Below, piece after piece: positions 1 to 64,000 of a stretch of DNA of 64,000 nt. The notes under the pieces were generated by a model. That model had not been told where the DNA came from. It saw nothing but the letters and a program-made list of their open reading frames with translations, and did no database searches. This DNA comes from Pseudanabaena mucicola str. Chao 1806. Lineage in GTDB: Bacteria > Cyanobacteriota > Cyanobacteriia > Pseudanabaenales > Pseudanabaenaceae. Positions within the stretch are counted from its first letter, which is position 1. Every line of letters starts with the position of its first letter. Position numbers and translations under genes: made by a program. The stretch lies in contig NZ_CP097329.1 of NCBI RefSeq assembly GCF_030323025.1, positions 2,962,001-3,026,000 of the forward strand, given 5' to 3'.

Positions 1-2
1 TA

Positions 3-1178
3 GTCACCCTCACAGGTTGCCCTTCTTCTCCACCTCCTGAAACTCCTTCTAAAGCACCAACCACCAATACGCCTAATCCTCCTGCAGCAAATATCGAGAA
101 AGCCAACCTTAAGGTTGGCTTTTTGCCAATTACCTGTGCTACACCGATTATTATGTCGGAACCATTGGGATTCTATTCCAAATATGGCTTAAAGGTGGAA
201 TTGGTTAAGATGCCTAGTTGGGCAGCAGTTCGGGATTCGGCGATCGCTGGTGAATTGGATGCTTACCATATGCTCTCACCGATGCCCATCTCGATGTCTT
301 TAGGCTTAGGTTCCACTGCTTTTCCTGTCAAATTAGCCAGTATTGAGAACATCAATGGACAAGCAATCGCTGTAGCCAAGCAACATCTAGGTAAGGTAAA
401 GGAGGCAAAGGACTTTAAAGGCTTTAGTATTGGAGTCCCCTTCGCCTACTCCATGCACAACTTGCTCCTACGCTACTATCTTGCTGCGGGTGGCTTAAAC
501 CCTGATAAGGATGTCCAAATTCAGGTAATTCCGCCGCCAGATGCGATCGCCAAAATGACCGCAGGGCAGCTAGATGCATTTCTACTGCCAGACAACGTTG
601 CTCAGCGAGCCGTTTTCAACAAGATTGGCTTTATCCATCTGTTAACCAAAGATCTCTGGGCTGGACATCCTTGCTGCGCCTTTGCCGCTAACCAAAAATG
701 GATTGATACCAACCCCAACACCTATCGCGCTATTAATAAAGCGATTATTGATGGTGCAGGCTATGCCAATAGTCCGAAAAATCGTGAAGAAATTGCCAAG
801 GCGATCGCAGGTAAAAACTATCTCAATCAACCTGAACCTGTATTGAAAGCTGTTCTCACAGGCAAGTTTGAAGACGGACAAGGCAATACTCTTGATATTC
901 CTGATCGTGTTGGTTTTGATCCCTATCCTTGGAAGAGTTTCGCAAAATGGATTTCTTCTCAGTTTGTACGCTGGGAACTCATGCCTAAGGACAAGGCAGA
1001 TTACAAATCTATTGCCGAACAAATCTATCAAACTGATTTGGCTCGCGAATTAGCGAAGGAGCTAGGTCAATCTCCCGCCACTGAAACCGAGCGTATTGAG
1101 AAACTCAAATTTGATACTTTCGATCCAGCCAAACCCGAAGCCTATATCGAAGAGCAGATCAAACAGTTTAAGGTCTAA
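3..1178 (+). CDS. cynA: CynA, cyanate/nitrate-type ABC transporter substrate-binding lipoprotein (5' end outside window)
   Basis: Periplasmic solute-binding lipoprotein of the CmpA/NrtA/CynA family. The reading frame is open to the left edge, so the true start lies upstream. The first visible residues, VTLTGC, form a lipobox with the acylated Cys at bases 18-20. A Pro/Thr/Ser-rich linker follows, and the binding fold begins at KVGFLPIT, a hallmark of this family. I assign cyanate as substrate because the order is cynA-cynB-cynD followed directly by cynS (cyanase), as in the cyanobacterial cynABDS operon. Nitrate, nitrite or bicarbonate cannot be excluded from the binding protein alone. The signal peptide itself is not in the window. 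Confidence 0.85.
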   Translation, partial: VTLTGCPSSPPPETPSKAPTTNTPNPPAANIEKANLKVGFLPITCATPIIMSEPLGFYSKYGLKVELVKMPSWAAVRDSAIAGELDAYHMLSPMPISMSLGLGSTAFPVKLASIENINGQAIAVAKQHLGKVKEAKDFKGFSIGVPFAYSMHNLLLRYYLAAGGLNPDKDVQIQVIPPPDAIAKMTAGQLDAFLLPDNVAQRAVFNKIGFIHLLTKDLWAGHPCCAFAANQKWIDTNPNTYRAINKAIIDGAGYANSPKNREEIAKAIAGKNYLNQPEPVLKAVLTGKFEDGQGNTLDIPDRVGFDPYPWKSFAKWISSQFVRWELMPKDKADYKSIAEQIYQTDLARELAKELGQSPATETERIEKLKFDTFDPAKPEAYIEEQIKQFKV

Positions 1179-1219
1179 ATCTAAAAAATATGTGCTTATA
1201 GCTGTAACTCAGCCATACC

Positions 1220-1252
1220 AACTTCAGAAATGGCGTAGCCATTTCTGAAGTT
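1220..1252. repeat. Intergenic palindrome between cynA and cynB
   Basis: A perfect 15-base inverted repeat (arm AACTTCAGAAATGGC) surrounds the tip GTA. It sits 42 bases after cynA and about 75 bases before cynB. There is no long T-run, so it may be an RNA-processing or attenuation hairpin within the operon. It belongs to the set of GC-tipped palindromes seen across the window. Confidence 0.6.
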
Positions 1253-1328
1253 AAAAACCTGACTGGGTTTGGGATGACAAGCTTTTTGGTTAATATAACA
1301 ACATTTTTAGAGAACCTTTAGAGAACCG

Positions 1329-2099
1329 ATGAGCTATTTTTCTTCAATACCAAAATCAAAACCACGCGCTAATCCGATCATGGCAGCAATTCAGCGTGTG
1401 CTACCTACCCACGATTATCAAGCTTTTGCGCTCTTTTTATTGATCCTAGCCACGATCTTAATCTTCTGGGAATATGGTGCGACTTCAGGATGGTTTTCTC
1501 CATTGATGCCATCCGCTAAAAGTACTTTCACGGATTTTTGGAGCTGGGTTTCTAAGCCATTTTATGTCAAGGGAACCAATGATAAAGGCATTGGTTGGCA
1601 TCTTATTACTAGTCTGCGCCGTGTGGCGATCGGCTTTAGTGTGGGTGCAGCGATCGCCATTCCTTCAGGAATTGTTATCGGTCTATTTCCCGTTGCATCC
1701 AAAGCCTTCGATCCCTTTATCCAAATTCTCAAACCCGTCTCACCCCTAGCTTGGCTGCCAATTGGCTTAGGGCTACTTCAAGATTCGGAAAGTACCGCCA
1801 TATTCGTAATTGCGATTACGAGTCTCTGGCCAACACTGATTAATACTAAATTCGGTGTCAGTAGCGTTGACCCAACTTATTTGGAAGTAACCCGCACCCT
1901 TGGCGCTTCGCAATGGCGGACAATTACCAAGGTCATCCTCCCTGCGGCAGCTCCGAGCATTGTCGCAGGAATGCGAATCAGTGCAGGGATTGCTTGGCTC
2001 GTCATTGTTGCTGCCGAAATTCTGCTCGGTGGCACAGGCGTGGGCTACTTTGTCTGGAATGAATGGAATAATCTGAGCATCACCAGCATTATAACCTGA
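1329..2099 (+). pseudogene. cynB: CynB permease, 5' portion, interrupted by IS4-like element
   Basis: Inner-membrane permease of the NrtB/CmpB/SsuC family (binding-protein-dependent transport component). Residues 1-256 remain, with several hydrophobic segments and the cytoplasmic EAA-type loop around LEVTRTLGASQWRTITKVILP. The frame then runs into the IS at about 2096 and stops at once in the IS terminal repeat (TGA 2097-2099). The missing C-terminus, a last transmembrane helix of about 30 residues, is found intact on the far side of the element at 3354-3446. The protein is therefore truncated by one helix, and function is doubtful. Co-directional with cynA and cynD. Confidence 0.85.
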
Positions 2100-3351
2100 G
2101 ATCTTGCACCATTCTAAAAAGGGGTTGCAAAAAGACGAGAGATGTGAAAAAAAGGGCGTAGTACTAATTTAAATAACGATATGGAAAGCATCGTTAAGCA
2201 CGCCCAAAGGTTAGTTTATAGCCTTCTGAGCTTTATGCCTAGTGTGTATCAAAAAGCCAGTCTGAATGCGATATTGGGACTATTTCTCGAAGCGCAGGGA
2301 CATCCTTTACCTCAACATACGCAAGTAAAATCAGCCAGTTCGTTAAGTCGGTTTCAAAATCACTATAACTGGTCTACGCGGTCAGTGATTCGGATAACCC
2401 GTCAGATCATCTTAGAGCAAATCGCTCAGCATCGACCATACAAAGGGAGTCCATTGAAGATCTTGATTGACTTGACCACATTGACAAAATGCGGCAAGTT
2501 TTTGCATCTAAATACCTCGACGGCTGACGGCTCAGCCCCATGGGTAAGGATGCTCAACGGTAAGCGAGGACTTCATCTAGTCTTACTTTATCTAGTCTAC
2601 GGTGAGTGGCGAATACCATGGAGTTTTAGAGTGTGGCGCGGCAAGGGATATGCGAGTCCATCAGACTTAGCTTGTAAATTGTTGGGAACAGTGCCAAAGC
2701 GATTAACCCAAGGCAGGAAAGTAATTGTTCTTGCTGATACTGAGTTTTGCACAGTCAAGTTTTTAAATACAGTCCGAGCAAAGGCTTGGCGAGTTGTTGT
2801 GGGCATACGCTGCAATCGTAAGCTTCAAGATGGGCGTTCGGTCAAACAACTTTATCGTCATGGCAAACGGGGGCAACAAGTTTTACTCGAAGGGCTAAGT
2901 ACCACATTTACCATCTCTTGGTTCTGGCTCAAAAGAGCTGATAGCAAACGAGAGTTACGCTTTGTGATTTCTTCTCATCCTTATTCGGGTGCTTATCTGG
3001 TGATGTTGGGTCGTAAGCGTTGGGCGATTGAGGGATTTTTCAAAACCATTAAACATCGCTTTGGTTTACATTGTTTTGGGCAGTCTACAAAACTTGGAGT
3101 TTTTCGTTGGCTAATTCTATCTCTGATTGCTTATCTTTTGGCTCACTGGAGTACTCAATGGTCGCCACCTCCTGTCTTGGACTGGAAGGCTGCCTCTGAT
3201 TTGACACTTTCTGTTTTATTCCCTTCTGTCCTTTGGTTAAAACTCCTCCGATACATCCGAATTAATGCTGATATTGCTGCTCGTTATGGTTTTAAAATTG
3301 TTCTCAAACCCATTCCTACTTAAAGCTTTTGGGAATGGTGCAAGATCTCAG
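2096..3351 (+). mobile_element. IS4-like insertion sequence, complete, inserted in cynB
   Basis: A 1.26-kb element bounded by perfect 19-base terminal inverted repeats: the left end reads CTGAGATCTTGCACCATTC, and its reverse complement is at 3333-3351. One transposase gene fills the interior. The cynB frame resumes directly after the right end (ACC at 3354). Flanks ATAACC and GTTACC may be a degenerate target duplication, but no perfect duplication is present. The ends agree and the transposase is intact, so the insertion looks fairly recent. Confidence 0.9.
2181..3323 (+). CDS. IS4-family DDE transposase
   Basis: 380-residue transposase inside the inverted repeats. The DDE triad can be placed at D97 (ILIDLTT), D186 (VLADTEF) and E284 in RWAIEGFFKTIKHRFGL, the YREK-like signature of IS4 relatives. 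The frame has no stops or frameshifts, so it may be active. It reads in the same direction as the cyn operon, so transcription through it could still reach cynD and cynS. Confidence 0.88.
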   Translation: MESIVKHAQRLVYSLLSFMPSVYQKASLNAILGLFLEAQGHPLPQHTQVKSASSLSRFQNHYNWSTRSVIRITRQIILEQIAQHRPYKGSPLKILIDLTTLTKCGKFLHLNTSTADGSAPWVRMLNGKRGLHLVLLYLVYGEWRIPWSFRVWRGKGYASPSDLACKLLGTVPKRLTQGRKVIVLADTEFCTVKFLNTVRAKAWRVVVGIRCNRKLQDGRSVKQLYRHGKRGQQVLLEGLSTTFTISWFWLKRADSKRELRFVISSHPYSGAYLVMLGRKRWAIEGFFKTIKHRFGLHCFGQSTKLGVFRWLILSLIAYLLAHWSTQWSPPPVLDWKAASDLTLSVLFPSVLWLKLLRYIRINADIAARYGFKIVLKPIPT

Positions 3352-3353
3352 TT

Positions 3354-3446
3354 ACCGCTATTCTCTTAATTGGAGCAATTGGCATGATTATTGATCGCCT
3401 ATTTGGACTGCTCCAACATTGGGTGTCTTTTGGGAGAGCATCATGA
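3354..3446 (+). pseudogene. cynB: CynB permease, 3' remnant beyond the IS
   Basis: Starting at ACC (3354) the frame reads [18 protein letters not shown] and ends at TGA 3444-3446. This is the last transmembrane helix and tail expected of an NrtB-type permease. The stop overlaps the ATG of cynD (3443) in an ATGA arrangement, which indicates that cynB and cynD were translationally coupled before the insertion. The fragment has no start of its own. Confidence 0.85.
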
Positions 3447-4321
3447 TCGTGTCTTCAGTAGAAACTACAAATCCATTATCAGAAGCAGCTATTCCTGCTC
3501 AGATTTCACTCCAAAACGTCTCTATGGTCTACCGAGGGCGAAGTGGCTGGATCAATCGCCTTACTAAGCGCACATCCAAGGACTATATTGCCTTATCAGA
3601 CATCAGCTTTGATATTGCCCCTAATACCTTTGTTTCCATTATTGGTCCCTCTGGTTGTGGCAAATCCACACTGCTGAATTTGATTGCAGGTTTAAATACG
3701 CCTAGTAGTGGTGCAGTGTTGGTCAATGGCGAAGAAATCTATGCCCCTGGTCCCGATCGCGGCGTAGTTTTCCAGAATTACGCACTCATGCCCTGGCTGA
3801 CGGTTGCCGAAAACCTCCACTTTGCAATAGAAACTGTCTATCCCAAAATGTCACTCGCTGATCGTAAAAGTCGCGTGTACGAATATATCGAACTCGTTGG
3901 CTTAAAGGGAGCCGAAAAGAAACATCCCCATGAGCTTTCGGGGGGTATGAAACAACGGGTTGGTATTGCTCGCGCCCTTGCAATCGATCCACAAATTCTG
4001 CTGATGGATGAACCCTTTGGCGCATTGGATGCCCTCACTCGCGGCTTCCTTCAAGATGAAGTAGCCAGAATTTGGGAACAAAAGCGCAAAACCGTTGTGA
4101 TGATTACCCATAGTATCGAAGAGGCATTGCTACTCTCCGATAAAATCGTCATGATGAAGCGAGGACCATCCGCAGGAATTGATGAAATTCTAGATGTTCC
4201 CTTCCCTCGCCCGCGATCGCGTGAAAATCTTGACCAGCAGGCAGGCTACCATGCTCTCAAAGCTGAGATGGAAGAACATCTTATGCGGGAAACCCGTGCA
4301 GTTGAGGCTTCTCGACTATAA
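3443..4321 (+). CDS. cynD: CynD, ABC transporter ATP-binding protein (cyanate/nitrate type)
   Basis: Cytoplasmic ATPase that powers the Cyn transporter. Walker A is GPSGCGKST, the signature is LSGGM, and Walker B is ILLMDEP followed by the D-loop GALDAL and the H-loop THS, giving a complete NBD of the NrtD/CmpD/SsuB type (about 292 residues). I chose ATG 3443 because it overlaps the cynB stop (ATGA); the TTG at 3419 lies inside cynB. The single NBD, without a CmpC/NrtC-like fused binding domain, matches CynD. Because the cynB insertion lies just upstream, its translation is no longer coupled to a full-length permease. Confidence 0.88.
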
Positions 4322-4394
4322 TCATGGCGCACAATAATGATTTTGTGCTTTGGTATAATCCCTACAATCATTAAAATCCTCAAAATCAAAAACT

Positions 4395-4841
4395 ATGACC
4401 GTTGAATTTCCTGCCTTTACACAAACACTGTTAGCAGCTAAAAAAGCCAAAGGACTAAGCTTTGCTGATCTAGAAAAGCTTCTAGGACATGACGAAGTAT
4501 GGATTGCTTCGCTATTTTATGGACAGAACAGTACTTCTCTCGAAGAAGCTCAAAAAATTGCAGAAATCCTTGGACTAGGAGAAGATATTGCTACAACTTT
4601 GAGTTCTTATCCTAGTAAGGGTTTAGGACCTGTTGTTCCCACAGATCCTTTGATTTATCGCTTCTATGAAATCATGCAAGTTTACGGATATCCGATGAAG
4701 GAAATCATCCATGAGAAGTTTGGTGATGGTATTATGAGCGCTATTGACTTTACCCTCGATATCGAGAAAGTAGAAGACCCTAAAGGTGATCGTGTAAAGG
4801 TAACAATGAACGGCAAATTCCTTCCCTACAAAAAATGGTAG
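4395..4841 (+). CDS. cynS: Cyanate hydratase (cyanase)
   Basis: Decomposes cyanate with bicarbonate to ammonia and CO2 (via carbamate). The 148-residue length fits the family. The catalytic residues align with E. coli Arg96, Glu99 and Ser122 at R89, E92 ([11 protein letters not shown]) and S115 (GIMSAIDF). An N-terminal helical domain precedes the catalytic C-terminal domain. It follows cynD by 73 bases and completes the cyn operon, so the pathway itself remains while the permease is broken. Confidence 0.95.
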
Positions 4842-4856
4842 GACAGCCTTCTATCT

Positions 4857-4893
4857 GAGTTTTCATTTTGCCAGCATGGCAAAATGAAAACTC
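4857..4893. repeat. Perfect palindrome after cynS
   Basis: Inverted repeat with 16-base arms (GAGTTTTCATTTTGCC) and a five-base loop AGCAT. It probably ends cynS transcripts or protects their 3' end. An ATG at 4884 lies in the right arm, which argues against using it as the start of the following TetR gene. Confidence 0.6.
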
Positions 4894-4928
4894 ACAAATC
4901 TTCTGTTCTATTTCCAGCAAACGAGTTT

Positions 4929-5522
4929 ATGGCAAACCTCAAACGCACCCGCGAAGATATTCTTACCTCAGCGATTGATCTGGTGCATCGTCGGGGTTTA
5001 CAATCAACGGGACTCAAGGATTTATTTGCTGCAACCCATGCCTCATCGGGCAGTTTTTACAACTATTTTCAATCAAAAGATGAATTTGCTCATGCGCTCA
5101 TCGATTATCAATGGCAACAAATTCGCGAAAATGCCTTTTTAGCAGCAACATCGATTACAGAAGATCCAATTCAAAGACTATTTTGGGTAATTGATAAAAT
5201 AGAGGCAAAGCATCTTTCAGAAATCAATTGTGCGGGATGTCTATTAGGTAATTTAATTGTCGATTTAACAGCATATAACGAAACCTTTCGCCAACATTTA
5301 CAACAGGTTTTTGATGAATGGCATTCTTTTTTTGCTCAAATGTTACGCCAAGGACAAGAGCAACTCCGCGATCGCGTCGATCCTGATCTTCTCGCGGAGC
5401 AGATTTTGACAATGCTAGAGGGAGTTCTGCTAATTTCTCGACTTTATGACCAACCCGATCGCCTTAAGCGCGGATTTAGCAATATTCGCCAGTTAATTAC
5501 AGATTCTCTGAAAGTTTTTTAA
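4929..5522 (+). CDS. TetR/AcrR-family transcriptional regulator
   Basis: DNA-binding repressor with an N-terminal helix-turn-helix: REDILTSAIDLVHRRGL is helix 1, SSGSFYNYFQSKDEF is the recognition helix region. The ligand domain has a Cys pair in INCAGCLLGNL, resembling the region that carries redox/electrophile-sensing cysteines in NemR/AcuR-like TetR proteins; sensing is inference. I chose ATG 4929 because the upstream ATG (4884) is inside a palindrome and homology begins at MANLKRTRE. It is co-directional with cynS; a link to cyanate is possible but not shown. Confidence 0.85.
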   Translation: MANLKRTREDILTSAIDLVHRRGLQSTGLKDLFAATHASSGSFYNYFQSKDEFAHALIDYQWQQIRENAFLAATSITEDPIQRLFWVIDKIEAKHLSEINCAGCLLGNLIVDLTAYNETFRQHLQQVFDEWHSFFAQMLRQGQEQLRDRVDPDLLAEQILTMLEGVLLISRLYDQPDRLKRGFSNIRQLITDSLKVF

Positions 5523-5529
5523 TATAACT

Positions 5530-5632
5530 ATGGGTAGTTATGCAAAGTATTTTTTTTAGTAATTGTATTGGGGGCGCTTCGCGCCCCCAATACAATTACA
5601 TTACATAACTACCTAATTATGAATACCCATTT
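5530..5632. repeat. Nested palindromic repeat after the TetR gene
   Basis: The core at 5559-5599 has 18-base arms (GTAATTGTATTGGGGGCG) meeting at a CTTCG-type tip. Around it is a second, looser inverted repeat (ATGGGTAGTTATG... and CATAACTACC...ACCCAT). It lies between convergent genes and is the plausible terminator for the TetR gene. The outer repeat suggests a small mobile-repeat origin. Confidence 0.6.
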
Positions 5633-5699
5633 ATCGTTTTGCTCTTTTGTCGAACTATAGATTAGAAAGCATTTCTTTTCATCTATCCTTATCTAATAC

Positions 5700-6230
5700 T
5701 TAATCAATATAGGAACCACGATATTTCATTCTTTCCTTAGGCTGTGCAGATTTTTGGGGTTGGCACTCTTTTGATAAGTTATCTGAGACCTCCGCAGATG
5801 TAGCACCTTCATTCTGGTCACTATTGATGATGGCTCCTCGATATTTAATGACAGATTTTGTGGTATTTTGCTTGATTTGGGCGTTACTTGACTTAATCTC
5901 TAAATCTTCTGGTTTATATCGATTTCCTCGATATTGCATCGTTTCCCAAGTTTCGTCGAACTCATTCTGAATATTATCTACACTATCAGTAGCTGACTTG
6001 GAATCATCGAGATCTCTTGACAATGGAGGGGTATAGAGTTTGCTTAAGGCTTTGAAACAAATATAAGGGAATACGAAAGCGATCGCTAAAATGACTAACA
6101 GCGAATTGATACGGGTAATCATTTGAGAAACAATCTCTACATGGTTTTCCGAGGCCCATACCGAAGCTGCCGTATAAACTGCTATAGCAGCAGTAATTTG
6201 TAACGTGCGATAGGCTAAAAACTTTTTCAT
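5700..6230 (-). CDS. Membrane-anchored protein with three YRG motifs (DUF4278-like)
   Basis: 176 residues. The N-terminus has two hydrophobic segments (about residues 10-27 and 42-62). The soluble remainder is polar and contains three copies of a short motif, MQYRGNRY, IKYRGAII and MKYRGSYI, separated by low-complexity stretches rich in S, N, Q and E. The xxYRGxxY motif resembles cyanobacterial DUF4278 proteins, whose function is unknown. The last copy is at the extreme C-terminus. I see no catalytic motif. Confidence 0.65.
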   Translation of the reverse strand: MKKFLAYRTLQITAAIAVYTAASVWASENHVEIVSQMITRINSLLVILAIAFVFPYICFKALSKLYTPPLSRDLDDSKSATDSVDNIQNEFDETWETMQYRGNRYKPEDLEIKSSNAQIKQNTTKSVIKYRGAIINSDQNEGATSAEVSDNLSKECQPQKSAQPKERMKYRGSYID

Positions 6231-6419
6231 TAGCGATTAGGCAATATTGCCTTGGCAAAAAATTTCTGAATTTCAGAGAATAAACAAGATATAAAAATAA
6301 GATTAACTCTTCAATTGCACCTATTTTTATTAACTTATTAACATACTCTACTAACATAGCGGTTATTAATAACAGTGATCGCCATATTCGCTACGATTTC
6401 TAGGACTTGGTAAATATAA

Positions 6420-7034
6420 ATGCAGGAATGGATTACAAACACAATGAATACCCTAGGCTATCTAGGGATTGGACTACTAATGTTTTTGGAAAATCTATTT
6501 CCACCAATTCCCTCCGAATTAATTATGCCCTTGGCAGGGTTTACCGCATCTCAGCCTAATTCACAAATTCAAGTGATTCCTGCGATCGCAGTAGGTGTAA
6601 TTGGGACAATTGTGGGGGCAGTACCTTGGTATTATGCTGGCTTGTTGCTGGGGCAGCAACGCCTGCAATTGTTAGCAGAACGTTATGGTAAATGGATTGG
6701 TATTTCTAGCGACGATATCGAAAAATCCGTCCATTGGTTTCAAAAACATGGAAACAAAGCGGTTCTTCTGGGTCGTCTAGTACCAGGGATTAGGACATTA
6801 ATTTCTATTCCCGCAGGCATTAGCAATATGTCGATTGTACCATTTTTTGTCTATTCCACCATCGGTACTGTGGGATGGGTATCTTTATTAACCTATGCAG
6901 GTTATTTCTTAGGAGAAAACTATAAATTAGTTGAAAAATATATAGATGTAGTTAGCAAAGTTGTTGTCATTATTGTTTTAATCGCGATCACTGCATTTAT
7001 TGGTTATCGCCTCTATAAGAGATCCAGAAAATAA
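6420..7034 (+). CDS. DedA-family membrane protein
   Basis: 204-residue inner-membrane protein of the DedA/VTT family (putative lipid scramblase or transporter-like proteins). Family marks are the N-terminal FLENLFPPIPSELIMPLAG and the GRLVPGIRTLISIPAG motif, with transmembrane segments around them and a final helix before the basic tail KRSRK. It is convergent with infA; a shared terminator lies between. Confidence 0.9.
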   Translation: MQEWITNTMNTLGYLGIGLLMFLENLFPPIPSELIMPLAGFTASQPNSQIQVIPAIAVGVIGTIVGAVPWYYAGLLLGQQRLQLLAERYGKWIGISSDDIEKSVHWFQKHGNKAVLLGRLVPGIRTLISIPAGISNMSIVPFFVYSTIGTVGWVSLLTYAGYFLGENYKLVEKYIDVVSKVVVIIVLIAITAFIGYRLYKRSRK

Positions 7035-7069
7035 AAAATAAAAGCCCCAGATGGGGCTTTTATTTTTTC
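7033..7069. terminator. Bidirectional terminator between dedA and infA
   Basis: Stem AAAGCCCC / GGGGCTTT with A-rich and T-rich flanks on both sides. It suits the end of dedA on the plus strand and the end of the ribosomal operon (infA) on the minus strand. Confidence 0.85.
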
Positions 7070-7073
7070 GAGA

Positions 7074-7313
7074 TTATTTTTTGCCGCCGCCTTGGTTCTT
7101 GAGGCGGTAAGTAATGCGTCCTTTCGTGAGGTCATAGGGCGTTAGCTCCACTTTAACGCGATCGCCTGGCAAAATTTTGATATAGTTCCGACGGATCTTG
7201 CCCGAAATGTGAGCAAGTACATTAAAGCCATTATCGAGGGCAACTCGAAACATAGCGTTAGGAAGTGACTCAGTTACCGTCCCTTCCATTTCAATAGCAT
7301 CTTCTTTTGACAA
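7074..7313 (-). CDS. infA: Translation initiation factor IF-1
   Basis: 79-residue OB-fold factor that binds the 30S A site during initiation. The protein begins [20 protein letters not shown] and ends with RITYRLK plus a GGGKK tail. The frame is open further upstream (to 7379), but the family starts exactly at the TTG codon 7313-7311, so I use this TTG start. It is the last gene of the operon, about 80 bases after adk. In many cyanobacteria rpmJ-rpsM-rpsK-rpoA-rplQ follow; here a terminator and dedA follow instead. Confidence 0.93.
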
Positions 7314-7395
7314 ATAAACTCTCCAAAATTCAGTATAAGTTCTGTATGTTTGAGATAATTTTATGAAGCGTAGCTCCATAAAATTATCAACCTAC

Positions 7396-7953
7396 CTATG
7401 CAAGGAATTTTTTGATTGCTTCAGTTACTTCTGGCATCGACGGTGTGCCATCAATCTGTTTAACTTTATTGCCATAAAATTCTAGCAGAGGTCTTGTTTT
7501 GGCATTGTATTCCTCCAACCGATTTTTGATCACATCTTCAGTGTCATCAGCACGTCCTTGATCGATCGCTCTTGCTTTAAGTCGATCAATTAAAAGCTGA
7601 TCAGGCACATCTAAATTAATCACAGAGTCGTAGGGCTGGCTCAATTCTGATAATAAAAGATCTAGGGCTTCCGCCTGGGCAACTGTGCGAGGAAATCCAT
7701 CAAGAATCCAACCAGATTGAGTATCAGGTTGGTACAATCGCGATTCAATTACTTCAATCACAACTGAATCAGGAACTAATCTACCAGAGTCACTGTAGGA
7801 CTTGACTTTTAATCCCAACTCAGTACCCTGCTTGATTTCTGCACGAAAAATATCACCAGGAGCAATTTTGGGTACTTGCCATTCTGTAGCCAAAATTTCA
7901 CCTTGTGTACCCTTGCCAGCCCCAGGGGGCCCCATCAAAATCACTCTAGGCAT
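7396..7953 (-). CDS. adk: Adenylate kinase (short-LID form)
   Basis: Interconverts ATP + AMP and 2 ADP. The P-loop is GPPGAGKGT at residues 7-15, and the DGFPRT motif follows at about 85. At 185 residues, with RAIDQGRADDTEDVIKNR in place of the long zinc-bearing LID, it is the short variant common in cyanobacteria. Its ATG overlaps the secY stop by one base (TAATG), showing translational coupling. Confidence 0.96.
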   Translation of the reverse strand: MPRVILMGPPGAGKGTQGEILATEWQVPKIAPGDIFRAEIKQGTELGLKVKSYSDSGRLVPDSVVIEVIESRLYQPDTQSGWILDGFPRTVAQAEALDLLLSELSQPYDSVINLDVPDQLLIDRLKARAIDQGRADDTEDVIKNRLEEYNAKTRPLLEFYGNKVKQIDGTPSMPEVTEAIKKFLA

Positions 7954-9293
7954 TATTGTTTAACCATACCTTCATAACGTTGAGAAATTACATATGTTTG
8001 GATTTGCTTGGAGGTCTCGATCGCCACACCTACCAAAATTAGTAATGAAGTTGCACCAATGCCACTAAAGGTGGATACCCCCGTAGCCTTTTCCAAGGCA
8101 CTAGGAATAATCGCAATTCCACAAAGGAATATTGAACCAAGTAAAGTTAGGCGGTTTAAAACACCACTGATATAATCGGAAGTTGCTTTGCCTGGACGGA
8201 CAGTGGGAATACTGCTACCCATTTTTTTAAGGTTTTGTGATAACTCAATCGGATTCAACACCAGAGTTGAATAGAAGAAACTAAAGCCCAAAATCAGCAG
8301 CATATAAACGGGAATATGTCCTGCACCGCTAGGAGAAATCCAAGTAGCGATCGAGACAAATACTTCGTTATTAATACTTTGACTTAAATAAGCAGGCAAG
8401 ATCATCACCGATGAAGCAAAGATGATGGGCATCACCCCACCTTGATTTAAACGCAATGGCAAATAGGATGCCTGTTCACGATAAAGCTTGCGCCCCACCT
8501 GACGACGTGCAGAAATAATGGGAATGCGTCGCGTTCCTTCCTGTACAAATACAATGCCAATGATCATAATCAAAAAGATCGCCAGCAATAGGATAACACC
8601 ACCAACTCGCGAGCTATCTTTCTGAGCAAGCGCGATCGTATCACCTAGGGACTTTGGTAAGTTTGCCACAATACTAATAAAAATCAGCAGGGAAGCACCA
8701 TTACCAACACCTTTTTCGGTAATCAATTCACCAGCCCACATTACAAACATAGAACCAGCCGCAAGGGCAACTGTAGTCTGAAAAATGAAACTGGAAAAAA
8801 TGACCCGTCCATCGCCGAGGGAAAGCCAATTCGCACTAGCTTCGGATAGGACTCCTGAGTTTTGCACCCAAACGCCTAAACCCCAGCTTTGGATAACTGC
8901 CCAGGCAAAAGCAACATAGCGTGTATATTGAGAAATTTTTCTTCTACCTGCTTCACCTTCATTCTTTTGCAGATTTTCTAAGCTAGGTAGTGCTGAGGTC
9001 ATCAGTTGCATGATGATCGAAGCGTTAATAAATGGCAAAATACCAAGGGCAAAAATACCCAAGAGTGATAAACCTCCGCCAGAGAAAATATCTAAGAAAT
9101 TAACTACGGCATTATTTTTAACAATTTCTGTAAATCGGAGGCGATCGACTCCAGGTAAGGGTAAATAAATTCCCAGCCTAACTAATATCAAAACGCCCAC
9201 AGTAACTAGCAAACGCCCACGCAATCCTGCGGCTTGAGCCATTTGCAAAAAAGTTTCTTGGGCTGTCGGGGTCTTACCTTTACTGACAACCAT
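7953..9293 (-). CDS. secY: Preprotein translocase subunit SecY
   Basis: Central channel of the Sec translocon, in both plasma and thylakoid membranes in cyanobacteria. It is 446 residues with ten predicted transmembrane helices. The TM2 plug region (INASIIMQLM) and the conserved cytoplasmic loop RRIPIISARR are visible. It lies 180 bases after rplO, separated by a strong palindrome that may make its expression partly independent. Confidence 0.97.
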   Translation of the reverse strand: MVVSKGKTPTAQETFLQMAQAAGLRGRLLVTVGVLILVRLGIYLPLPGVDRLRFTEIVKNNAVVNFLDIFSGGGLSLLGIFALGILPFINASIIMQLMTSALPSLENLQKNEGEAGRRKISQYTRYVAFAWAVIQSWGLGVWVQNSGVLSEASANWLSLGDGRVIFSSFIFQTTVALAAGSMFVMWAGELITEKGVGNGASLLIFISIVANLPKSLGDTIALAQKDSSRVGGVILLLAIFLIMIIGIVFVQEGTRRIPIISARRQVGRKLYREQASYLPLRLNQGGVMPIIFASSVMILPAYLSQSINNEVFVSIATWISPSGAGHIPVYMLLILGFSFFYSTLVLNPIELSQNLKKMGSSIPTVRPGKATSDYISGVLNRLTLLGSIFLCGIAIIPSALEKATGVSTFSGIGATSLLILVGVAIETSKQIQTYVISQRYEGMVKQ

Positions 9294-9418
9294 AACTAAA
9301 CTTACCTCAAGGCTAATGGTCTATAGGCTAAGGTAGGCGATGCATTGCACCACCTACCCTAGCTATGAAATATATTGTAGTTCGTTGATGAACAGTGCAA
9401 TCTAGCTATCCAAAACGA

Positions 9419-9470
9419 AAAAAGAGAATATGTGGCGAAGCGTCTAACACCTCGCCACATATTCTCTTTT
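9419..9470 (-). terminator. Palindrome with T-run between rplO and secY
   Basis: 19-base perfect arms (AAAAGAGAATATGTGGCGA) around a loop AGCGTCTAACACC. On the minus strand the right arm runs into TTTTTTCG, which is the form of an intrinsic terminator or attenuator. It begins almost at the rplO stop codon. If it terminates, secY-adk-infA needs partial read-through or its own promoter in 9294-9418. Confidence 0.7.
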
Positions 9471-9472
9471 GC

Positions 9473-9919
9473 TTAGGCTATAACTTCTACAGTACCGCCA
9501 GCAGCTTCAATTTTTGTTTTAGCTGAGATAGTGATGGAATGGGCACGGACATTTAGTGCAACATTAACTTCGCCTCTTCCTAAAATCCGCAAAGCTCCAT
9601 CATTTTGAGTAACGATACCTTCATCAATTAAAGACTCAAGTGTTACTTCTGAATCTTTTGGTAATCCACTTAATTGATCGAGGTTCACAATTGTAAAGTG
9701 CTTAGGATTAACAATTGTGAAGTGCTTAAGTTTGGGTACTCGTCTGTAAAGGGGAATTTGACCACCTTCAAATCCAGGTCTGGTGGGACGACCTGAACGA
9801 GATTTTTGACCACGCATACCAAATCCACCACTAGCACCTTGCCCTGCAGCAATACCGCGCCCAATTCGACGCTTACGATGCTGTGAGCCTTCTTGAGGCT
9901 GAAGATCGTCAATTCTCAT
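9473..9919 (-). CDS. rplO: 50S ribosomal protein L15
   Basis: 148 residues. The N-terminus [18 protein letters not shown] and the glycine-rich loop [22 protein letters not shown] are diagnostic. An internal near-repeat, [16 protein letters not shown], corresponds to the usual 'KHFPxVN-xFTVVNL' stretch but is unusually exact (also at DNA level), perhaps homogenised by slippage. Last ribosomal gene of the block, before secY. Confidence 0.96.
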
Positions 9920-9973
9920 AGTTTTTCCTTATTTATCGTTGGTGCAATGACAGCGCTACGCACTGTTACTGCA

Positions 9974-10582
9974 TTAATTAAATAACTGCTCAAGTGTGAT
10001 ACCTCGGGATCTGGCAACTTCACCAAAGGTACGCAATGTCGAAAGTGCATTAATCGCAGCACGAGCATTGTTTAAGGGGCTGCTGGAACCGAGCTGTTTC
10101 GCCAAAATATTTTTGACTCCAGCAAGTTCAAGTACAGTTCTGACGGCTCCACCAGCGATTACCCCAGTACCAGGAGATGCGGGGCGAATGATCACTTTTG
10201 CTCCGCCGCCAATACCATTGGTGGGATGAGGAATGGAATTAGCTTTTGTCAAAGGCACGTCGATCGCGTGCTTTCTGGCATCGGCAACACCTTTTTTAAC
10301 AGCGTTAATAACGTCAGCAGCTTTGCCAACGCCAACACCAACCTGTCCTTTCTCATTACCGACGACGACGATCGCGCGGAAGCTGAGCTTTTTACCACCT
10401 TTAACCACTTTGGTTACACGACGGATTTGGACAACTCGTTCTTGCCATTCCGATTCTTTCTCGGTACGGCTACGGTCAGCCTTTTTACCTTCACGTTTGC
10501 CTTTGCGCTTTTCTTCACGGCTATCGCCATTGTCACCGCCGCCATCGCGACCACCTGGTTTGGATTCTCTATTCTTAGCCAT
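9974..10582 (-). CDS. rpsE: 30S ribosomal protein S5
   Basis: Small-subunit protein involved in fidelity and mRNA entry. The 202-residue protein has an extra N-terminal basic/glycine-rich tail (about residues 1-45), then the S5 double-stranded-RNA-binding-like domain ([21 protein letters not shown]) and the C-terminal domain with [11 protein letters not shown]. It follows rplR by 38 bases. Confidence 0.96.
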
Positions 10583-10620
10583 AGTATTTATATCTATTGA
10601 TTCACTGGATGATTCATTGC

Positions 10621-10983
10621 TTAAAAATCGAGACCTGCTTCGCGGGCAGCTTCAGCGAGAGCTTGTACTCTACCGTGATAGAGGTTGCCACCGCGATCAA
10701 ATACGACTTTGGTAATTCCTTTAGCGATCGCTCTTTCCGCAATCAAAGCACCAACTTTTGCCGAAGCTTCAGAGTTAGCTGTGGAACTAACTTTTTCACG
10801 GATATCAGCTTCAAGGGTAGATGCAGCAACGAGAGTATGCTGCGCTACATCATCGATCACTTGCGCCACAATATGCTTGTTGGAGCGATAAATGGATAAA
10901 CGAGGACGTTCGGGAGTTCCTGTTAACCCCTTGCGAATTCGCTTGTGGCGGCTTATGGTTGCTTGTCTACGACTGACACTCAT
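10621..10983 (-). CDS. rplR: 50S ribosomal protein L18
   Basis: 120 residues. L18 binds 5S rRNA with L5 and L25. The basic N-terminus ([15 protein letters not shown]) and the C-terminal [23 protein letters not shown] are typical. The long arm [20 protein letters not shown] is complete. The roughly 100-base spacer before it (from rplF) is among the larger gaps in the operon. Confidence 0.96.
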
Positions 10984-11085
10984 ATTTGTTCGTAACCTAT
11001 CGACTTTGTATCGATTCTATCTATAACTAAAAATTAAGAAAATTAAATAAAGAAGCCAGAAAAACTTTTGTATTACAGTCTTATC

Positions 11086-11649
11086 TTACTTCTTACCTGT
11101 CTTACCAGCCTTACGTCTGACGAATTCACCGAAGTAACGAATGCCCTTACCTTTATAAACTTCAGGTGGACGTACAGCACGGATCTTGGCAGCTAAGTTA
11201 CCAACGACCTCCTTGTCAATTCCTTCAACAACAATGAATGTACCTTGAGGAACTTTTTTGCCAGAAGCATCTTCCACAGCAAGAGAAATTCCTGCAGGAG
11301 GGGCAATATCAACGGTGTGGCTATAGCCAACGGTTAGCACAATATTGCTACCATTCAGGTTGGCTCGGTAACCAACTCCTTGAATTTCTAGCTTGCGCTG
11401 AAAACCTGTTGAGACACCTTCGACCATATTGGCTACAAGGGTGCGAAAAAGACCATGCTGTTGACGAGCAGGTCGAGATTCATTAACGCGATTGACAATC
11501 AAGTTATTTTCTTGCTGAACCACTTCTACAGTATTTGGTAATAAGCGCTTCAGTTCACCTTTTGGTCCTTTGACTGTCACCTCTTGCCCTGCGATGGAGA
11601 CCGCGACTTTAGGAGGCAGAGGAATGGGACGTTTTCCAATACGAGACAT
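11086..11649 (-). CDS. rplF: 50S ribosomal protein L6
   Basis: 187 residues, two repeated L6 domains. [12 protein letters not shown] opens the protein, and the C-terminal [16 protein letters not shown] is the family signature near the sarcin-ricin loop contact. The tail [10 protein letters not shown] is slightly extended. Located between rpsH and rplR in the spc order; rpsN and rpmD are absent from this cluster, as usual in cyanobacteria. Confidence 0.96.
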
Positions 11650-11697
11650 ATCTGTTTTCCTTTGCTTGTGTGTTATTCCTGAATTAACAGTTCTGAT

Positions 11698-12099
11698 TTA
11701 CCAGATATAGCAAAGAACTTCACCGCCGACCCCTTGTTTGCGAGCTTCGCGATCGGTCAAGATGCCTTTGGAGGTAGAAATAATGGCAATGCCGATTCCA
11801 CCTAATACACGGGGTAGTTCCTTAGAGTTTGAGTAAACTCGTAAGCCAGGTTTGCTAACGCGCTTGAGGCGCTTAATGATTGATTGACGGTTCTTGCCTT
11901 CATATTTGAGAGAAACTACTAAGCGTCGATCAATATTTTCGCCAGTTTCTTCAAAGTCTGTAATAAAACCTTCTTGCTTAAGTACTCGAGCAATGCTTAA
12001 TGTCAACTTGGTCGCAGGAATTGCGGTTGTTTGGTGCTTCGCAAGTGTGGCATTGCGAATGCGTGTAAGCATGTCCGAGATGGTGTCGTTGGTGGCCAT
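11698..12099 (-). CDS. rpsH: 30S ribosomal protein S8
   Basis: 133 residues. S8 nucleates the central domain of 16S rRNA and represses spc translation in E. coli. [17 protein letters not shown] at the start and [26 protein letters not shown] at the end are diagnostic parts, the latter forming the RNA-binding C-terminal domain. It follows rplE directly, with no rpsN between them. Confidence 0.96.
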
Positions 12100-12122
12100 C
12101 CTTATCTCCTAATTCGATCTAC

Positions 12123-12668
12123 TTATGATTCTCTAAAGGGCATCCCGACTGCTTTCAGGAGCGCACGTCCTTCTTCATCTGTGTTAGCAGTGGTGATGAT
12201 GGAAATATCAAGCCCCCGAATTTGCTCAATACTGTCGTAGCTGATTTCGGGGAAGATAAGTTGCTCGCGCACACCGAGGGTATAGTTACCACGTCCATCA
12301 AAACTCTTAGGACTCACTCCACGAAAGTCACGGATGCGAGGTAGAGAGAAGTTGATCAGACGGTCTAAAAAATTGTTCATCTTGTCGCGACGTAGGGTTA
12401 CTACAATACCTACAGGCATCCCTTGTCGTAGTTTAAAGCCTGCGATCGCTTTTTTCGCTCTTGTTACCACAGGCTTTTGACCAGCTATGGTGGCAATTTC
12501 AGCTAAAGAAGCCTCTAAAGACTTAGCATTCTGAGCAGCTTCACCCAGACCACGATTGATGACAACCTTTTCAAATTTAGGAACTTGATGAATATTGGTG
12601 TATTTGAACTGTTCCATCAGCTTAGGAACAGCTTGTTTAGCATAGACTTCGGCGAACGGTGTTAGCAT
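12123..12668 (-). CDS. rplE: 50S ribosomal protein L5
   Basis: 181 residues. L5 binds 5S rRNA in the central protuberance. The conserved [10 protein letters not shown] and [26 protein letters not shown]-type segments (here [14 protein letters not shown] and [11 protein letters not shown]) are present. Located between rplX and rpsH, as expected. Confidence 0.96.
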
Positions 12669-12715
12669 TTTATCTTCCTCGATGAATTATCCTGGGCTTG
12701 GTCAGGTTTCTAGAA

Positions 12716-13099
12716 TTATTTCTTGTCAGTCTTGACAGAATCAATAATTTCACCAGTTTTCTTGAGCATTCTTACTTTCTTGCCGTCTTCTGTGAAAGTA
12801 ATTGCCGCACGACTAGCGGTCTTTTCCTTCTCGGAGTACAACAAAACTTTAGAACTGTGAATAGGGAACTCGCGGGTGATGATTTGTCCAGACTCGCCAT
12901 CAGCCTGAGGCTTGACGTGTTTGGTTTTGATATTTACACCTTCAACAATGATGGTGCTGTCCTTAGGGAAAACTTGGAGAACCTTGCCAACAGTGCCTTT
13001 CGAGCTTCCTGAAATCACTTGAACTAGGTCATCTTTCTTGACATGAACCTTAAAAGACTTACGGTTTCCACGATATTGGGGTTTGGGTTTGAAGGGCAT
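12716..13099 (-). CDS. rplX: 50S ribosomal protein L24
   Basis: 127 residues. L24 is an assembly initiator with a KOW motif ([20 protein letters not shown], about residues 20-39). The N-terminal [16 protein letters not shown] extension and the C-terminal tail VDSVKTDKK lengthen it slightly compared with E. coli. Its start codon overlaps the rplN stop by one base, so the two are coupled. Confidence 0.96.
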
Positions 13100-13467
13100 T
13101 ACAGTACCTCTGGCGCTAGGGAGATAATTTTGGTGAAGTTTTTATCCCGCAACTCACGCGCAACTGGTCCAAATACGCGCGTTCCTTTGGGGTTGCCGTC
13201 TTGGTTGATGATTACAGCAGCATTGTCGTCAAAACGAATTCTCATCCCGCTTTCACGGTTAATTGATGCTTTGGTACGAACGATGACAGCACGGACAACA
13301 TCAGATTTTTTAACTGGCATATTTGGAGCAGCGTCCTTAACAGTAGCGATGATCACATCACCAACAGCACCGAACACGCGGTTGCCGCCTGCCAGTACGC
13401 GGATACATAGGAGCTTCTTAGCACCACTATTGTCCGCAACATTTAGATAAGACTCTTGTTGAATCAT
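13099..13467 (-). CDS. rplN: 50S ribosomal protein L14
   Basis: 122 residues, the standard length. [18 protein letters not shown] is the invariant N-terminus, and the signature block [18 protein letters not shown] is complete. L14 sits at the subunit interface next to L19. Stop and rplX start share one base. Confidence 0.97.
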
Positions 13468-13470
13468 GGC

Positions 13471-13722
13471 TTATGCTTCCGAGCTAGATGAGAGAATCTC
13501 TACAACTTCCCACCGCTTTGTACGACTAAGGGGGCGGGTTTCCCGAATTTTGACGCGATCGCCTTCACGGGTTTTATCTTCTTCATCGTGGGCTTTAAAC
13601 TTAGTCGTTTTGACCACGATTTTTCCATACTTGGGGTGAGAAGTGCGGTTTTCAACTGCTACAACCACCGTCTTTTGCATTTTATCGCTGACGACAACGC
13701 CTACTTTTTCTTTTACTGCCAT
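13471..13722 (-). CDS. rpsQ: 30S ribosomal protein S17
   Basis: 83 residues, OB-fold, binds helix 11 of 16S r[24 protein letters not shown] and the HPKYGKIV and [26 protein letters not shown] segments are typical. It ends 3 bases before rplN begins. Confidence 0.97.
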
Positions 13723-13779
13723 TGCTAGTTCCTATGTCTTTAAATCTTAAGTTTTTCAATTTGCTGTTAGATAGCTCTC

Positions 13780-13983
13780 TTAAGCTCTGGACAGGCGTTC
13801 ACGCTCGACAGTCAGCAATTGTGATAAGCGATGCTTTGCGTGTTTGAACTGATGGGGCTGCACAGGCTGTCTAGTTGCCTGTTTAAAGCGCAAATCAAAT
13901 AGCTCTTTCTTGACACTCAAGATTTGTGCTTTCAATTCATCATCAGATAGTTCTCTGGTTTCTTGGACTTTTGGGAGTGCCAT
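13780..13983 (-). CDS. rpmC: 50S ribosomal protein L29
   Basis: 67 residues, a two-helix protein at the polypeptide exit tunnel. The frame is open to 14091, but the L29 homology begins at ATG 13983 ([18 protein letters not shown]), just 4 bases after the rplP stop. [10 protein letters not shown] is the conserved middle motif. The upstream open stretch lies inside rplP and is not part of the protein. Confidence 0.95.
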
Positions 13984-13987
13984 ATCT

Positions 13988-14401
13988 CTACTCCTTCTCA
14001 CGGATAACAAATCTGGTTTTGATCGGCATCTTGGCAGCAGCCAAACGGATAGCCTCTCTTGCGGTCTCTTCAGCAACACCTGCGACTTCAAACATGATCC
14101 GTCCAGGCTTAACTACTGCTACCCAAAACTCTGGAGCACCTTTACCAGAACCCATACGGGTTTCAGCAGGGCGCATAGTTACAGGCTTGTCAGGGAAAAT
14201 ACGAATCCAGATTTTGCCACCGCGACGGATGTAGCGGTTCATAGCACGACGGGCAGCTTCGATTTGGCGAGAAGTAATCCAAGAAGGCTCTAGAGCCTGC
14301 ATGGCATAATCACCAAAGTTGATTTCAGCTCCTCTGGTAGCGGGACCTGCCATCCGACCGCGTTGCTGCTTACGAAATTTTGTACGTTTAGGACTTAACA
14401 T
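13988..14401 (-). CDS. rplP: 50S ribosomal protein L16
   Basis: 137 residues, part of the 50S A-site region. [32 protein letters not shown] and [20 protein letters not shown] are the family signatures. It lies 27 bases after rpsC. Confidence 0.97.
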
Positions 14402-14428
14402 GGTTCAAAACTCAAGGGTGACAGAAGT

Positions 14429-15175
14429 TTATCCTTCAGCGCTAGAACGATCCTCAAATTGGGGACGACGTTGCTGGCGGCGACGGGGTTGAGCGGCTGG
14501 AGCAGGGGCTTCTTCGCCTTCGATAATTTCGCCTTTAAAGATCCAGACTTTGATGCCAATGACACCATAAATAGTTCTGGATGTTTTATAGCTGTAGTCA
14601 ATATCAGCACGGAGGGTATGTAGAGGTACGCGCCCTTCACGAACCCACTCAGTTCTAGCAATTTCAGCGCCGTTGAGACGACCACTGATCTGCACCTTGA
14701 TACCTTCAATACCAGCACGCTGTGCTCTTTGAATCGCTTGGCGAACGACACGACGGAAGGAAACCCGACGTTCGATTTGTTGAGCGATGTATTCGGCAAT
14801 CAGAGGTGCTTCTGCGTCGACTCTAGTAACTTCGGTAACATTGATCCGAACTTGACTGGTTCCTGTTTTTTTGAGAGAGCCATCTTGTTCAAGATACTTA
14901 ACCAGACCGACACGCAATTGCTCGATACCAGCCCCACCACGACCGACAACTACACCAGGACGGGCGGTACGGATTTCGAGATCGACTTGATCAGCCTTAC
15001 GGTCAATCAAAATATCAGCAATGCCTGCATTACTTAAAGTCTTTTCAATATACTTACGGATCTTATTGTCTTCTTCAGCCAAGACACCGTAACGATTGAC
15101 ATCAGCATACCAGCGTGAGAGGTGGGATTTGGTGATGCCGAGGCGTAACCCTGTTGGGTGAATCTTCTGACCCAT
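14429..15175 (-). CDS. rpsC: 30S ribosomal protein S3
   Basis: 248 residues, mRNA entry-tunnel protein with helicase activity. [13 protein letters not shown] is the invariant N-terminus, so ATG 15175 is the start rather than the open codons further upstream. The KH domain is seen at [16 protein letters not shown], and the C-terminal domain at [13 protein letters not shown]. The tail is rich in Ala, Pro and Arg. It begins 2 bases after rplV ends. Confidence 0.97.
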
Positions 15176-15177
15176 AC

Positions 15178-15534
15178 CTATTCTTCCTCCGATGGTTTGA
15201 CGGTAATCGTAATGTGGCAAGTAGGCTTACGAATTTGGTAAGCACGACCTTGAGCACGGGGACGGAAGCGCTTAAGGCTAGGTCCCATATCAGCAAAGGC
15301 TTGATTAACTACTAGGGATGCGGGATCAAGTCCAGCGTTATGTTCAGCATTCGCTACAGCAGAGCGCAATACTTTGGTGATTGGTTCGCAGGAGCGATAG
15401 GGCATAAACTCAAGAATCATTAATGCATCACGGTAGCTACGACCACGGATTTGGTCGAGGACTCGGCGCACCTTGTGAGGGGACATCCGAATGTATTTAG
15501 CTACGGCAGGGATTTCGTTTTGGGCAAGGATCAT
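15178..15534 (-). CDS. rplV: 50S ribosomal protein L22
   Basis: 118 residues. L22 lines the exit tunnel with its beta hairpin ([20 protein letters not shown]). The N-terminal [23 protein letters not shown] is characteristic. The gene overlaps none of its neighbours but is only 2 bases from rpsC. Confidence 0.97.
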
Positions 15535-15551
15535 TTTATATACCTGTCTAC

Positions 15552-15830
15552 CTATCTCTTAGCCTTTTTGTCACTCTTAGCATGACCACGGAAGGTACGA
15601 GTAGGAGCAAACTCACCGAGTTTATGTCCTACCATTTGTTCTGTGACATATACAGGAACGTGCTGTTTTCCGTTATGGCAGGCAATGGTATGCCCGATCA
15701 TTTGAGGAAGGATTGTGGAAGCTCGAGACCATGTTTTCACAACTTGCTTTTCACCTTTGGCATTGAGCTTTTCGATTTTGGTCAGCAAGTGATCAGCAAC
15801 AAAAGGACCTTTTTTAAGCGATCGCGTCAT
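15552..15830 (-). CDS. rpsS: 30S ribosomal protein S19
   Basis: 92 residues. [14 protein letters not shown] at the start and [21 protein letters not shown] near the end are invariant S19 segments; S19 contacts the A-site tRNA and 23S rRNA in the head bridge. It follows rplB by 63 bases, across a small palindrome. Its first codons contain a HIP1 octamer. Confidence 0.97.
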
Positions 15831-15858
15831 AATTTGTACTCTCTAAATAAGTCTTCGC

Positions 15859-15887
15859 GCTAAGCAACCGCTTCGTAGTTGCTTAGC
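15859..15887. repeat. Palindrome between rplB and rpsS
   Basis: Arms GCTAAGCAAC and GTTGCTTAGC flank a CGCTTCGTA tip. It is in the coding direction of the operon and lacks a T-run, so an RNA-processing role is more likely than termination. Confidence 0.55.
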
Positions 15888-15893
15888 AAAAAA

Positions 15894-16757
15894 TCAAGCG
15901 TTACGTCCGCCCTTACCGCGCTTCGAGGACTTGCGACGGCGACGAACAATCAAGGCATCACTAAGTTTGCCTTTCTTGCGAGTCTTATAACCCAAAGTTG
16001 GTTTACCCCAAGGTGTGACAGGACCACTACGACCAATTGGGGCACAACCTTCACCACCTCCATGGGGGTGATCAACTGGGTTCATGACCATACCACGAAC
16101 TTTGGGACGACGGTTTAACCAACGGCTGCGTCCAGCTTTACCAAGACTAGTATTACTGTGATCAAGGTTGCCAACCTGTCCAATTGTTGCGTAACAATCC
16201 TTACGGACGAGACGAACTTCACTAGAAGGGAGCTTGAGGGTAACAAAGTCACCTTCTTTTGCTGCGATTTGAGCACCAGATCCAGCAGAACGAACAATTT
16301 GACCACCCTTGCCAGGTACTAGCTCAACGTTGTGAACGATTGTACCGAGAGGAATGTTTGCTAGCGGTAGAGCATTGCCAATCTCAAAAGGAGCATTTTG
16401 TCCCGATTGGATCTTGCTACCTACGGTGAGTCCTTTAGGCGCAATAGTGTAACGCTTTTCACCATCTTCGTATTGTAAAAGCGCAATCCGTGCGGTGCGG
16501 TTGGGGTCATACTCGATCGCGATAACTTCGGCGATGATGTCTCGCTTGTTACGCTTGAAATCGATAATCCGATAAAGACGCTTGTGACCGCCGCCACGTC
16601 TGCGGCTAGTAATCACACCACGGTTATTACGTCCTCTTTTACGATGAACGTGGGTGGTTAAGGACTTTTCGGGTTCTGATTTGGTGATTTCCACAAAGTC
16701 CGAGACAACGGTTTGTCTGGTACTAGCGGTATACGGTTTATATGCACGAACGCCCAT
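15894..16757 (-). CDS. rplB: 50S ribosomal protein L2
   Basis: 287 residues, the largest protein of the peptidyl-transferase neighbourhood. [15 protein letters not shown] starts the protein; the C-terminal [18 protein letters not shown] contains the conserved histidine near the catalytic centre. The basic tail [16 protein letters not shown] is usual. Confidence 0.97.
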
Positions 16758-16802
16758 AATTGTCTGATGTTGTTAAAGAACAGTTCTCTGGTTTTGTTTT
16801 TT

Positions 16803-16839
16803 GTTCAAAACGAATAACTGAAAGTTATTCGTTTTGAAC
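16803..16839. repeat. Palindrome between rplW and rplB
   Basis: Arms GTTCAAAACGAATAACT and AGTTATTCGTTTTGAAC around GAA. It ends just before the rplW stop codon (16842). No T-run follows on the minus strand, so transcripts may pass it. Confidence 0.6.
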
Positions 16840-16841
16840 TT

Positions 16842-17156
16842 TTACACATCTGGGAACAAATCGATTTTGCTGCCTTCAGCGAGGGTAACGATCGCTCTTT
16901 TGATTTGAGCGCGTTTGCCTGCGAACTTACCGATCCGACGTGCTTGTGCGGGTGGATTATGGGTGTTCACTTTCTTAACCTTGACTGAGAACAAACTCTC
17001 AATTGCAGCTTTGATCTCAGGCTTAGTGGCATCATGCACAACATCAAATGTGTACTTGTTGCTTTCTAATTGTGTAGTTGCCTTTTCATTGAGCAGAGGG
17101 CGACGAATGAGATCGGGCAAGCGGCGGGGATCAAATTCGGTGGGGATCTTAGCCAT
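16842..17156 (-). CDS. rplW: 50S ribosomal protein L23
   Basis: 104 residues, at the tunnel exit where SRP and trigger factor dock. [20 protein letters not shown] and [21 protein letters not shown] are the diagnostic stretches. Usual position between rplD and rplB. Confidence 0.96.
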
Positions 17157-17184
17157 AGTGTTTCTTTCTTCTACTTAGATTCCG

Positions 17185-17856
17185 TTATTCTGTATCTTCG
17201 ACCATAACGATCTCAGTTGCTAGCTTCGCATCGCTGCCATACACTTCATGAATTTTGGCGATCGCCGAGCGCGTTGCCACAATTTTCTCAGCATTAACGA
17301 TGTTGAAAATATTTAATTGATCAGCCGCAAGCAACTGCAAGTTACGGATATTGCGTGCAGACAAAACAATGTTTTCTTCTTTTTGATCAATAATGACCAA
17401 TACCTTGCTGCCAGCAGATACGCCCCAACGCTCAAGAGCTTGAGTGAACTCCTTAGTCTTAGGCTGTACGAGATTTACAGCAAAATCTTCAACTACGATC
17501 AAATCTGCGGCACGACTAGTGAATGCGGTGCGAAGAGCAAGACGACGCTCTTTGCGGTTCATCTTAGTATCGTAATCTCTAGGTTTTGGTCCAAAAATAG
17601 CACCACCACCACGGGTTAGAGGAGAACGAGTCGAACCTGCGCGAGCACGACCAGTCCCCTTTTGCCTAAAAGGCTTACGACCACCACCACGAACTTCGGC
17701 ACGGGTTTTGCTGCTAGCTGTACCTTGGCGGGCATTAGCGAGCTGTCTGACGAGGGCTCGGTGTACTAGACCCTTTGCCGTTGCTTCGTTAGCAACACGC
17801 AATTCCAGATCTACTTCACCGACTTCCTTCCCTGTCCAATCTTTTACTATAGGCAT
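17185..17856 (-). CDS. rplD: 50S ribosomal protein L4
   Basis: 223 residues. The extended tunnel loop [20 protein letters not shown] followed by [14 protein letters not shown] is diagnostic. In E. coli L4 regulates the S10 operon; whether it does so in cyanobacteria is not known from the sequence. The C-terminus carries a short acidic extension (VMVEDTE). Confidence 0.96.
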
Positions 17857-17897
17857 AACTTAAACTCTCTCGATCTCACGAACAAACTACTTAGTTC

Positions 17898-18539
17898 TTA
17901 CTTAGCCTTGCCGACAATTACGGTAGGAATGACATTAAGCAATGCACCAGCTTTACCAGGTACTGCTCCTTTAATTAGCAGCACGTTGTTCGCTGCATCG
18001 ACCTTGAATATAGTTAGTTTCTTTACGGTGATTTGTTTACCGCCAAGACGACCAGCCATGCGCTTACCAGGATAAACACGACCAGGAGTTGTACCTGCGC
18101 CTGTCGAACCAGGTTGTCTGTGATTTTTAGAACCGTGAGCCATCGGACCGCGACCAAAGTTGTGGCGCTTTTGATAACCAGCAAAACCTTTACCAATGCT
18201 AGTTCCAATCACATCAACGATGTCACCATCCTTGAATTGACTTACATCTAGGGTTTGTCCGATGGTGTAATTGCTCACATCATTTAAACGATATTCACGC
18301 AAATGCTTAACAGGCTCTGCACCTGAAGCTTTTAAATGCCCTAACTCTGGCTTGGTGAGTAGCTTTTCACGAGTCTTACCATAACCAACTTGAATGGCTT
18401 TGTAGCCCTCTTTGGTATCGGTTTTGACTTGAGTTACCGTAACAGGTCCTGCATGAACAACGGTTACAGGAACTGCGTTGCCATCCGAATCGAATACTTG
18501 GGTCATCCCAAGTTTTGTGCCGAGAATTCCGACAGTCAT
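17898..18539 (-). CDS. rplC: 50S ribosomal protein L3
   Basis: 213 residues and first gene of this minus-strand ribosomal operon. [16 protein letters not shown] opens it; the central loop [21 protein letters not shown] reaches toward the peptidyl-transferase centre. rpsJ, which begins the S10 operon in E. coli, is not upstream here, as in other cyanobacteria, where it lies with the str genes. Confidence 0.97.
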
Positions 18540-19049
18540 TAAAGTTAGCTCCGCTTGCTTGTGGCTGCAAATTTAAATAGATTTTTCTTGCAGATTTTTG
18601 ACAGGCTCAAAAGAGATCGGTTTCGATCTTAGTAAGAAGTATTTTTGTTGAAGACGCTTTAAGGAACTTCGAGACGACTTACGGCAGATGTCTAACCAAT
18701 TTTTGTTAGACTTGAGAAACACAATCTCTTGGGTGGTCGTTATAAGCTAAAAAACTATAAGTCTGATTTAGCCTACTTATACCAGTTGCGTGGCTCAGAC
18801 TTAAGAAATATTGCCTAGGCTTTTTCTCAGTTTCTGTTTTTAGTCACGATTAACAATCCTAACTCTATACAAGATGTTTTGTCTATAGTTTTTAAAAGTT
18901 TTTTGTAAGAACAAGACTACAATGTCCATAGATTTTGTTAAATCTAATTGGGAATAACTTCAGATTTGTCGATCTTCAAATTTACCAATCTAAGGTTATG
19001 TAATTCTCCTTGCTACCTTGGGCGCTACAGAAATAAGTTTGCTTAATGG
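18540..19049 (-). promoter_or_regulatory. Leader/promoter region of the ribosomal operon
   Basis: About 510 bases without a gene between rplC and the acyltransferase. Both neighbours are on the minus strand, so this region must contain the operon's promoter and a 5' leader. It is AT-rich. I could not pick one -35/-10 pair or a defined L4-type leader structure with confidence. Confidence 0.45.
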
Positions 19050-20087
19050 CTATGCTCCTATAGCTATAGCTAGCCAACGCTTGCTTGAGACTATGTGCCA
19101 GATGCTAATCCCTATTAACCATGATACTGTCGCGGCAATGGGTACAAAGAAGATTCCACCTACTATTTCTAGGGGGGCAATTGCTCTTAAAATCCATACA
19201 TGAACTAGGTAGGTGGTAAAACTTGCATTGGAGAGGATTTTAGGAAAATACTTGCTCCGTCCTCGAAATCTCCACGAAATTGACCATAGTAGGAAAGTCA
19301 AGCTAATTAAAACTATCGTGGGACGGGTGTAATGACCAACAGCCTCGGCAGAGTTTTTTAGGATTGCCATCCAATAGAATTCACCTACCTCCAACGTTGC
19401 GGCGATCGCAAACAGATATCCCCATGTACGCGATCGGTATTTTGAGACAAGCTGGCTAATCCATTCTTGATTTTTGGCGAGCCAGATACCTATTTGAAAA
19501 TAGGGCAACCAGTAAATCACATGATTGCCATCAGGTAAAAAATTAGACATATTTAAGTCAAACGTGGAAAAAATCCAGCGCCAAGTAAATAGTAAAAAGG
19601 TAATCGTTAGCAATATACCTAGATTCCACGCTGTGAATACAATATGACGAAGTACAGGATAGCTCACATAGCATTGCAAAATGATGCCTAAGAAGTAAAG
19701 ATGATAATCCCCCATTCCTGTTGATAAGGCTTGCCAAATTTGTAGAGTTCTATCTTGCCAACCACCTGATAGAAACTCTGATTGCCCTGTAATATTGAGC
19801 AAGGTGAAGAGTATATAAGGTGGAATAACTCGCCATAGGCGGCGTTGGCAAAATATTTTTAAATCAAAAGGACGTTTATCTTCGGACTTAGCAAGGGCAA
19901 ATCCAGATAGGACTACAAACATGGGAACTGTAAAGCGCCCAACTTGGTTAATGATCGTGTCAATAAAAATTTCAGGATTAAGAGTCACAGTATCTTTGAC
20001 CCCAAACCACCAGTGATGGGAAGCATGAATAGAAATCACAATTGTGGTAGCGATCGCCCTTAGTAGATCAGATAGTTCCCAAGTCAT
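19050..20087 (-). CDS. Acyltransferase 3 family membrane protein
   Basis: 345 residues with about ten hydrophobic segments, typical of the OafA/WecH/NolL acyltransferase-3 fold that O-acylates surface sugars. The N-terminal RAIATTIVISIHASHHWWFG contains the conserved catalytic-type His, and PMFVVLSGFALAKS follows, a family signature. The acceptor is unknown. It is followed by the ribosomal-operon leader and is the last of four co-directional minus-strand genes with hisH, DUF2808 and surE. Confidence 0.8.
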   Translation of the reverse strand: MTWELSDLLRAIATTIVISIHASHHWWFGVKDTVTLNPEIFIDTIINQVGRFTVPMFVVLSGFALAKSEDKRPFDLKIFCQRRLWRVIPPYILFTLLNITGQSEFLSGGWQDRTLQIWQALSTGMGDYHLYFLGIILQCYVSYPVLRHIVFTAWNLGILLTITFLLFTWRWIFSTFDLNMSNFLPDGNHVIYWLPYFQIGIWLAKNQEWISQLVSKYRSRTWGYLFAIAATLEVGEFYWMAILKNSAEAVGHYTRPTIVLISLTFLLWSISWRFRGRSKYFPKILSNASFTTYLVHVWILRAIAPLEIVGGIFFVPIAATVSWLIGISIWHIVSSKRWLAIAIGA

Positions 20088-20165
20088 GTGTTTTAAAGAT
20101 AACTAATTGAGCATCAATAATTGCTCAATCTGCTTCGATGGAATCAAGGGCTTTTCCCTTCCAAA

Positions 20166-20948
20166 TTATTTTGATAATGTGATGAGTTTTTCTGTCCATG
20201 TCTGCATAAAAGGAATTGCGGCGGTGCAAGTCAAATCATATTTAAGTGGCGTAATTGTAATGTAGTTATCACGAATTGCTTGAATATCTGTATCCGATTC
20301 TGCTTCTTCTTCAATAATTACGCCTGATAGCCAATAGTAAGTTTTGCCTCTAGGGTCAATCCGTTTCTCAAATTGATCGCGATAGCGACGAATACCCAGG
20401 CGAGTAATCACAGCACCGCAAATATCCTCTTCCGCGATCGCAGGAATATTCACATTTAATAAAATAGGTTCTTCGAGTGGATAGGTAGCGATCGCTTGCA
20501 CCATTCTTTTGGCAAAGTTAGCTGCCGCGCTATAGTCCAAATGGGTAAAGCTAGAAAGACTCAAGGCAATACTAGGTACACCCTCTAATACGCCTTCCAT
20601 TGCTGCCGATACCGTACCAGAGTATAAAACATCAGTTCCTAAATTTGCCCCACGATTAATTCCTGATAAAACCAAATCGGGGCGATCACTTATTAATGCA
20701 TCAAGTGCTAATTTCACAGTATCTGAAGGTGTCCCCGAACAAGCCCAAGCTTCAATATTATCTGGATATAAGCCAGAAATTTGATCAACTCGTAACGGCT
20801 CTTGCAAAGTGAGAGCATGACCAGTAGCTGAGCGTTCACGATCGGGACAAACTACCGTAATCCGATGTTCTGTATGACTAAGTGCCTCTGCTAAAGCTCT
20901 TACTCCAGGAGCATAAATGCCATCATCATTACTAATCAGAATATTCAT
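20166..20948 (-). CDS. surE: 5'/3'-nucleotidase SurE
   Basis: Survival protein E, a metal-dependent nucleoside-monophosphate phosphatase. The metal-binding N-terminus [15 protein letters not shown] with its paired Asp residues, the [19 protein letters not shown] segment and the [14 protein letters not shown] motif are complete over 260 residues. Active as an oligomer in the cytoplasm. Confidence 0.95.
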
Positions 20949-20981
20949 ACTTTAATCTTTCAAAGGTTTACACAAGCAACT

Positions 20982-21006
20982 GAGGGGGGCGCTTAGCGCC
21001 CCCCTC
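20982..21006. repeat. GC-rich palindrome between DUF2808 gene and surE
   Basis: Arms GAGGGGGGCGCT and AGCGCCCCCCTC form a very strong short hairpin, with AAAATTTTT after it. It lies about 30 bases from each neighbour; on the minus strand it could end or process the DUF2808 transcript. Confidence 0.6.
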
Positions 21007-21038
21007 AAAATTTTTCTGCTATTTAGCAATCAAGATCT

Positions 21039-21566
21039 TTAGTCAAGGGTAATCACCCAAGAGCCAATATAGACGGGTACAGGTACATCAGCACGCAGTA
21101 CTCTGCCGTCAAATTGATAAAATCCGCTATAGTCAGGATTTCGCACATTGGACAAAACAGCTCGCAATGATGTTTTGGAAGGAATTGCTTCTTTCGGGAC
21201 TATTGTAATGCGGCGAGTTTCTTTATCCCAAGTTACTGACTCAATTACTAAATCTTTTCCACCACGACATTGATCAGTTACACGTAACTTGATATCTGAC
21301 GTGTCAAAGCTACCGTTAAAGTGATCGGGATAAGTAATGATAATTTCTGAAACTTTAAACTTTTGCGGCTTAACTTCTAGATAATAGCGATCAGTGCGAT
21401 TACTGGTGCCATTGTCAAGGCAGTAGTCAAGTGCATTATCTCTGATGCCACCGAATAGAATAAATCCAGCGTTAGATTGGGCGCGTACTACCGACGGCGA
21501 AATAACTGCACAAGCCACTGCTAGACAGGAAACAATACCCAGTTTTTTGATCATTTGGATCTTCAT
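21039..21566 (-). CDS. DUF2808 secreted protein
   Basis: 175 residues. A signal peptide (KKLGIVSCLAVACAVISPSV then VRAQ) is followed by the DUF2808 domain, recognised from its start GFILFGG and the central PQKFKVSEIIITYPDHF. This family is restricted largely to cyanobacteria and is of unknown function. A second ATG four codons in (21554) is also possible. It begins 26 bases after hisH. Confidence 0.82.
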   Translation of the reverse strand: MKIQMIKKLGIVSCLAVACAVISPSVVRAQSNAGFILFGGIRDNALDYCLDNGTSNRTDRYYLEVKPQKFKVSEIIITYPDHFNGSFDTSDIKLRVTDQCRGGKDLVIESVTWDKETRRITIVPKEAIPSKTSLRAVLSNVRNPDYSGFYQFDGRVLRADVPVPVYIGSWVITLD

Positions 21567-21592
21567 AAATCTTACGATACCTTACTATTATG

Positions 21593-22216
21593 CTACGCAC
21601 TAAGCATTCTGACGAAGTTTGCTAGTAAATGTATCCCGTCAGTGGATGATTTTTCAGGATGAAATTGCACTGCCATTACATTATCTTGGGAGATCGCTAC
21701 AGTCACAGTCTGGCTGCCGTGGGTTGTTGTTGCCGCAGTCACCCTAGTATCAACAGGTGCAGTGTAATAGGAATGCACAAAATACATCCAAGGACTATTG
21801 CCTAAATCTTGCCAAAGTGGACAATCAGCTTGAGTAAGGGCTAACTGATTCCAACCCATATGCGGAATTGTCACATTTGGCTCATGAATAAATCTTTTGA
21901 CCTGACCTTTAATAATTCCTAATCCCGATTCTTGTCCTTCTTCGCTACTTTCAAACAAGATCTGCATCCCTAAGCAAATTCCTAAAAAAGGCTTACCTGA
22001 AGCGATCGCATCCTTAATTGGTTGCTCTAGATGATTAGCTCTTAACTTATGCATTGCGGGATCAAATGATCCCACTCCTGGTAAAACAATACCATTGGCT
22101 TTAGATAGTTCTAATGGATCATTAGTAACAGTTGGGGTTGCCCCTGCAATTTCTAAGCCTTTACAGGCTGAGTGCAAGTTGCCCATGTCGTAGTCGATCA
22201 CTGCTACAACTGACAT
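21593..22216 (-). CDS. hisH: Imidazole glycerol phosphate synthase, glutaminase subunit HisH
   Basis: Class I glutamine amidotransferase that supplies ammonia to HisF in histidine synthesis. VIDYDMGNLHSACKGLE opens it, the nucleophile Cys is in GICLGMQ, and the His/Glu of the triad are in QFHPEKSS. The 207-residue length is normal. hisF is not in the window. Confidence 0.96.
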   Translation of the reverse strand: MSVVAVIDYDMGNLHSACKGLEIAGATPTVTNDPLELSKANGIVLPGVGSFDPAMHKLRANHLEQPIKDAIASGKPFLGICLGMQILFESSEEGQESGLGIIKGQVKRFIHEPNVTIPHMGWNQLALTQADCPLWQDLGNSPWMYFVHSYYTAPVDTRVTAATTTHGSQTVTVAISQDNVMAVQFHPEKSSTDGIHLLANFVRMLSA

Positions 22217-22289
22217 GATATTACTCCTAATTTATAATCTTGTGGGAATTTTGTGCTTCCTTAATTCTTTAATTAAGTGATTATAAAGC

Positions 22290-22325
22290 ACAAAAAAGCC
22301 CCTCCATGCGGAGAGGCTTTTTTGT
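22290..22325 (-). terminator. Terminator of psbA copy 1
   Basis: On the minus strand the sequence reads AAAAAAGCCTCTCCGCATGG then AGGGGCTTTTTT, a stable stem with a T-run about 25 bases after the stop codon. It is shared with copy 2. Confidence 0.88.
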
Positions 22326-22347
22326 TTATAAGGAATAATCTCGAAGA

Positions 22348-23430
22348 TTAACCGTTGATAGCAGGAGCGCTCATAGCGATAGGAGCAACATCAACAGCAG
22401 CCAAATCGAGAGGGAAGTTGTGAGCATTGCGCTCGTGCATTACTTCCATACCCAAGTTAGCGCGGTTGATTACGTCTGCCCAAGAAGGTACTACACGACC
22501 TTGGCTATCAGAGATTGATTGGTTGAAGTTGAATCCATTCAAGTTGAATGCCATGGTGCTTACGCCCAATGCGGTGAACCAAATGCCAACTACTGGCCAT
22601 AGGGCAAGGAAGAAGTGCAATTGACGGCTGTTGCTGAAGGATGCGTATTGGAAAATCAAACGACCGAAGTAGCCGTGTGCTGCAACGATGTTGTAGGTTT
22701 CTTCTTCTTGTCCAAACTTGTAGCCTGAGTTTTGGCTTTCGTTTTCGGTGGTTTCACGAATCAAGCTGCTGGTTACCAAAGAACCGTGCATTGCACTGAA
22801 CAATGAACCGCCGAACACACCTGCTACTCCTAACATGTGGAAAGGATGCATCAGGATGTTGTGCTCTGCTTGGAATACGATCATGAAGTTGAATGTTCCA
22901 GAGATTCCTAAAGGCATGCCGTCAGAAAATGATCCTTGTCCGATTGGGTAGATCAAGAATACTGCGGTTGCTGCGGCTACGGGGGCTGAGTATGCTACTG
23001 CGATCCATGGACGCATGCCGAGTCTGTATGACAATTCCCATTCACGTCCCATGTAGCAGAATACTCCGAGCAAAAAGTGGAAAATTACCAGTTGGTATGG
23101 TCCACCGTTGTATAGCCATTCGTCGAGGCTATCTGCTTCCCAAATGGGGTAAAAGTGCAGGCCAATTGCGTTGGAGGAGGGTACAACTGCGCCAGATATC
23201 ATGTTGTTGCCGAATAGCAGGCTCCCTGCTACTGGTTCACGGATGCCGTCGATGTCTACGGGTGGTGCTGCGATGAAGGCGATTACGAAGCAGATGGTTG
23301 CTGCGAGTAAGCATGGAATCATGATTACTCCGAACCATCCGATGTATAGTCTGTTGTTTGTGCTGGTGATCCAATTGCAAAATTGATCCCAGACCGATGC
23401 GCTCTCGCGTCTTTGTACTGCTGTGGTCAT
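22348..23430 (-). CDS. psbA: Photosystem II D1 protein (copy 1)
   Basis: Reaction-centre subunit that binds the oxidised P680 chlorophylls, pheophytin, QB and most of the manganese cluster. It has 360 residues. The redox Tyr161 (in LIYPIG) and His198 (HPFHML) are in place, and the C-terminal 16-residue extension after Ala344 is present for CtpA cleavage. Residue 130 is Glu (YMGRE), the form associated with the high-light D1:2 type. Its protein is identical to copy 2. The 5' region differs from copy 2, so regulation may differ. Confidence 0.97.
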
Positions 23431-23616
23431 TTTTGTATGATTGCGGTGAATTAAGGATTTATGATTAGCTTTCGCTATGTGATTAATGTAATGTTGACTA
23501 TGTAGTTTTGTAAAGTCTTTTTAAGACTAATCTATCTGTAGGGATACCCGATCGCAATTTGGTTGATTACCGTCCTTAGGTCGTTTGTCCGTAGTGTTAA
23601 GTTTTGCAAACTAAAA

Positions 23617-23651
23617 AGATGAGTGGCGGTGCTTCGCGCCGCCGCTCATCT
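23617..23651. repeat. Palindrome upstream of psbA copy 1
   Basis: Arms AGATGAGTGGCGG(T) and CCGCCGCTCATCT with a GCTTCGCG tip; one arm position is imperfect. It lies between the divergent psbA copy 1 and the truncated nuclease gene, about 190 bases upstream of the psbA start. Confidence 0.55.
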
Positions 23652-23730
23652 CTAGCTATCTCTTGTGTTGCCGATACAAGCAAATACGCAGAATATGCTA
23701 ATATTTGCTAAAAATTTACACAAATTTAAT

Positions 23731-24411
23731 ATGACTGTCACCATTCACCATATTCTTGAGCAGTTTCGTCAAGAGGCAACCTCAACTCGTGATCTAGGTG
23801 ATAAGTTTGAAAATCTGATATTGGCGTATTTGCGAACCGATCCGCAATATGCTGAACTGTTTAAGCGGGTGTGGTTATGGTTGGATTTCCCGTTGCGTGG
23901 CAAGAAGGGGGATTTGGGGATTGATTTAGTTGCTCAGGAACGTGCTACAGGTGAATATTGGGCGATTCAGTGTAAGTGCTATCAACCTGATCATGTGTTG
24001 GATAAGGGTGATATTGATTCGTTTTTTACGGCTTCGGGTAAAGCGCCGTTTACGCATCGGTTGATTGTGACCACTTGCGGTTGGGGCAAGAATGCCGAAG
24101 ATGCTCTGAAAAATCAGCAAATTCCTGTCGATCGCCTAACCCTATACGATCTCGATCAAAGCCCTGTGGATTGGAGTCAGGTGAGTTCGCAAAATTTGCA
24201 CTATGCGGTGCAGAGTGTTTCTACAAGTATTGATAATGATGATTTAGAGACATACACCGCCCCAGTTTTGCCGTTAAAGCCGAAGAAGTCGATTAGACCG
24301 CATCAGAGTACGGCTTTGGAAAAGGTGATGGTGGGGTTTGAGAGTTGCCAAAAGATTCATGGTAACCAAGCGAACAGTACAAAGATTAGACCTGTTGGGA
24401 AACAAAAGTAA
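23731..24411 (+). pseudogene. Truncated Mrr-like nuclease/helicase (Type ISP restriction enzyme N-terminus)
   Basis: Homologous to the N-terminal nuclease domain of large restriction-modification or helicase proteins. The PD-(D/E)xK-type core is visible: GDLGIDLVAQE and YWAIQCKCY. The frame continues into IRPHQSTALEKVMVGFESC, which normally leads into the helicase Walker A motif, but here it diverges at once and stops after 226 residues. Full-length relatives are many times longer, so this is a 3'-truncated remnant; the cut is followed by IS relics. Start at ATG 23731 (MTVTIHHILEQ) suits the family better than the upstream ATG. The free nuclease domain might still be expressed. Confidence 0.7.
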
Positions 24412-24445
24412 TGTTTAGAGGGAATTTTGCTCTTTCCATCTTTTT

Positions 24446-24610
24446 TTAAGAAGCATCCCAATAGAAGTTCCATAAGCCAGCCGCATGCTGCATAAGACGA
24501 TCATCAAAATCAGGTATACAATTGCGATAAACTGACGTTAGCGAGTTATAACGCTTGATACCTGCATGAGCATGTTCACATTTCACTCTTTGAGCGCTAA
24601 ATTGGGCTAG
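24446..24610 (-). pseudogene. IS5-family transposase C-terminal remnant
   Basis: The minus strand encodes LAQFSAQRVKCEHAHAGIKR followed by YNSLTSVYRN and DFDDRLMQHAAGLWNFY, then a stop. This is the C-terminus of an IS5-type DDE transposase, including the 'RVxCEHAxAxxKR' segment with the catalytic Glu. The rest of the gene is gone. It abuts the IS1 remnant. Confidence 0.7.
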
Positions 24611-24613
24611 TGA

Positions 24614-24835
24614 TGGCTACTCCCCAAGTTTATTAACCCTGAAGACCACATTGTTAGTAAAGCCTATATGACTAGGGTGGAAGGGGAGAACACCAGATTG
24701 AGACATTACTTGGCGAGATTACATCGCAGGACTCTATGCTACTCAAAGTCTAAGGAAATGTTGCAGATTTCGATTCAGCTATTACTTTTCTACCTCAATC
24801 GTAAAAATCAAAAATCTTTCCCCATTTTTCCTTGA
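24614..24835 (+). pseudogene. IS1-family InsB-like remnant
   Basis: The plus frame reads EDHIVSKAYMTRVEGENTRL then RHYLARLHRRTLCYSKSKEM and ends FYLNRKNQK..stop. This is the conserved C-terminus of IS1 transposase (the TRVEGENTRLRHYLARLHR block). There is a stop just upstream, so only a fragment is left. The adjacency to the IS5 remnant suggests successive insertions and deletions at the spot where the nuclease gene was lost. Confidence 0.75.
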
Positions 24836-24917
24836 TCATTATGAATATGTGCAACACCCGCAATTTTAGATAAGGTTTGGAGCATCATTTTAAATTTAAA
24901 CTGGGCAAAGGAAACTA

Positions 24918-25844
24918 TCACTCCAAATGAGCGGTCACATCAGGAATGAAGTTCTGTAAATACATTGGCGGACGTACATAAACCATTTTGTTCTGTAATG
25001 GTGGCAAATCAAAAGGCTTTGGTAGTACATCTTTATAGGGAATCTTCGCTAAGAGATGATTGATGCAATTGAGTCTTGCTCGACGCTTATCGTCGCCATC
25101 AATCACATACCAAGGTGAGAGTTTAGTATCAGTTGCATTAAACATATCGTCTTTTGCTTTAGAGTACTCTACCCATCTTGACCTCGCCTCTAAATCCATT
25201 GGGCTAAACTTCCAACGTTTGCGAGGATCATTAATGCGATCATTAAATCGCTTTTCCTGCTCATTATCACTCACAGAAAACCAATACTTAATTAAAATAA
25301 TTCCTGATCGCTGAAGCATATTCTCAAATTCGGGACAGGAGCGCAAAAATTCGACATATTCCTCATGGGTGCAATAGCCCATGACATGTTCGACACCAGC
25401 ACGGTTATACCAACTACGATCAAATAGCACAATTTCTCCTGCTGCAGGCAACTCCGCAGTATAGCGCTGGAAATACCATTGAGTACGCTCTTGATCGGAT
25501 GGCTTACCTAATGCGACGACGCGACAAATACGTGGATTGAGAGATTGGGTAATACTTTTAATTGCGCCCCCCTTACCAGCAGCATCCCTACCTTCAAATA
25601 GAATCACAACCTTTAAGCCTTCCAGCTTGATCCATTCTTGTAATCTGACAAGTTCTATTTGTAAGTGTTTAAGCTCTTTCTCATAGGTTTTCTTCGATAA
25701 CTTTGAGAGTTGTGGTAGATTACTTTCTTGCTCAATATCATGAATATTGAGTTCACTAGAATGGTTAATTAAAGAGGTTGATTCATCTTTTAGCTTCCTT
25801 TCCTGAGAATGCTTGCGCTTACCATTTTTATCTTTTTTAGACAT
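24918..25844 (-). CDS. ppk2: Polyphosphate kinase 2 (PPK2) family protein
   Basis: Transfers phosphate between polyphosphate and nucleotides. Walker A is GRDAAGKGG, the LID-proximal FQRYTAELPAAGE and Walker B VLFDRSWYNRAGVE are all present, as is the single-domain length (308 residues with a lysine-rich leader of about 55). One-domain PPK2 of class I usually phosphorylates NDPs; the class is inferred. It is co-directional with the ugd-wza genes but separated from ugd by 91 bases. Confidence 0.9.
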   Translation of the reverse strand: MSKKDKNGKRKHSQERKLKDESTSLINHSSELNIHDIEQESNLPQLSKLSKKTYEKELKHLQIELVRLQEWIKLEGLKVVILFEGRDAAGKGGAIKSITQSLNPRICRVVALGKPSDQERTQWYFQRYTAELPAAGEIVLFDRSWYNRAGVEHVMGYCTHEEYVEFLRSCPEFENMLQRSGIILIKYWFSVSDNEQEKRFNDRINDPRKRWKFSPMDLEARSRWVEYSKAKDDMFNATDTKLSPWYVIDGDDKRRARLNCINHLLAKIPYKDVLPKPFDLPPLQNKMVYVRPPMYLQNFIPDVTAHLE

Positions 25845-25935
25845 GGGTATGCACTTTGGACTTTTTATAGGTCAGTACGTAGTATAACAGCCAGTTAAAC
25901 GAGGTGACACTAATTGCCACCTCTCTATAAGTAAC

Positions 25936-27282
25936 TTAACGTCCAATACCGATATATTTGTATCCCAAAGCTTCGAGAGCTTTGCCATCAAGGAAGTTGC
26001 GAGCATCAATGATTACAGGATGAGCCATGAGCGTTAACATCTTGGCATAATCAATGGTCAAGAACTCTTGCCAATCTGTTACCAATACCACTGCATCACA
26101 GCCATCGGCAAGGCGCTCTAGATCTGTTTCCACAATTACATTAGAAAAACCTTGGCGTAAACCAGATTGGGAAACTAGAGGATCATAGGCTTTGACCCTC
26201 GCCCCCAAGCGATTCAACTGATCGATTAAGGTTAAGGAAGGAGCATCACGCATATCATCTGTGTCAGGTTTAAAGGTCATTCCTAATAAACCGATGGTTT
26301 TACCCTTGAGAATTTTTAATGCTTGTTGTAACTTCTCCACCACAAGGGTACGCTGAAGTTCGTTGACACGGACACAAGCCTTCAAGATTTCGGTGGAATA
26401 GCCATAGTCTTCAGCCGTATAGATTAAGGCGGAGACATCCTTACCAAAGCAAGAGCCACCCCAACCGATACCTGCTTGTAAGAACTTAGAACCAATACGC
26501 GAATCTAGTCCAATCCCTTTTGCGACTTCCTTTACATCTGCGCCAACGCGATCGCAAATATTGGCAATCTCATTCACAAAACTGATCTTTGTCGCCAGAA
26601 AGGCATTGGCTGCATACTTAATCATTTCCGCAGAGTTCAAATCCGTAACTACGACTGGTACTGGCGGTAAGGTCTTATCCTCAGCAAAGGAGCGATCAAT
26701 AATAGGTTGATAAAGCTCCTGCATCAGTTGAAGTGCGCGATCACTGCCACTACCAACTACAATGCGATCAGGATTAAACGTATCGTAAACCGCTACTCCT
26801 TCTCTAAGAAACTCGGGATTACTCACTACATCAAACTGGATCTGATCGATATTTTTCTTGCCTACCATTCCATCTAGGACAATCATGCGAACCCAGTCAC
26901 CAGAACCAATTGGTACAGTTGATTTATTGACAATTACCCGATATCCTTCAGTCAGACTTTCCCCAATACTGCGAGCAACTGCTTCCACATAACGCATATC
27001 GCTACGCCCATCAGGTAACGAAGGCGTACCCACAGCAATGAATAACACTTCACCATGATTGACTCCAGCAGCAATATCCGTCGTAAATTCAATTTTGCCT
27101 TGACGAATTGATTCAGATATAATTTTTGGTAATCCTGGCTCATGAATTGGCGATTGACCCGACTTCATAAGTTTAACTTTCTCTTCGTTATTATCCACAC
27201 AAACTACGTCATGTCCAACGTAGGCAAGACAAGCACCTGTTACCAAACCAACATAACCAGTTCCAATTACACAAACACGCAT
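25936..27282 (-). CDS. ugd: UDP-glucose 6-dehydrogenase
   Basis: Oxidises UDP-glucose to UDP-glucuronate with two NAD+. The N-terminal Rossmann motif is GTGYVGLVTG; the catalytic Cys lies in GWGGSCFGKD, and the C-terminal UDP-binding domain has GMTFKPDTDDMRDAPS. It has 448 residues. It follows the UDP-glucuronate decarboxylase gene, making a two-step route to UDP-xylose for exopolysaccharide. Confidence 0.95.
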   Translation of the reverse strand: MRVCVIGTGYVGLVTGACLAYVGHDVVCVDNNEEKVKLMKSGQSPIHEPGLPKIISESIRQGKIEFTTDIAAGVNHGEVLFIAVGTPSLPDGRSDMRYVEAVARSIGESLTEGYRVIVNKSTVPIGSGDWVRMIVLDGMVGKKNIDQIQFDVVSNPEFLREGVAVYDTFNPDRIVVGSGSDRALQLMQELYQPIIDRSFAEDKTLPPVPVVVTDLNSAEMIKYAANAFLATKISFVNEIANICDRVGADVKEVAKGIGLDSRIGSKFLQAGIGWGGSCFGKDVSALIYTAEDYGYSTEILKACVRVNELQRTLVVEKLQQALKILKGKTIGLLGMTFKPDTDDMRDAPSLTLIDQLNRLGARVKAYDPLVSQSGLRQGFSNVIVETDLERLADGCDAVVLVTDWQEFLTIDYAKMLTLMAHPVIIDARNFLDGKALEALGYKYIGIGR

Positions 27283-27420
27283 AAACTTTGATTAACTAAT
27301 TTACTTTTTGATGATATTTGAAGTTACGCATTGACAAAAGAGCGAAGGTTTGAATGCAAAAGATAACTGCAACCATCTAATTTTTCCATAATAAAAGATC
27401 GAATAACATTATTAAGCAAA

Positions 27421-27513
27421 TAGAAATTACGCAAACTGAACAAATTTATTAGGTTTGCAGTAAATGTGGTGCAAGCGAAGCCCACACTAAATCTACCCAA
27501 TACGTAAGTCCTA
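27421..27513. repeat. MITE-like dispersed repeat, copy 1
   Basis: The roughly 93-base element has ends TAGAAATTACG and CGTAAGTCCTA and an inner inverted repeat (AAATGTGGTG and its partner ending at AAATCTACCC) with a GCGAAGC tip. It closely matches the element at 31744-31834, including GCAAACTGAAC and AATTTATTAGGTTTG. The surrounding 27283-27537 spacer between ugd and the decarboxylase otherwise shows only AT-rich sequence. Confidence 0.75.
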
Positions 27514-27537
27514 AATGTTTCTGTACTACTCAAAGCC

Positions 27538-28479
27538 TCAATAGGAAGTATTTGCCAAGTAATCACGAAAATAAGCAATTGTTATTGCTAGACCTTCTTC
27601 TAAAGGAACTGTGGGTTCCCAACCTAAATGGAACTTTGCTCGAGCAATATCGGGCTGACGACGCTGTGGATCATCTTGAGGTAAAGGCTTAAATACAATG
27701 TTGGCAGTGGGATCGATCAAACGCTGAATTGTCTGGGCTAATTGCAAAATCGTATACTCACCAAGATTACCTAAATTCACAGGACCAATATAATTCCCAT
27801 TCATTAAACGTATCAGCCCTTCCACAAGATCTGACACATAGCAGAAACTCCGTGTTTGTGAGCCATCACCATAAATCGTTAATGGAATACCTTTCAAAGC
27901 TTGAACAATGAAGTTACTAACTACACGTCCATCATTTTCGAGCATCCTTGCACCATGGGTATTAAAGATGCGAGCCACTCTCACCTCAACATTAAATTGA
28001 CGATGAAAATCAAAAGCTAGACTTTCTGAAATTCGCTTGCCTTCATCATAACAACTCCGAATTCCTGTACAGTTGACATTTCCCCAATAGTCTTCGGTTT
28101 GTGGATGTATTAGGGGGTCTCCATACACCTCAGAAGTTGAGGCTAGCAAAACTCTTGCCCGCCAACGCTTAGCTAATTCCAAAACATTTAGCGTACCTAA
28201 AAAGTTAGTTTTAGTAGTTTGGATGGGATCAGCTTGATAATGAACAGGTGATGCTGGACAAGCAAGGTGATATATTTGCTCAACAGGCTCAATATCAATA
28301 GGGTTGATAATGTCATGCTCAATAAACTGAAAACTAGGATGCTCTGCCCATTGGCAATTATTAGCTTTCCTACCTGTGTAAAGGTTATCAACACAGACAA
28401 CGGTATGACCTGCATCCATCAGCCGATCAACTAAATGCGATCCAATGAAGCCTGCACCACCAGTAACTAGAATTCTCAT
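27538..28479 (-). CDS. UDP-glucuronate decarboxylase (UDP-xylose synthase)-like SDR
   Basis: Extended SDR enzyme of 313 residues. The NAD-binding motif is GGAGFIGSHLVD, the catalytic Ser is in LASTSEVYGDP, and the Tyr/Lys pair is in CYDEGKR. The sequence from PLIHPQTEDYWGNVN on matches UXS-type enzymes that turn UDP-glucuronate into UDP-xylose. ATG 28479 is preferred over the TTG two codons upstream. Its start is next to the stop of the Wza-like gene (TGA 28482-28484), so the two are probably coupled. Confidence 0.85.
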   Translation of the reverse strand: MRILVTGGAGFIGSHLVDRLMDAGHTVVCVDNLYTGRKANNCQWAEHPSFQFIEHDIINPIDIEPVEQIYHLACPASPVHYQADPIQTTKTNFLGTLNVLELAKRWRARVLLASTSEVYGDPLIHPQTEDYWGNVNCTGIRSCYDEGKRISESLAFDFHRQFNVEVRVARIFNTHGARMLENDGRVVSNFIVQALKGIPLTIYGDGSQTRSFCYVSDLVEGLIRLMNGNYIGPVNLGNLGEYTILQLAQTIQRLIDPTANIVFKPLPQDDPQRRQPDIARAKFHLGWEPTVPLEEGLAITIAYFRDYLANTSY

Positions 28480-28481
28480 AT

Positions 28482-30041
28482 TCAATTTTTAAAGCTTCTG
28501 TAAAGATTGGTAACAAGTGAAAAAGGAGTAACAATGTTACCCAGAAATTTAGTAGCAGAGTTAAGAATGCTTGCTCCAAATGAGGGACGTACTACAATCA
28601 CATCGCGATCGCGTAGTCCTGGATTATTTTCTTCACTCAAGGGTAAGTTTAAATCAGCGACAAGATTGCGACGCATAATGGAACCGTCAGGATTTACTCG
28701 ATAAAGCTCGACTGCGCGCCAATCGGCATCGTTAGTCAGTCCTCCTGCTGCGGAAATAGCTTCCGTAAATGAAGTATTGGGTCGCAGTTGTAGAGGACCT
28801 GGACGAAATGCCTCGCCAATTACTTGTACTGTAATTACTGTAGGCGAGAAAGTGGCTTTTGCAATCTGTAAATATTCAGTTGGATTAGTTTTTTCGAGTC
28901 GTGGTACTGTAATGAGATCACCATCGCTAAGGGTTATGTCTTGGCTGAGATCAGCTTTGGTAATTAGGTCTAGCAGATTCGATTTCACGATTGTACGTTG
29001 CCCTTTGTCATTCAGTCGCGAAATTTGTACGTTACGAATATCTGCTATTTCGGTTACTCCGTTAGCTGCTTGCAAAGCACGGCTGAGAGTAACTGGACCT
29101 CCATTGGACGCAATACCAGCCGATGTAGTCGCGCCTGTGAGCCCTGTGGAAGTAATCCCATTGCGGGAATAAACTAAGGTTTGCGATCCAACGCGATTAA
29201 CTTCACCCACGATCGCTACTTGGATCGTAAAGGTGTCTGGTGAAAATGTCGAGTTGCTAACTACCCTAGATTGAGATGTGCTAGTTTGGGGTAGTGGGGG
29301 GACTAGAATCGAATCTCCATCAAGAATACGGACATCTTGGCTAATATCACCTTTTTCAAGGAGATTTTGGAGATTAACTTTAATGATCCGACGACCTGCT
29401 GCACCGTCACGACGAGAAATTTGAATATTACTAATATCGGCTCTTGAGGTGATTCCTGAAGCTGACTCAAGTGCACGAGTTAGAGTTGCTGCGTTGCTAC
29501 TACTGTTACTGTTATTAGTAGCACCAGAACCAACATAATTTAAAAATCTTGGTCCTGGACGATTTACTTCTCCGACCACTGCAATATTGAGCGGGCGGGG
29601 AGACTGCAACGAGACATTTACAATATTACGCACTAAAAAGGGGCTTAACTTTGTCTTTAGTAAGGCATTGGCTTCATCTAAACTCAAGCCTTCTAATTTG
29701 AGAGCACCGACTAAAGAAATATTAATAGTCCCATCTGGAGCGATTGTTTGGTTACCAGATAATTCAGGTACGTTAAAAACTTCAATTTTAATAATGTCAC
29801 CTGCTCCTAAAGTGTATCGAAATGTATCCTGAGCCTTAGATTCACTGACATTTAGGGAAGTTACCCCACTATTATTCACCGTTGATAAATGTCTCAGGTT
29901 AGAATTTGCGGGTGCTGGGGATATTGTGGTCTCAGATGATGGAGCAGTCTTATCAATTGTGGAGGTCTGAGCCCAACTAGGAAAAGGAGAAAAGGCAATT
30001 AATGTAAATAGAATTAATTTGCCAAATTTGGGTATACGCAT
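28482..30041 (-). CDS. Wza-like polysaccharide export protein (Poly_export/SLBB)
   Basis: Periplasmic/outer-membrane polysaccharide export protein. A signal peptide (RIPKFGKLILFTLIAFSPF..WAQ) precedes the Poly_export domain (YTLGAGDIIKIEVFNVPELS, about residues 80-150), then three SLBB-type repeats marked by VVGEVNRPGPRFL, IVGEVNRVGSQTL and VIGEAFRPGPLQL. I chose ATG 30041 because AAGGAG lies at the right distance; the ORF is open upstream. First gene of the ugd/UXS module on the minus strand, so the genes likely serve one exopolysaccharide. No inner-membrane polymerase or co-polymerase gene is in the window. Confidence 0.88.
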   Translation of the reverse strand: MRIPKFGKLILFTLIAFSPFPSWAQTSTIDKTAPSSETTISPAPANSNLRHLSTVNNSGVTSLNVSESKAQDTFRYTLGAGDIIKIEVFNVPELSGNQTIAPDGTINISLVGALKLEGLSLDEANALLKTKLSPFLVRNIVNVSLQSPRPLNIAVVGEVNRPGPRFLNYVGSGATNNSNSSSNAATLTRALESASGITSRADISNIQISRRDGAAGRRIIKVNLQNLLEKGDISQDVRILDGDSILVPPLPQTSTSQSRVVSNSTFSPDTFTIQVAIVGEVNRVGSQTLVYSRNGITSTGLTGATTSAGIASNGGPVTLSRALQAANGVTEIADIRNVQISRLNDKGQRTIVKSNLLDLITKADLSQDITLSDGDLITVPRLEKTNPTEYLQIAKATFSPTVITVQVIGEAFRPGPLQLRPNTSFTEAISAAGGLTNDADWRAVELYRVNPDGSIMRRNLVADLNLPLSEENNPGLRDRDVIVVRPSFGASILNSATKFLGNIVTPFSLVTNLYRSFKN

Positions 30042-30179
30042 AAAGGTACTCCTTAACCTAACCATCTAATCATTAGAAACTTAATACCTGTCATAATAAT
30101 GGAGGCGGGTTTTCAAATCTTTGGCTGCCATTGTATCAGTACGTTCAATAATTTATCCCTGTAATTTCTCCGAAATATA

Positions 30180-30893
30180 ATGCGATCGCCACAAGTTATT
30201 TATTTAGATGCAGTTGGCACTATATTTGGTGTAAGAGGTAGTGTGGGGCAACAATATGCAAAGGTTGCCATAGATTTTGGCGTTAATCTTGATGAGCAAG
30301 TAATTAATTCTGCTTTTTATCAAAATTTTCAAACGGCTCCAAGAATTGCTTTTCCTCATTTGCTTCAAGCAGAGATCCCAAGGGCTGAATATGAATGGTG
30401 GAGATCGCTAGCTGAACAAACCTTTAGCCAAACAGGAGATTTTGTAAAATTTGCTGATTTTGATCAATTTTTTAAACAACTTTATGACTACTTTGCGTCT
30501 GCTGAACCTTGGATAATTTACCAAGATACCCTTGTTGCTCTGGATAGATGGCGAAAGCTGGGAGTTAATCTTGCTTTGCTATCTAACTTTGACAGTCGGA
30601 TTTATAGTGTAATCGAGGCTCTTGAAATTGGTGATTACTTTCAATCGATTACGATATCTACTGAAGTCGGTTCCGCTAAACCTGATGCACTGATCTTTAA
30701 GACAGCTTTAACCAAGCATCAACTAGATCAATTGCCCGATCAAGCTTGGCATATAGGTGATAGTTTTAGCGAAGATTATGAGGGTGCAAATGCGGTGGGG
30801 ATCAACGCATTTTGGTTAAACCGAGATCGCCGCCCCGCCAAAAATCTAGCGCAACAAACAGCACAAACAATTCATTTGTTAACTGACCTATAG
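30180..30893 (+). CDS. HAD-superfamily hydrolase (subfamily IA)
   Basis: 237-residue phosphatase-like protein. Motif I is YLDAVGTIF with the nucleophile Asp (the second Asp of DxD is replaced by Val-Gly), motif II LLSNFDSR, Lys of motif III in GSAKPDALIF, and motif IV HIGDSFSEDYEGAN. Loss of the usual acid/base Asp in motif I would be unexpected for a plain phosphatase, so the substrate or activity is uncertain. The start codon is within a HIP1 octamer. It lies 31 bases before ribE. Confidence 0.82.
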   Translation: MRSPQVIYLDAVGTIFGVRGSVGQQYAKVAIDFGVNLDEQVINSAFYQNFQTAPRIAFPHLLQAEIPRAEYEWWRSLAEQTFSQTGDFVKFADFDQFFKQLYDYFASAEPWIIYQDTLVALDRWRKLGVNLALLSNFDSRIYSVIEALEIGDYFQSITISTEVGSAKPDALIFKTALTKHQLDQLPDQAWHIGDSFSEDYEGANAVGINAFWLNRDRRPAKNLAQQTAQTIHLLTDL

Positions 30894-30924
30894 CCATCCC
30901 ATTACCAATACAAATCACCAAAAA

Positions 30925-31572
30925 ATGTTTACAGGCTTAGTTCAAACCATTGGCATCATTGAACAACGTGATCGTGATCGCCTTGTCATTCATTGTCCTG
31001 ATCTAGTAAGCAAAATTGCGATCGGTGATAGCATTGCGGTGAATGGAGTCTGTCTAACAGCAACTCACATTTCAGATACTAATTTCGTGGCAGATGTGTC
31101 TCCAGAAACCTTGGGACGCACAAATTTAGGCGATCGCCAATTAAAGTATGTCAATTTAGAAATGGCTCTGGCTGTGGGCGATCGCATCGGTGGACATTTT
31201 GTCTCAGGTCACATTGATGGAGTTGGCAAATTATGTGATCGCGCCCTAGTTGGTAATTCATGGGAGTTAAGCTTTGAGGCAATTCCTGAGGTTGCTCGTT
31301 ACATTGTGTTTAAAGGGAGCATTGCCATTAATGGGATTAGTCTCACAGTTTCCGACTGCAATGAAGCAGGTACAAATTTTCGAGTTGCAGTTATCCCTCA
31401 TACATACAACCATACAGCTTTGAAATATTTAGATCTCGGTAGTTCAGTACATCTAGAAGGTGATCTACTAGGTAAATATGTAGAAAAATTTTTAAAATTA
31501 GGAATTATAGACCAAAGAAGTTTTTCGGATTCAAAAATAACACCAGAATTTTTAGCCGAACATGGTTGGTAA
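30925..31572 (+). CDS. ribE: Riboflavin synthase, alpha chain
   Basis: Dismutates two lumazine molecules to riboflavin. MFTGLVQTIG begins each such enzyme; the two lumazine-binding repeats are visible, each with a 'GDSIAVNGVCLT' / 'GSIAINGISLT' block and the GGHFVSGHIDG motif. 215 residues. Co-directional with the HAD gene. Confidence 0.95.
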   Translation: MFTGLVQTIGIIEQRDRDRLVIHCPDLVSKIAIGDSIAVNGVCLTATHISDTNFVADVSPETLGRTNLGDRQLKYVNLEMALAVGDRIGGHFVSGHIDGVGKLCDRALVGNSWELSFEAIPEVARYIVFKGSIAINGISLTVSDCNEAGTNFRVAVIPHTYNHTALKYLDLGSSVHLEGDLLGKYVEKFLKLGIIDQRSFSDSKITPEFLAEHGW

Positions 31573-31743
31573 ATGAATCTCAAGAATAACTATAAGCGGT
31601 AGTGCTGCAAAGTAATTTTTTTGTAATTGCATGACTACCCTATAAGCAATTCTCAAATATTGTGGCAACTAGAATAATGGGAGAGAATTCAGTTGTCAGA
31701 GAGTTCTATCCCAAAAGGACAAACTTCAAAATTTTGAAAGAAG

Positions 31744-31834
31744 TAGGACTTACGCAAACTGAACGAATTTATTAGGTTTGAGGTAGATGTGGTGCGGGCT
31801 TCGCCCACACCACATCTACCCAATACGTCAGTCA
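31744..31834. repeat. MITE-like dispersed repeat, copy 2
   Basis: Starts TAGGACTTACGCAAACTGAA, contains a strong inverted repeat (GTAGATGTGGTGCGGGCTTC and its complement side) and ends ATACGTCAGTC. It is the sister of 27421-27513. The 31573-31945 spacer between ribE and ndk holds this element and otherwise only AT-rich sequence. Confidence 0.78.
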
Positions 31835-31945
31835 TATTTTTGTTTTAGTGCATAAATTTTAAGTTTTTATTTAATTTGCGTTCCTTAAAATGAAATAATA
31901 CTTTCTATAAACTTCTTTACAATTGCTTGATATTTTACAGAAATC

Positions 31946-32395
31946 ATGGAACGTACTTTTTTAGCAGTTAAGCCTGATGGCGTGCAGCGTCACCTAATCG
32001 GAGAAATTATTCGTCGTTATGAGGCTAAAGGCTTTAAGCTCGTCGGACTGAAATTGGTGCAACCAACCCGCGAATTAGCTGAAAGTCATTACGCAGTGCA
32101 TAAAGAAAGACCTTTCTTTGCTGGTTTGGTTGACTTTATTACCTCAGGTCCTGTTGTAGCAATGGTATGGGAAGGCGATGGTGTAGTAGCTTCAGCTCGG
32201 AAGATCATCGGTGCAACCAACCCTCAAACTGCTGAGCCAGGTACAATTCGTGGCGATTTTGGCATCAATATTGGGCGCAATATTATTCACGGTTCTGATG
32301 CGATCGAAACTGCTCAAACCGAGATTGCACTTTGGTTTAAGCCTGAAGAATTAGTCGAATGGCAGCCTAACTTAACAGCTTGGGTTTACGAATAA
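31946..32395 (+). CDS. ndk: Nucleoside-diphosphate kinase
   Basis: Balances NTP pools by ping-pong phosphotransfer. [15 protein letters not shown] is the invariant start, the active-site His is in [10 protein letters not shown], and the 149-residue length is standard. Confidence 0.97.
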
Positions 32396-32396
32396 G

Positions 32397-32430
32397 TAAA
32401 AAAGGGAGGTGTGAAGAACCTCCCTTTTTA
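32397..32430 (+). terminator. Terminator after ndk
   Basis: Stem AAAAAAGGGAGGT / ACCTCCCTTTTT directly after the ndk stop codon, with a T-run. Confidence 0.88.
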
Positions 32431-32463
32431 GATCGGTAATCACAACCTCTGTCTAAAGTTATG

Positions 32464-32492
32464 TTGACAAAACTTTACAATTTGATATGTTT
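32464..32492 (+). promoter_or_regulatory. Possible promoter of psbA copy 2
   Basis: TTGACA at 32464-32469 and TATGTT at 32486-32491, with 16 bases between, make a sigma-70-like pair about 57 bases ahead of the ATG. The region differs from the copy 1 upstream sequence. It is a visual match only. Confidence 0.4.
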
Positions 32493-32548
32493 ATTAGTGT
32501 GAGCTTGAGCTTACATAAAAAGAGCAAATTTTAACCCAAAATTCAAAA

Positions 32549-33631
32549 ATGACCACAGCAGTACAAAGACGCGAGAGCGCATCGGTCTGGGATCAATTTT
32601 GCAATTGGATCACCAGCACAAACAACAGACTATACATCGGATGGTTCGGAGTAATCATGATTCCATGCTTACTCGCAGCAACCATCTGCTTCGTAATCGC
32701 CTTCATCGCAGCACCACCCGTAGACATCGACGGCATCCGTGAACCAGTAGCAGGGAGCCTGCTATTCGGCAACAACATGATATCTGGCGCAGTTGTACCC
32801 TCCTCCAACGCAATTGGCCTGCACTTTTACCCCATTTGGGAAGCAGATAGCCTCGACGAATGGCTATACAACGGTGGACCATACCAACTGGTAATTTTCC
32901 ACTTTTTGCTCGGAGTATTCTGCTACATGGGACGTGAATGGGAATTGTCATACAGACTCGGCATGCGTCCATGGATCGCAGTAGCATACTCAGCCCCCGT
33001 AGCCGCAGCAACCGCAGTATTCTTGATCTACCCAATCGGACAAGGATCATTTTCTGACGGCATGCCTTTAGGAATCTCTGGAACATTCAACTTCATGATC
33101 GTATTCCAAGCAGAGCACAACATCCTGATGCATCCTTTCCACATGTTAGGAGTAGCAGGTGTGTTCGGCGGTTCATTGTTCAGTGCAATGCACGGTTCTT
33201 TGGTAACCAGCAGCTTGATTCGTGAAACCACCGAAAACGAAAGCCAAAACTCAGGCTACAAGTTTGGACAAGAAGAAGAAACCTACAACATCGTTGCAGC
33301 ACACGGCTACTTCGGTCGTTTGATTTTCCAATACGCATCCTTCAGCAACAGCCGTCAATTGCACTTCTTCCTTGCCCTATGGCCAGTAGTTGGCATTTGG
33401 TTCACCGCATTGGGCGTAAGCACCATGGCATTCAACTTGAATGGATTCAACTTCAACCAATCAATCTCTGATAGCCAAGGTCGTGTAGTACCTTCTTGGG
33501 CAGACGTAATCAACCGCGCTAACTTGGGTATGGAAGTAATGCACGAGCGCAATGCTCACAACTTCCCTCTCGATTTGGCTGCTGTTGATGTTGCTCCTAT
33601 CGCTATGAGCGCTCCTGCTATCAACGGTTAA
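32549..33631 (+). CDS. psbA: Photosystem II D1 protein (copy 2)
   Basis: Same 360-residue protein as copy 1, with Glu130, Tyr161, His198 and the cleavable C-terminal tail. Even silent positions appear identical, which points to gene conversion or a very recent duplication. A separate promoter region gives scope for different light regulation of the same product. Confidence 0.97.
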
Positions 33632-33652
33632 TCTTCGAGATTATTCCTTATA

Positions 33653-33689
33653 AACAAAAAAGCCTCTCCGCATGGAGGGGCTTTTTTGT
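33653..33689 (+). terminator. Terminator of psbA copy 2
   Basis: AAAAAAGCCTCTCCGCATGG and AGGGGCTTTTTT stem with T-run, identical to the one behind copy 1. Confidence 0.88.
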
Positions 33690-33809
33690 TTGGATTTGTG
33701 TAGGAGCAGATCGCCTTGTTCGTTTATTTTGCGGGCATTTCATTATCAATATGTGCAATTCCATTTAAACCACTGTTAAAAAACTAGCGGCTTTGATGAT
33801 GGAAATATT

Positions 33810-34176
33810 TTAGAATGGGTTTAAATCTAGAAGATCGGCATCGCCTGTAATGATGTAGTTAGCTTCACCGCAGACAGCTAACTCTAGGAACTTGTCATCC
33901 TTGGCATCTCGACAGGCTCGAATTTGTTGGTTGATTGTGACTCTTTCGACCTGCTGGCTTAACTTAAGCTAAAAATTTATTACGTCTTTCTAAGGTGATG
34001 TATTTTTGGAGTTTGGGGTGGCTGATGACGTTTTCTATTTCTGATTGAACTTCATCAGACATCAAGAGTATTGCTTGAGATGTGGCATAGTCAAAGACCT
34101 GCTGGGACAATGAATTTACAGACATTAAGCCACTAATCAAGATGTTGGTATCGATTACTAATCTTAGTTTAGTCAT
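33810..34176 (-). pseudogene. PIN-domain (VapC-like) toxin with frameshift
   Basis: The N-terminal frame begins TKLRLVIDTNILISGLMS, the first acidic site of a PIN RNase, and stops after KFLA. A second frame continues with KLSQQVERVTINQQIRACRD then AKDDKFLELAV and YIITGDADLLDL, the remaining acidic sites. Removing four bases (TAAG in GCTTAAGTTAAGC at about 33965) rejoins the two, so a 4-base insertion, perhaps a small tandem duplication, broke the gene. Its ATG overlaps the end of the preceding antitoxin. Confidence 0.75.
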
Positions 34177-34343
34177 CCTTTAGGATTTCGGGGGTAAGTC
34201 CCTTTTGCTGTGCCTCTAAACGAATTTCTTGGACTACTTTTTGGAGTGGGGTTGGTTGGGAAACGCGCTGCTTTGCCTATAATTTCAGTTTTGGACTCGT
34301 CCCAACTAAATGTAAGCGCTCATGCAAACATCCTTTTCTCTAA
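34173..34343 (-). pseudogene. Decayed antitoxin partner of the PIN toxin
   Basis: The C-terminal part reads QPTPLQKVVQEIRLEAQQKG then LTPEILKDD and its stop overlaps the toxin start (ATGACTAA). The N-terminal part, WDESKTEIIGKAARFPT, is in another frame, so there is an indel near CCCAACCAACCCC, and no good start codon remains in frame. Both partners of this module are therefore damaged. Confidence 0.55.
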
Positions 34344-34498
34344 TCTGGGTTGTAAGAGGTTAAGGAGTTATCTGGCGCAAGTTTTTAGGATAGTGAGATG
34401 ATTCACTGCTGACGCGGATGATCGCACTTTACAAGGTCAAGGATGTAGGCTGATCGCCTTAGTATCTGAGACAATGGGACAAGCGCCAGTATGAGTCT

Positions 34499-34750
34499 AT
34501 GCCTAAGAAATTTTTTGAAAGCAAATATCCGAATATTTCTAGTTGGGTTAATCAAGAGAATGGAATAATTGAGATTGGCTGGAGAGATAATGGCTATTCC
34601 AGTGCGTTTGTTCGTGCTTTTGATATTGGTGGAACCTTTTGGGAAGGTGAGGATGAGTATGAGTTGATGGATGATGCGCTTTTGGCTTTGGAGGGTGGTG
34701 TGCAGATCTGTATGAGGGAGATTCATGGGGACTCATGGGAGAGTACTTAA
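34499..34750 (+). CDS. Small hypothetical protein
   Basis: 83 residues, acidic. It has an alternation of YPNISSWVNQENGIIEIGW and a C-terminal stretch (EYELMDDALLALEGGV) that looks like a folded alpha/beta unit. I think small cyanobacterial proteins of this kind exist (IEIGxDDYSxSFxRxLDxGGxxWEG pattern), from memory only. It lies alone inside the toxin-antitoxin island. No function assigned. Confidence 0.5.
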   Translation: MPKKFFESKYPNISSWVNQENGIIEIGWRDNGYSSAFVRAFDIGGTFWEGEDEYELMDDALLALEGGVQICMREIHGDSWEST

Positions 34751-34837
34751 TATTGCGATCGCAAATCTCTCCACAAAAAAGGCGATCGCGTAAAAAATTA
34801 ACTTTCTTCCGCTAAAAAAATATCTGTTTAATGTTTG

Positions 34838-35083
34838 TCATTTTTGGGAAACTACTGAGGTTGATGTAGCTTGCTGCTTATTGCAAAGAAATTCTGTGAA
34901 GTCTTTAACTTGCAGTATTGATTCTTCTGGAAGTAGTTCTAGTAATTCTAAAAGTTGTTGCTTTACTTTCTGTTTGTCGCTTTGTTGATGAGAATTTATT
35001 GGATTTATTTGGTGAGGATAGAGTGTTTCTACATCTAGGGTGTCACGAAATGATTCGGGAGCGTCTTGAGAGGCTTCGATCAT
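34838..35083 (-). CDS. Small protein: DUF4926 tail joined to a DUF2281-like segment
   Basis: 81 residues. Residues 1-30 (MIEASQDAPESFRDTLDVET..) look like the C-terminal end of a DUF4926-type protein whose N-terminal part is in another frame just upstream (35104-35259). The rest, QLLELLELLPEESILQVKDF then TEFLC, looks like a DUF2281-type antitoxin helix. Either a frameshifted DUF4926 gene runs into a second antitoxin, or this is an in-frame fusion made by decay. Confidence 0.45.
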   Translation of the reverse strand: MIEASQDAPESFRDTLDVETLYPHQINPINSHQQSDKQKVKQQLLELLELLPEESILQVKDFTEFLCNKQQATSTSVVSQK

Positions 35084-35103
35084 TTCGCCTTCAGTGGTGA
35101 ACT

Positions 35104-35259
35104 TTAGCCATATCCACCAAATAGTTCAACTAGGTAGGCTTCACCATCTTTAAATATTTCCACGATCGCACCATCAATCCCTTGTGGGGCAATTCCAGCA
35201 GAGTGAAGCTGAATGTCTTGATTTAAGGTAACGGAATCAAACATTTGAAACTTACTCAT
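35104..35259 (-). pseudogene. DUF4926-like small protein, copy 1 (frameshifted)
   Basis: 51 residues starting MSKFQMFDSVTLNQDIQLHS and reaching AIVEIFKDGEAYLVELFGGY before TAA. A one-base shift would join it to LKFTTEGEMIEASQDAPESF downstream, the expected end of the family. It is a close DNA-level duplicate of 38271-38414. These small proteins often sit beside toxins or nucleases; their role is unproven. Confidence 0.6.
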
Positions 35260-35412
35260 GTTTTTGCCTCCTGCTGCGTTGTGGTACTGCTGTTACAAAT
35301 CTAGCAATGTTTTCACCTTTCCGCATAAAGTCCCAAACAATCACAATATTCATGATTTCATGTTTTCGTTGTAAGATCTAGGTTATGAGAGATCTAACAT
35401 TGAGGTAACAAA

Positions 35413-35637
35413 ATGGAAAATCAATTAATTGTAAGAGATCCTGAAATTATCTCTGGAATACCTGTATTTAAGGGGACTAGAGTTCCTGTAAAGAACTTGG
35501 TTGATTATCTTGAAGCAGGAGACTCTCTGGAGGAATTTTTAGATGACTTCCCAACTGTGCAGAAAGAGAAAGTGGTGGAGTTTTTAAATCTATCCATCAA
35601 ATATTATTTGGCACATGATTATGAAAGTGATACTTGA
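35413..35637 (+). CDS. DUF433 antitoxin
   Basis: 74 residues with the DUF433 core: RDPEIISGIPVFKGTRVPVK and LEAGDSLEEFLDDFPTV. DUF433 proteins have a winged HTH-like fold and pair with DUF5615 PIN-like toxins. The toxin start overlaps its 3' end, but that toxin is only a stub here, leaving an orphan antitoxin. Confidence 0.85.
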   Translation: MENQLIVRDPEIISGIPVFKGTRVPVKNLVDYLEAGDSLEEFLDDFPTVQKEKVVEFLNLSIKYYLAHDYESDT

Positions 35638-35674
35638 TGAGTGCTTGCACAAAAAAATTGCCCTAAATCCGTGA
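35621..35674 (+). pseudogene. DUF5615 toxin stub
   Basis: Overlapping the DUF433 gene, the frame reads MKVILDECLHKKIALNP and then stops. MKVILDECL is the exact start of DUF5615 (Mut7-C-like/PIN-like) toxins, with the first acidic pair. After about 10 codons the sequence leaves the family, so the toxin was deleted, apparently at the point where the next module (ending 35663) begins. Confidence 0.7.
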
Positions 35675-36070
35675 ACTTTCTTCATAGACTTGAAAATCCA
35701 CAGGGGAAATAATATCAATGTTTTCAAATCTGGCGATCGCCAATAAATCTTTGTCTCCCGTAAGGATACATTGAGCTTTACCCGCTAAAGCTGTTGCCAA
35801 AATCCAATCATCATCAATATCGCGACATACTTGCTGTTCTAATTGAGAAGGGATAACTATTTCCATCTTTGAACGAAATATTGATAAAGCCTCGTTTATA
35901 TCTTCTGTCTCATACTTGAATTTCTTTTGGAGCTTTTCTGCTAGTTCGTCAAGTATAAATTTGGAAGAAATAATCTCATGAACTTTGAGAGAATGTTCTA
36001 CAAGTGCATAGCATTTGCCTCTAGATATCAGTGATGCTATTAAAACATTGGTATCAAGGACAATTCTCAT
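35663..36070 (-). CDS. PIN-domain RNase toxin
   Basis: 135 residues, full length. Acidic sites are in RIVLDTNVLIASL (Asp5), FILDELAEKL (Glu), DDDWILATALAGKAQ and LTGDKDLL (Asp), as in COG1569-type PIN toxins that cut RNA. Its ATG overlaps the antitoxin stop by 4 bases, the usual antitoxin-toxin coupling. Confidence 0.85.
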   Translation of the reverse strand: MRIVLDTNVLIASLISRGKCYALVEHSLKVHEIISSKFILDELAEKLQKKFKYETEDINEALSIFRSKMEIVIPSQLEQQVCRDIDDDWILATALAGKAQCILTGDKDLLAIARFENIDIISPVDFQVYEESSRI

Positions 36071-36285
36071 GACACCATTTCAAAGATGTCTTCGTCAGTA
36101 AAGCCGCCTTGTAGGTCAGCTTGTTTAAGCATTTTTTCGCGTAATGTTTGCAATCTACGCACTAACAGATATTCACGAACCGCGCGTTCGATGAGTTCGA
36201 GGGGTGAGATTGCTTCAATCTGCGATCGCGCTTCAAGTGAGTCTCTGACATCGGTTGGTAAGTTTAGCGTTATGGCTTCTTGCAT
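36067..36285 (-). CDS. Ribbon-helix-helix antitoxin
   Basis: 72 residues from ATG 36285 (MQEAITLNLPTDVRDSLEAR). The beta strand AITLNLP and two helices fit an RHH DNA-binding domain; the C-terminus QADLQGGFTDEDIFEMV would bind and block the toxin. An earlier ATG at 36300 is possible. It is likely self-regulating with the toxin. Confidence 0.8.
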   Translation of the reverse strand: MQEAITLNLPTDVRDSLEARSQIEAISPLELIERAVREYLLVRRLQTLREKMLKQADLQGGFTDEDIFEMVS

Positions 36286-36387
36286 AGAAAGTAAAAGCAT
36301 TGGTTGTTTTTATTTTAGCAAAAATTAATTTTATTCATAAATGTAGATACAGTTATGCAACACCGTAGTTGGTGTAGGGGAGGATTT

Positions 36388-36636
36388 TTACAGTCGATTA
36401 TTGACATTTAAAATAGTCAGACCAATAATTTCATCATTTTGATAGCGGATCAAAATATCGTCATCTGTGAGTTCACTATCATCGGCAGGAAGTGCGGGTT
36501 GATGAAAATTGATGTACAACACATCAGCTTCGACATCATAAAAAGTCCAAGTATTTTTCTTGGGCAGGTTTTTGATTGCATTAGCTAAGTTGAGATAGCT
36601 AGGAATTTTGAGAGGGTTTAAGGGGATCGTGACCAT
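36388..36636 (-). CDS. DUF2283-like small protein
   Basis: 82 residues. The core TFYDVEADVLYINFHQPALP and ILIRYQNDEIIGLTILNV follows the DUF2283 pattern, a beta-rich fold common next to small toxins. Its start overlaps the 3' end of the next gene upstream by 19 bases, so the two probably act as a pair. Confidence 0.65.
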   Translation of the reverse strand: MVTIPLNPLKIPSYLNLANAIKNLPKKNTWTFYDVEADVLYINFHQPALPADDSELTDDDILIRYQNDEIIGLTILNVNNRL

Positions 36637-36938
36637 ACTTCTTTGCGTTTGTTGAGGGAATTGATACGTTTAGTTAGATAGGCGGTGATGATAAATCCAT
36701 CTTCTTCTTCTTCTTCTTCTTCTTTGTAAATTGTAACCAAATACTTATTATCACCTAGCAGCTTGACTGCTAAAAGTTCACCATTGTTGCCTTCTAGAAT
36801 TTTATCAGGATTTTCTATGGCTTGCAGGGTTTCGGACTGGAGGTTGAGAAGTTCGGGATGTCCTGCGGTTATATGTTGCCATCTTTCCTCGGTTAAGCGA
36901 ATAGTTAGTCCGTTTTTGGCGGATGTAATAAGGGGCAT
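36618..36938 (-). CDS. Small RelE/PBECR-like putative nuclease toxin
   Basis: 106 residues. The pattern LTIRLTEERWQHITAGHPEL..VKLLGDNKYLVTIYKE..GFIITAYLTKRI is common in cyanobacterial toxin-antitoxin loci and resembles RelE-like/PBECR nuclease domains; the exact family is a guess. A run of seven Glu codons (GAA repeats, 36701-36724) sits in the middle of the strand-to-strand turn. Partner: the overlapping DUF2283-like gene. Confidence 0.55.
   Translation of the reverse strand: MPLITSAKNGLTIRLTEERWQHITAGHPELLNLQSETLQAIENPDKILEGNNGELLAVKLLGDNKYLVTIYKEEEEEEEDGFIITAYLTKRINSLNKRKEVWSRSP
36701..36724. repeat. CTT/GAA trinucleotide microsatellite
   Basis: Eight CTT units in the plus strand, coding for the poly-Glu run of the overlapping toxin-like gene. 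Unit gain or loss would keep the frame and change only the length of the acidic loop. Confidence 0.85.
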
Positions 36939-37053
36939 AGTTTTTGTCGATTTAGACAGTTTCCATAGGGTTCTCGCAAAAATCTTAAAAAGAAGTGAAA
37001 GCGGAGAGAGTTAAGTTCTTGCGGAGTAATATTGTGGTGATGAGTTTAGAAAT

Positions 37054-37248
37054 TGTAGCGCAAATGCCCAATCTCTAAAGAAATTGAAAATCTCTATACG
37101 CAAATACTCTACCCTCTTCGCTATTACTGATAAATTATCCCTGCGGTTTGGGGATTGTTTGTTATTTGTAAAGGTTTAGGGCAGAGCATTACCGATTTAA
37201 ATGGATCTTAAAATTTATAAATTGTGGCGGTAATGCTATGCCCCTACA
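37054..37248. repeat. REP-like double-hairpin element, copy A (degenerate left end)
   Basis: Matches copies B and C from CTCTATACGCAAATACTCTA onward, through AAAGGTTTAGGGCAGAGCAT to the right end CCCCTACA. The left terminal arm is damaged (TGTAGCGCAAATGC). It is followed by GAATTTTGTTGTTCTG, a flank shared with copy B, so A and B probably arose as a tandem unit. With copy B it fills the gene-free stretch 36939-37564. Confidence 0.8.
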
Positions 37249-37319
37249 GAATTTTGTTGTTCTGAATCGTGAAATTAATCATCAAATATACATCACAAAA
37301 AAATTTAAATTCATGTGGG

Positions 37320-37524
37320 TGTAGGGGTAGAGCATTTGCGCCAACATTCATCAATTATCACCAAAATCTCTGTATGCAAATGCTCTACCCTCTTGGCTAT
37401 TACCGATAATTTATCCCTGTGGTTTGGGGATTGTTGGTGATTTGCGAAGGTTTAGGGCAGAGCATTACCGATTTAAGGCGATCGCAAAATTTATAGATTG
37501 TGGCGGTAATGCTCTGCCCCTACA
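37320..37524. repeat. REP-like double-hairpin element, copy B
   Basis: 205 bases. Left terminus TGTAGGGGTAGAGCATTTGC, right terminus TAATGCTCTGCCCCTACA, so the ends are inverted repeats starting with GTAG outward. Inside, the left end pairs with GCAAATGCTCTACCC and the right end with AGGGCAGAGCATTACC, giving two stem-loops back to back. Same length as copy C. Confidence 0.85.
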
Positions 37525-37564
37525 AGATTTTGTTGTTTTGGAATTACTAAAAATATATTCTTGA

Positions 37565-37777
37565 TTATCTGGAAATAACTAAATTGGTTTCGCTAGGATT
37601 AAACAGTTGTAGCTTAGAGGCATTTAAAAATTCAATGCTAACGGGTTCTTGGGCTTCGTTGTAGCTGACAATTACGCCGCCTTGCTCGGATATTGCATCG
37701 TATGGCAAATCATCTTGCAAGATGAAAATGAGAATATCTGCTTCTGCATCGTATTTAACTTTCATGGTTATTCTCAT
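37565..37777 (-). CDS. DUF2283 protein (second of pair)
   Basis: 70 residues: MKVKYDAEADILIFILQDDL and GVIVSYNEAQEPVSIEFLNA follow the DUF2283 pattern. It begins 14 bases after the preceding DUF2283 gene and is the last gene of a minus-strand run 39054 to 37565. The start may be at the third codon (MKVKYD). Confidence 0.7.
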   Translation of the reverse strand: MRITMKVKYDAEADILIFILQDDLPYDAISEQGGVIVSYNEAQEPVSIEFLNASKLQLFNPSETNLVISR

Positions 37778-37791
37778 ACCAATGGCTTAGT

Positions 37792-38010
37792 TTAAGCGGG
37801 TTGCAGGGTTTTAAGTTCTAGGTTGGTCAAAATATTAATTGAATTGAGATCTACTTGATTTCGTGCTGACTCAATGGTAATTCCCACTAATTTTTCCTCT
37901 GTGTCAAAGTCTACGGTTACTAATTCGTTAATTTCTTCGGTTCTGGCACTAGGGCGATCACTTAGTTCGATAAAGAGTGTATCTGTGTCTGCAAAGTAAT
38001 GGATTTTCAT
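37792..38010 (-). CDS. DUF2283 protein (first of pair)
   Basis: 72 residues: MKIHYFADTDTLFIELSDRP and LVTVDFDTEEKLVGITIESA are the DUF2283 signature. Start overlaps the end of the upstream gene by 4 bases (ATGA), indicating an operon and probably a partner relationship with 38007-38267. Confidence 0.75.
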   Translation of the reverse strand: MKIHYFADTDTLFIELSDRPSARTEEINELVTVDFDTEEKLVGITIESARNQVDLNSINILTNLELKTLQPA

Positions 38011-38267
38011 ATTTGTCTTCCTTCTCTTTCTAATTGTTTACGAAAATTGCGATCAAAAAATGCGTTATGAATTGTTTCGCCATCATCCAATGTAACAACC
38101 CTTAAAACTCTGTTGTCGGCTTCAGCGATTATACCCCAATGACGAATTCTGCCGTCTGGTTGGGTTTCTACCTTGAGAGGATTTGCAATTACGCGATCGC
38201 ACCAATCTAAGTTAATCTCTAAACGTTTATTGAGGACTATTTTTTCAAAGTATGGAGTTAGCTTCAT
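38007..38267 (-). CDS. Small putative toxin (DUF4258/RelE-like)
   Basis: 86 residues. VLNKRLEINLDWCDRVIANP, DGRIRHWGIIAEADNRVLRV and the closing FFDRNFRK fit a cyanobacterial family usually found beside DUF2283 proteins; I call it toxin-like from that context. It is coupled to the DUF2283 gene and lies 3 bases after the DUF4926-like gene. Confidence 0.6.
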   Translation of the reverse strand: MKLTPYFEKIVLNKRLEINLDWCDRVIANPLKVETQPDGRIRHWGIIAEADNRVLRVVTLDDGETIHNAFFDRNFRKQLEREGRQI

Positions 38268-38270
38268 GTT

Positions 38271-38414
38271 TTAAGCTTTTTCGACTAGGTAGGCTTCACC
38301 ATCTTTAAATATTTCCACGATCGCACCATCAGTTCCTTGTGGGGCAATTCCACCAGAGTGAAGCTGAATATCTTGATTTAAGGTAATGGAATCAAACATT
38401 TGAAGCTTACTCAT
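38271..38414 (-). CDS. DUF4926-like small protein, copy 2 (short)
   Basis: 47 residues, MSKLQMFDSITLNQDIQLHS to GEAYLVEKA. It is a near copy of 35104-35259 but ends sooner, at a stop 3 bases before the next gene. The start overlaps the RHH antitoxin stop (ATGA). The typical C-terminal half of the family is missing, so it is either a minimal form or a truncated duplicate. Confidence 0.6.
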   Translation of the reverse strand: MSKLQMFDSITLNQDIQLHSGGIAPQGTDGAIVEIFKDGEAYLVEKA

Positions 38415-38626
38415 GTTTTTGCATCTAATTTATCCAGTATGCGTAAACCTTCTTGGACATCACCTCTTGCTGCCATTACTTTAAATCTGTTGTAGGTATC
38501 GAATTCAGCTAGAACAATAGTTGATAATTCTTCCATAAGCTTATTGACGCTAATTCCTCGTGACTGAGCTAGTTCCTTTAATCTTGTATGTTTATCATCG
38601 GGAAGTCTAATTGTTAAAGTTGCCAT
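38411..38626 (-). CDS. Ribbon-helix-helix antitoxin
   Basis: 71 residues: MATLTIRLPDDKHTRLKELA then QSRGISVNKLMEEL is a classical RHH domain. It lies just 5 bases after the PIN toxin gene; the toxin-first order is known for some PIN/RHH modules. Confidence 0.82.
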   Translation of the reverse strand: MATLTIRLPDDKHTRLKELAQSRGISVNKLMEELSTIVLAEFDTYNRFKVMAARGDVQEGLRILDKLDAKT

Positions 38627-38631
38627 AAGTG

Positions 38632-39054
38632 TTATCTCCTAACGATTTGTTCTGGCTTGAGAATGGATAAGTTGGGGAAGATGAGATCGCTGTTTGAGAA
38701 GTCTTTGATATTTTTTGTGGCAATAATTTGAGCATTACCTGCGATCGCTAGTTCTATTAAATGGTTATCTGCTTCGTCTCTCAAGTTAGGTCTCCACAAA
38801 TAGTAAATATCAATCCATTGACAGACACTCATGAAAGCATCAATTAAGGTAAAAATCTCCTGTTTTGTCAAAGTACATTGGGTAATGATTTCTTCTCGGA
38901 GAATTACTGACTCATATTCTAAAAATAAGTTGTTTCCCATCAGTGGTTGATATTCTCCTTGAAGGCAGAGCCTAATCAACTCTCGACTTGCTCCAGTGGA
39001 GCCTATTAGAGTGCTGATTAAAACACTAGTATCAATGACAATTCGAGATTTCAT
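38632..39054 (-). CDS. PIN-domain RNase toxin
   Basis: 140 residues. Acidic residues in RIVIDTSVLISTL, LFLEYESVIL, RDEADNHLIELAIAGNAQ and IATKNIKDF match the PIN active site of COG1569-type toxins. Distinct in sequence from the other two PIN genes in the island. Paired with the RHH gene immediately downstream. Confidence 0.83.
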   Translation of the reverse strand: MKSRIVIDTSVLISTLIGSTGASRELIRLCLQGEYQPLMGNNLFLEYESVILREEIITQCTLTKQEIFTLIDAFMSVCQWIDIYYLWRPNLRDEADNHLIELAIAGNAQIIATKNIKDFSNSDLIFPNLSILKPEQIVRR

Positions 39055-39238
39055 GCCAATATGATAGCATATATGATGTCATTCTGTGCGTGATCGCTCT
39101 TTGCAACCAAACTGTAGTTACAAATAATTGGTACTTGTCTAGTCCAGTGATTTCGCCAATAACTAGAAAAAATAGCCTAGTATTCAAAAATTTTTTGTTA
39201 TAGTGAGACAAATCAAGGCTTTAGCTAAACTTAAATAT

Positions 39239-39457
39239 ATGCTTACAACCTTTACCGCAAATTATACAAAGATTGACTCAGGTTATATGGGGCAACTCAT
39301 TGAATGGCAAGAGGTAATAACTGAGGGTGAAACTCTCGAACTTTGTCGTGAATCTTTGCAAGATGCTTTACAGGAAATGATTGCTGCCTATAAGCAACAA
39401 AATAAAGAGATTCCTTCTAGTAAAGCTTTAATTGAGCAGATTCCTGTGGAAGTTTAG
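39239..39457 (+). CDS. hicB: HicB-type antitoxin
   Basis: 72 residues from ATG 39239. The fold resembles a partial RNase H-like HicB domain: ANYTKIDSGYMGQLIEWQEV, then ITEGETLELCRESLQDAL. It lacks an obvious C-terminal DNA-binding domain, as in the short HicB-like antitoxins. hicA starts 2 bases later. Confidence 0.82.
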   Translation: MLTTFTANYTKIDSGYMGQLIEWQEVITEGETLELCRESLQDALQEMIAAYKQQNKEIPSSKALIEQIPVEV

Positions 39458-39459
39458 TT

Positions 39460-39648
39460 ATGTCGGTTAAACGCAGTGATCTGGTGAAATATTTTGAAGA
39501 GAATGGATTTTACCTGCTTAGGGAAGGCGGGAATCATTCCATTTACACCAATAATATCAAAACAATTCCAATTAAGAGACATCGGACAATTGATCGGATT
39601 ACGGCAAATGCGATATGTAAACAAGCAGGGATAACACCGAAGTTTTAG
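39460..39648 (+). CDS. hicA: HicA mRNA interferase toxin
   Basis: 62 residues, double-stranded-RNA-binding-like fold. VKRSDLVKYFEENGFYLLRE then GGNHSIYTN contains the catalytic His (GGNHSIY). The C-terminus ANAICKQAGI fits the family. Intact module with hicB. Confidence 0.87.
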   Translation: MSVKRSDLVKYFEENGFYLLREGGNHSIYTNNIKTIPIKRHRTIDRITANAICKQAGITPKF

Positions 39649-39720
39649 TCTAAACAATTTTCATAGCGATCGCTAATCTCTCTACAAAACAGGCGATCCA
39701 AAAAAAAGGATATCTCTTTT

Positions 39721-40200
39721 TCATTCAGGAATAACTTTCCAGTTTTCAGGATTAGTCAGCATATACTGACGGAGACGATCTAAGTCTTGATCACTTCTGA
39801 CAATTCTTTCATGATAGTTTCGTTGCCAGATAGACACGCCCGAATTATGAGTGATTTTATTGATTTTGCGGGTAGAAATAGATTTGAAGTTTTGAATGAT
39901 CGTAGCTAATGAATACGACTTTTTATCTTGTTCTGAAATAACAATAACTCCATGCAAGTGATCGGGCATGAGGATAAATTGATCAAGTTCCACGTTAGGG
40001 AAATGCTGAGGAATTTTTTGCCAAATCGCAGAGATAATCTGACCTGTGACATTTAGCTGCATTTCCCCATTATTCACTTCTCCAAATAGATGTTGTCTTT
40101 GAAAGGTACAAATAGTTACAAAATAAGCTCCTGATTGAGAATAGTCATACCCCTGTAAACGAATAGAGCGCCGATGATGAATTTCAGGATTGTAAGACAT
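39721..40200 (-). CDS. RAYT-type Y1 (IS200-like) transposase
   Basis: 159 residues from ATG 40200. The HUH motif is in LMPDHLHGVIVI, and a C-terminal IWQRNYHERIVRSDQDLDRL carries a candidate catalytic Tyr. The opening YNPEIHHRRSIRLQGYDYSQ and the single-copy, no-IS-ends layout match REP-associated tyrosine transposases rather than IS200/IS605. It starts 36 bases from a 205-bp double hairpin whose ends begin with GTAG, the tetranucleotide known to flank REPs. In bacteria, RAYTs cut and spread REP hairpins without moving themselves. Confidence 0.85.
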   Translation of the reverse strand: MSYNPEIHHRRSIRLQGYDYSQSGAYFVTICTFQRQHLFGEVNNGEMQLNVTGQIISAIWQKIPQHFPNVELDQFILMPDHLHGVIVISEQDKKSYSLATIIQNFKSISTRKINKITHNSGVSIWQRNYHERIVRSDQDLDRLRQYMLTNPENWKVIPE

Positions 40201-40235
40201 AAAAACATGAAATTTATAAACGTACAAATGGAAAA

Positions 40236-40440
40236 TGTAGGGGTAGAGCATTTGCGCCACAATTTACAAATTATCACCGAAATCTCTATACGCAAATGCT
40301 CTACCCTTTGTGCTGTTACCAATAAATTATCCCTGCGGTTTAGGAATTGTTGGTGATTTGCGAAGGTTTAGGGCAGAGCATTACCGATTTAAATGGATCT
40401 TAAAATTTATATATGGTTGCAGTAATGCTCTGCCCCTACA
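40236..40440. repeat. REP-like double-hairpin element, copy C, beside the RAYT gene
   Basis: 205 bases from TGTAGGGGTAGAGCATTTGC to GCTCTGCCCCTACA. It is very close in sequence to copy B at 37320, including the central CCCTGCGGTTT-type stretch and GGCAGAGCATTACCGATTTA. Two inverted GTAG-hairpin units face each other, as in a BIME. Confidence 0.87.
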
Positions 40441-40510
40441 GCATGATCGTTAATCTCTACATAAAATAGGCGATCGCGCAAATGCCAAAACCTCTTCTCT
40501 GCTTTGAAAA

Positions 40511-41227
40511 TTAAAAATGTTTTTTGATTGATACACGGATATTGAGCCTATCCCATATTTTAATTAAATAGAAACCTAAAACTTTATCGACAGATCTAAT
40601 TTTGGGATCATTATCTCGATAAATTTCTAAGCTTGGTGTAGAAATAAGTCGTTTAAACCTATTTCTCAAGACTAATGCTACCACTTCATATTCAGAAGGA
40701 AAGCTGACTTCAATTTTATAATTATCTTCTATGTATGATTTCTCAAACACATAGGTAACTCCTCGTGCTAATTTATAAGCAAAATCACGCAATTGGTTCT
40801 CATCTATTGGAAGCCAAGGTAGATCGCTACGATAGATATTACTTTTCATACCAAAATTGGGTAGAACTCTTCTGTCAGAGTAAAAATACGGAACTATTTC
40901 TCTTACTAATTCAGATCTTGCCTTTTCTCTAGCAATCTTATCCCTTGAATTTTTCCCATACTTAGGATCGATGGAGCGTATTGCCTTATCAGCAATGTTT
41001 CCATAGTTTTTGTCTTTACTGTCAAAAGTTTCTCCCAACCTGATGAGTAGGTATTTTTCCACCTTACCGTAATGAGCATTGCATTTTGAACAAGCTGGAG
41101 CTTGTGGTTTTGCAAAGTTAGGTGGATTACTCTGTGAATACCATGATTGAGGCAATATATGATCGTCAGTTACGCTCTCAAAGTATTTCAAGCAATGTAT
41201 ACATCGTCGTGTTTTTTCTTTTGTCAT
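40511..41227 (-). CDS. HNH endonuclease-like protein
   Basis: About 238 residues from ATG 41227. The N-terminus holds a zinc-binding HNH-type core: RCIHCLKYFESVTDDHILPQ, then CSKCNAHYGKVE, with two Cys pairs and the DH of the nuclease. The C-terminal part has no domain I recognise. Its AT-content and lack of partner suggest a horizontally acquired or solitary restriction-type nuclease. Confidence 0.7.
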   Translation of the reverse strand: MTKEKTRRCIHCLKYFESVTDDHILPQSWYSQSNPPNFAKPQAPACSKCNAHYGKVEKYLLIRLGETFDSKDKNYGNIADKAIRSIDPKYGKNSRDKIAREKARSELVREIVPYFYSDRRVLPNFGMKSNIYRSDLPWLPIDENQLRDFAYKLARGVTYVFEKSYIEDNYKIEVSFPSEYEVVALVLRNRFKRLISTPSLEIYRDNDPKIRSVDKVLGFYLIKIWDRLNIRVSIKKHF

Positions 41228-41345
41228 TATAATTATTCTCAAAGATATGGTGTGGGAAATATCAAAAAAACTTGATCACTTTTGACGAATAGGGAAGATG
41301 AAAAAAGAGCAAAGGGTAACTACAGTCCTTACACAAGAGGCTAAT

Positions 41346-41450
41346 TCAAATAACAACCCGAAAACCAGCGCTACCACACCAATCAAATTCGTCAATCCTA
41401 GAGCGACTCGTCGAGAGGCAACCGAAAACAGTGTTAGCCCAAGAACCACC
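41346..41450 (-). other. Candidate DGR variable region at the FGE C-terminus
   Basis: After the constant LRGGSW the residues are ANTVFGCLSTSRSRIDEFDW then CGSA, followed by constant GFRVV. Relatives usually have Asn-rich WNNNPxNCRSAxRNxN-type sequence here. The codons (GCT, ACT, GTT, TTC, GGT, AGT, TCT, ATT, GAT, TGT, AGC) are what adenine-directed mutation of AAT/AAC codons would give. No reverse transcriptase or template repeat is in the window. Confidence 0.45.
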
Positions 41451-42461
41451 ACGCAGAACATAAGAACGATTATTCTTTTTGTTCGTGTTTGCATCTCGCC
41501 AAGGATTATTTCCATTCTGTTTTAGGTGTGATGGCTTCGTGTTGTAGTCATCATGCCAATCATCTAAACACCACTCCCAAACATTGCCGTGCATCTGATA
41601 CAGCCCCCATTGATTAGGATAAAAAGCTTCCACATCTAACGTTTTCCCGCTAAATTGTTTATTGTAATTAACGAGATCCTCAGTAATTGCCTCACCAAAA
41701 TGAAAGAGCGTAGTTGTACCAGCGCGACAGGCATATTCCCATTCTGCTTCTGTCGGTAAGCGCATTTTCTTGCCAATCTTTTTTGAAACTCTCTCACAAA
41801 ATTCCATTGCATCATCCCAAGAAACCTTCTCTACGGGCAAATTCTCACCTTTGAACTTCGCTGGATTACTGCCCATAACCACTTGCCATTGTTTTTGGGT
41901 TATAACATATTTGCCCATCCAAAATTCTTGTAAAGTCACTTCATGAATTGGCTGCTGTTGAGCCTCTTCCTTGCTTCCCATCATAAATTTACCCGCAGGA
42001 ATACGAACTAAATCTATAGTTACTCCACTCCCTAAGTTCTCACGAATATACTCAGTTTTACCATGTTGATGCTCTAGCTCGACTCTAGTTCCTAATCCCA
42101 GAAAACCGCTACTAACTAGGCGAGCCTTTACATATGTAAATTTAAATTCTGAAACTGAAGGCGTTGTTTTTGTTGCTTGCTTTTTCTGGTTAGCATATGA
42201 GACTGTTACTCTATTAACTCCATTTAGTTCCTCTGCTTTGAAACTATAGACACCAGAATTATTAGCAGGATTAGACGCTTTTTCCCCAATCCCCAAATCT
42301 AGCAAAATCTCCGTAACTGAACTTGGTCTTTCCTTAACCCTGTATGCAGTCATCTGATCCAATAACTTCCCAAACTTATCACTAACAACTTTCCCATTCA
42401 AAAACTGTCGCCATTGATATTCATTCTCCAAAACGTCATAGAAGCGTAAACGGTTCCACAT
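41346..42461 (-). pseudogene. FGE-sulfatase domain half of a kinase-FGE gene (downstream frame)
   Basis: Frame begins near the end of the kinase domain (RLRFYDVLENEYQWRQFLNG), passes a linker, and then contains a full formylglycine-generating-enzyme-like domain: IPAGKFMMGSKEEAQ, RLPTEAEWEYACRAG, MHGNVWEWCLDDW and RGGSW. The frame shift from the upstream kinase half is explained by one extra A in CCGTTTACGCTTC (near 42447). Alternatively the two halves may be made separately. In other cyanobacteria this is one long protein. The C-terminus is treated as a possible DGR variable region. Confidence 0.78.
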
Positions 42462-43173
42462 TTGTGAGCAAATGTAAACAAGTCACACCCAACCCAAACA
42501 AATCACTCTGAAACACCGACTTACCCAACATTTGCTCAGGAGCGCCATAACTCGGCTTTCCGATGCCCGTCCCCGTCTTTGCCAATAACGTCGCCGTTGC
42601 GTGTTTTGCCGCCCCAAAATCTACCAGCACTAACTTTTTGTCACTGCGCCGCCGAATGATATTGTCTGGCGAAATATCGCGATGAATTACTGACTTGCTA
42701 TGCACAAACTCTAATATTTGCAGCACCTCCACCAACACATCCCGCACCTGCTGCTCACTAAAAGCACCAACTCGCCTTAACTCCTGCTCCAAAGTCTCAC
42801 CATCGATAAACTCTTGGATTAGGTACTGCTTACCCTCATGGATTGTAAAAGATAGAAGTTCAGGAATTTGCGGATGCTTACCCAAATCATCGAGCCGCTT
42901 TGCCTCCTGCTCAAATAACCTGATTGCGATATCCAAAGTCCCTTGACTCGCATTAGGATTGAGCGTTTCAAAAGCAAACTGCTTAATCACACAACGAGGC
43001 TGTGATGGCTTCGACTCATCCTGTGCCAAGAAAGTCTTACCAAATCCCCCCTGTCCGATTACCTTCAAAGCGCGATAACGGTCTTGAATTTGTAACTTTG
43101 CACCACATTGTGTGCAGAATTTGGCGGTTAAGGAATTTACGCGATCGCAATCAAGACAGAGACAGTTACTCAT
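42436..43173 (-). pseudogene. Ser/Thr protein kinase half of a kinase-FGE gene (upstream frame)
   Basis: N-terminal zinc ribbon (CLDCDRVNSLTAKFCTQCGA) and a eukaryotic-type kinase: glycine loop GQGGFGKTF, Lys in CVIKQF, catalytic HRDISPDNII, and DFGAAKH. The frame stops at LLTNVEPFTLL just short of the end of the kinase fold; one base removed would continue into YDVLENEYQW. ATG 43173 follows an upstream TTG. A membrane or signalling role is typical of this cyanobacterial family; substrates are unknown. Confidence 0.8.
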
Positions 43174-43318
43174 GCTAGGCAAATCTTAGAAAATTTAGCT
43201 TTGATGATCTATTTATAGCCTAATGTGAGTAAATCCTATTAATACGATGATTTTATACGTGATGTTGGGCGATCGCACCGTAGATGCAGTGATAGGCAAT
43301 AATGCATTTACCAAAACA

Positions 43319-43348
43319 AAAAGCACAGCCCTAGGGCTGTGCTTTTTG
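43319..43348 (-). terminator. Terminator after psbM
   Basis: Stem AAAAAGCACAGCCCT / AGGGCTGTGCTTTTT, 14 bases behind the psbM stop, with T-run on either strand. Confidence 0.85.
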
Positions 43349-43361
43349 TTTTTTCTGTTTT

Positions 43362-43481
43362 TTATTTGTTTGCTTGACCTTCTTCACGGCTGGCTGTTTG
43401 GATATACAGGGTCAGCAAGAAGACGGTAGGTACGAATACTGCTAGGACAGTAGCTAGAAGACCAAGAAAATTAGTTTCCAT
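43362..43481 (-). CDS. psbM: Photosystem II protein M
   Basis: 39-residue single-helix subunit at the PSII dimer interface. The sequence METNFLGLLATVLAVFVPTV then FLLTLYIQTASREEGQANK fits PsbM (LGxxATxLxVxVPxxFLxxLYxQT). It sits alone between the kinase gene and rps1 and has its own terminator. Short enough to be missed by length-filtered gene calls. Confidence 0.88.
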   Translation of the reverse strand: METNFLGLLATVLAVFVPTVFLLTLYIQTASREEGQANK

Positions 43482-43586
43482 AAATTTGAGTTTGAGGGCT
43501 GATTTTAAATATTTTAATGACTATTAATATATTAGGCTCAAAGATTACTTACTGTTGCCAAAACAATTATAGAAGTTCTAGGGAGA

Positions 43587-43620
43587 AAATAGAGATAGTC
43601 CGAAGTGCTATCTCTATTTT
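43587..43620. repeat. Palindrome after the S1-domain gene
   Basis: Arms AAATAGAGATAG and CTATCTCTATTT with a TCCGAAGTG tip, 8 bases from the stop of the minus-strand S1 gene; likely its terminator or 3' stabiliser. Confidence 0.6.
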
Positions 43621-43627
43621 CGGAGAT

Positions 43628-44518
43628 CTACGCTTCCCAGAGCTTGCTGATATTTTTTTCGAGACGCTCCTCAGCTTCGGCAAAGACCTGTGCAGAGTTA
43701 TCAAGCATCTCGCCTGCATGTAGTTCGAGCAGCTTGGTGGACAGGGCAATGCGATCGCGAGATTCATCAATATCGACAATTACCGCCTTGATGATGTCAT
43801 TGATCTGAAAGACGCGGGTAGGATCGCTGACGGGCTTTTGGCTCATTTCCTTGACATGCAGCAAGCCAGATACACCAGCAAACTCCACAAATGCGCCAAA
43901 AGGACGAATATTGCTTACCTTGCCACTAATCAGTTGTCCTTTCGCAAGTTGACCGATCGCAGCAAGTTTAGCCGCTTGACGGTTTGATAGTACTAGCTTT
44001 TTACGAGTTTCATCAGCATCTAGCACCATTACAGGAATTTTTTTGCCAACGAGTTTCGCCAGATCCGTAGCATCAGTGAGGTGCGATCGCGGCACAAAAC
44101 CACGCAAGCCAACGGCATCGACAATCACACCACCGCTATTAGTACCAATCACCTTAGTCTCGAATACCTTCGACTCGGTTTGGTAATCCTTCAGAGTTTG
44201 CCAAGCTTGCTTGAATAATAGGCGGCGCACCGACAGCTTCACTTCACCATCAGCATTCTGGCTACTAATAATCAGAAACTCATACTCATTGCCGATGGGG
44301 AAAGCATCACCAGAACGTGAAGAACCACTCAGGGTTGCTTCTTCGATGGGAAGAAAACCTAAAGATTTAGCGCCAATATCGACATAAATGCCACTACTTT
44401 CAACTGAGATCACCTTGCCCTTCACGACTTGCCCCACAGCAAACTCGTAGTTATGCTCGGCGAGGGCATTGGCAAAATCATCGGCAGAAAAGGGCTGAAT
44501 ATTTTTTGTGGCGTTCAT
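43628..44518 (-). CDS. S1 RNA-binding domain protein (ribosomal protein S1 type B)
   Basis: 296 residues with three S1 (OB-fold) repeats: GQVVKGKVISVESSGIYVDI, then VGLRGFVPRSHL of the second, and GQLISGKVSNIRPFGAFVEF of the third. Cyanobacteria carry a longer Rps1A and a shorter Rps1B; the length and three domains suit the shorter. It would bind mRNA near the 30S platform. Confidence 0.85.
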   Translation of the reverse strand: MNATKNIQPFSADDFANALAEHNYEFAVGQVVKGKVISVESSGIYVDIGAKSLGFLPIEEATLSGSSRSGDAFPIGNEYEFLIISSQNADGEVKLSVRRLLFKQAWQTLKDYQTESKVFETKVIGTNSGGVIVDAVGLRGFVPRSHLTDATDLAKLVGKKIPVMVLDADETRKKLVLSNRQAAKLAAIGQLAKGQLISGKVSNIRPFGAFVEFAGVSGLLHVKEMSQKPVSDPTRVFQINDIIKAVIVDIDESRDRIALSTKLLELHAGEMLDNSAQVFAEAEERLEKNISKLWEA

Positions 44519-44605
44519 GGATAGAGATAAATAAGCTAAATATGATAAAGATGCGAAGCGTTACTTGCGTGTATTTTAATGCAATTGTCTCACAGTGATA
44601 AATAT

Positions 44606-44642
44606 TAAAGTAAGGTCAACGCAAAGCAGTGACCTTACTTTA
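44606..44642. repeat. Palindrome between S1 gene and ftsH
   Basis: Arms TAAAGTAAGGTCA and TGACCTTACTTTA with an ACGCAAAGCAG tip, in the divergent intergenic region upstream of ftsH, so it is not a terminator of either gene; it may be a repeat relic or operator-like site. Confidence 0.5.
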
Positions 44643-44723
44643 TATTGGGAATGCACTAGACTAGTAGTTAAATAAAGTCAACCGATACCGCATCGACGGG
44701 GTTATAAGGAGCAACAGGGCGTG

Positions 44724-46616
44724 ATGTCTTCTGCAAAACAATTCTTTAGGTCAAACTTGTGGCGGCACGTCAAAACGACGGTCGTGAGTTTCGCGATCTT
44801 GCAAAGTGTGGCGATCGCTGTGCCCACCTCTGCACGAGCGGATGGCGAAACAGCAACGACAATTGGCTATACCGAGTTACTTTCTAATGTCAAAGAAAAT
44901 CGAGTCCAAAAGATTGATATCGAAAGTAACGGCTTAGCCGCAGAAGCTGTTTTAAAGGATGGGCGCAAAGTACGAGTTGATTTGATCGCTCGTGATGGCA
45001 ATACCGAATTAATGAAGGCTTTGCGTGAGAATAATGTTGATATTGCGGTCAGAGCGCCTCAACAGCCGACATTACTATGGCAGCTAGCGAGTACATTTTT
45101 TGTGCCATTGCTATTGATTTTTATCTTGCTAATGGTGCTTCGTCGTCTTAGCAATGCCCCCGGTGGTCCTGGACAGACTTTAAGTTTTGGCAAAACAAAG
45201 GCGCGATTCTCTCCTGAAGCAAAAACGGGGATTTTGTTTGAAGATGTTGCAGGGATTGATACTGCTAAAGAAGAATTACAGGAAGTTGTTACATTTCTTA
45301 AACAGCCCGATCGCTTTACGGCGGTGGGCGCAAAAATTCCTAAGGGTGTATTGCTGATTGGTCCCCCTGGAACTGGTAAGACACTTTTGGCTAAGGCGAT
45401 CGCAGGGGAAGCTGGTGTACCATTTTTCTCGCTATCGGGTTCTGAATTTGTGGAAATGTTTGTCGGTGTTGGTGCATCCCGCGTTCGTGATTTATTCCAA
45501 AAAGCAAAAGACAATGCCCCTTGTATCATTTTTATTGATGAAATTGATGCGGTGGGTCGTCAGCGTGGGGCTGGTATCGGCGGCGGCAATGATGAGCGTG
45601 AACAAACCCTCAACCAAATGCTCACGGAAATGGACGGTTTCCAAGGCAACACAGGCGTAATCGTCGTGGCTGCAACCAATCGTCCTGATGTCTTAGATAG
45701 CGCATTACTGCGTCCTGGCAGATTTGATCGCCAAATCATGGTGGACTATCCCGACTACAAGGGTCGTCAAGAAATCCTCAAAGTCCATGCGCGTAATAAA
45801 AAGCTAGATGAAAATGTTTCCATTGAGTCGATCGCTCGTTTAACCCCTGGATTTGCAGGCGCAGATTTGGCAAACTTGCTCAACGAAGCGGCAATTCTGG
45901 CAGCCCGTCGTTATAAAGAGGCTATCAGTGAATTGGAAATTGCCGATGCGATTGATCGGATTACCATTGGTCTGAGTATGAAACCAATGCTTGATAGTTC
46001 TAAGAAGCGCCTAGTTGCCTATCATGAAGTTGGTCATGCCTTAGTGATGACGCTACTCAAGAATGCGTCACTCCTTGACAAAATTACGATTGTGCCACGT
46101 TCGGGAGGAATCGGTGGCTTTGCGAAGGGTGTCCCTGATGAGGAATATGGTCTCGAATCGCGATCGCAAATTATTGACACGATCACCATGATGCTGGGTG
46201 GGCGTGCTGCTGAAGAAGTGGTCTTTGGTGATGCTGAAATTACCACAGGGGCATCGGGCGATTTCCAACAGGTTGCCCGACTAGCAAGGCTGATGGTCAC
46301 TCAATTTGGGATGTCAGAGCTAGGTTTAGGGGCTCTCGAATCGGAAAGTGGCGAAGTTTTCCTAGGACGTAACTTCATGCCCCAAAGTGATTACTCAGTG
46401 AAGTTAGGCGATCGCATAGATCGGCAAGTTCGCCAAATTGCCCAAACTTGCTACAACACCGCCAAGAAAATCATTGAGGAAAATCGTGATCTGTGCGATC
46501 GCCTAGTCGATATTCTCCTTGATGAGGAAACCCTTGACGGTGAAGAATTCCGTAAGATTGTTGCGGAATACACCGAGCTACCCGAAAAGAAAACCGCTTT
46601 GGTAAAGTTTAACTAG
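44724..46616 (+). CDS. ftsH: ATP-dependent zinc metalloprotease FtsH
   Basis: Membrane AAA+ protease; in cyanobacteria FtsH complexes remove damaged D1 from PSII. N-terminal TM segment (about residues 25-40), a lumenal domain, a second TM ([14 protein letters not shown], about 110), then the AAA module with GPPGTGKT and [15 protein letters not shown], the second region of homology RPGRFDRQI, and the zinc site HEVGH. I use ATG 44724, one codon after an in-frame GTG, with AAGGAG upstream. 630 residues. Confidence 0.95.
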
Positions 46617-46637
46617 CAAAAACAACTGATTATCTAT

Positions 46638-46680
46638 AAAAATATAGAGGAGTCACATCGTGGCTCCTCTATATTTTTGG
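46638..46680 (+). terminator. Terminator between ftsH and pheA
   Basis: AAAAATATAGAGGAG(C/T)CAC / GTGGCTCCTCTATATTTTT stem with a T-run, ending just before the pheA start. It ends the ftsH transcript, so pheA needs its own promoter or read-through. Confidence 0.85.
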
Positions 46681-46688
46681 GATTTATC

Positions 46689-47525
46689 ATGACAACGATC
46701 GCTTATCTTGGTCCCGCAGGTACATATACAGAAATGGCAGCCTTGCGGTATTTGCAACTTAAATATCCTGACCTAGATCATGATCCTTCCAGAATGTGCC
46801 CATATCCCACCATTTCCCAAGCAATTAAGGCTGCCGAGAATGGAGATGTAGAAATTGCGGTCGTGCCCATCGAAAACTCGATCCAAGGCGGCGTGACTAT
46901 GACCCTCGATAGTCTCTGGCAATCGGAAGCTTTACAAATCCAGCAGGCGATTGTGTTGCCGATCTCCCATGCCTTGATTACCCGTGCAGAAAAACTCGCA
47001 GATATTAAAACTGTCTATTCTCATCCCCAAGGCTTAGCGCAGTGCCAACAATGGCTTGATCAATATTTACCAACAGTGCAGCAGATTGCCACAGACTCCA
47101 CTACCGAAGGTTTACATACTGTTGCCGAAGATGTCACAGCCGCAGCGATCGCTTCGGAACGCGCCGCCGAAATTTACAGCTTACCGATTTTAGAATTCCC
47201 GATTAACGATCAGCTCGATAATTTCACGCGCTTTCTGGTGCTGGGGCGCACTGCCACTACGACACAAGGTACACATTCTTCTTTAGCCTTTAGCCTGAAG
47301 CGCAATATGCCTGGAGCATTGGTCAAACCTTTACTAGTATTTGCTGATCGCCATATTAACTTAAGCCGTATTGAGTCTCGACCAACTAAGCGATCGCTCG
47401 GTGAATATATATTCTTCATCGATATCGAAGCACCGATCGAAGATCCCAATTTCCATGAAGCATTACAAGAACTTCAATCAGTCACCGAAAATCTCAAAAT
47501 CTTAGGTAGCTATGAAGTTTGCTAA
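46689..47525 (+). CDS. pheA: Prephenate dehydratase
   Basis: Converts prephenate to phenylpyruvate in phenylalanine synthesis. AYLGPAGTYTEMAALRY at the start, NSIQGGVTMTLDSL, the NFTRFLVLGR motif (Thr of the catalytic TRF) and a C-terminal ACT domain with the Phe-binding ESRPTKRSLGEYIFFID. ATG 46689 is the start that matches the family; the upstream TTG is inside the terminator. 278 residues, monofunctional. Confidence 0.95.
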   Translation: MTTIAYLGPAGTYTEMAALRYLQLKYPDLDHDPSRMCPYPTISQAIKAAENGDVEIAVVPIENSIQGGVTMTLDSLWQSEALQIQQAIVLPISHALITRAEKLADIKTVYSHPQGLAQCQQWLDQYLPTVQQIATDSTTEGLHTVAEDVTAAAIASERAAEIYSLPILEFPINDQLDNFTRFLVLGRTATTTQGTHSSLAFSLKRNMPGALVKPLLVFADRHINLSRIESRPTKRSLGEYIFFIDIEAPIEDPNFHEALQELQSVTENLKILGSYEVC

Positions 47526-47561
47526 AAAATAGGCGATGCTTCGCGTCGCCTATTTTTTAGC
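47521..47561. terminator. Bidirectional palindrome between pheA and a hydrolase gene
   Basis: GCTAAAAAATAGGCGA arm and its complement with a TGCTTCGCG tip and A/T-rich base. It overlaps the stop codons of both convergent genes, so it can end transcripts from each side. Confidence 0.75.
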
Positions 47562-48330
47562 AGGAGATAATGTTTTGATTTTGCTGGCGACGACTTGCTA
47601 CTAGATTGAGAGACTGCCAAAAGCAACGTATTTGCTTATTCACTGCTTGCCATTGCGTGTAATGAAAAAAGTGTTTACCCTGCTCACATAACCAAAGGCG
47701 ATCGCTATCTTTGAGATATGAGCGCCACTTTTGGTAGGAGTTAGTACCACCATTACCGATCACATAATCATCCATCGCGCCACATACCAAAATTGGCACG
47801 GGGATCGCAGTTGGCATGATATGAGATGCTGCTGGTGAGAAAGAATGGGGAATTAAAGAGCTATCTAGATCCTGCTTGAGCAAATCGGCTAACCAATGCA
47901 GCATTTCTAAATCCCGATACCCAAATAAATAAAAAGCTGTCCGCATCAGCATAGTTTCACGGCTACAACTCATTAACTGGCGTTGCTTATAATAGTGACT
48001 ATGCCAACTGGTTGTTAAATTTATGCCCACCGATAGCAAAGTTAGTGATCGCACATGGTCAGGATATTGTCGCGTATATAACCAACCAATCAACCCCGCA
48101 ATCCCATGTCCCACTAGATGCACAGCACCTTGGCAACATTGTAAGTACTCGTGCAATGAAGCGATCGCTAGGTTTACATCAACTGGCTCATCAGGATCTT
48201 GGCAATATTCCCATTGCGCGATCGCATATTGTTTCGATAGCGATCGGAGTAGTGGTAAATCAAACCGACGTAAAGCTTGACTGGTACAAATACTGACAAC
48301 TTGGGGAGAGGTAGATTGTCTAAAGGTCAT
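47557..48330 (-). CDS. Alpha/beta-hydrolase-fold protein lacking the usual nucleophile Ser
   Basis: 257 residues. The fold is recognised by the elbow region VHLVGHGIAGLIGWLYTRQY and the late acid and His strands (PILVCGAMDDYV; CEQGKHFFHYT). The nucleophile elbow reads G-H-G-I-A-G instead of G-x-S-x-G, so the Ser is missing. It may be a non-catalytic binding protein or use another chemistry. The acid/His positions appear kept. No partner gene is evident. Confidence 0.7.
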   Translation of the reverse strand: MTFRQSTSPQVVSICTSQALRRFDLPLLRSLSKQYAIAQWEYCQDPDEPVDVNLAIASLHEYLQCCQGAVHLVGHGIAGLIGWLYTRQYPDHVRSLTLLSVGINLTTSWHSHYYKQRQLMSCSRETMLMRTAFYLFGYRDLEMLHWLADLLKQDLDSSLIPHSFSPAASHIMPTAIPVPILVCGAMDDYVIGNGGTNSYQKWRSYLKDSDRLWLCEQGKHFFHYTQWQAVNKQIRCFWQSLNLVASRRQQNQNIISC

Positions 48331-48620
48331 ATTATTGAAAATTAATATTATTAAAATCTTAAATAAGGACTCATCGTCGAGATTACCGAATTAACAATTT
48401 CAACGCGATAAAAAAGACTGGGTGACAAAGGCTCCTTTACTTTTGCCACCTCAGCAAAACGCATTTGAACTATGAATAATGAAACGGTGCTGAGTCAAAC
48501 TTCCGCATCAAGACTTCACTAATGACACCTTAACTTTATTGCACATAATTGTCAATAGTTGGCTATTGTTTTCGATGTTCGTTGTACGTCGAAAATAGCT
48601 CACTTTCAAAATTGAGGTCT
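48331..48620. other. Gene-free spacer
   Basis: No open frame or RNA gene is seen. A weak inverted repeat (GCTATT-TTTTCGA near 48560-48600) lies close to the 3' end of the frameshifted gene that follows. Confidence 0.4.
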
Positions 48621-49380
48621 CTATTTTCGAGAATTAGCAAGGCGCTTATTTCGCATCAACACATTTGTCCCCTCATTCGTTTGCTCAATCACTAGTAGTG
48701 GTGTGGGCTTAGCGTTTTGATCCCAACTAATGAACGCTAACCTGCCTTGAATCGTTGCTAATTCCGATTTCCATCTGAAGCTGAGACAAAATTTTCTAAG
48801 CCAGCTTCCAACTCCTTGAGAATACTGTGCGAACCATGGGTAGGAATTTTCGATAGCTTGACATGGATGCGAAAGAGAACACGGAGCTGCGAATCATCAT
48901 GGTGTTCTGGTTGATAGGACACATCAAAAAACACATCGACCTTACGCACCTGTCCACTATCTGCTGCTGTTGGCATCAAAGCAGGGGCAACCTTTTGTCG
49001 AAGATTTACTTTAATCTGTGCCAAGATCACATCACAAAAATGTGGCTCCTCCATCCTCATGCTGAGGTAATCCAAATTAAATTCGCGAGAATGAATTAAA
49101 TCGGGATTACGCTCATGCTCATTAATAGTGTGTAGCGCTAGTTTGAGCTTCTTGGCAAGTTCATGACTTTTGACCTTCTCGATCTTCAGTTGTTTCTCTG
49201 TCTTGTGCAATTTCCAATAATAGTAAGCTGTTGCACTGATCGCCCCCCCCATAGTAATACCAACAATAGGCTAACACCGCCTGCGTTTTGGAGTGGTAGG
49301 GTTGATTGGTTGATTGATCCCAGAAAACCTTCGCGATCGCTAGTTTTCACTGTTGTTAGAACTTTTGAGGCGTACAACAT
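48621..49380 (-). pseudogene. Membrane-anchored hypothetical protein, split by two frameshifts (poly-G tract)
   Basis: The minus strand encodes one protein in three frames. The start is MLYASKVLTTVKTSDREGFL with a helix GGVSLLLVLLWG; a run of eight G (49242-49249 region) then throws the frame off, and ISATAYYYWKLHKTEKQLKI continues in the next frame. The main body includes a coiled-coil-like segment and VRKVDVFFDVSYQPEHHDD. It ends in SASDGNRN and stop, while the third frame reads WKSELATIQGRLAFISWDQN to a stop at 48621. Nine G would rejoin the first two frames, and one inserted base the last two. It is a decayed gene, or a phase-variable one at the G run. Confidence 0.65.
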
Positions 49381-49517
49381 AACAATGTCTCAACAGCGTA
49401 AATAAAGTTTAGTTTAAGATGTCCTTACAGATATTTTGCTAGCCCCCCTAAGACTATTCCCATAGTTCATTTAGAAATTAATCTTAACTATAGCAATGTA
49501 AGTTTTGTTTAGGACAT

Positions 49518-49574
49518 AAAACCTAAGAAGATGAGTTGCGGCGCGAAGCGCCGCAACTCATCTTCTTAGGTTTT
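49518..49574. repeat. Long perfect palindrome after lepA
   Basis: Arms of 24 bases (from AAAACCTAAGAAGATGAGTT into GCGGCGC) around GAA. It is about 100 bases behind the lepA stop codon on the minus strand and has A/T-rich ends, so it is a plausible terminator. It shows the longest arms of the palindrome set. Confidence 0.7.
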
Positions 49575-49674
49575 GGTTTGTACAGATAAACTTTCAAAAA
49601 CTTTACTTGGGAAGGTTTGTGAAAGTTTATCTGGTCTTTTAAACAGAGCAAAGTGCCACTTTTAGCAACTCGTT

Positions 49675-51486
49675 TTAATCTCCATTCAATTGCAAAATTG
49701 CCATAAATGCGGCTTGTGGCACTTCCACCGTACCAATTGACTTCATGCGCTTTTTACCTTTCTTTTGCTTCTCCAATAGTTTCTTCTTACGGGAAATGTC
49801 GCCGCCATAGCACTTGCTAAGCACATTTTTTCGCAATGCCGAAATATTTTCCCGCGCAAGAATCTTAGAACCGATCGCAGCTTGAATCGGAATTTGGAAT
49901 TGTTGTTTTGGGATCAATTCCCGTAGTTTGGAAACTAATGCCTTACCAACAGGATAAGCCTTTTCACGATGAACAATACAGGCTAAGGCATCGACAGGTT
50001 CTTCATTTACCAAGATATCAACGAGTACTAGATCGTTAGGACGATAGCCAATCACTTGATATTCCATGCTGGCATAACCCTTAGTCCGAGACTTCATTTG
50101 ATCGAAGAAATCTGTCACCATTTCCGCTAGGGGCAATTCATAAATCAATGTAGCCCGTTCCGTGGTGATGTACTTGGTATCAACAAATACGCCACGTCTA
50201 GCCACACAGAGATCCATTAACGTTCCGATATAGGATTGCGGAGTCATGATCTCTAACTTGACATAAGGCTCCTCAATTGACTTGCGAGAATTCGGCGGCG
50301 GCAATTCGCTAGGATTGTCAATCATCAAGATTTCATCGTTGTTAGTCGTCACTCGATAAACTACTGATGGTGCAGTCACAATCAGGTCAAGGTTATACTC
50401 ACGTTCCAAGCGCTCCTGCACAATCTCCATATGCAGCATTCCCAAAAAACCGCAACGGAAGCCGAAGCCCATTGCGTTAGAGGTCTCTGGCTCATAATTC
50501 AAAGCGGCATCATTGAGTTTCAGTTTAGTAAGCGCTTCACGCAATTCTTCAAACTGATCGGCATCGGTGGGGAACATACCGCAAAATACCATGGGCTTAG
50601 CTTCTTCATAGCCAGGGAAAGGCTCATGTGCAGGGTTGATCGCTGAAGTAATCGTGTCGCCAACACGTGCATGGGCAACTGTTTTGATCGCTGCTGCCAA
50701 ATAGCCCACTTCCCCTGCGTGCAGTTCATCGACTTGAATTTGACTGGGGGCTAATACGCCCAACTCATCAATTACATATTCCTGCCCCGAAGCCATGAAC
50801 TTAATGCGATCCCCCTTTTTGACCGTGCCATCCATAACACGAAAATAGACAATTACACCTCGATAGGCATCGTAATAACTGTCAAAAATCAACGCCCGTA
50901 AAGGCTGATCAAGCGTATCCTCTGGTGCTGGCACTTTAGAGACAATGGCTTCTAATATTTCGCGAATACCGATCCCCTGTTTTGCCGAAGCATGAATTGC
51001 GTCAGTGCAATCTAAACCGATTAATTCTTCAATCTCATGGGAAATCCGATCAGGATCTGCTCCTGGTAGATCAATTTTGTTAAGAACTGGTACGATTTCC
51101 AGATCGTTTTCTAGCGCTAAGTACACATTTGCTAGGGTTTGGGCTTCCACACCTTGTGAGGCATCTACTACTAGCAAAGCCCCTTCACAAGCCGCTAAGC
51201 TGCGTGATACTTCATAGGAAAAGTCCACATGTCCGGGGGTATCAATCAAATTAATCGTATATTCTTCACCGTTCAGAGCCTCATACCGCATCCTTGCTGC
51301 TTGCAACTTAATGGTGATCCCCCGTTCGCGCTCCAAATCCATATTGTCTAGAAATTGAGCTTTCATGTCTCGATCCGCGACCGTGCCTGTAAACTGCAAC
51401 AAGCGATCGGCAAGGGTAGACTTACCATGATCGATATGGGCAATGATGGAAAAGTTACGAATTCGGGAAACAGGTACGTTGGTCAT
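49675..51486 (-). CDS. lepA: Elongation factor 4 (LepA)
   Basis: Ribosome-associated GTPase that back-translocates or rescues stalled ribosomes. G1 is [15 protein letters not shown]2 RGITIK, G3 DTPGHVDF, G4 [11 protein letters not shown]-like domains II, III and V follow, then the LepA-specific C-terminal domain ([20 protein letters not shown]). 603 residues. Confidence 0.97.
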
Positions 51487-51786
51487 AGAGTCAAAACACT
51501 GCGGTTCAAAACACGGCGAAATTATCCGATCCTATCTTATCGCGGTTTTTAATTTGCCATAGGCAAATGACGCATTTCACTTTGGCTCAGCCCAAATTTA
51601 ACCAAGCCTACGACATATCAAGCGCCTTGCCTTTAACAAGTGTTGTAAAGGTGAGATTCCACTTAAGGGCGTGCTATGAATTAGATTAACTATGGCTTTG
51701 GGTAAGTGGAGTCGAAGCCATTAAACTTGGTGGGGGCTTTCTTTATCGGCAGATCCCATACAGCCCGTTTAGCCTTTAAGTATTAC

Positions 51787-51835
51787 AGAAGACTTTTTGA
51801 AAGAGTTGCATTGCAACTCTTTCAAAAAGTCTTCT
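51787..51835. repeat. Palindrome in the lepA-infB spacer
   Basis: Perfect 23-base arms beginning AGAAGACTTTTTGAAAGAGT around a three-base tip within GCATTGC; followed by GGGTTTTAG. It is about 300 bases from lepA and 690 from infB, in a gene-free stretch. Confidence 0.6.
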
Positions 51836-52015
51836 GGGTTTTAGTCAGCCCAAAGCGCTGAATCTCAACCTAATTATCCCTGTTTACTTGAGCAATATAG
51901 CCATCAGAAAATCACTTTATAATTTTTTGCTTAGCGATCGAGGTACAGAGTTTGGAGATGCAAATCCATCCTTCAAAAGGGTGGTAAACACTATGAAGTA
52001 AAGTAGTGTAAACAA

Positions 52016-52111
52016 TATAGCGTTTTTCAAGCAAGCGAGTTACATAGGTTTGCTTACCCTCCTTTGGCGGGTAAGCAAACCTGTACTTCACCAGACTGGT
52101 AAACGCTATAT
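52016..52111. repeat. Nested palindrome, MITE-like
   Basis: Outer arms ATATAGCGTTT and AAACGCTATAT enclose an inner stem, GTAAGCAAACCT and AGGTTTGCTTAC, with a CCCTCCTTTGGCGGG tip. The interrupted stem suggests a small non-autonomous element. Confidence 0.6.
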
Positions 52112-52420
52112 GCAACCAAGTTTTGAAATTTGGCTTATCCATAGGAATGTAAACATCCAAAATTAGTTTTGGTAAAAGTGCATCCTAATAAAGACTTTCC
52201 TCAAAACTAATTTGCATCATAAAAATTGCTGTAGAGTTAACGTACAAGTGCTAGTAAACTGAGTGAGATTTTGCCAAGGTTTGTGAGCTAAGTTATCTAA
52301 CTTCTCATATTACTTAGGTCTCATGAGTAATAATAGCTATAGTAGTTTCATCTAAAAATTTGAAACATACTTGCTAGCCTGCTTAGCAGGAATAGCTAGG
52401 CGCTTCTAAGATTAACTATG

Positions 52421-52448
52421 GTCAATGTAATTCAGTCAATGTAATTCA
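52421..52448. repeat. 14-base tandem duplication in the infB leader
   Basis: GTCAATGTAATTCA occurs twice in direct succession, about 80-105 bases upstream of the infB ATG. Could be a doubled protein-binding site or slippage. Confidence 0.7.
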
Positions 52449-52526
52449 ACCTAGCAAAAGATAGGAAGCAACTTCTATGTAAATTCAATTCGTCGTGTAC
52501 AACAGTTACGCAGGGCAGAATAAGCA

Positions 52527-55500
52527 ATGAGTATAAGCAATCGAGTTCGCCTATATGAACTCTCACGAGAGCTAGACCTTGACACTAGAGATGTGATCGC
52601 TGTGTGCGAGCAATTAAATATAGTTGTCAAAAGTCATAGTAGTACAATTACCGAATCAGAGGCGGAATTGGTACGTACCAAAGCCCCTCAACACTATCCC
52701 AAAACTGATGATCCCAAAGCTTTGGACAAGAAAGCTGCTGCGGTAAAGCCAAAAGAGTCCGAAGCACGTGCTAAGCAACAAATTCTTGCTGTCAGCAAAC
52801 CCACAATTCGTCTTAACTCTCCACCTGTCTCTGCTAATGTAGAAGCTATACCTCCTGCTAACCCACATGCAATCGCTGAGTCTAGCTCAGAGCCTCCTGC
52901 CAAAACTGCTGTTGTTAATCCTCCCTCGCCCATGCCGACTGCTTCATCCTTAATCAAGCCCCCTAGCCGTCCTCTTGTCTCAGACAGTGACCTAGCAAAT
53001 GCCGGAACTACACCTGTATCAAAAATTGAATTGACATCAGAAATAGCATTGACCCCACCAGAAAATCCTCAAACTATTAAAGAATTGCAGTTACCATTGC
53101 CAAAAACAGAATTAATCACGCCACCAGTTCCCCCTAAGTCTCTAGATAAATCAAATAAAGATAAGTCTAGTCCAACTGTTGTGACTAATTCTATAAAAGC
53201 TCCCGTGGAAGAATCGACTCGTGTCAGCCTCCCTAAAGATCAAGTTCACAAAGAGCAGCAAGTGCGTAAGGATACTCCAAGGGGAGAGCGTCCAATAGTA
53301 GATAAAGCAGAGCGTCAAATCTCACCTAAGCAGTCTTTGATGAGTGTTTCACCACCACAAGTAAAGTTATCCAACAAACCTGTGTCTCCAGAGCGTCCAA
53401 AACCACCTGTGGCGATCGCCCCAAAGTCAATTGTTGCCCCAAAAACACCTGCCGCCAAATCTGCTGATGATGTAAGAACACCCGCTAAAGGGCATCAGGG
53501 CAAAGAGCAGGTAAAAAACGATCATGGCAAGCATGACTCTAGGGGTGGAAACGACTCAGCAGGTTCAGCACCAAAGCAAGAAACAGCCAAAACTAATCGA
53601 CCTGAAAGACCAAAACTGAATCGACCTGTTGAGCCACCTACACCTGCTGCTGGTGGTAGACCACAGAGCCGTGTACCTAAGTTAGTGAAAGATTCAGTAC
53701 TGATCGAGCGAGGGATCACTGCTCCGACTGAACCACCACACAATTTGCGCCCGCCGATGCCAACATTGATGCGGGCTCCTGAAAAACCCGTTATTGTCGA
53801 TAAGAGTGCTAGGAAGCCTGAAGTGGCTGGGGGATTTCCGCCTGTAATGCCTGAGCTTTTGGAAAAACCAACGCTACCAAGCAAATCAAATAAACGCAAA
53901 GGTAAATCTAAAGAGGAAGAAGAAAAAGATTTACTGGAGATGAAAGAGAAAAATCGCTTGAATAAGCCTAAGCGCTATTTACGCGATTTTGATGATGATG
54001 ATGATGATTCCTCAGATTTGGATAGCGGTGCTGATTTTGCTCAGATCAGTCTGTCATTGGCTCGCCCAACGGCTCGTCCTAAGCCCATGAGTGTTCCCGC
54101 AAAGCCAACTATGGCTTCGGATCTCAAGCCTACTCAAAAATCCAAAAAAACTGCGCCAAGTCGCGATCGCCGCAATCAGCAAGTCGAAGTCGTTCCCGAA
54201 AAACCCACCTCTGTGGAAATCGAAGAGGGTATGACCGTAGCAGTGTTGGCTAAGCGCTTAGTATTGTCTGAGACAGAGGTCATTCGCACCCTCTTTATGA
54301 AGGGGATTATGGCAAATATCAACCAGACCCTTGATGTTGGTACTGCCAAAATGGTAGCGACAGAGTTAGGTTATGAGGTACATGATCCTGAAGTTGTCGA
54401 ATTAGCTGTCAAGACTGAGATGATCGAGTTAGAGGATCTTGATAAGCTCGAACGTCGTCCCCCTGTCGTCACGATCATGGGGCACGTTGACCATGGTAAA
54501 ACCACATTGTTGGATGCCATTCGTAAGAGTAAGGTTGCTCAAGGTGAAGCAGGTGGAATCACTCAGCATATTGGTGCTTACCACGTTGATGTTGAGCATA
54601 ATGGCGAGAAACAGCAAATTGTTTTCCTTGACACGCCTGGTCACGAAGCATTTACTGCCATGCGTGCACGTGGTACGAAGGTAACTGACATCGCTGTTCT
54701 TGTGGTTGCTGCTGATGATGGTGTGCAACCTCAAACCATCGAGGCGATCAGTCATGCCCGTGCTGCCAAAGTGCCAATCGTGGTTGCAATTAACAAAGTT
54801 GATAAGATCGAAGCACAGCCTGATCGCATTCGCCAAGAACTCACCGAGTACTCTCTAGTTGCCGAAGAATGGGGTGGCGATACGATTATGGTTCCCGTCA
54901 GCGCTATCCGTCGCGAGAACCTCGATACCTTGCTGGAAATGATCTTGTTGGTTGCTGAAGTGGAAGACCTACAAGCTAATCCCAACCGTACAGCGAAGGG
55001 AACAGTTATTGAAGCTCACCTCGATAAGGCAAAAGGACCTGTGGCGACATTGCTCGTTCAAAACGGTACATTGCGTGTGGGAGATATCTTCGTTGCTGGT
55101 GCTGCCTTTGGTAAGGTGCGGGCAATGGTTGATGATCGCGGCGCAAGGGTAAGCAAGGCTTCACCATCCTTTGCTGTAGAAGTCCTCGGTTTGGGCGATG
55201 TTCCTGCGGCGGGTGATGAGTTTGAAGTCTATCTCGATGAAAAACAAGCCCGTGCGATCGCGGATCAGCGCACAATGGATCAGCGTCAAGTCCGCTTGAT
55301 ACAGGCGATGGCTTCTCGTCGAGTCACCCTTGGTACTTTGTCCGAAAAGGTCAAAGAAGGCGATCTAAAGGAACTCAATATTATTCTTAAAGCAGATGTT
55401 CAAGGCTCTCTCGAAGCGATTATGGGCGCACTTGCCCAACTACCACAGCGTGAAGTCCAACTCCGTATCCTTCTCTCTGCTCCAGGTGAAATCACTGAAA

Positions 55501-55985
55501 ATGACATTAGTTTGGCAGCAGCAAGCTCGGCGGTAGTATTAGGCTTTAATACCACAATGGCTCCAGGTGCAAGACAAGCTGCTGACGACCTCGGCGTTGA
55601 TTTTCGTGATTACAACGTCATCTATAAGCTCTTGGAAGATATCCAAGATGCGATGGAAGGCTTGCTCGATCCTGAAATGGTTGAGGAATACCTTGGTCAA
55701 GCTGAAGTTCGTGCCATCTTTACCATCGGTAAGGGTGCTGTGGCTGGTTGTTATGTCCAGAATGGTAAGCTGCTCCGTAACTGTAATGTCCGCGTCAAGC
55801 GTGGTAATGAAGTCGTGCATTCAGCCGTACTAGAATCGCTCCGACGGGTTAAGGATGATGCAAAGGAAGTCGCCTCTGGGTTTGAGTGCGGTGTATCGCT
55901 TGCGAAGTTCTCTGCGTGGAGGGAGGGCGACATCATTGAAGCCTTCCGCATGGTCACGAAGCGTCGTACACTAGCTACTTCTTAA
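52527..55985 (+). CDS. infB: Translation initiation factor IF-2
   Basis: 1,152 residues, long for IF-2 because of a Pro/Ala/Lys-rich N-terminal region (about residues 60-500) that includes a run of Asp residues ([11 protein letters not shown]). An N-terminal IF2_N-like domain ([20 protein letters not shown]) starts the protein, and a second IF2_N ([18 protein letters not shown]) precedes the G domain with [17 protein letters not shown] and NKVDK. Domains II and IV finish it. It is not preceded by nusA and ylxR, with which it is often grouped, but by a 1-kb non-coding region. Confidence 0.96.
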
Positions 55986-55989
55986 TCAA

Positions 55990-56019
55990 TAAAAAAACGC
56001 CCCTTGGGGCGCTTTTTTA
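55990..56019 (+). terminator. Terminator after infB
   Basis: AAAAAAACGCCCC / GGGGCGCTTTTTTA stem, 4 bases after the stop codon. Confidence 0.9.
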
Positions 56020-56053
56020 TTCTTATTGGTAATTCCAGTGACTTTGCAACCTT

Positions 56054-56257
56054 CTACGGCACAAATTCGTAAGTCATAGACTGTAGGCACATCTGAGTTT
56101 CATAAATTTCATCACCGCAACTAGCAAATTCCTTTTTGCTATATATCGGGGAAGTACTGTAGCTAAAATGTCTGATGCACAATAGTTTTAGCCTCGGTGT
56201 TCTTTGATATCTTGCACAACCATCATTAAAAGTATTGAGCCATTTATCATGGGTCAA
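56054..56257 (-). CDS. Doubtful small protein with Cys residues
   Basis: 67 residues with Cys-rich tail FASCGDEIYETQMCLQSMTY. No signal peptide or motif is recognised. It may be the remnant of a small secreted protein or a chance frame. Keep as low-confidence only. Confidence 0.25.
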   Translation of the reverse strand: MTHDKWLNTFNDGCARYQRTPRLKLLCIRHFSYSTSPIYSKKEFASCGDEIYETQMCLQSMTYEFVP

Positions 56258-56400
56258 AACGTCTATAAAGGCAAATATTGCAATTAAATTACATTTGCGT
56301 TAGAATCCCAGCAAAACTTGTCGATATCTCCATCGAGCAGGCTAAGTAAAACCCAAAAACCGATGTAACTCCCTCTATCTAATTTATTGGAGTATAAAAA

Positions 56401-56910
56401 TTGGACTTTGAAGATTTGACAAGTAAGCAAAAACACTTAATTGAAATAGTAAGACAATTAGGTATTAAAAATTTTGCTCCTCGGGCACACTTGTATGATG
56501 AGCAAGCCTCTTTCCCTTACGAAAATTATCAAGATTTAAAAGAGCATGGACTTTTGGCATTATGCATTCCCCAAGAGTATGGAGGGATGGGTGCTGATTT
56601 TGCTACTTATTGCTTAATATCGGCTGAAATAGCTCGCTATTGTGGAGCTACAGCTCTTACTTTTAACATGCACATTTGTTCAACTCTATGGTTAGTTTTG
56701 AGCAAAGAACTACCGATGACAGAAGCACAAAGAGAAGAATGTGAACTCTATCAAGTAAAGCATTTCTCAAGAATAGTGAGAGAAAAAGCCATTTATTCTC
56801 AGCCAATTTCTGAAGCAGGTGCAGGAGTCTCCATGGGGAAGTCCTATCAAACAAGTGCCAAAAAGGTCGATGGTGGATGGATCATCAATGGAACAAAAAT
56901 CTTTGCTTGA
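56401..56910 (+). pseudogene. Acyl-CoA dehydrogenase N-terminal fragment
   Basis: TTG start at 56401 with GGAG upstream. The 169 residues match an acyl-CoA dehydrogenase N-terminal domain: ALCIPQEYGGMGADFATYCL and the middle domain start SQPISEAGAG and GGWIINGTKIFA. The frame ends exactly where IS256-type sequence (GAGACTGTCAAG) begins. The C-terminal FAD-binding helical domain is not found anywhere to the right, so this is a remnant and not a simple interruption. Confidence 0.8.
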
Positions 56911-57600
56911 GACTGTCAAGTAAAATGTGTAAAGTCTAGAAGCTAGATGTGGAGACGATCCTCGAAGAGGATCGCAAAGCGATTGAGAGCAGGTTTCCAA
57001 TCGCGAATGGGCATAGTCCATTTCTTAGAAATATTCCGCATAGCCAAGTAAACTAGCTTGAAAGCAGCCTCATCGGTCGGAAAAATCTGCTGAGACTTAA
57101 TCACCTTCCGCAAACTGCTATTCATCGACTCAATCGCATTAGTCGTATAAATTGCTTTGCGAATCTCAAGAGGAAATGCAAAGAAGGGGATAATGTTCGC
57201 CCAATGACTGCGCCAAGATTTGGAGATCGAGGGATATAGTTTGTCCCATTTTTCAGCAAAGAGTTCAAGGTTAAACTCCGCCTCCGATTCCGTCGTCGCC
57301 GCATAAATCGCCTTGAGATCGGCACAAACCTGCTTGCGTTGTTGCCAAGGTACAAAAGCGACCGAGTTTCTGACCATGTGGACAATGCACAACTGCACCT
57401 GCGTTTTAGGAAATACCGTTTCGATAGCATTGGGAAAACCAGTCAAACCGTCAACGCAAGCAATCAAAATATCTTTGACCCCACGGTTACGAATTTCGGT
57501 GAGTACCGATAACCAGAATTTTGCACCCTCATTCGGTGAAATCCACATACCCGCTCGTGGGGTTAAGCCCAAGGCAACTGTTTTCAAGTATTTCTTGACC
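56911..57600 (-). mobile_element. Truncated IS256-family element
   Basis: Right end begins GAGACTGTCAAGTAAAATGT and carries the C-terminal half of the transposase. The 5' half of the gene and the other end are missing, cut at about 57600 where an IS630 fragment follows. Confidence 0.78.
56943..57587 (-). pseudogene. IS256-family transposase, C-terminal part
   Basis: 214 residues of the mutator-type transposase. The open frame VKKYLKTVALGLTPRAGMWI starts within the catalytic core, ACVDGLTGFPNAIE holds one catalytic Asp, and the conserved IYTTNAIESMNSSLRKV holds the Glu. The N-terminal DNA-binding region with the first Asp is absent, so it cannot transpose alone. Confidence 0.85.
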
Positions 57601-57605
57601 TTGTA

Positions 57606-57914
57606 TCAGAGCAATTTGCGGACAGCATGATGATCATGCAAGTCGATCAAGCTGGTTGTCATCGGGCTAAGCGTTTACGATTGCCAAAAAACATTATTTT
57701 GATATTTCAGCCTGCTCATTCTCCAGAGTTAAATCGAATTGAGCGTGTTTGGTTATATTTGAAGCAAGGATTGTGATTTGCTTTACCCAAAAACATGGAT
57801 GAGTTGAGGCTTTTAGTCAAGAATCGTCTCTCCGAGATGACTAAATCTGTAATAGCTTCTCTTGTTAGATGGTCTTTCATACTGGATTCTTTATCTGTTG
57901 CCTCTCTTTTGTGA
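57606..57914 (+). pseudogene. IS630-family transposase C-terminal remnant
   Basis: The plus frame reads MIMQVDQAGCHRAKRLRLPK, IILIFQPAHSPELNRIERVW, LYLKQGL, then an in-frame TGA, and ELRLLVKNRL... to a stop. The D, the PxYSPELNPIE-like segment with the catalytic Glu and spacing are those of IS630/DDE_3. It lacks its N-terminus and carries a stop. Confidence 0.78.
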
Positions 57915-57931
57915 TTTGGTATAACCTTCAG

Positions 57932-58192
57932 ATGAGCTATTTTGTTGAGTATAGTCCAATCTCATTTGCAGACTTGGAAAAACTAACTCAAACAGCACAA
58001 GATCGCATCACTAAAAAATTGATTGGTTGACTGATAATTTTGACGAAATCATACCTCAAGCATTAACGGCTAACTTGATAAGGTTTCTATAAATTAAGGG
58101 TTGGTGATTATCGAGTAATTTATGAATTTGACCGAGAAGAAAAGATGATTTTTATTAATCGAATTAGACATAGAAGAGAAGTTTATGACTGA
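57932..58192 (+). pseudogene. RelE/ParE-family toxin with frameshifts
   Basis: [20 protein letters not shown] then TAQDRITKKLIG and stop; the adjacent frame continues WLTDNFDEIIPQALTANL; then after another shift YKLRVGDYRVIYEFDREEKM and RIRHRREVYD. This spells a full RelE-type toxin in three frames, so it is dead. No antitoxin is recognisable next to it. Confidence 0.75.
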
Positions 58193-58203
58193 CTAGGCGA
58201 TCG

Positions 58204-58971
58204 CTATAAAATCTGTGACAGAAACTTCTTAGTGCGCTCTTCTTTAGGATTTTGGAAAAACTCTTCAGGAGTTGCCTCTTCGACAATTATGCCACCATCC
58301 ATAAATACAATGCGATCTGCAACTTCACGGGCAAAGCCGACCTCATGGGTGACTACCACCATCGTCATTCCCGAATCAGCAAGCGATCTCATCACATCTA
58401 AAACCTCTCGTACCATCTCAGGATCGAGCGCGGAAGTCGGTTCATCAAAGAGCATAATTTTGGGTTGCATTGCTAAAGCTCTAGCGATCGCTACCCGTTG
58501 CTGTTGACCACCAGATAGTTGCAGGGGATATTTATGAGCTTGATGAGCAATGCCGACACGCTCTAGTAATTGAGTCGCCACCTCTGAAGCCCTAGTCTTT
58601 GACCATTTACGAACCCATGAAGGTGCGAGGGTAATATTCTGGAAAACGGTGAGATGAGGAAAGAGATTAAACTGCTGAAATACCATTCCCACTTCACGAC
58701 GGATCGCGTCAATATTGCGATGATTCTCAGGCGATAACTCAAATCCATCAATAAAGATTTTTCCCTGTTGATATTCTTCCAAGGCGTTGAAAGTTCGGGC
58801 AAAAGTGGACTTGCCTGAACCCGAAGGTCCCATAATTACAACTACCTCACCACGATTCACAGTGAGGCTGACACCCTTAAGCACATGGAAGTTACCATAC
58901 CACTTATGCACATTTTGCGCGACAATCATCGGCTCGGTCATAGATGGATTTGAGGTTAGTGTCTCTTGCAT
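58204..58971 (-). CDS. Polar amino-acid ABC transporter ATP-binding protein (GlnQ/BgtA-like)
   Basis: 255 residues. Walker [11 protein letters not shown]-loop FQQFNLFPH, signature LSGGQQQR, Walker [17 protein letters not shown] and H-loop THE are intact. The PAAT-family character is shown by [15 protein letters not shown] and the NALEEYQQG stretch. In cyanobacteria such ATPases (BgtA) serve glutamine and basic amino-acid uptake. No permease or binding protein lies beside it in this window. Confidence 0.88.
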
Positions 58972-59000
58972 GATGGTTACTTGCCTTGGCTAATTTAAAG

Positions 59001-59037
59001 AGAAGATAACTTTTTGCTTTGCAAAAAGTTATCTTCT
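59001..59037. repeat. Palindrome between the ABC ATPase and the DUF1565 gene
   Basis: AGAAGATAACTTTTTGC and its exact complement around a single T-run tip TT; overlaps the stop codon of the DUF1565 gene. On the minus strand it is a likely terminator for that gene. Confidence 0.7.
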
Positions 59038-60886
59038 ACAGATTATTTTGATGGACAACACGGGCATCGATACCTATTTCTGATCGCATAATTGTTTTCA
59101 AAACTTCAGCGCGATCACGATCAGGATAGCCTAGTACCATAATAATATTCCCAAATCGCGAAGGAATAATTTTGGCAGTAGGGACAGCACTCTGCACTCG
59201 ACCGAGTAAATCACTATCTGACGATGGAATCACCACCAAATAGGGAAATGTTTCGCGGGCTGGTGGTGGAACGAGCGCTGCAACCTTAGCATTATAGGGA
59301 ACAGGAGTGGGTTGGATATAAGTTGCATAATTATTAGTGTTGTTTGGATTGGTATTGTTTGGGGTTATGGGTGTAATGGTTTGTGGAGTCTTGGGAATAA
59401 ACTTGGATTGCGACGGCGTAACAGGTGTTGGGGGGAGTACAGGCACTGGATCGCGATCAATCACAATCTCTTTATTGATATTTTGAGAAGGTCGGATAGG
59501 AGTTGTTTTGGAAGTGGGAAGGATAGGAGATAGCTGAGCAGGTGTTCTATTTGACACAAACCTACTTGAAGTGAGAGGTTGGGGGACATCTGGCAAAGGC
59601 TCGATTAAGGTACTGTTGTTTGAAGGTGGTAAAGCCTTGGGCGGAGACGCGGGTGGTATAAAGCGGGGCTGCGGCGATCGCATAATTTCTACGCTATCAA
59701 TGGTATTGAGAACATTATTTACAGAATTTACTGAGGAATGTACAGGCGGCTTGCTTGGAACAGGTGAACTTAAGGTTGGAGATAAGTTTGGAGATATTGG
59801 TAGTACTGGATTACTCGCAATCTGTGGTGCGGGAGTTGTTGGTAATTCTCCGACAAAAGCAATATCACCTGCAATTTTTTTAGGATCGATTGTATTCCCT
59901 ACAGCAACTTGAGTCACGCCCGAATTATTGTTCAGGTCTTTGCCTAGATTATTCCGAAAGATATTCTTCCCTAAGTTAGTCGAAGTACCAAGATCAGGAG
60001 TGGGATAGCCCTTGCGATCCCTGAGAATGACCACACCATTGCGCTGATTGTCGGCAATCAAGTTATTGCGTAATGTAGGTGCGGACAGATTGGAAATCAC
60101 AATCCCATCCACATTATTGAGAATATTGTTATTACTGACATTTACGCTTGACTTCTGCCCGATCGCTAAGCCAAAACCTGTACTCTCAAAAATATTATTG
60201 CGAATCTCTCCTATACTACTACCCACCGATGAGAGTCCATTTGCACCATTTTTTCTAAACACATTTTCAGTGACAAGTACATTCGCTGTTCCTGTCAGAA
60301 ATAGCCCCTCGCGATCGCTATTGATCAATGTATTATTAGCGATTACTACTCGTTTGCCAGATTCCACCCAAACTGCGGTTCCTCTCGTATTGGGATTGGT
60401 AATCGTCAGTCCTTCGATTCTGGTATCGTCATTCGTCAGTACTGTAATATTTTGGCTCGCAAATGAGGGACTAATAAACTTGCCGCTACCCCTTATCAGA
60501 GTATTTATCCCTCTTACCGTTGGTTCCCCTCGGAGTGTTATGCCCGCAGGCAGTTTAATCGGAAATACTTCTCCTGTCTCAGCACTATAGACTCCCTGTT
60601 GCAGTTGAATTACTGTGCCAGCAGTAGGTTTAGTTGCAAGGGCATCTGTAATCGATGGATAGGGATTATTGGGGGAGCCATCACCATTAGCATTAGCACG
60701 CGGGGCAACATAAATTAGTGTTGCTGTCTGGGGCAAGGTACTATCTGTTTGGCTAATTTTCCAATTCTGAGCCTGTAGTTGCTCCTGTATTGGTAGCGGC
60801 TCTGGTTGTGCCAACATCGGCGGCGCGATCGCTAAAATCGTCATGCTTGTGGCGATCGCACTGAAGAAACTAGGCTTGCACCGCAT
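59036..60886 (-). CDS. DUF1565 right-handed beta-helix protein, secreted
   Basis: 616 residues. A signal peptide (SFFSAIATSMTILAIAPPML..AQP) precedes a DUF1565 domain (YVAPRANANGDGSPNNPYPS), then about ten right-handed beta-helix turns rich in Asn (VIANNTLINSDREGLFLTG; NNILNNVDGIVISN), as in pectate-lyase-like folds. A Pro/Ser/Thr-rich linker (about residues 345-520) leads to a C-terminal domain (FPYLVVIPSSDSDLLGRVQS) that resembles SPOR-type repeats. Likely outer-membrane or surface associated. The substrate is unknown. Confidence 0.82.
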   Translation of the reverse strand: MRCKPSFFSAIATSMTILAIAPPMLAQPEPLPIQEQLQAQNWKISQTDSTLPQTATLIYVAPRANANGDGSPNNPYPSITDALATKPTAGTVIQLQQGVYSAETGEVFPIKLPAGITLRGEPTVRGINTLIRGSGKFISPSFASQNITVLTNDDTRIEGLTITNPNTRGTAVWVESGKRVVIANNTLINSDREGLFLTGTANVLVTENVFRKNGANGLSSVGSSIGEIRNNIFESTGFGLAIGQKSSVNVSNNNILNNVDGIVISNLSAPTLRNNLIADNQRNGVVILRDRKGYPTPDLGTSTNLGKNIFRNNLGKDLNNNSGVTQVAVGNTIDPKKIAGDIAFVGELPTTPAPQIASNPVLPISPNLSPTLSSPVPSKPPVHSSVNSVNNVLNTIDSVEIMRSPQPRFIPPASPPKALPPSNNSTLIEPLPDVPQPLTSSRFVSNRTPAQLSPILPTSKTTPIRPSQNINKEIVIDRDPVPVLPPTPVTPSQSKFIPKTPQTITPITPNNTNPNNTNNYATYIQPTPVPYNAKVAALVPPPARETFPYLVVIPSSDSDLLGRVQSAVPTAKIIPSRFGNIIMVLGYPDRDRAEVLKTIMRSEIGIDARVVHQNNL

Positions 60887-61016
60887 ACAGGAGATCCTCT
60901 TAACTAACGAACAAAATGCACATTTAACATTTATCAGATATCAGATGTGTAATTATGCCAATCAAAATACACGAAAATTACAACGCTTGCAAAAAATCGC
61001 AAAACTTAATACTAAA

Positions 61017-61088
61017 TAACGTCAGTTCGGGTTAGGGTAGCAAACCATCTCTCAAAGCCTGTTTCCAATTATCCCGAACTGGCGTTAG
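61017..61088. repeat. Short inverted-repeat element (MITE or IS end pair)
   Basis: TAACGTCAGTTCGGG at the left and CCCGAACTGGCGTTA at the right are inverted with one mismatch and enclose about 42 bases with no coding sense. It has the form of a small MITE or of the two ends left by an internally deleted IS. Confidence 0.65.
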
Positions 61089-61175
61089 ATATCATCATGC
61101 CTATAAGTAGCTGGGTGCAATTAAATATAAAAACGCAAGAGGTGTGTCACAAACTGGACACTGGTCATTAAATTA

Positions 61176-61842
61176 GTGGTATGGGAAAAAAGAGGCAGAG
61201 GAAAGGAAAAAAGGATGGAATGCACCCACTGCCAAAGCCAAAAAACAATCAACAACGGCAAACATCAACACCAAGATGGCAAAGCTATCCAGAACTATTT
61301 GTGTAATGGATGTGGCAAGAGATTTAGTGAAAGGACTGGAACGCCAATGTCAAGGCTAAGAACTCCAGCATGTGTCGTATCCTTAGCCCTGAAAATGAGG
61401 TGTGAAGGGATGGGAGTCAGAGCTAGTGGGAAGTACTTGAAAAGTCCCATGTCAGCATCATGAGATGGGAGCAACAATTAGCAACTCAGTCTGTCACAGC
61501 AATGTAGTCCCCCTGCCCCAGCAGGAGCGGATATAATAGTCGAAGGAGATGAGGTTTACACTTGCTTGGGCGAGAAACTTCCCCCCCTCAGAGTCAAAAG
61601 GATGGACAGTGACATTCATTGAGCGTAGGAGTCGCTATTGGATTGTTGCCAAGTAGGACTCAAAAATACTTAACTATTTGCTATAGCAACAAAAACAGCA
61701 GTGCCTTGGTCAAAAATGAGTCAATACATCCGATGGTTTACCGATGGCGAAAAACGCTATGCCCAACAACTATGGCAAGTGTATACCTCAAATCTACTGA
61801 AGTAATTCGTGAGTATGGACATCGCAAGGTATGGCGATTCTG
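61176..61842 (+). pseudogene. IS1-family element relic (InsA and decayed InsB)
   Basis: The first frame from ATG 61215 (MECTHCQSQKTINNGKHQHQ) carries the IS1 InsA zinc finger (CTHC..CNGC) and continues to VRASGKYL. The partner frame reads SHVSIMRWEQQLATQSVTAM with stops, then LGRETSPPSESKGWTVTFIE-like and ending IYLKSTEVIREYGHRKVW-like segments scattered over frames. Several indels have destroyed the second gene. The 3' third is missing. Confidence 0.72.
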
Positions 61843-62045
61843 TATCAAACCCTATGGCTTTGATTTGTGTTTCTCTATTTATAAATTCTTCTCCCTTTTG
61901 TGCGTCATTCTACACTGGGAAGGGAGTAAGATTAAAATTAGATGACTTGAGTGGTATGTAGAATAATCATAACTCAAGCTCATCAATGCCATAAAAACTA
62001 AATTTGCAGGCATTTCCTAAACATACTTAGTGATCACCAAAAATC

Positions 62046-63095
62046 ATGACAGGTTTACGTGAAATCATCTGTTCTACCCAAGGAGCAATTGATCTGCAAA
62101 TTAATGGAGCATTAGGAATTCCTTTTAATGATTTAAATCGCGATCGCGCCGCTCAGTTACCAGAAATCTGTCGATTTCTCTATCAGCAAGGACTAGACGG
62201 ATTTCTGCCTACCCTCATTACTACTTCTGTTGAGCAATTACATCAATCACTCCATTTCCTAACCGAAGCGATTAGCCATCAACAGCAACATCCTGATCCT
62301 CATGAAGCCAAAATTTTAGGAGTCCATCTCGAAGGTCCTTTTCTGCATCCAGATAAGCGGGGCGCACATCCCTCAAAGCATCTATTACCGCTTAATCTCG
62401 ATACATTGCGACATGTGTTAGGAGATTATACCGACATTATTAAACTAGTCACCCTTGCCCCCGAACTTGATCCATCAGGAGAAACGATTCAATATTTACG
62501 TGATCGCCAAATTATTGTTAGTCTTGGTCACTCTACAGCAAATGCAGAACAAACGAGAACAGCGATCGCTCAAGGTGCAACAATGGTCACTCATGCTTTT
62601 AATGCCATGCCGAGTTTGCATCATCGCGATGTGGGGCTATTAGGTGAAGCAATATTAAGCGATCAAGTTTGGTGCGGATTAATTGCCGATGGCGTTCATG
62701 TTTCACCCACAATGATCAAACTCCTCTATCGGATGAAAAAACAAATTTTTCTAGTCAGTGATGCCCTTGCCCCCCTTGGGTTACCTGATGGTAATTATCC
62801 TTGGGATGATCGCCAAATTACGATTCAAAAAGGCACAGCGAGATTACCCGATGGTACACTTTCAGGCACAACACTACCTCTGATTCATGCGGTTAATAAT
62901 TTAGTACAGTGGAATGTTTGCACAACAAAAGAGGCAATTGATTTAGCAATCAATATGCCACGACATGCGATGAACTTAGATGTCGATCCCAAAGCAACTA
63001 AAAGATTAACTTGGACTCAGATTACTTACTCTTGCGCGTCTCCAATATCAAGCAATGAACTTGTTAGCAGCTACTTAGATTGCGAATTTAATTGA
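62046..63095 (+). CDS. nagA: N-acetylglucosamine-6-phosphate deacetylase
   Basis: Removes the acetyl group from GlcNAc-6-P in peptidoglycan recycling/amino-sugar use. Metal-site motifs are GVHLEGPFLHP, VSLGHSTANAEQ, THAFNAMPSLHHRDVG and the catalytic Asp VSDALAPLG. The N-terminus starts directly at the first metal-strand segment GAIDLQINGAL, so the usual extra beta-domain before it is missing (a TGA lies just upstream in frame). It is 349 residues; family members are usually longer at the N-terminus. Truncation by the nearby IS1 relic is possible, so activity is uncertain. Confidence 0.85.
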   Translation: MTGLREIICSTQGAIDLQINGALGIPFNDLNRDRAAQLPEICRFLYQQGLDGFLPTLITTSVEQLHQSLHFLTEAISHQQQHPDPHEAKILGVHLEGPFLHPDKRGAHPSKHLLPLNLDTLRHVLGDYTDIIKLVTLAPELDPSGETIQYLRDRQIIVSLGHSTANAEQTRTAIAQGATMVTHAFNAMPSLHHRDVGLLGEAILSDQVWCGLIADGVHVSPTMIKLLYRMKKQIFLVSDALAPLGLPDGNYPWDDRQITIQKGTARLPDGTLSGTTLPLIHAVNNLVQWNVCTTKEAIDLAINMPRHAMNLDVDPKATKRLTWTQITYSCASPISSNELVSSYLDCEFN

Positions 63096-63100
63096 TAAAG

Positions 63101-64000
63101 CTAAACTTCTGAAGCTAAACTTGCCTCGGAGACAATATCAATTCCTGACTTAATAGCACCATTAAGATGGCGATCGCTAGCAATATCAGCTTGTGGTTGA
63201 TGCATTTTTAAAATCATGGCAAGACTTTGCTTGAGCTTAGTTCTAGGTATAACCGCATCCACAAACCCATGATCGAGCAAATATTCCGCCGATTGGAAAC
63301 CTTCGGGAATTTTTTGTTTAAGGGTCTGCTCAATCACACGCCGCCCAGTAAATCCAATCAAAGCTTTAGGTTCAGCTAAAATCAAATCTCCAAGCATCGC
63401 AAAACTTGCCGTTACACCACCTGTTGTCGGATTAGTCAAAATGGGAATATACAACAAATTTGCCTGACGATGGCGCTCAAGCGCTGCCGAAGTCTTTGCC
63501 ATTTGCATCAAGCTCAAAATCCCCTCCTGCATTCGTGCCCCACCAGAAGCACAAAAGATCAAAGCGGGATAACGCTTTACCGTTGCAGTTTCGAGAATTC
63601 GGGTAATTTTTTCACCGACGACAGATCCCATACTGCCCCCCATAAAGCGGAAATCCATAACCGCTAGAGCCACATCACAACCACTGATCTTACCAATGCC
63701 AGTGATCACCCCATCTCTTAAGCCAGTCTTTTGTCGATATTCTTTAATGCGATCAATATAGGGCTTACGATCTTTAAAATCTAGAGGGTCACAGGAAGTC
63801 AAATCTGCATCCATCTCTTCCCACGTACCTGAGTCGATTAATTGGGCTATACGCTCATAGGCATTAACTTGATTGTGATGACCACATTCGGGGCAAACCA
63901 TCAAATTAGTTTTCAAGTCCTTAACATAGGTCAAAGTGCCACAACTAGAACATTTGTGCCACAAACCATCAGGAATTTCGCGTTCTTGAGAGTCTTGATT
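63101..64000 (-). CDS. accD: Acetyl-CoA carboxylase carboxyltransferase subunit beta (5' end outside window)
   Basis: Transfers carboxyl from biotin to acetyl-CoA for fatty-acid synthesis. The four-Cys zinc ribbon ([17 protein letters not shown]) is near the N-terminus, and crotonase-like motifs [16 protein letters not shown] and [11 protein letters not shown] follow. The frame is open to the window edge ([11 protein letters not shown]...), so the start is beyond base 64000. The convergent nagA stop is 5 bases away. Confidence 0.95.

What the first reader, a model, noticed from the sequence alone, without database searches (positions are those of the whole stretch)
39721..40440. RAYT transposase beside a 205-bp GTAG-ended double-hairpin repeat: a cyanobacterial REP system
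Seen: a Y1/HUH transposase (HLH in LMPDHLHG, 159 aa) lies 36 bases from a 205-bp element whose termini are TGTAGGGG and its complement CCCCTACA, each followed by a long inverted arm. Two more copies lie 3 kb away at 37054-37248 and 37320-37524, not next to any transposase. Known: RAYTs act on REP hairpins that carry a GTAG tetranucleotide at the foot. Inference: the gene and the dispersed repeats are a REPtron-like pair in which two inverted REPs form the element (BIME-like). The two intact copies have exactly the same length, which suggests recent spread as a unit.
Basis: partly seen in the sequence, partly recalled or inferred. Interest (0 to 1): 0.72.

Follow-up and report, generated by a model that had tools for sequence, protein, structure and literature searches.

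The report
Cyanobacterial RAYT gene with its REP repeats
A Pseudanabaena-like cyanobacterium carries one small DNA-cutting enzyme gene next to a scattered family of paired hairpin repeats that it probably moves around the genome, a cyanobacterial example of a known kind of domesticated mobile-DNA system.

Summary
The gene at 39724-40200(-) has no second copy at E<=1e-3 in a 4.53-Mb one-contig genome and scores as a REP-associated tyrosine transposase (RAYT) rather than IS200. The 205-bp element is a head-head pair of two different hairpins (16-bp stem, 33-34-nt loop, GTAG foot outward). The genome holds at least 26 such hairpins, 22 with an intact GTAG foot, including 11 head-head pairs, each joining one 'T' and one 'C' type. 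Stems covary. The same hairpins flank 11 of 12 core-clade RAYTs (72-100% identity) and 0 of 5 of a separate Pseudanabaena clade (~50%). The gene is under purifying selection.

Cyanobacterial RAYT/REP pairs are already published (PMC6006769, PMC3733652, PMC3116915). Long loops and near-strict T+C pairing lie outside the descriptors I read: a new member with a mildly unusual repeat. Cleavage and transposition are untested.

The parts
39724..40200 (-). RAYT/TnpAREP-like HUH-Y1 protein, 159 aa; HUH at DHLH, WQ, catalytic Tyr (by alignment) in YMLTNP
   Evidence: dN/dS 0.09-0.17 against six relatives
40236..40440 (.). 205-bp head-head REP pair upstream of the RAYT gene
40236..40306 (+). T-type REP hairpin (GTAGGGGTAGAGCATTTGCG, 34-nt loop), foot facing the RAYT start
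   Evidence: 84 bits with model R1
40371..40440 (-). C-type REP hairpin (GTAGGGGCAGAGCATTACTG, 33-nt loop)
   Evidence: 77.6 bits
37320..37524 (.). second 205-bp head-head pair (T 37320-37390 +, C 37455-37524 -)
37044..37248 (.). third copy, left hairpin degraded, right C-type hairpin 37179-37248 (-) present with one mismatch
39668..39698 (-). 31-nt HIP1-containing direct repeat on the downstream side of RAYT (role unknown, listed as a lead)
40445..40475 (-). second copy of the 31-nt direct repeat, just beyond the REP pair; the gapped pattern occurs only these two times in the genome

Best explanation
A REPtron: a RAYT (TnpAREP) gene with its cognate REP family. The REPs are hairpins of about 70 nt with a GTAG foot, arranged head to head as heterodimers (one T-type, one C-type) of about 205 bp, i.e. 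REPIN/BIME-like non-autonomous elements. Shown: anatomy, covariation, lineage-specific partnership, between-species presence/absence, purifying selection on the gene. Inferred from studied RAYTs: the protein binds the folded single-stranded hairpin, nicks near the GTAG foot through its tyrosine, and so occasionally excises and re-inserts the pair. Also inferred: copies decay in place and multiply locally by tandem duplication.
For: Protein family and fold. Residues named in Quentin 2018 as contacting GTAG or conserved beside it in E. coli TnpAREP (W94, Q95, E100, R104) line up with W, Q, E, R of this protein in the alignment; H101 is R here. No second copy at E<=1e-3. Hairpin family in its own genome. 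Covariation: 98.4% of cells paired, 39 cells changed on both sides and a covariation score of 0.373, each reached by 0 of 500 shuffles and near zero in slid controls for the last two. Partnership: 11 of 12 distinct core-clade RAYTs flanked by R1 hairpins, 0 of 5 of the separate Pseudanabaena clade, although three hosts of that clade without a core-clade or L025-type gene (G005, G014, G020) carry the repeats elsewhere (Fisher p 0.001, not corrected for shared descent). Outside the genus, 5 of 9 genomes with a RAYT match below 1e-20 carry R1 hairpins against 1 of 24 others (p 0.003, threshold chosen afterwards, not corrected for descent). Presence/absence at orthologous sites. dN/dS 0.09-0.17.
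Against: No cleavage, binding or movement was observed. No clean empty site: at the three loci examined the genome without the element holds other sequence. Repeats persist in genus genomes without a RAYT match (G006, G007, G016, G019). One core-clade RAYT (G023) has no REP beside it (an IS110-like ORF abuts the GTAG remnant). Two weaker covariation measures are less striking: pairs with a double change 7 against 5.2 expected (16 of 500 shuffles reach it) and further pair types 14 against 12.2 (86 of 500). The NCBIfam score is just below its cutoff. The own genome was searched for relatives of this protein, not with a Y1 family model, so a distant second Y1 gene is not excluded.
Confidence: 0.86

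Rival explanations
1. The 205-bp elements are MITEs of a classical (DDE) transposase, using the ~37-bp imperfect terminal inverted repeats, and the RAYT neighbour is a coincidence.
For: The element ends are inverted repeats of about 37 nt, 86% complementary between copies (I1-I2). Other, different repeats occupy the same intergenic sites in relatives.
Against: The flanks printed show no obvious target-site duplication (by eye, not scored); each end is a complete hairpin with its own covarying stem; the same hairpins flank 11 of 12 core-clade RAYTs.
Confidence: 0.05
2. An IS200/IS605 insertion sequence whose left and right ends are the hairpins.
For: Y1_Tnp Pfam domain; IS608 and ISDra2 folds score almost as well as 4er8.
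Against: No second copy at E<=1e-3; locus shared with G010 over about 2.2 kb at 92%; REP family model far better than IS200; in relatives hairpins lie inverted on both sides, feet towards the gene; in the window the R1 scan finds no hairpin between the gene's end and 37524.
Confidence: 0.04
3. The repeats are now maintained mainly as transcript-level elements (terminators or mRNA-stabilising hairpins) and the RAYT no longer moves them.
For: Diverged copies; orthologous element kept in five species at one locus; repeats retained without RAYT.
Confidence: 0.2

Closest known systems
TnpA_Y1 subclass 2.4 (= Bertels RAYT group 4) with cyanobacterial long/double-foot REPs, Quentin et al. 2018 (PMC6006769)
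   Same: Abundant in cyanobacteria; GTAG-footed long REPs flank the gene; WQ and YIxxNP motifs; several relatives found here have variable inserts between HUH and Y (L048, L052, L053), as the paper describes for this subclass.
   Different: This protein has no insert and reads DHLH/YMLTNP; its REP loops are about 33-35 nt, whereas the paper's search descriptor allowed a loop of 2-5 nt or an extra paired stem behind a 1-3 nt bulge (its basal stem of 7-20 nt does cover the 16 bp here). Subclass assignment was not tested with the authors' models.
GTAG REP superfamily and REPtrons, Di Nocera et al. 2013 (PMC3733652); GTAG-12, -15, -16 in cyanobacteria
   Same: GTAG foot, head-head dimers with conserved spacers, heterodimers, RAYT neighbour.
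   Different: Their Table 1 gives stems of 5-13 bp and loops of 2-20 bp; here 16 bp and about 33-35 nt. Figure 1 consensus sequences are not held, so sequence relation is untested.
REPINs, Bertels & Rainey 2011 (PMC3116915)
   Same: Inverted REP doublet as the unit, beside the RAYT, tandem clusters with flanking DNA; N. punctiforme is named among their examples (passage).
   Different: From recall, shorter hairpins and higher copy number in their main model genome.
E. coli TnpAREP (4er8) with its Y/Z REP BIMEs
   Same: Fold, HUH-Tyr, residues that contact GTAG, two REP subtypes served by one gene.
   Different: 19% identity in the structural alignment; E. coli REP stems carry a bulge (abstract of PMC8266576), most stems here are perfect.

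Membership tests
RAYT / TnpAREP | HUH plus single catalytic Tyr (Y1) fold | tested here: met
RAYT / TnpAREP | Closer to REP transposases than to IS200 transposases | tested here: met
   NF047646 75.5 bits vs NF033573 24.8 bits, both below their curated cutoffs (80 and 55). Foldseek ranks 4er8 first but IS608/ISDra2 close behind, so the fold alone does not decide
RAYT / TnpAREP | Single copy, not dispersed as an IS | tested here: met
   1 match to this protein at E<=1e-3 in the one-contig genome; no Y1 family-model search was run
RAYT / TnpAREP | Gene flanked by GTAG/GTGG-footed REP hairpins | tested here: met
   in the window close by on the 5' side only, in several relatives on both sides
[quoted passage not shown]
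   needs protein
TnpA_Y1 subclass 2.4 | Subclass motifs NH[IFV]H, WQ, YIxNNP and variable insert between HUH and Y | tested here: inconclusive
   WQ met; DHLH and YMLTNP deviate; no insert in this protein; more distant relatives have NH[ILV]H and YIxxNP and some have inserts
REP / REPIN / BIME | GTAG at the foot of a palindrome | tested here: met
   22 of 26 own-genome hairpins
REP / REPIN / BIME | Many dispersed, mostly extragenic copies | tested here: inconclusive
   at least 26 full-length hairpins at 15 places: dispersed but few; extragenic position not scored
REP / REPIN / BIME | Inverted doublets | tested here: met
   11 head-head pairs in own genome, read from the list; 18 in ten relatives' RAYT loci by script
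REP / REPIN / BIME | Stem and loop within published ranges | tested here: not met
   stem 16 bp, loop 32-35 nt against stem 5-13 and loop 2-20 in PMC3733652 Table 1; I treat these as descriptive ranges, not as defining
IS200/IS605 insertion sequence | Mobile unit of gene with its own subterminal hairpin ends, multicopy | tested here: not met
   no second copy; shared locus in G010; no hairpin close downstream in the window

The most novel reading that the evidence does not exclude
The T and C hairpins are two functionally distinct ends, comparable to the left and right ends of IS200/IS605, so that a RAYT acts on an obligate heterodimer. Support: 11 of 11 own pairs (one typed by its stem arm) and 17 of 18 pairs in relatives are T+C; the hairpin next to the RAYT start is T-type in 11 of 11 distinct core-clade loci that hold upstream hairpins, and the one next to its stop is C-type in 8 of 8 loci that have one. 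With mostly perfect 16-bp stems and loops of nearly fixed length (33-35 nt), this would be a recognition mode different from the bulged and short-loop REPs studied so far.
Probability: 0.3. Interest if true: 0.55.

Novelty: new member of a known kind. Interest (0 to 1): 0.32.

Why it matters
How RAYTs recognise and spread REPs, and why hosts keep them, is still open. This pair is compact (one gene, some 26 hairpins, one-contig genome), has a comparison clade of RAYTs in the same genus that lacks the hairpins, and has two hairpin types in a fixed arrangement. It would let one test whether the two hairpins act as distinct ends, and how loops of 33-35 nt are read.

Tried and rejected
Rfam scan of 36900-40600 gave three sub-threshold miRNA matches only, taken as chance hits to hairpins. 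Element loci compared with relatives: L004 was uninformative because its two flanks lie apart in relatives; three others gave presence/absence but with unrelated sequence in place of the element. I considered the 31-nt direct repeats bounding RAYT plus REP as a target duplication; the downstream copy is kept in G004 and in diverged form in G010, and a third, related copy lies at window 34755-34776, so I left it as a lead. The first pattern for it was written in the wrong orientation and found nothing, and a later window pattern also found nothing.

Limits of the counts. R1 in the own genome scored 150 of 3404 first-look candidates and in relatives 87 per genome with stricter filters, and palindromes match on both strands, so genome counts are rough lower bounds. 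In the with/without comparison I dropped G001, G012, G013 (partial, insert-bearing or fragmentary genes) and G006, G016 (under 90% complete): p 0.005. G012 turned out to hold the L025-type gene; counting it as 'with' gives 0.003, as 'without' 0.009, and G001, G012, G013 all as 'without' 0.02. The hairpin set for A1 was picked by a script that demanded a GTAGGG start and a pairing stem, so percent-paired is biased upwards; the contrast with slid controls is less affected.

A grouping that I changed on checking. I first grouped RAYTs by identity alone into A (13, with L025) and B (6, with L026), giving 12 of 13 against 0 of 6 flanked (Fisher p 2.6e-4). The tree puts L025 and L026 in an unresolved part outside both groups, so the main count is now 11 of 12 against 0 of 5 (p 0.001). 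The tree supports the five-member clade (99/98) but most deep forks are open.

Literature: searches. I read named sections or passages of PMC6006769, PMC3733652 and PMC8266576 (its outline, abstract and first part of the discussion), and passages of PMC2817692 and PMC3116915; none in full. The search for Pseudanabaena with MITE, repeats and transposase found 0 papers. I did not search for a published description of this very repeat by sequence.

Full report
Setting. The window lies in a 4.53-Mb genome held as one contig. Its name is not given; a genome-collection record with a 100% identical protein is titled Pseudanabaena sp. (L020), so I call it Pseudanabaena-like.

The gene. ORF 39724-40200 on the minus strand codes for 159 aa. 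Pfam: Y1_Tnp. NCBIfam: REP-associated tyrosine transposase 75.5 bits (cutoff 80), IS200 24.8 bits (cutoff 55). The only sequence match among solved structures at E<=1 is 4er8, E. coli TnpAREP, at a weak E of 0.037. An AlphaFold2 model from 18 aligned proteins (mean pLDDT 80) finds 4er8 first (E 2.1e-7, TM by query 0.63), with IS608 and ISDra2 transposases close behind, so fold alone does not separate RAYT from IS200. The two H of HUH, WQ and the tyrosine are invariant in the 18-row alignment. The protein has one match at E<=1e-3 in its genome, itself. It evolves under purifying selection, dN/dS 0.09-0.17 against six relatives; for three of them dS is above 1.5, so those ratios are rough. G010 shares the region 38279-40441, gene and element included, at 92%.

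The repeat. Each 205-bp element is two hairpins, feet outward. Model R1, built from 19 own-genome hairpins with the 16-pair stem, finds 53 matches at E<=0.01 in the genome (150 of 3404 candidates scored). Of these, 27 reach 50 bits; one of the 27 is the opposite strand of another, leaving 26 hairpins, 22 with GTAG at the foot and four with degenerate feet. Of the other 26 matches, 21 are opposite strands of these hairpins and five (28-41 bits) are fragments or decayed copies. Read from the list, the hairpins form 11 head-head pairs; two of the 11 have extra units between the partners. By tip sequence ATTTGC versus others, 10 of the 11 pairs are T+C; the 11th (4295182) counts as T by its TTTAGC arm. 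A stricter script, which needs intact feet and a gap of at most 110 nt, finds 5 head-head pairs and one tail-tail pair in the own genome, all T+C, and in ten relatives' RAYT loci 18 head-head pairs (17 T+C, one C+C with mixed arms), 7 tail-tail and 2 head-tail. Stem covariation: 98.4% of cells paired, 39 cells changed on both sides against a shuffled mean of 12.2, no shuffle of 500 as high, near zero when slid; pairs with a double change (7 against 5.2, 16 of 500) and further pair types (14 against 12.2, 86 of 500) are less striking.

Partnership. A maximum-likelihood tree of 26 proteins (most deep forks open) separates a core group with the window gene, made of two subgroups (91/78 and 89/76), from a well-supported clade of five Pseudanabaena RAYTs (99/98). 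After merging records with identical genes, 11 of 12 core genes have R1 hairpins close by: own (with L020), L021/L034, L022/L038, L023, L024/L039, L028/L044 (truncated gene), L032, L033, L035, L036, L037. A further core-type gene without a locus, G010:C40, also lies among R1 matches. The exception, L031 of G023, has an IS110-like transposase ORF abutting the GTAG remnant and no REP beyond it in the 6-kb stretch read. Of the five (L027/L043, L040, L041, L042, L045) none has an R1 match in its locus; an inverted-repeat scan of 600 nt on each side of four of them (L041 not included) found no GTAG-footed hairpin. Two genes lie outside both groups: L025 (61% identity, Phormidium tenue) has an R1 hairpin just downstream, with foot ATAG; L026 (48%, Snowella) has no R1 match but a 10-pair hairpin reading GTAGGGACATAA 363 nt upstream. 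Three more distant RAYTs (L047, L052, L053) carry related hairpins of other sequence, such as GTAGGGGCGAAGCATT and GTAGGGGCGAGGCATT, and L048 carries GTAGGGGCGGGTTT hairpins below the R1 threshold. The remaining distant loci scanned (L029, L030, L046, L049-L051, L054-L057, L059) gave no R1 match at E<=0.001. A RAYT remnant in G024 (L058) still has hairpins.

Arrangement. The hairpin next to the RAYT start is T-type with its foot towards the gene in 11 of 11 distinct core loci that hold upstream hairpins (own, L021, L022, L023, L024, L028, L032, L033, L035, L036, L037; the last reads ATTTGTG and the script typed it C; the foot of L028 is degenerate). The hairpin next to the stop is C-type in 8 of 8 loci that have one (L021, L022, L023, L024, L025, L035, L036, L037; feet of L024 and L025 degenerate). 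So the gene sits in the position of the spacer between two consecutive head-head pairs.

Distribution. R1 matches occur in 31 of 58 genomes: 25 of 25 of the genus and 6 of 33 outside. RAYT matches at E<=1e-3 occur in 33 of 58. In the genus four genomes have repeats but no RAYT match (G006, G007, G016, G019; G006 and G016 are incomplete). Outside the genus 5 of 9 genomes with a RAYT match below 1e-20 have repeats, against 1 of 24 others (p 0.003, uncorrected for descent, threshold set afterwards).

History. The two intact 205-bp copies are 87% identical; the closest pair in the genome is 94% (4450805 and 4451643, which are neighbours). The copies at 37044-37248 and 37320-37524 share a 15-nt flank at 87% (D4), as expected of tandem duplication. 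At the 4295182 locus own, G021 and G009 carry the element while G005, G014, G022, G008, G017 and G019 carry other, C-rich sequence that looks palindromic by eye. At the 4496657 locus own, G021, G022, G015 and G009 carry it and G014 does not. At 978977, G014 lacks both the element and a neighbouring MITE-like repeat. These show turnover between species, not a clean excision.

Reading. This is a REPtron of the kind described for cyanobacteria in PMC6006769 (sections 12, 13, 38 and passages read), PMC3733652 (passages and section 16) and PMC3116915 (passages). RAYTs are known to process folded single-stranded REPs, with GTAG involved in binding or cleavage-site choice (PMC8266576, abstract and first part of the discussion); that step is inferred here. 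What departs from those descriptions is the loop of about 33-35 nt and the near-strict T+C pairing. Confidence in the best explanation was lowered by 0.01 on checking, because the grouping of RAYTs became smaller.

Noticed in passing
window 39668-39698, 40445-40475, 34755-34776: A HIP1-containing repeat of about 31 nt bounds the RAYT plus REP unit as direct repeats (gapped pattern only these two in the genome); a second pattern with 3 mismatches adds one more copy 5 kb away.
   Followed up: partly
window 35400-39650: Cluster of toxin-antitoxin-like genes: two PIN-domain proteins, a ribbon-helix-helix protein, a HicA toxin and a DUF433 protein. The order of this region differs in G010.
   Followed up: partly
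L060 1325-2374 (G023): A 328-aa ORF that looks like an IS110-family transposase (named from recall of its sequence, no family scan run) lies directly at the GTAG remnant upstream of the RAYT, where the REP pair is missing; a paper on REPs as insertion targets of ISs appears in the search listing (listing only).
   Followed up: partly
L062 315-475: A separate MITE-like repeat of about 155 bp with inverted ends sits beside a REP pair; many of G023's 37 matches are to it.
   Followed up: no
L052, L053, L048: RAYT relatives with long in-frame inserts between HUH and Tyr, repetitive in L048 and L052, as reported for REP insertions inside subclass 2.4 genes.
   Followed up: no
window 40511-41203: ORF with a sub-threshold HNH endonuclease match right beyond the REP pair; the stretch has no BLAST match in the G010 region compared.
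   Followed up: no
L070 500-730 and the matching stretch in G005, G014, G022: Different C-rich, palindromic-looking sequence fills the same intergenic site where own, G021 and G009 hold a REP pair.
   Followed up: no
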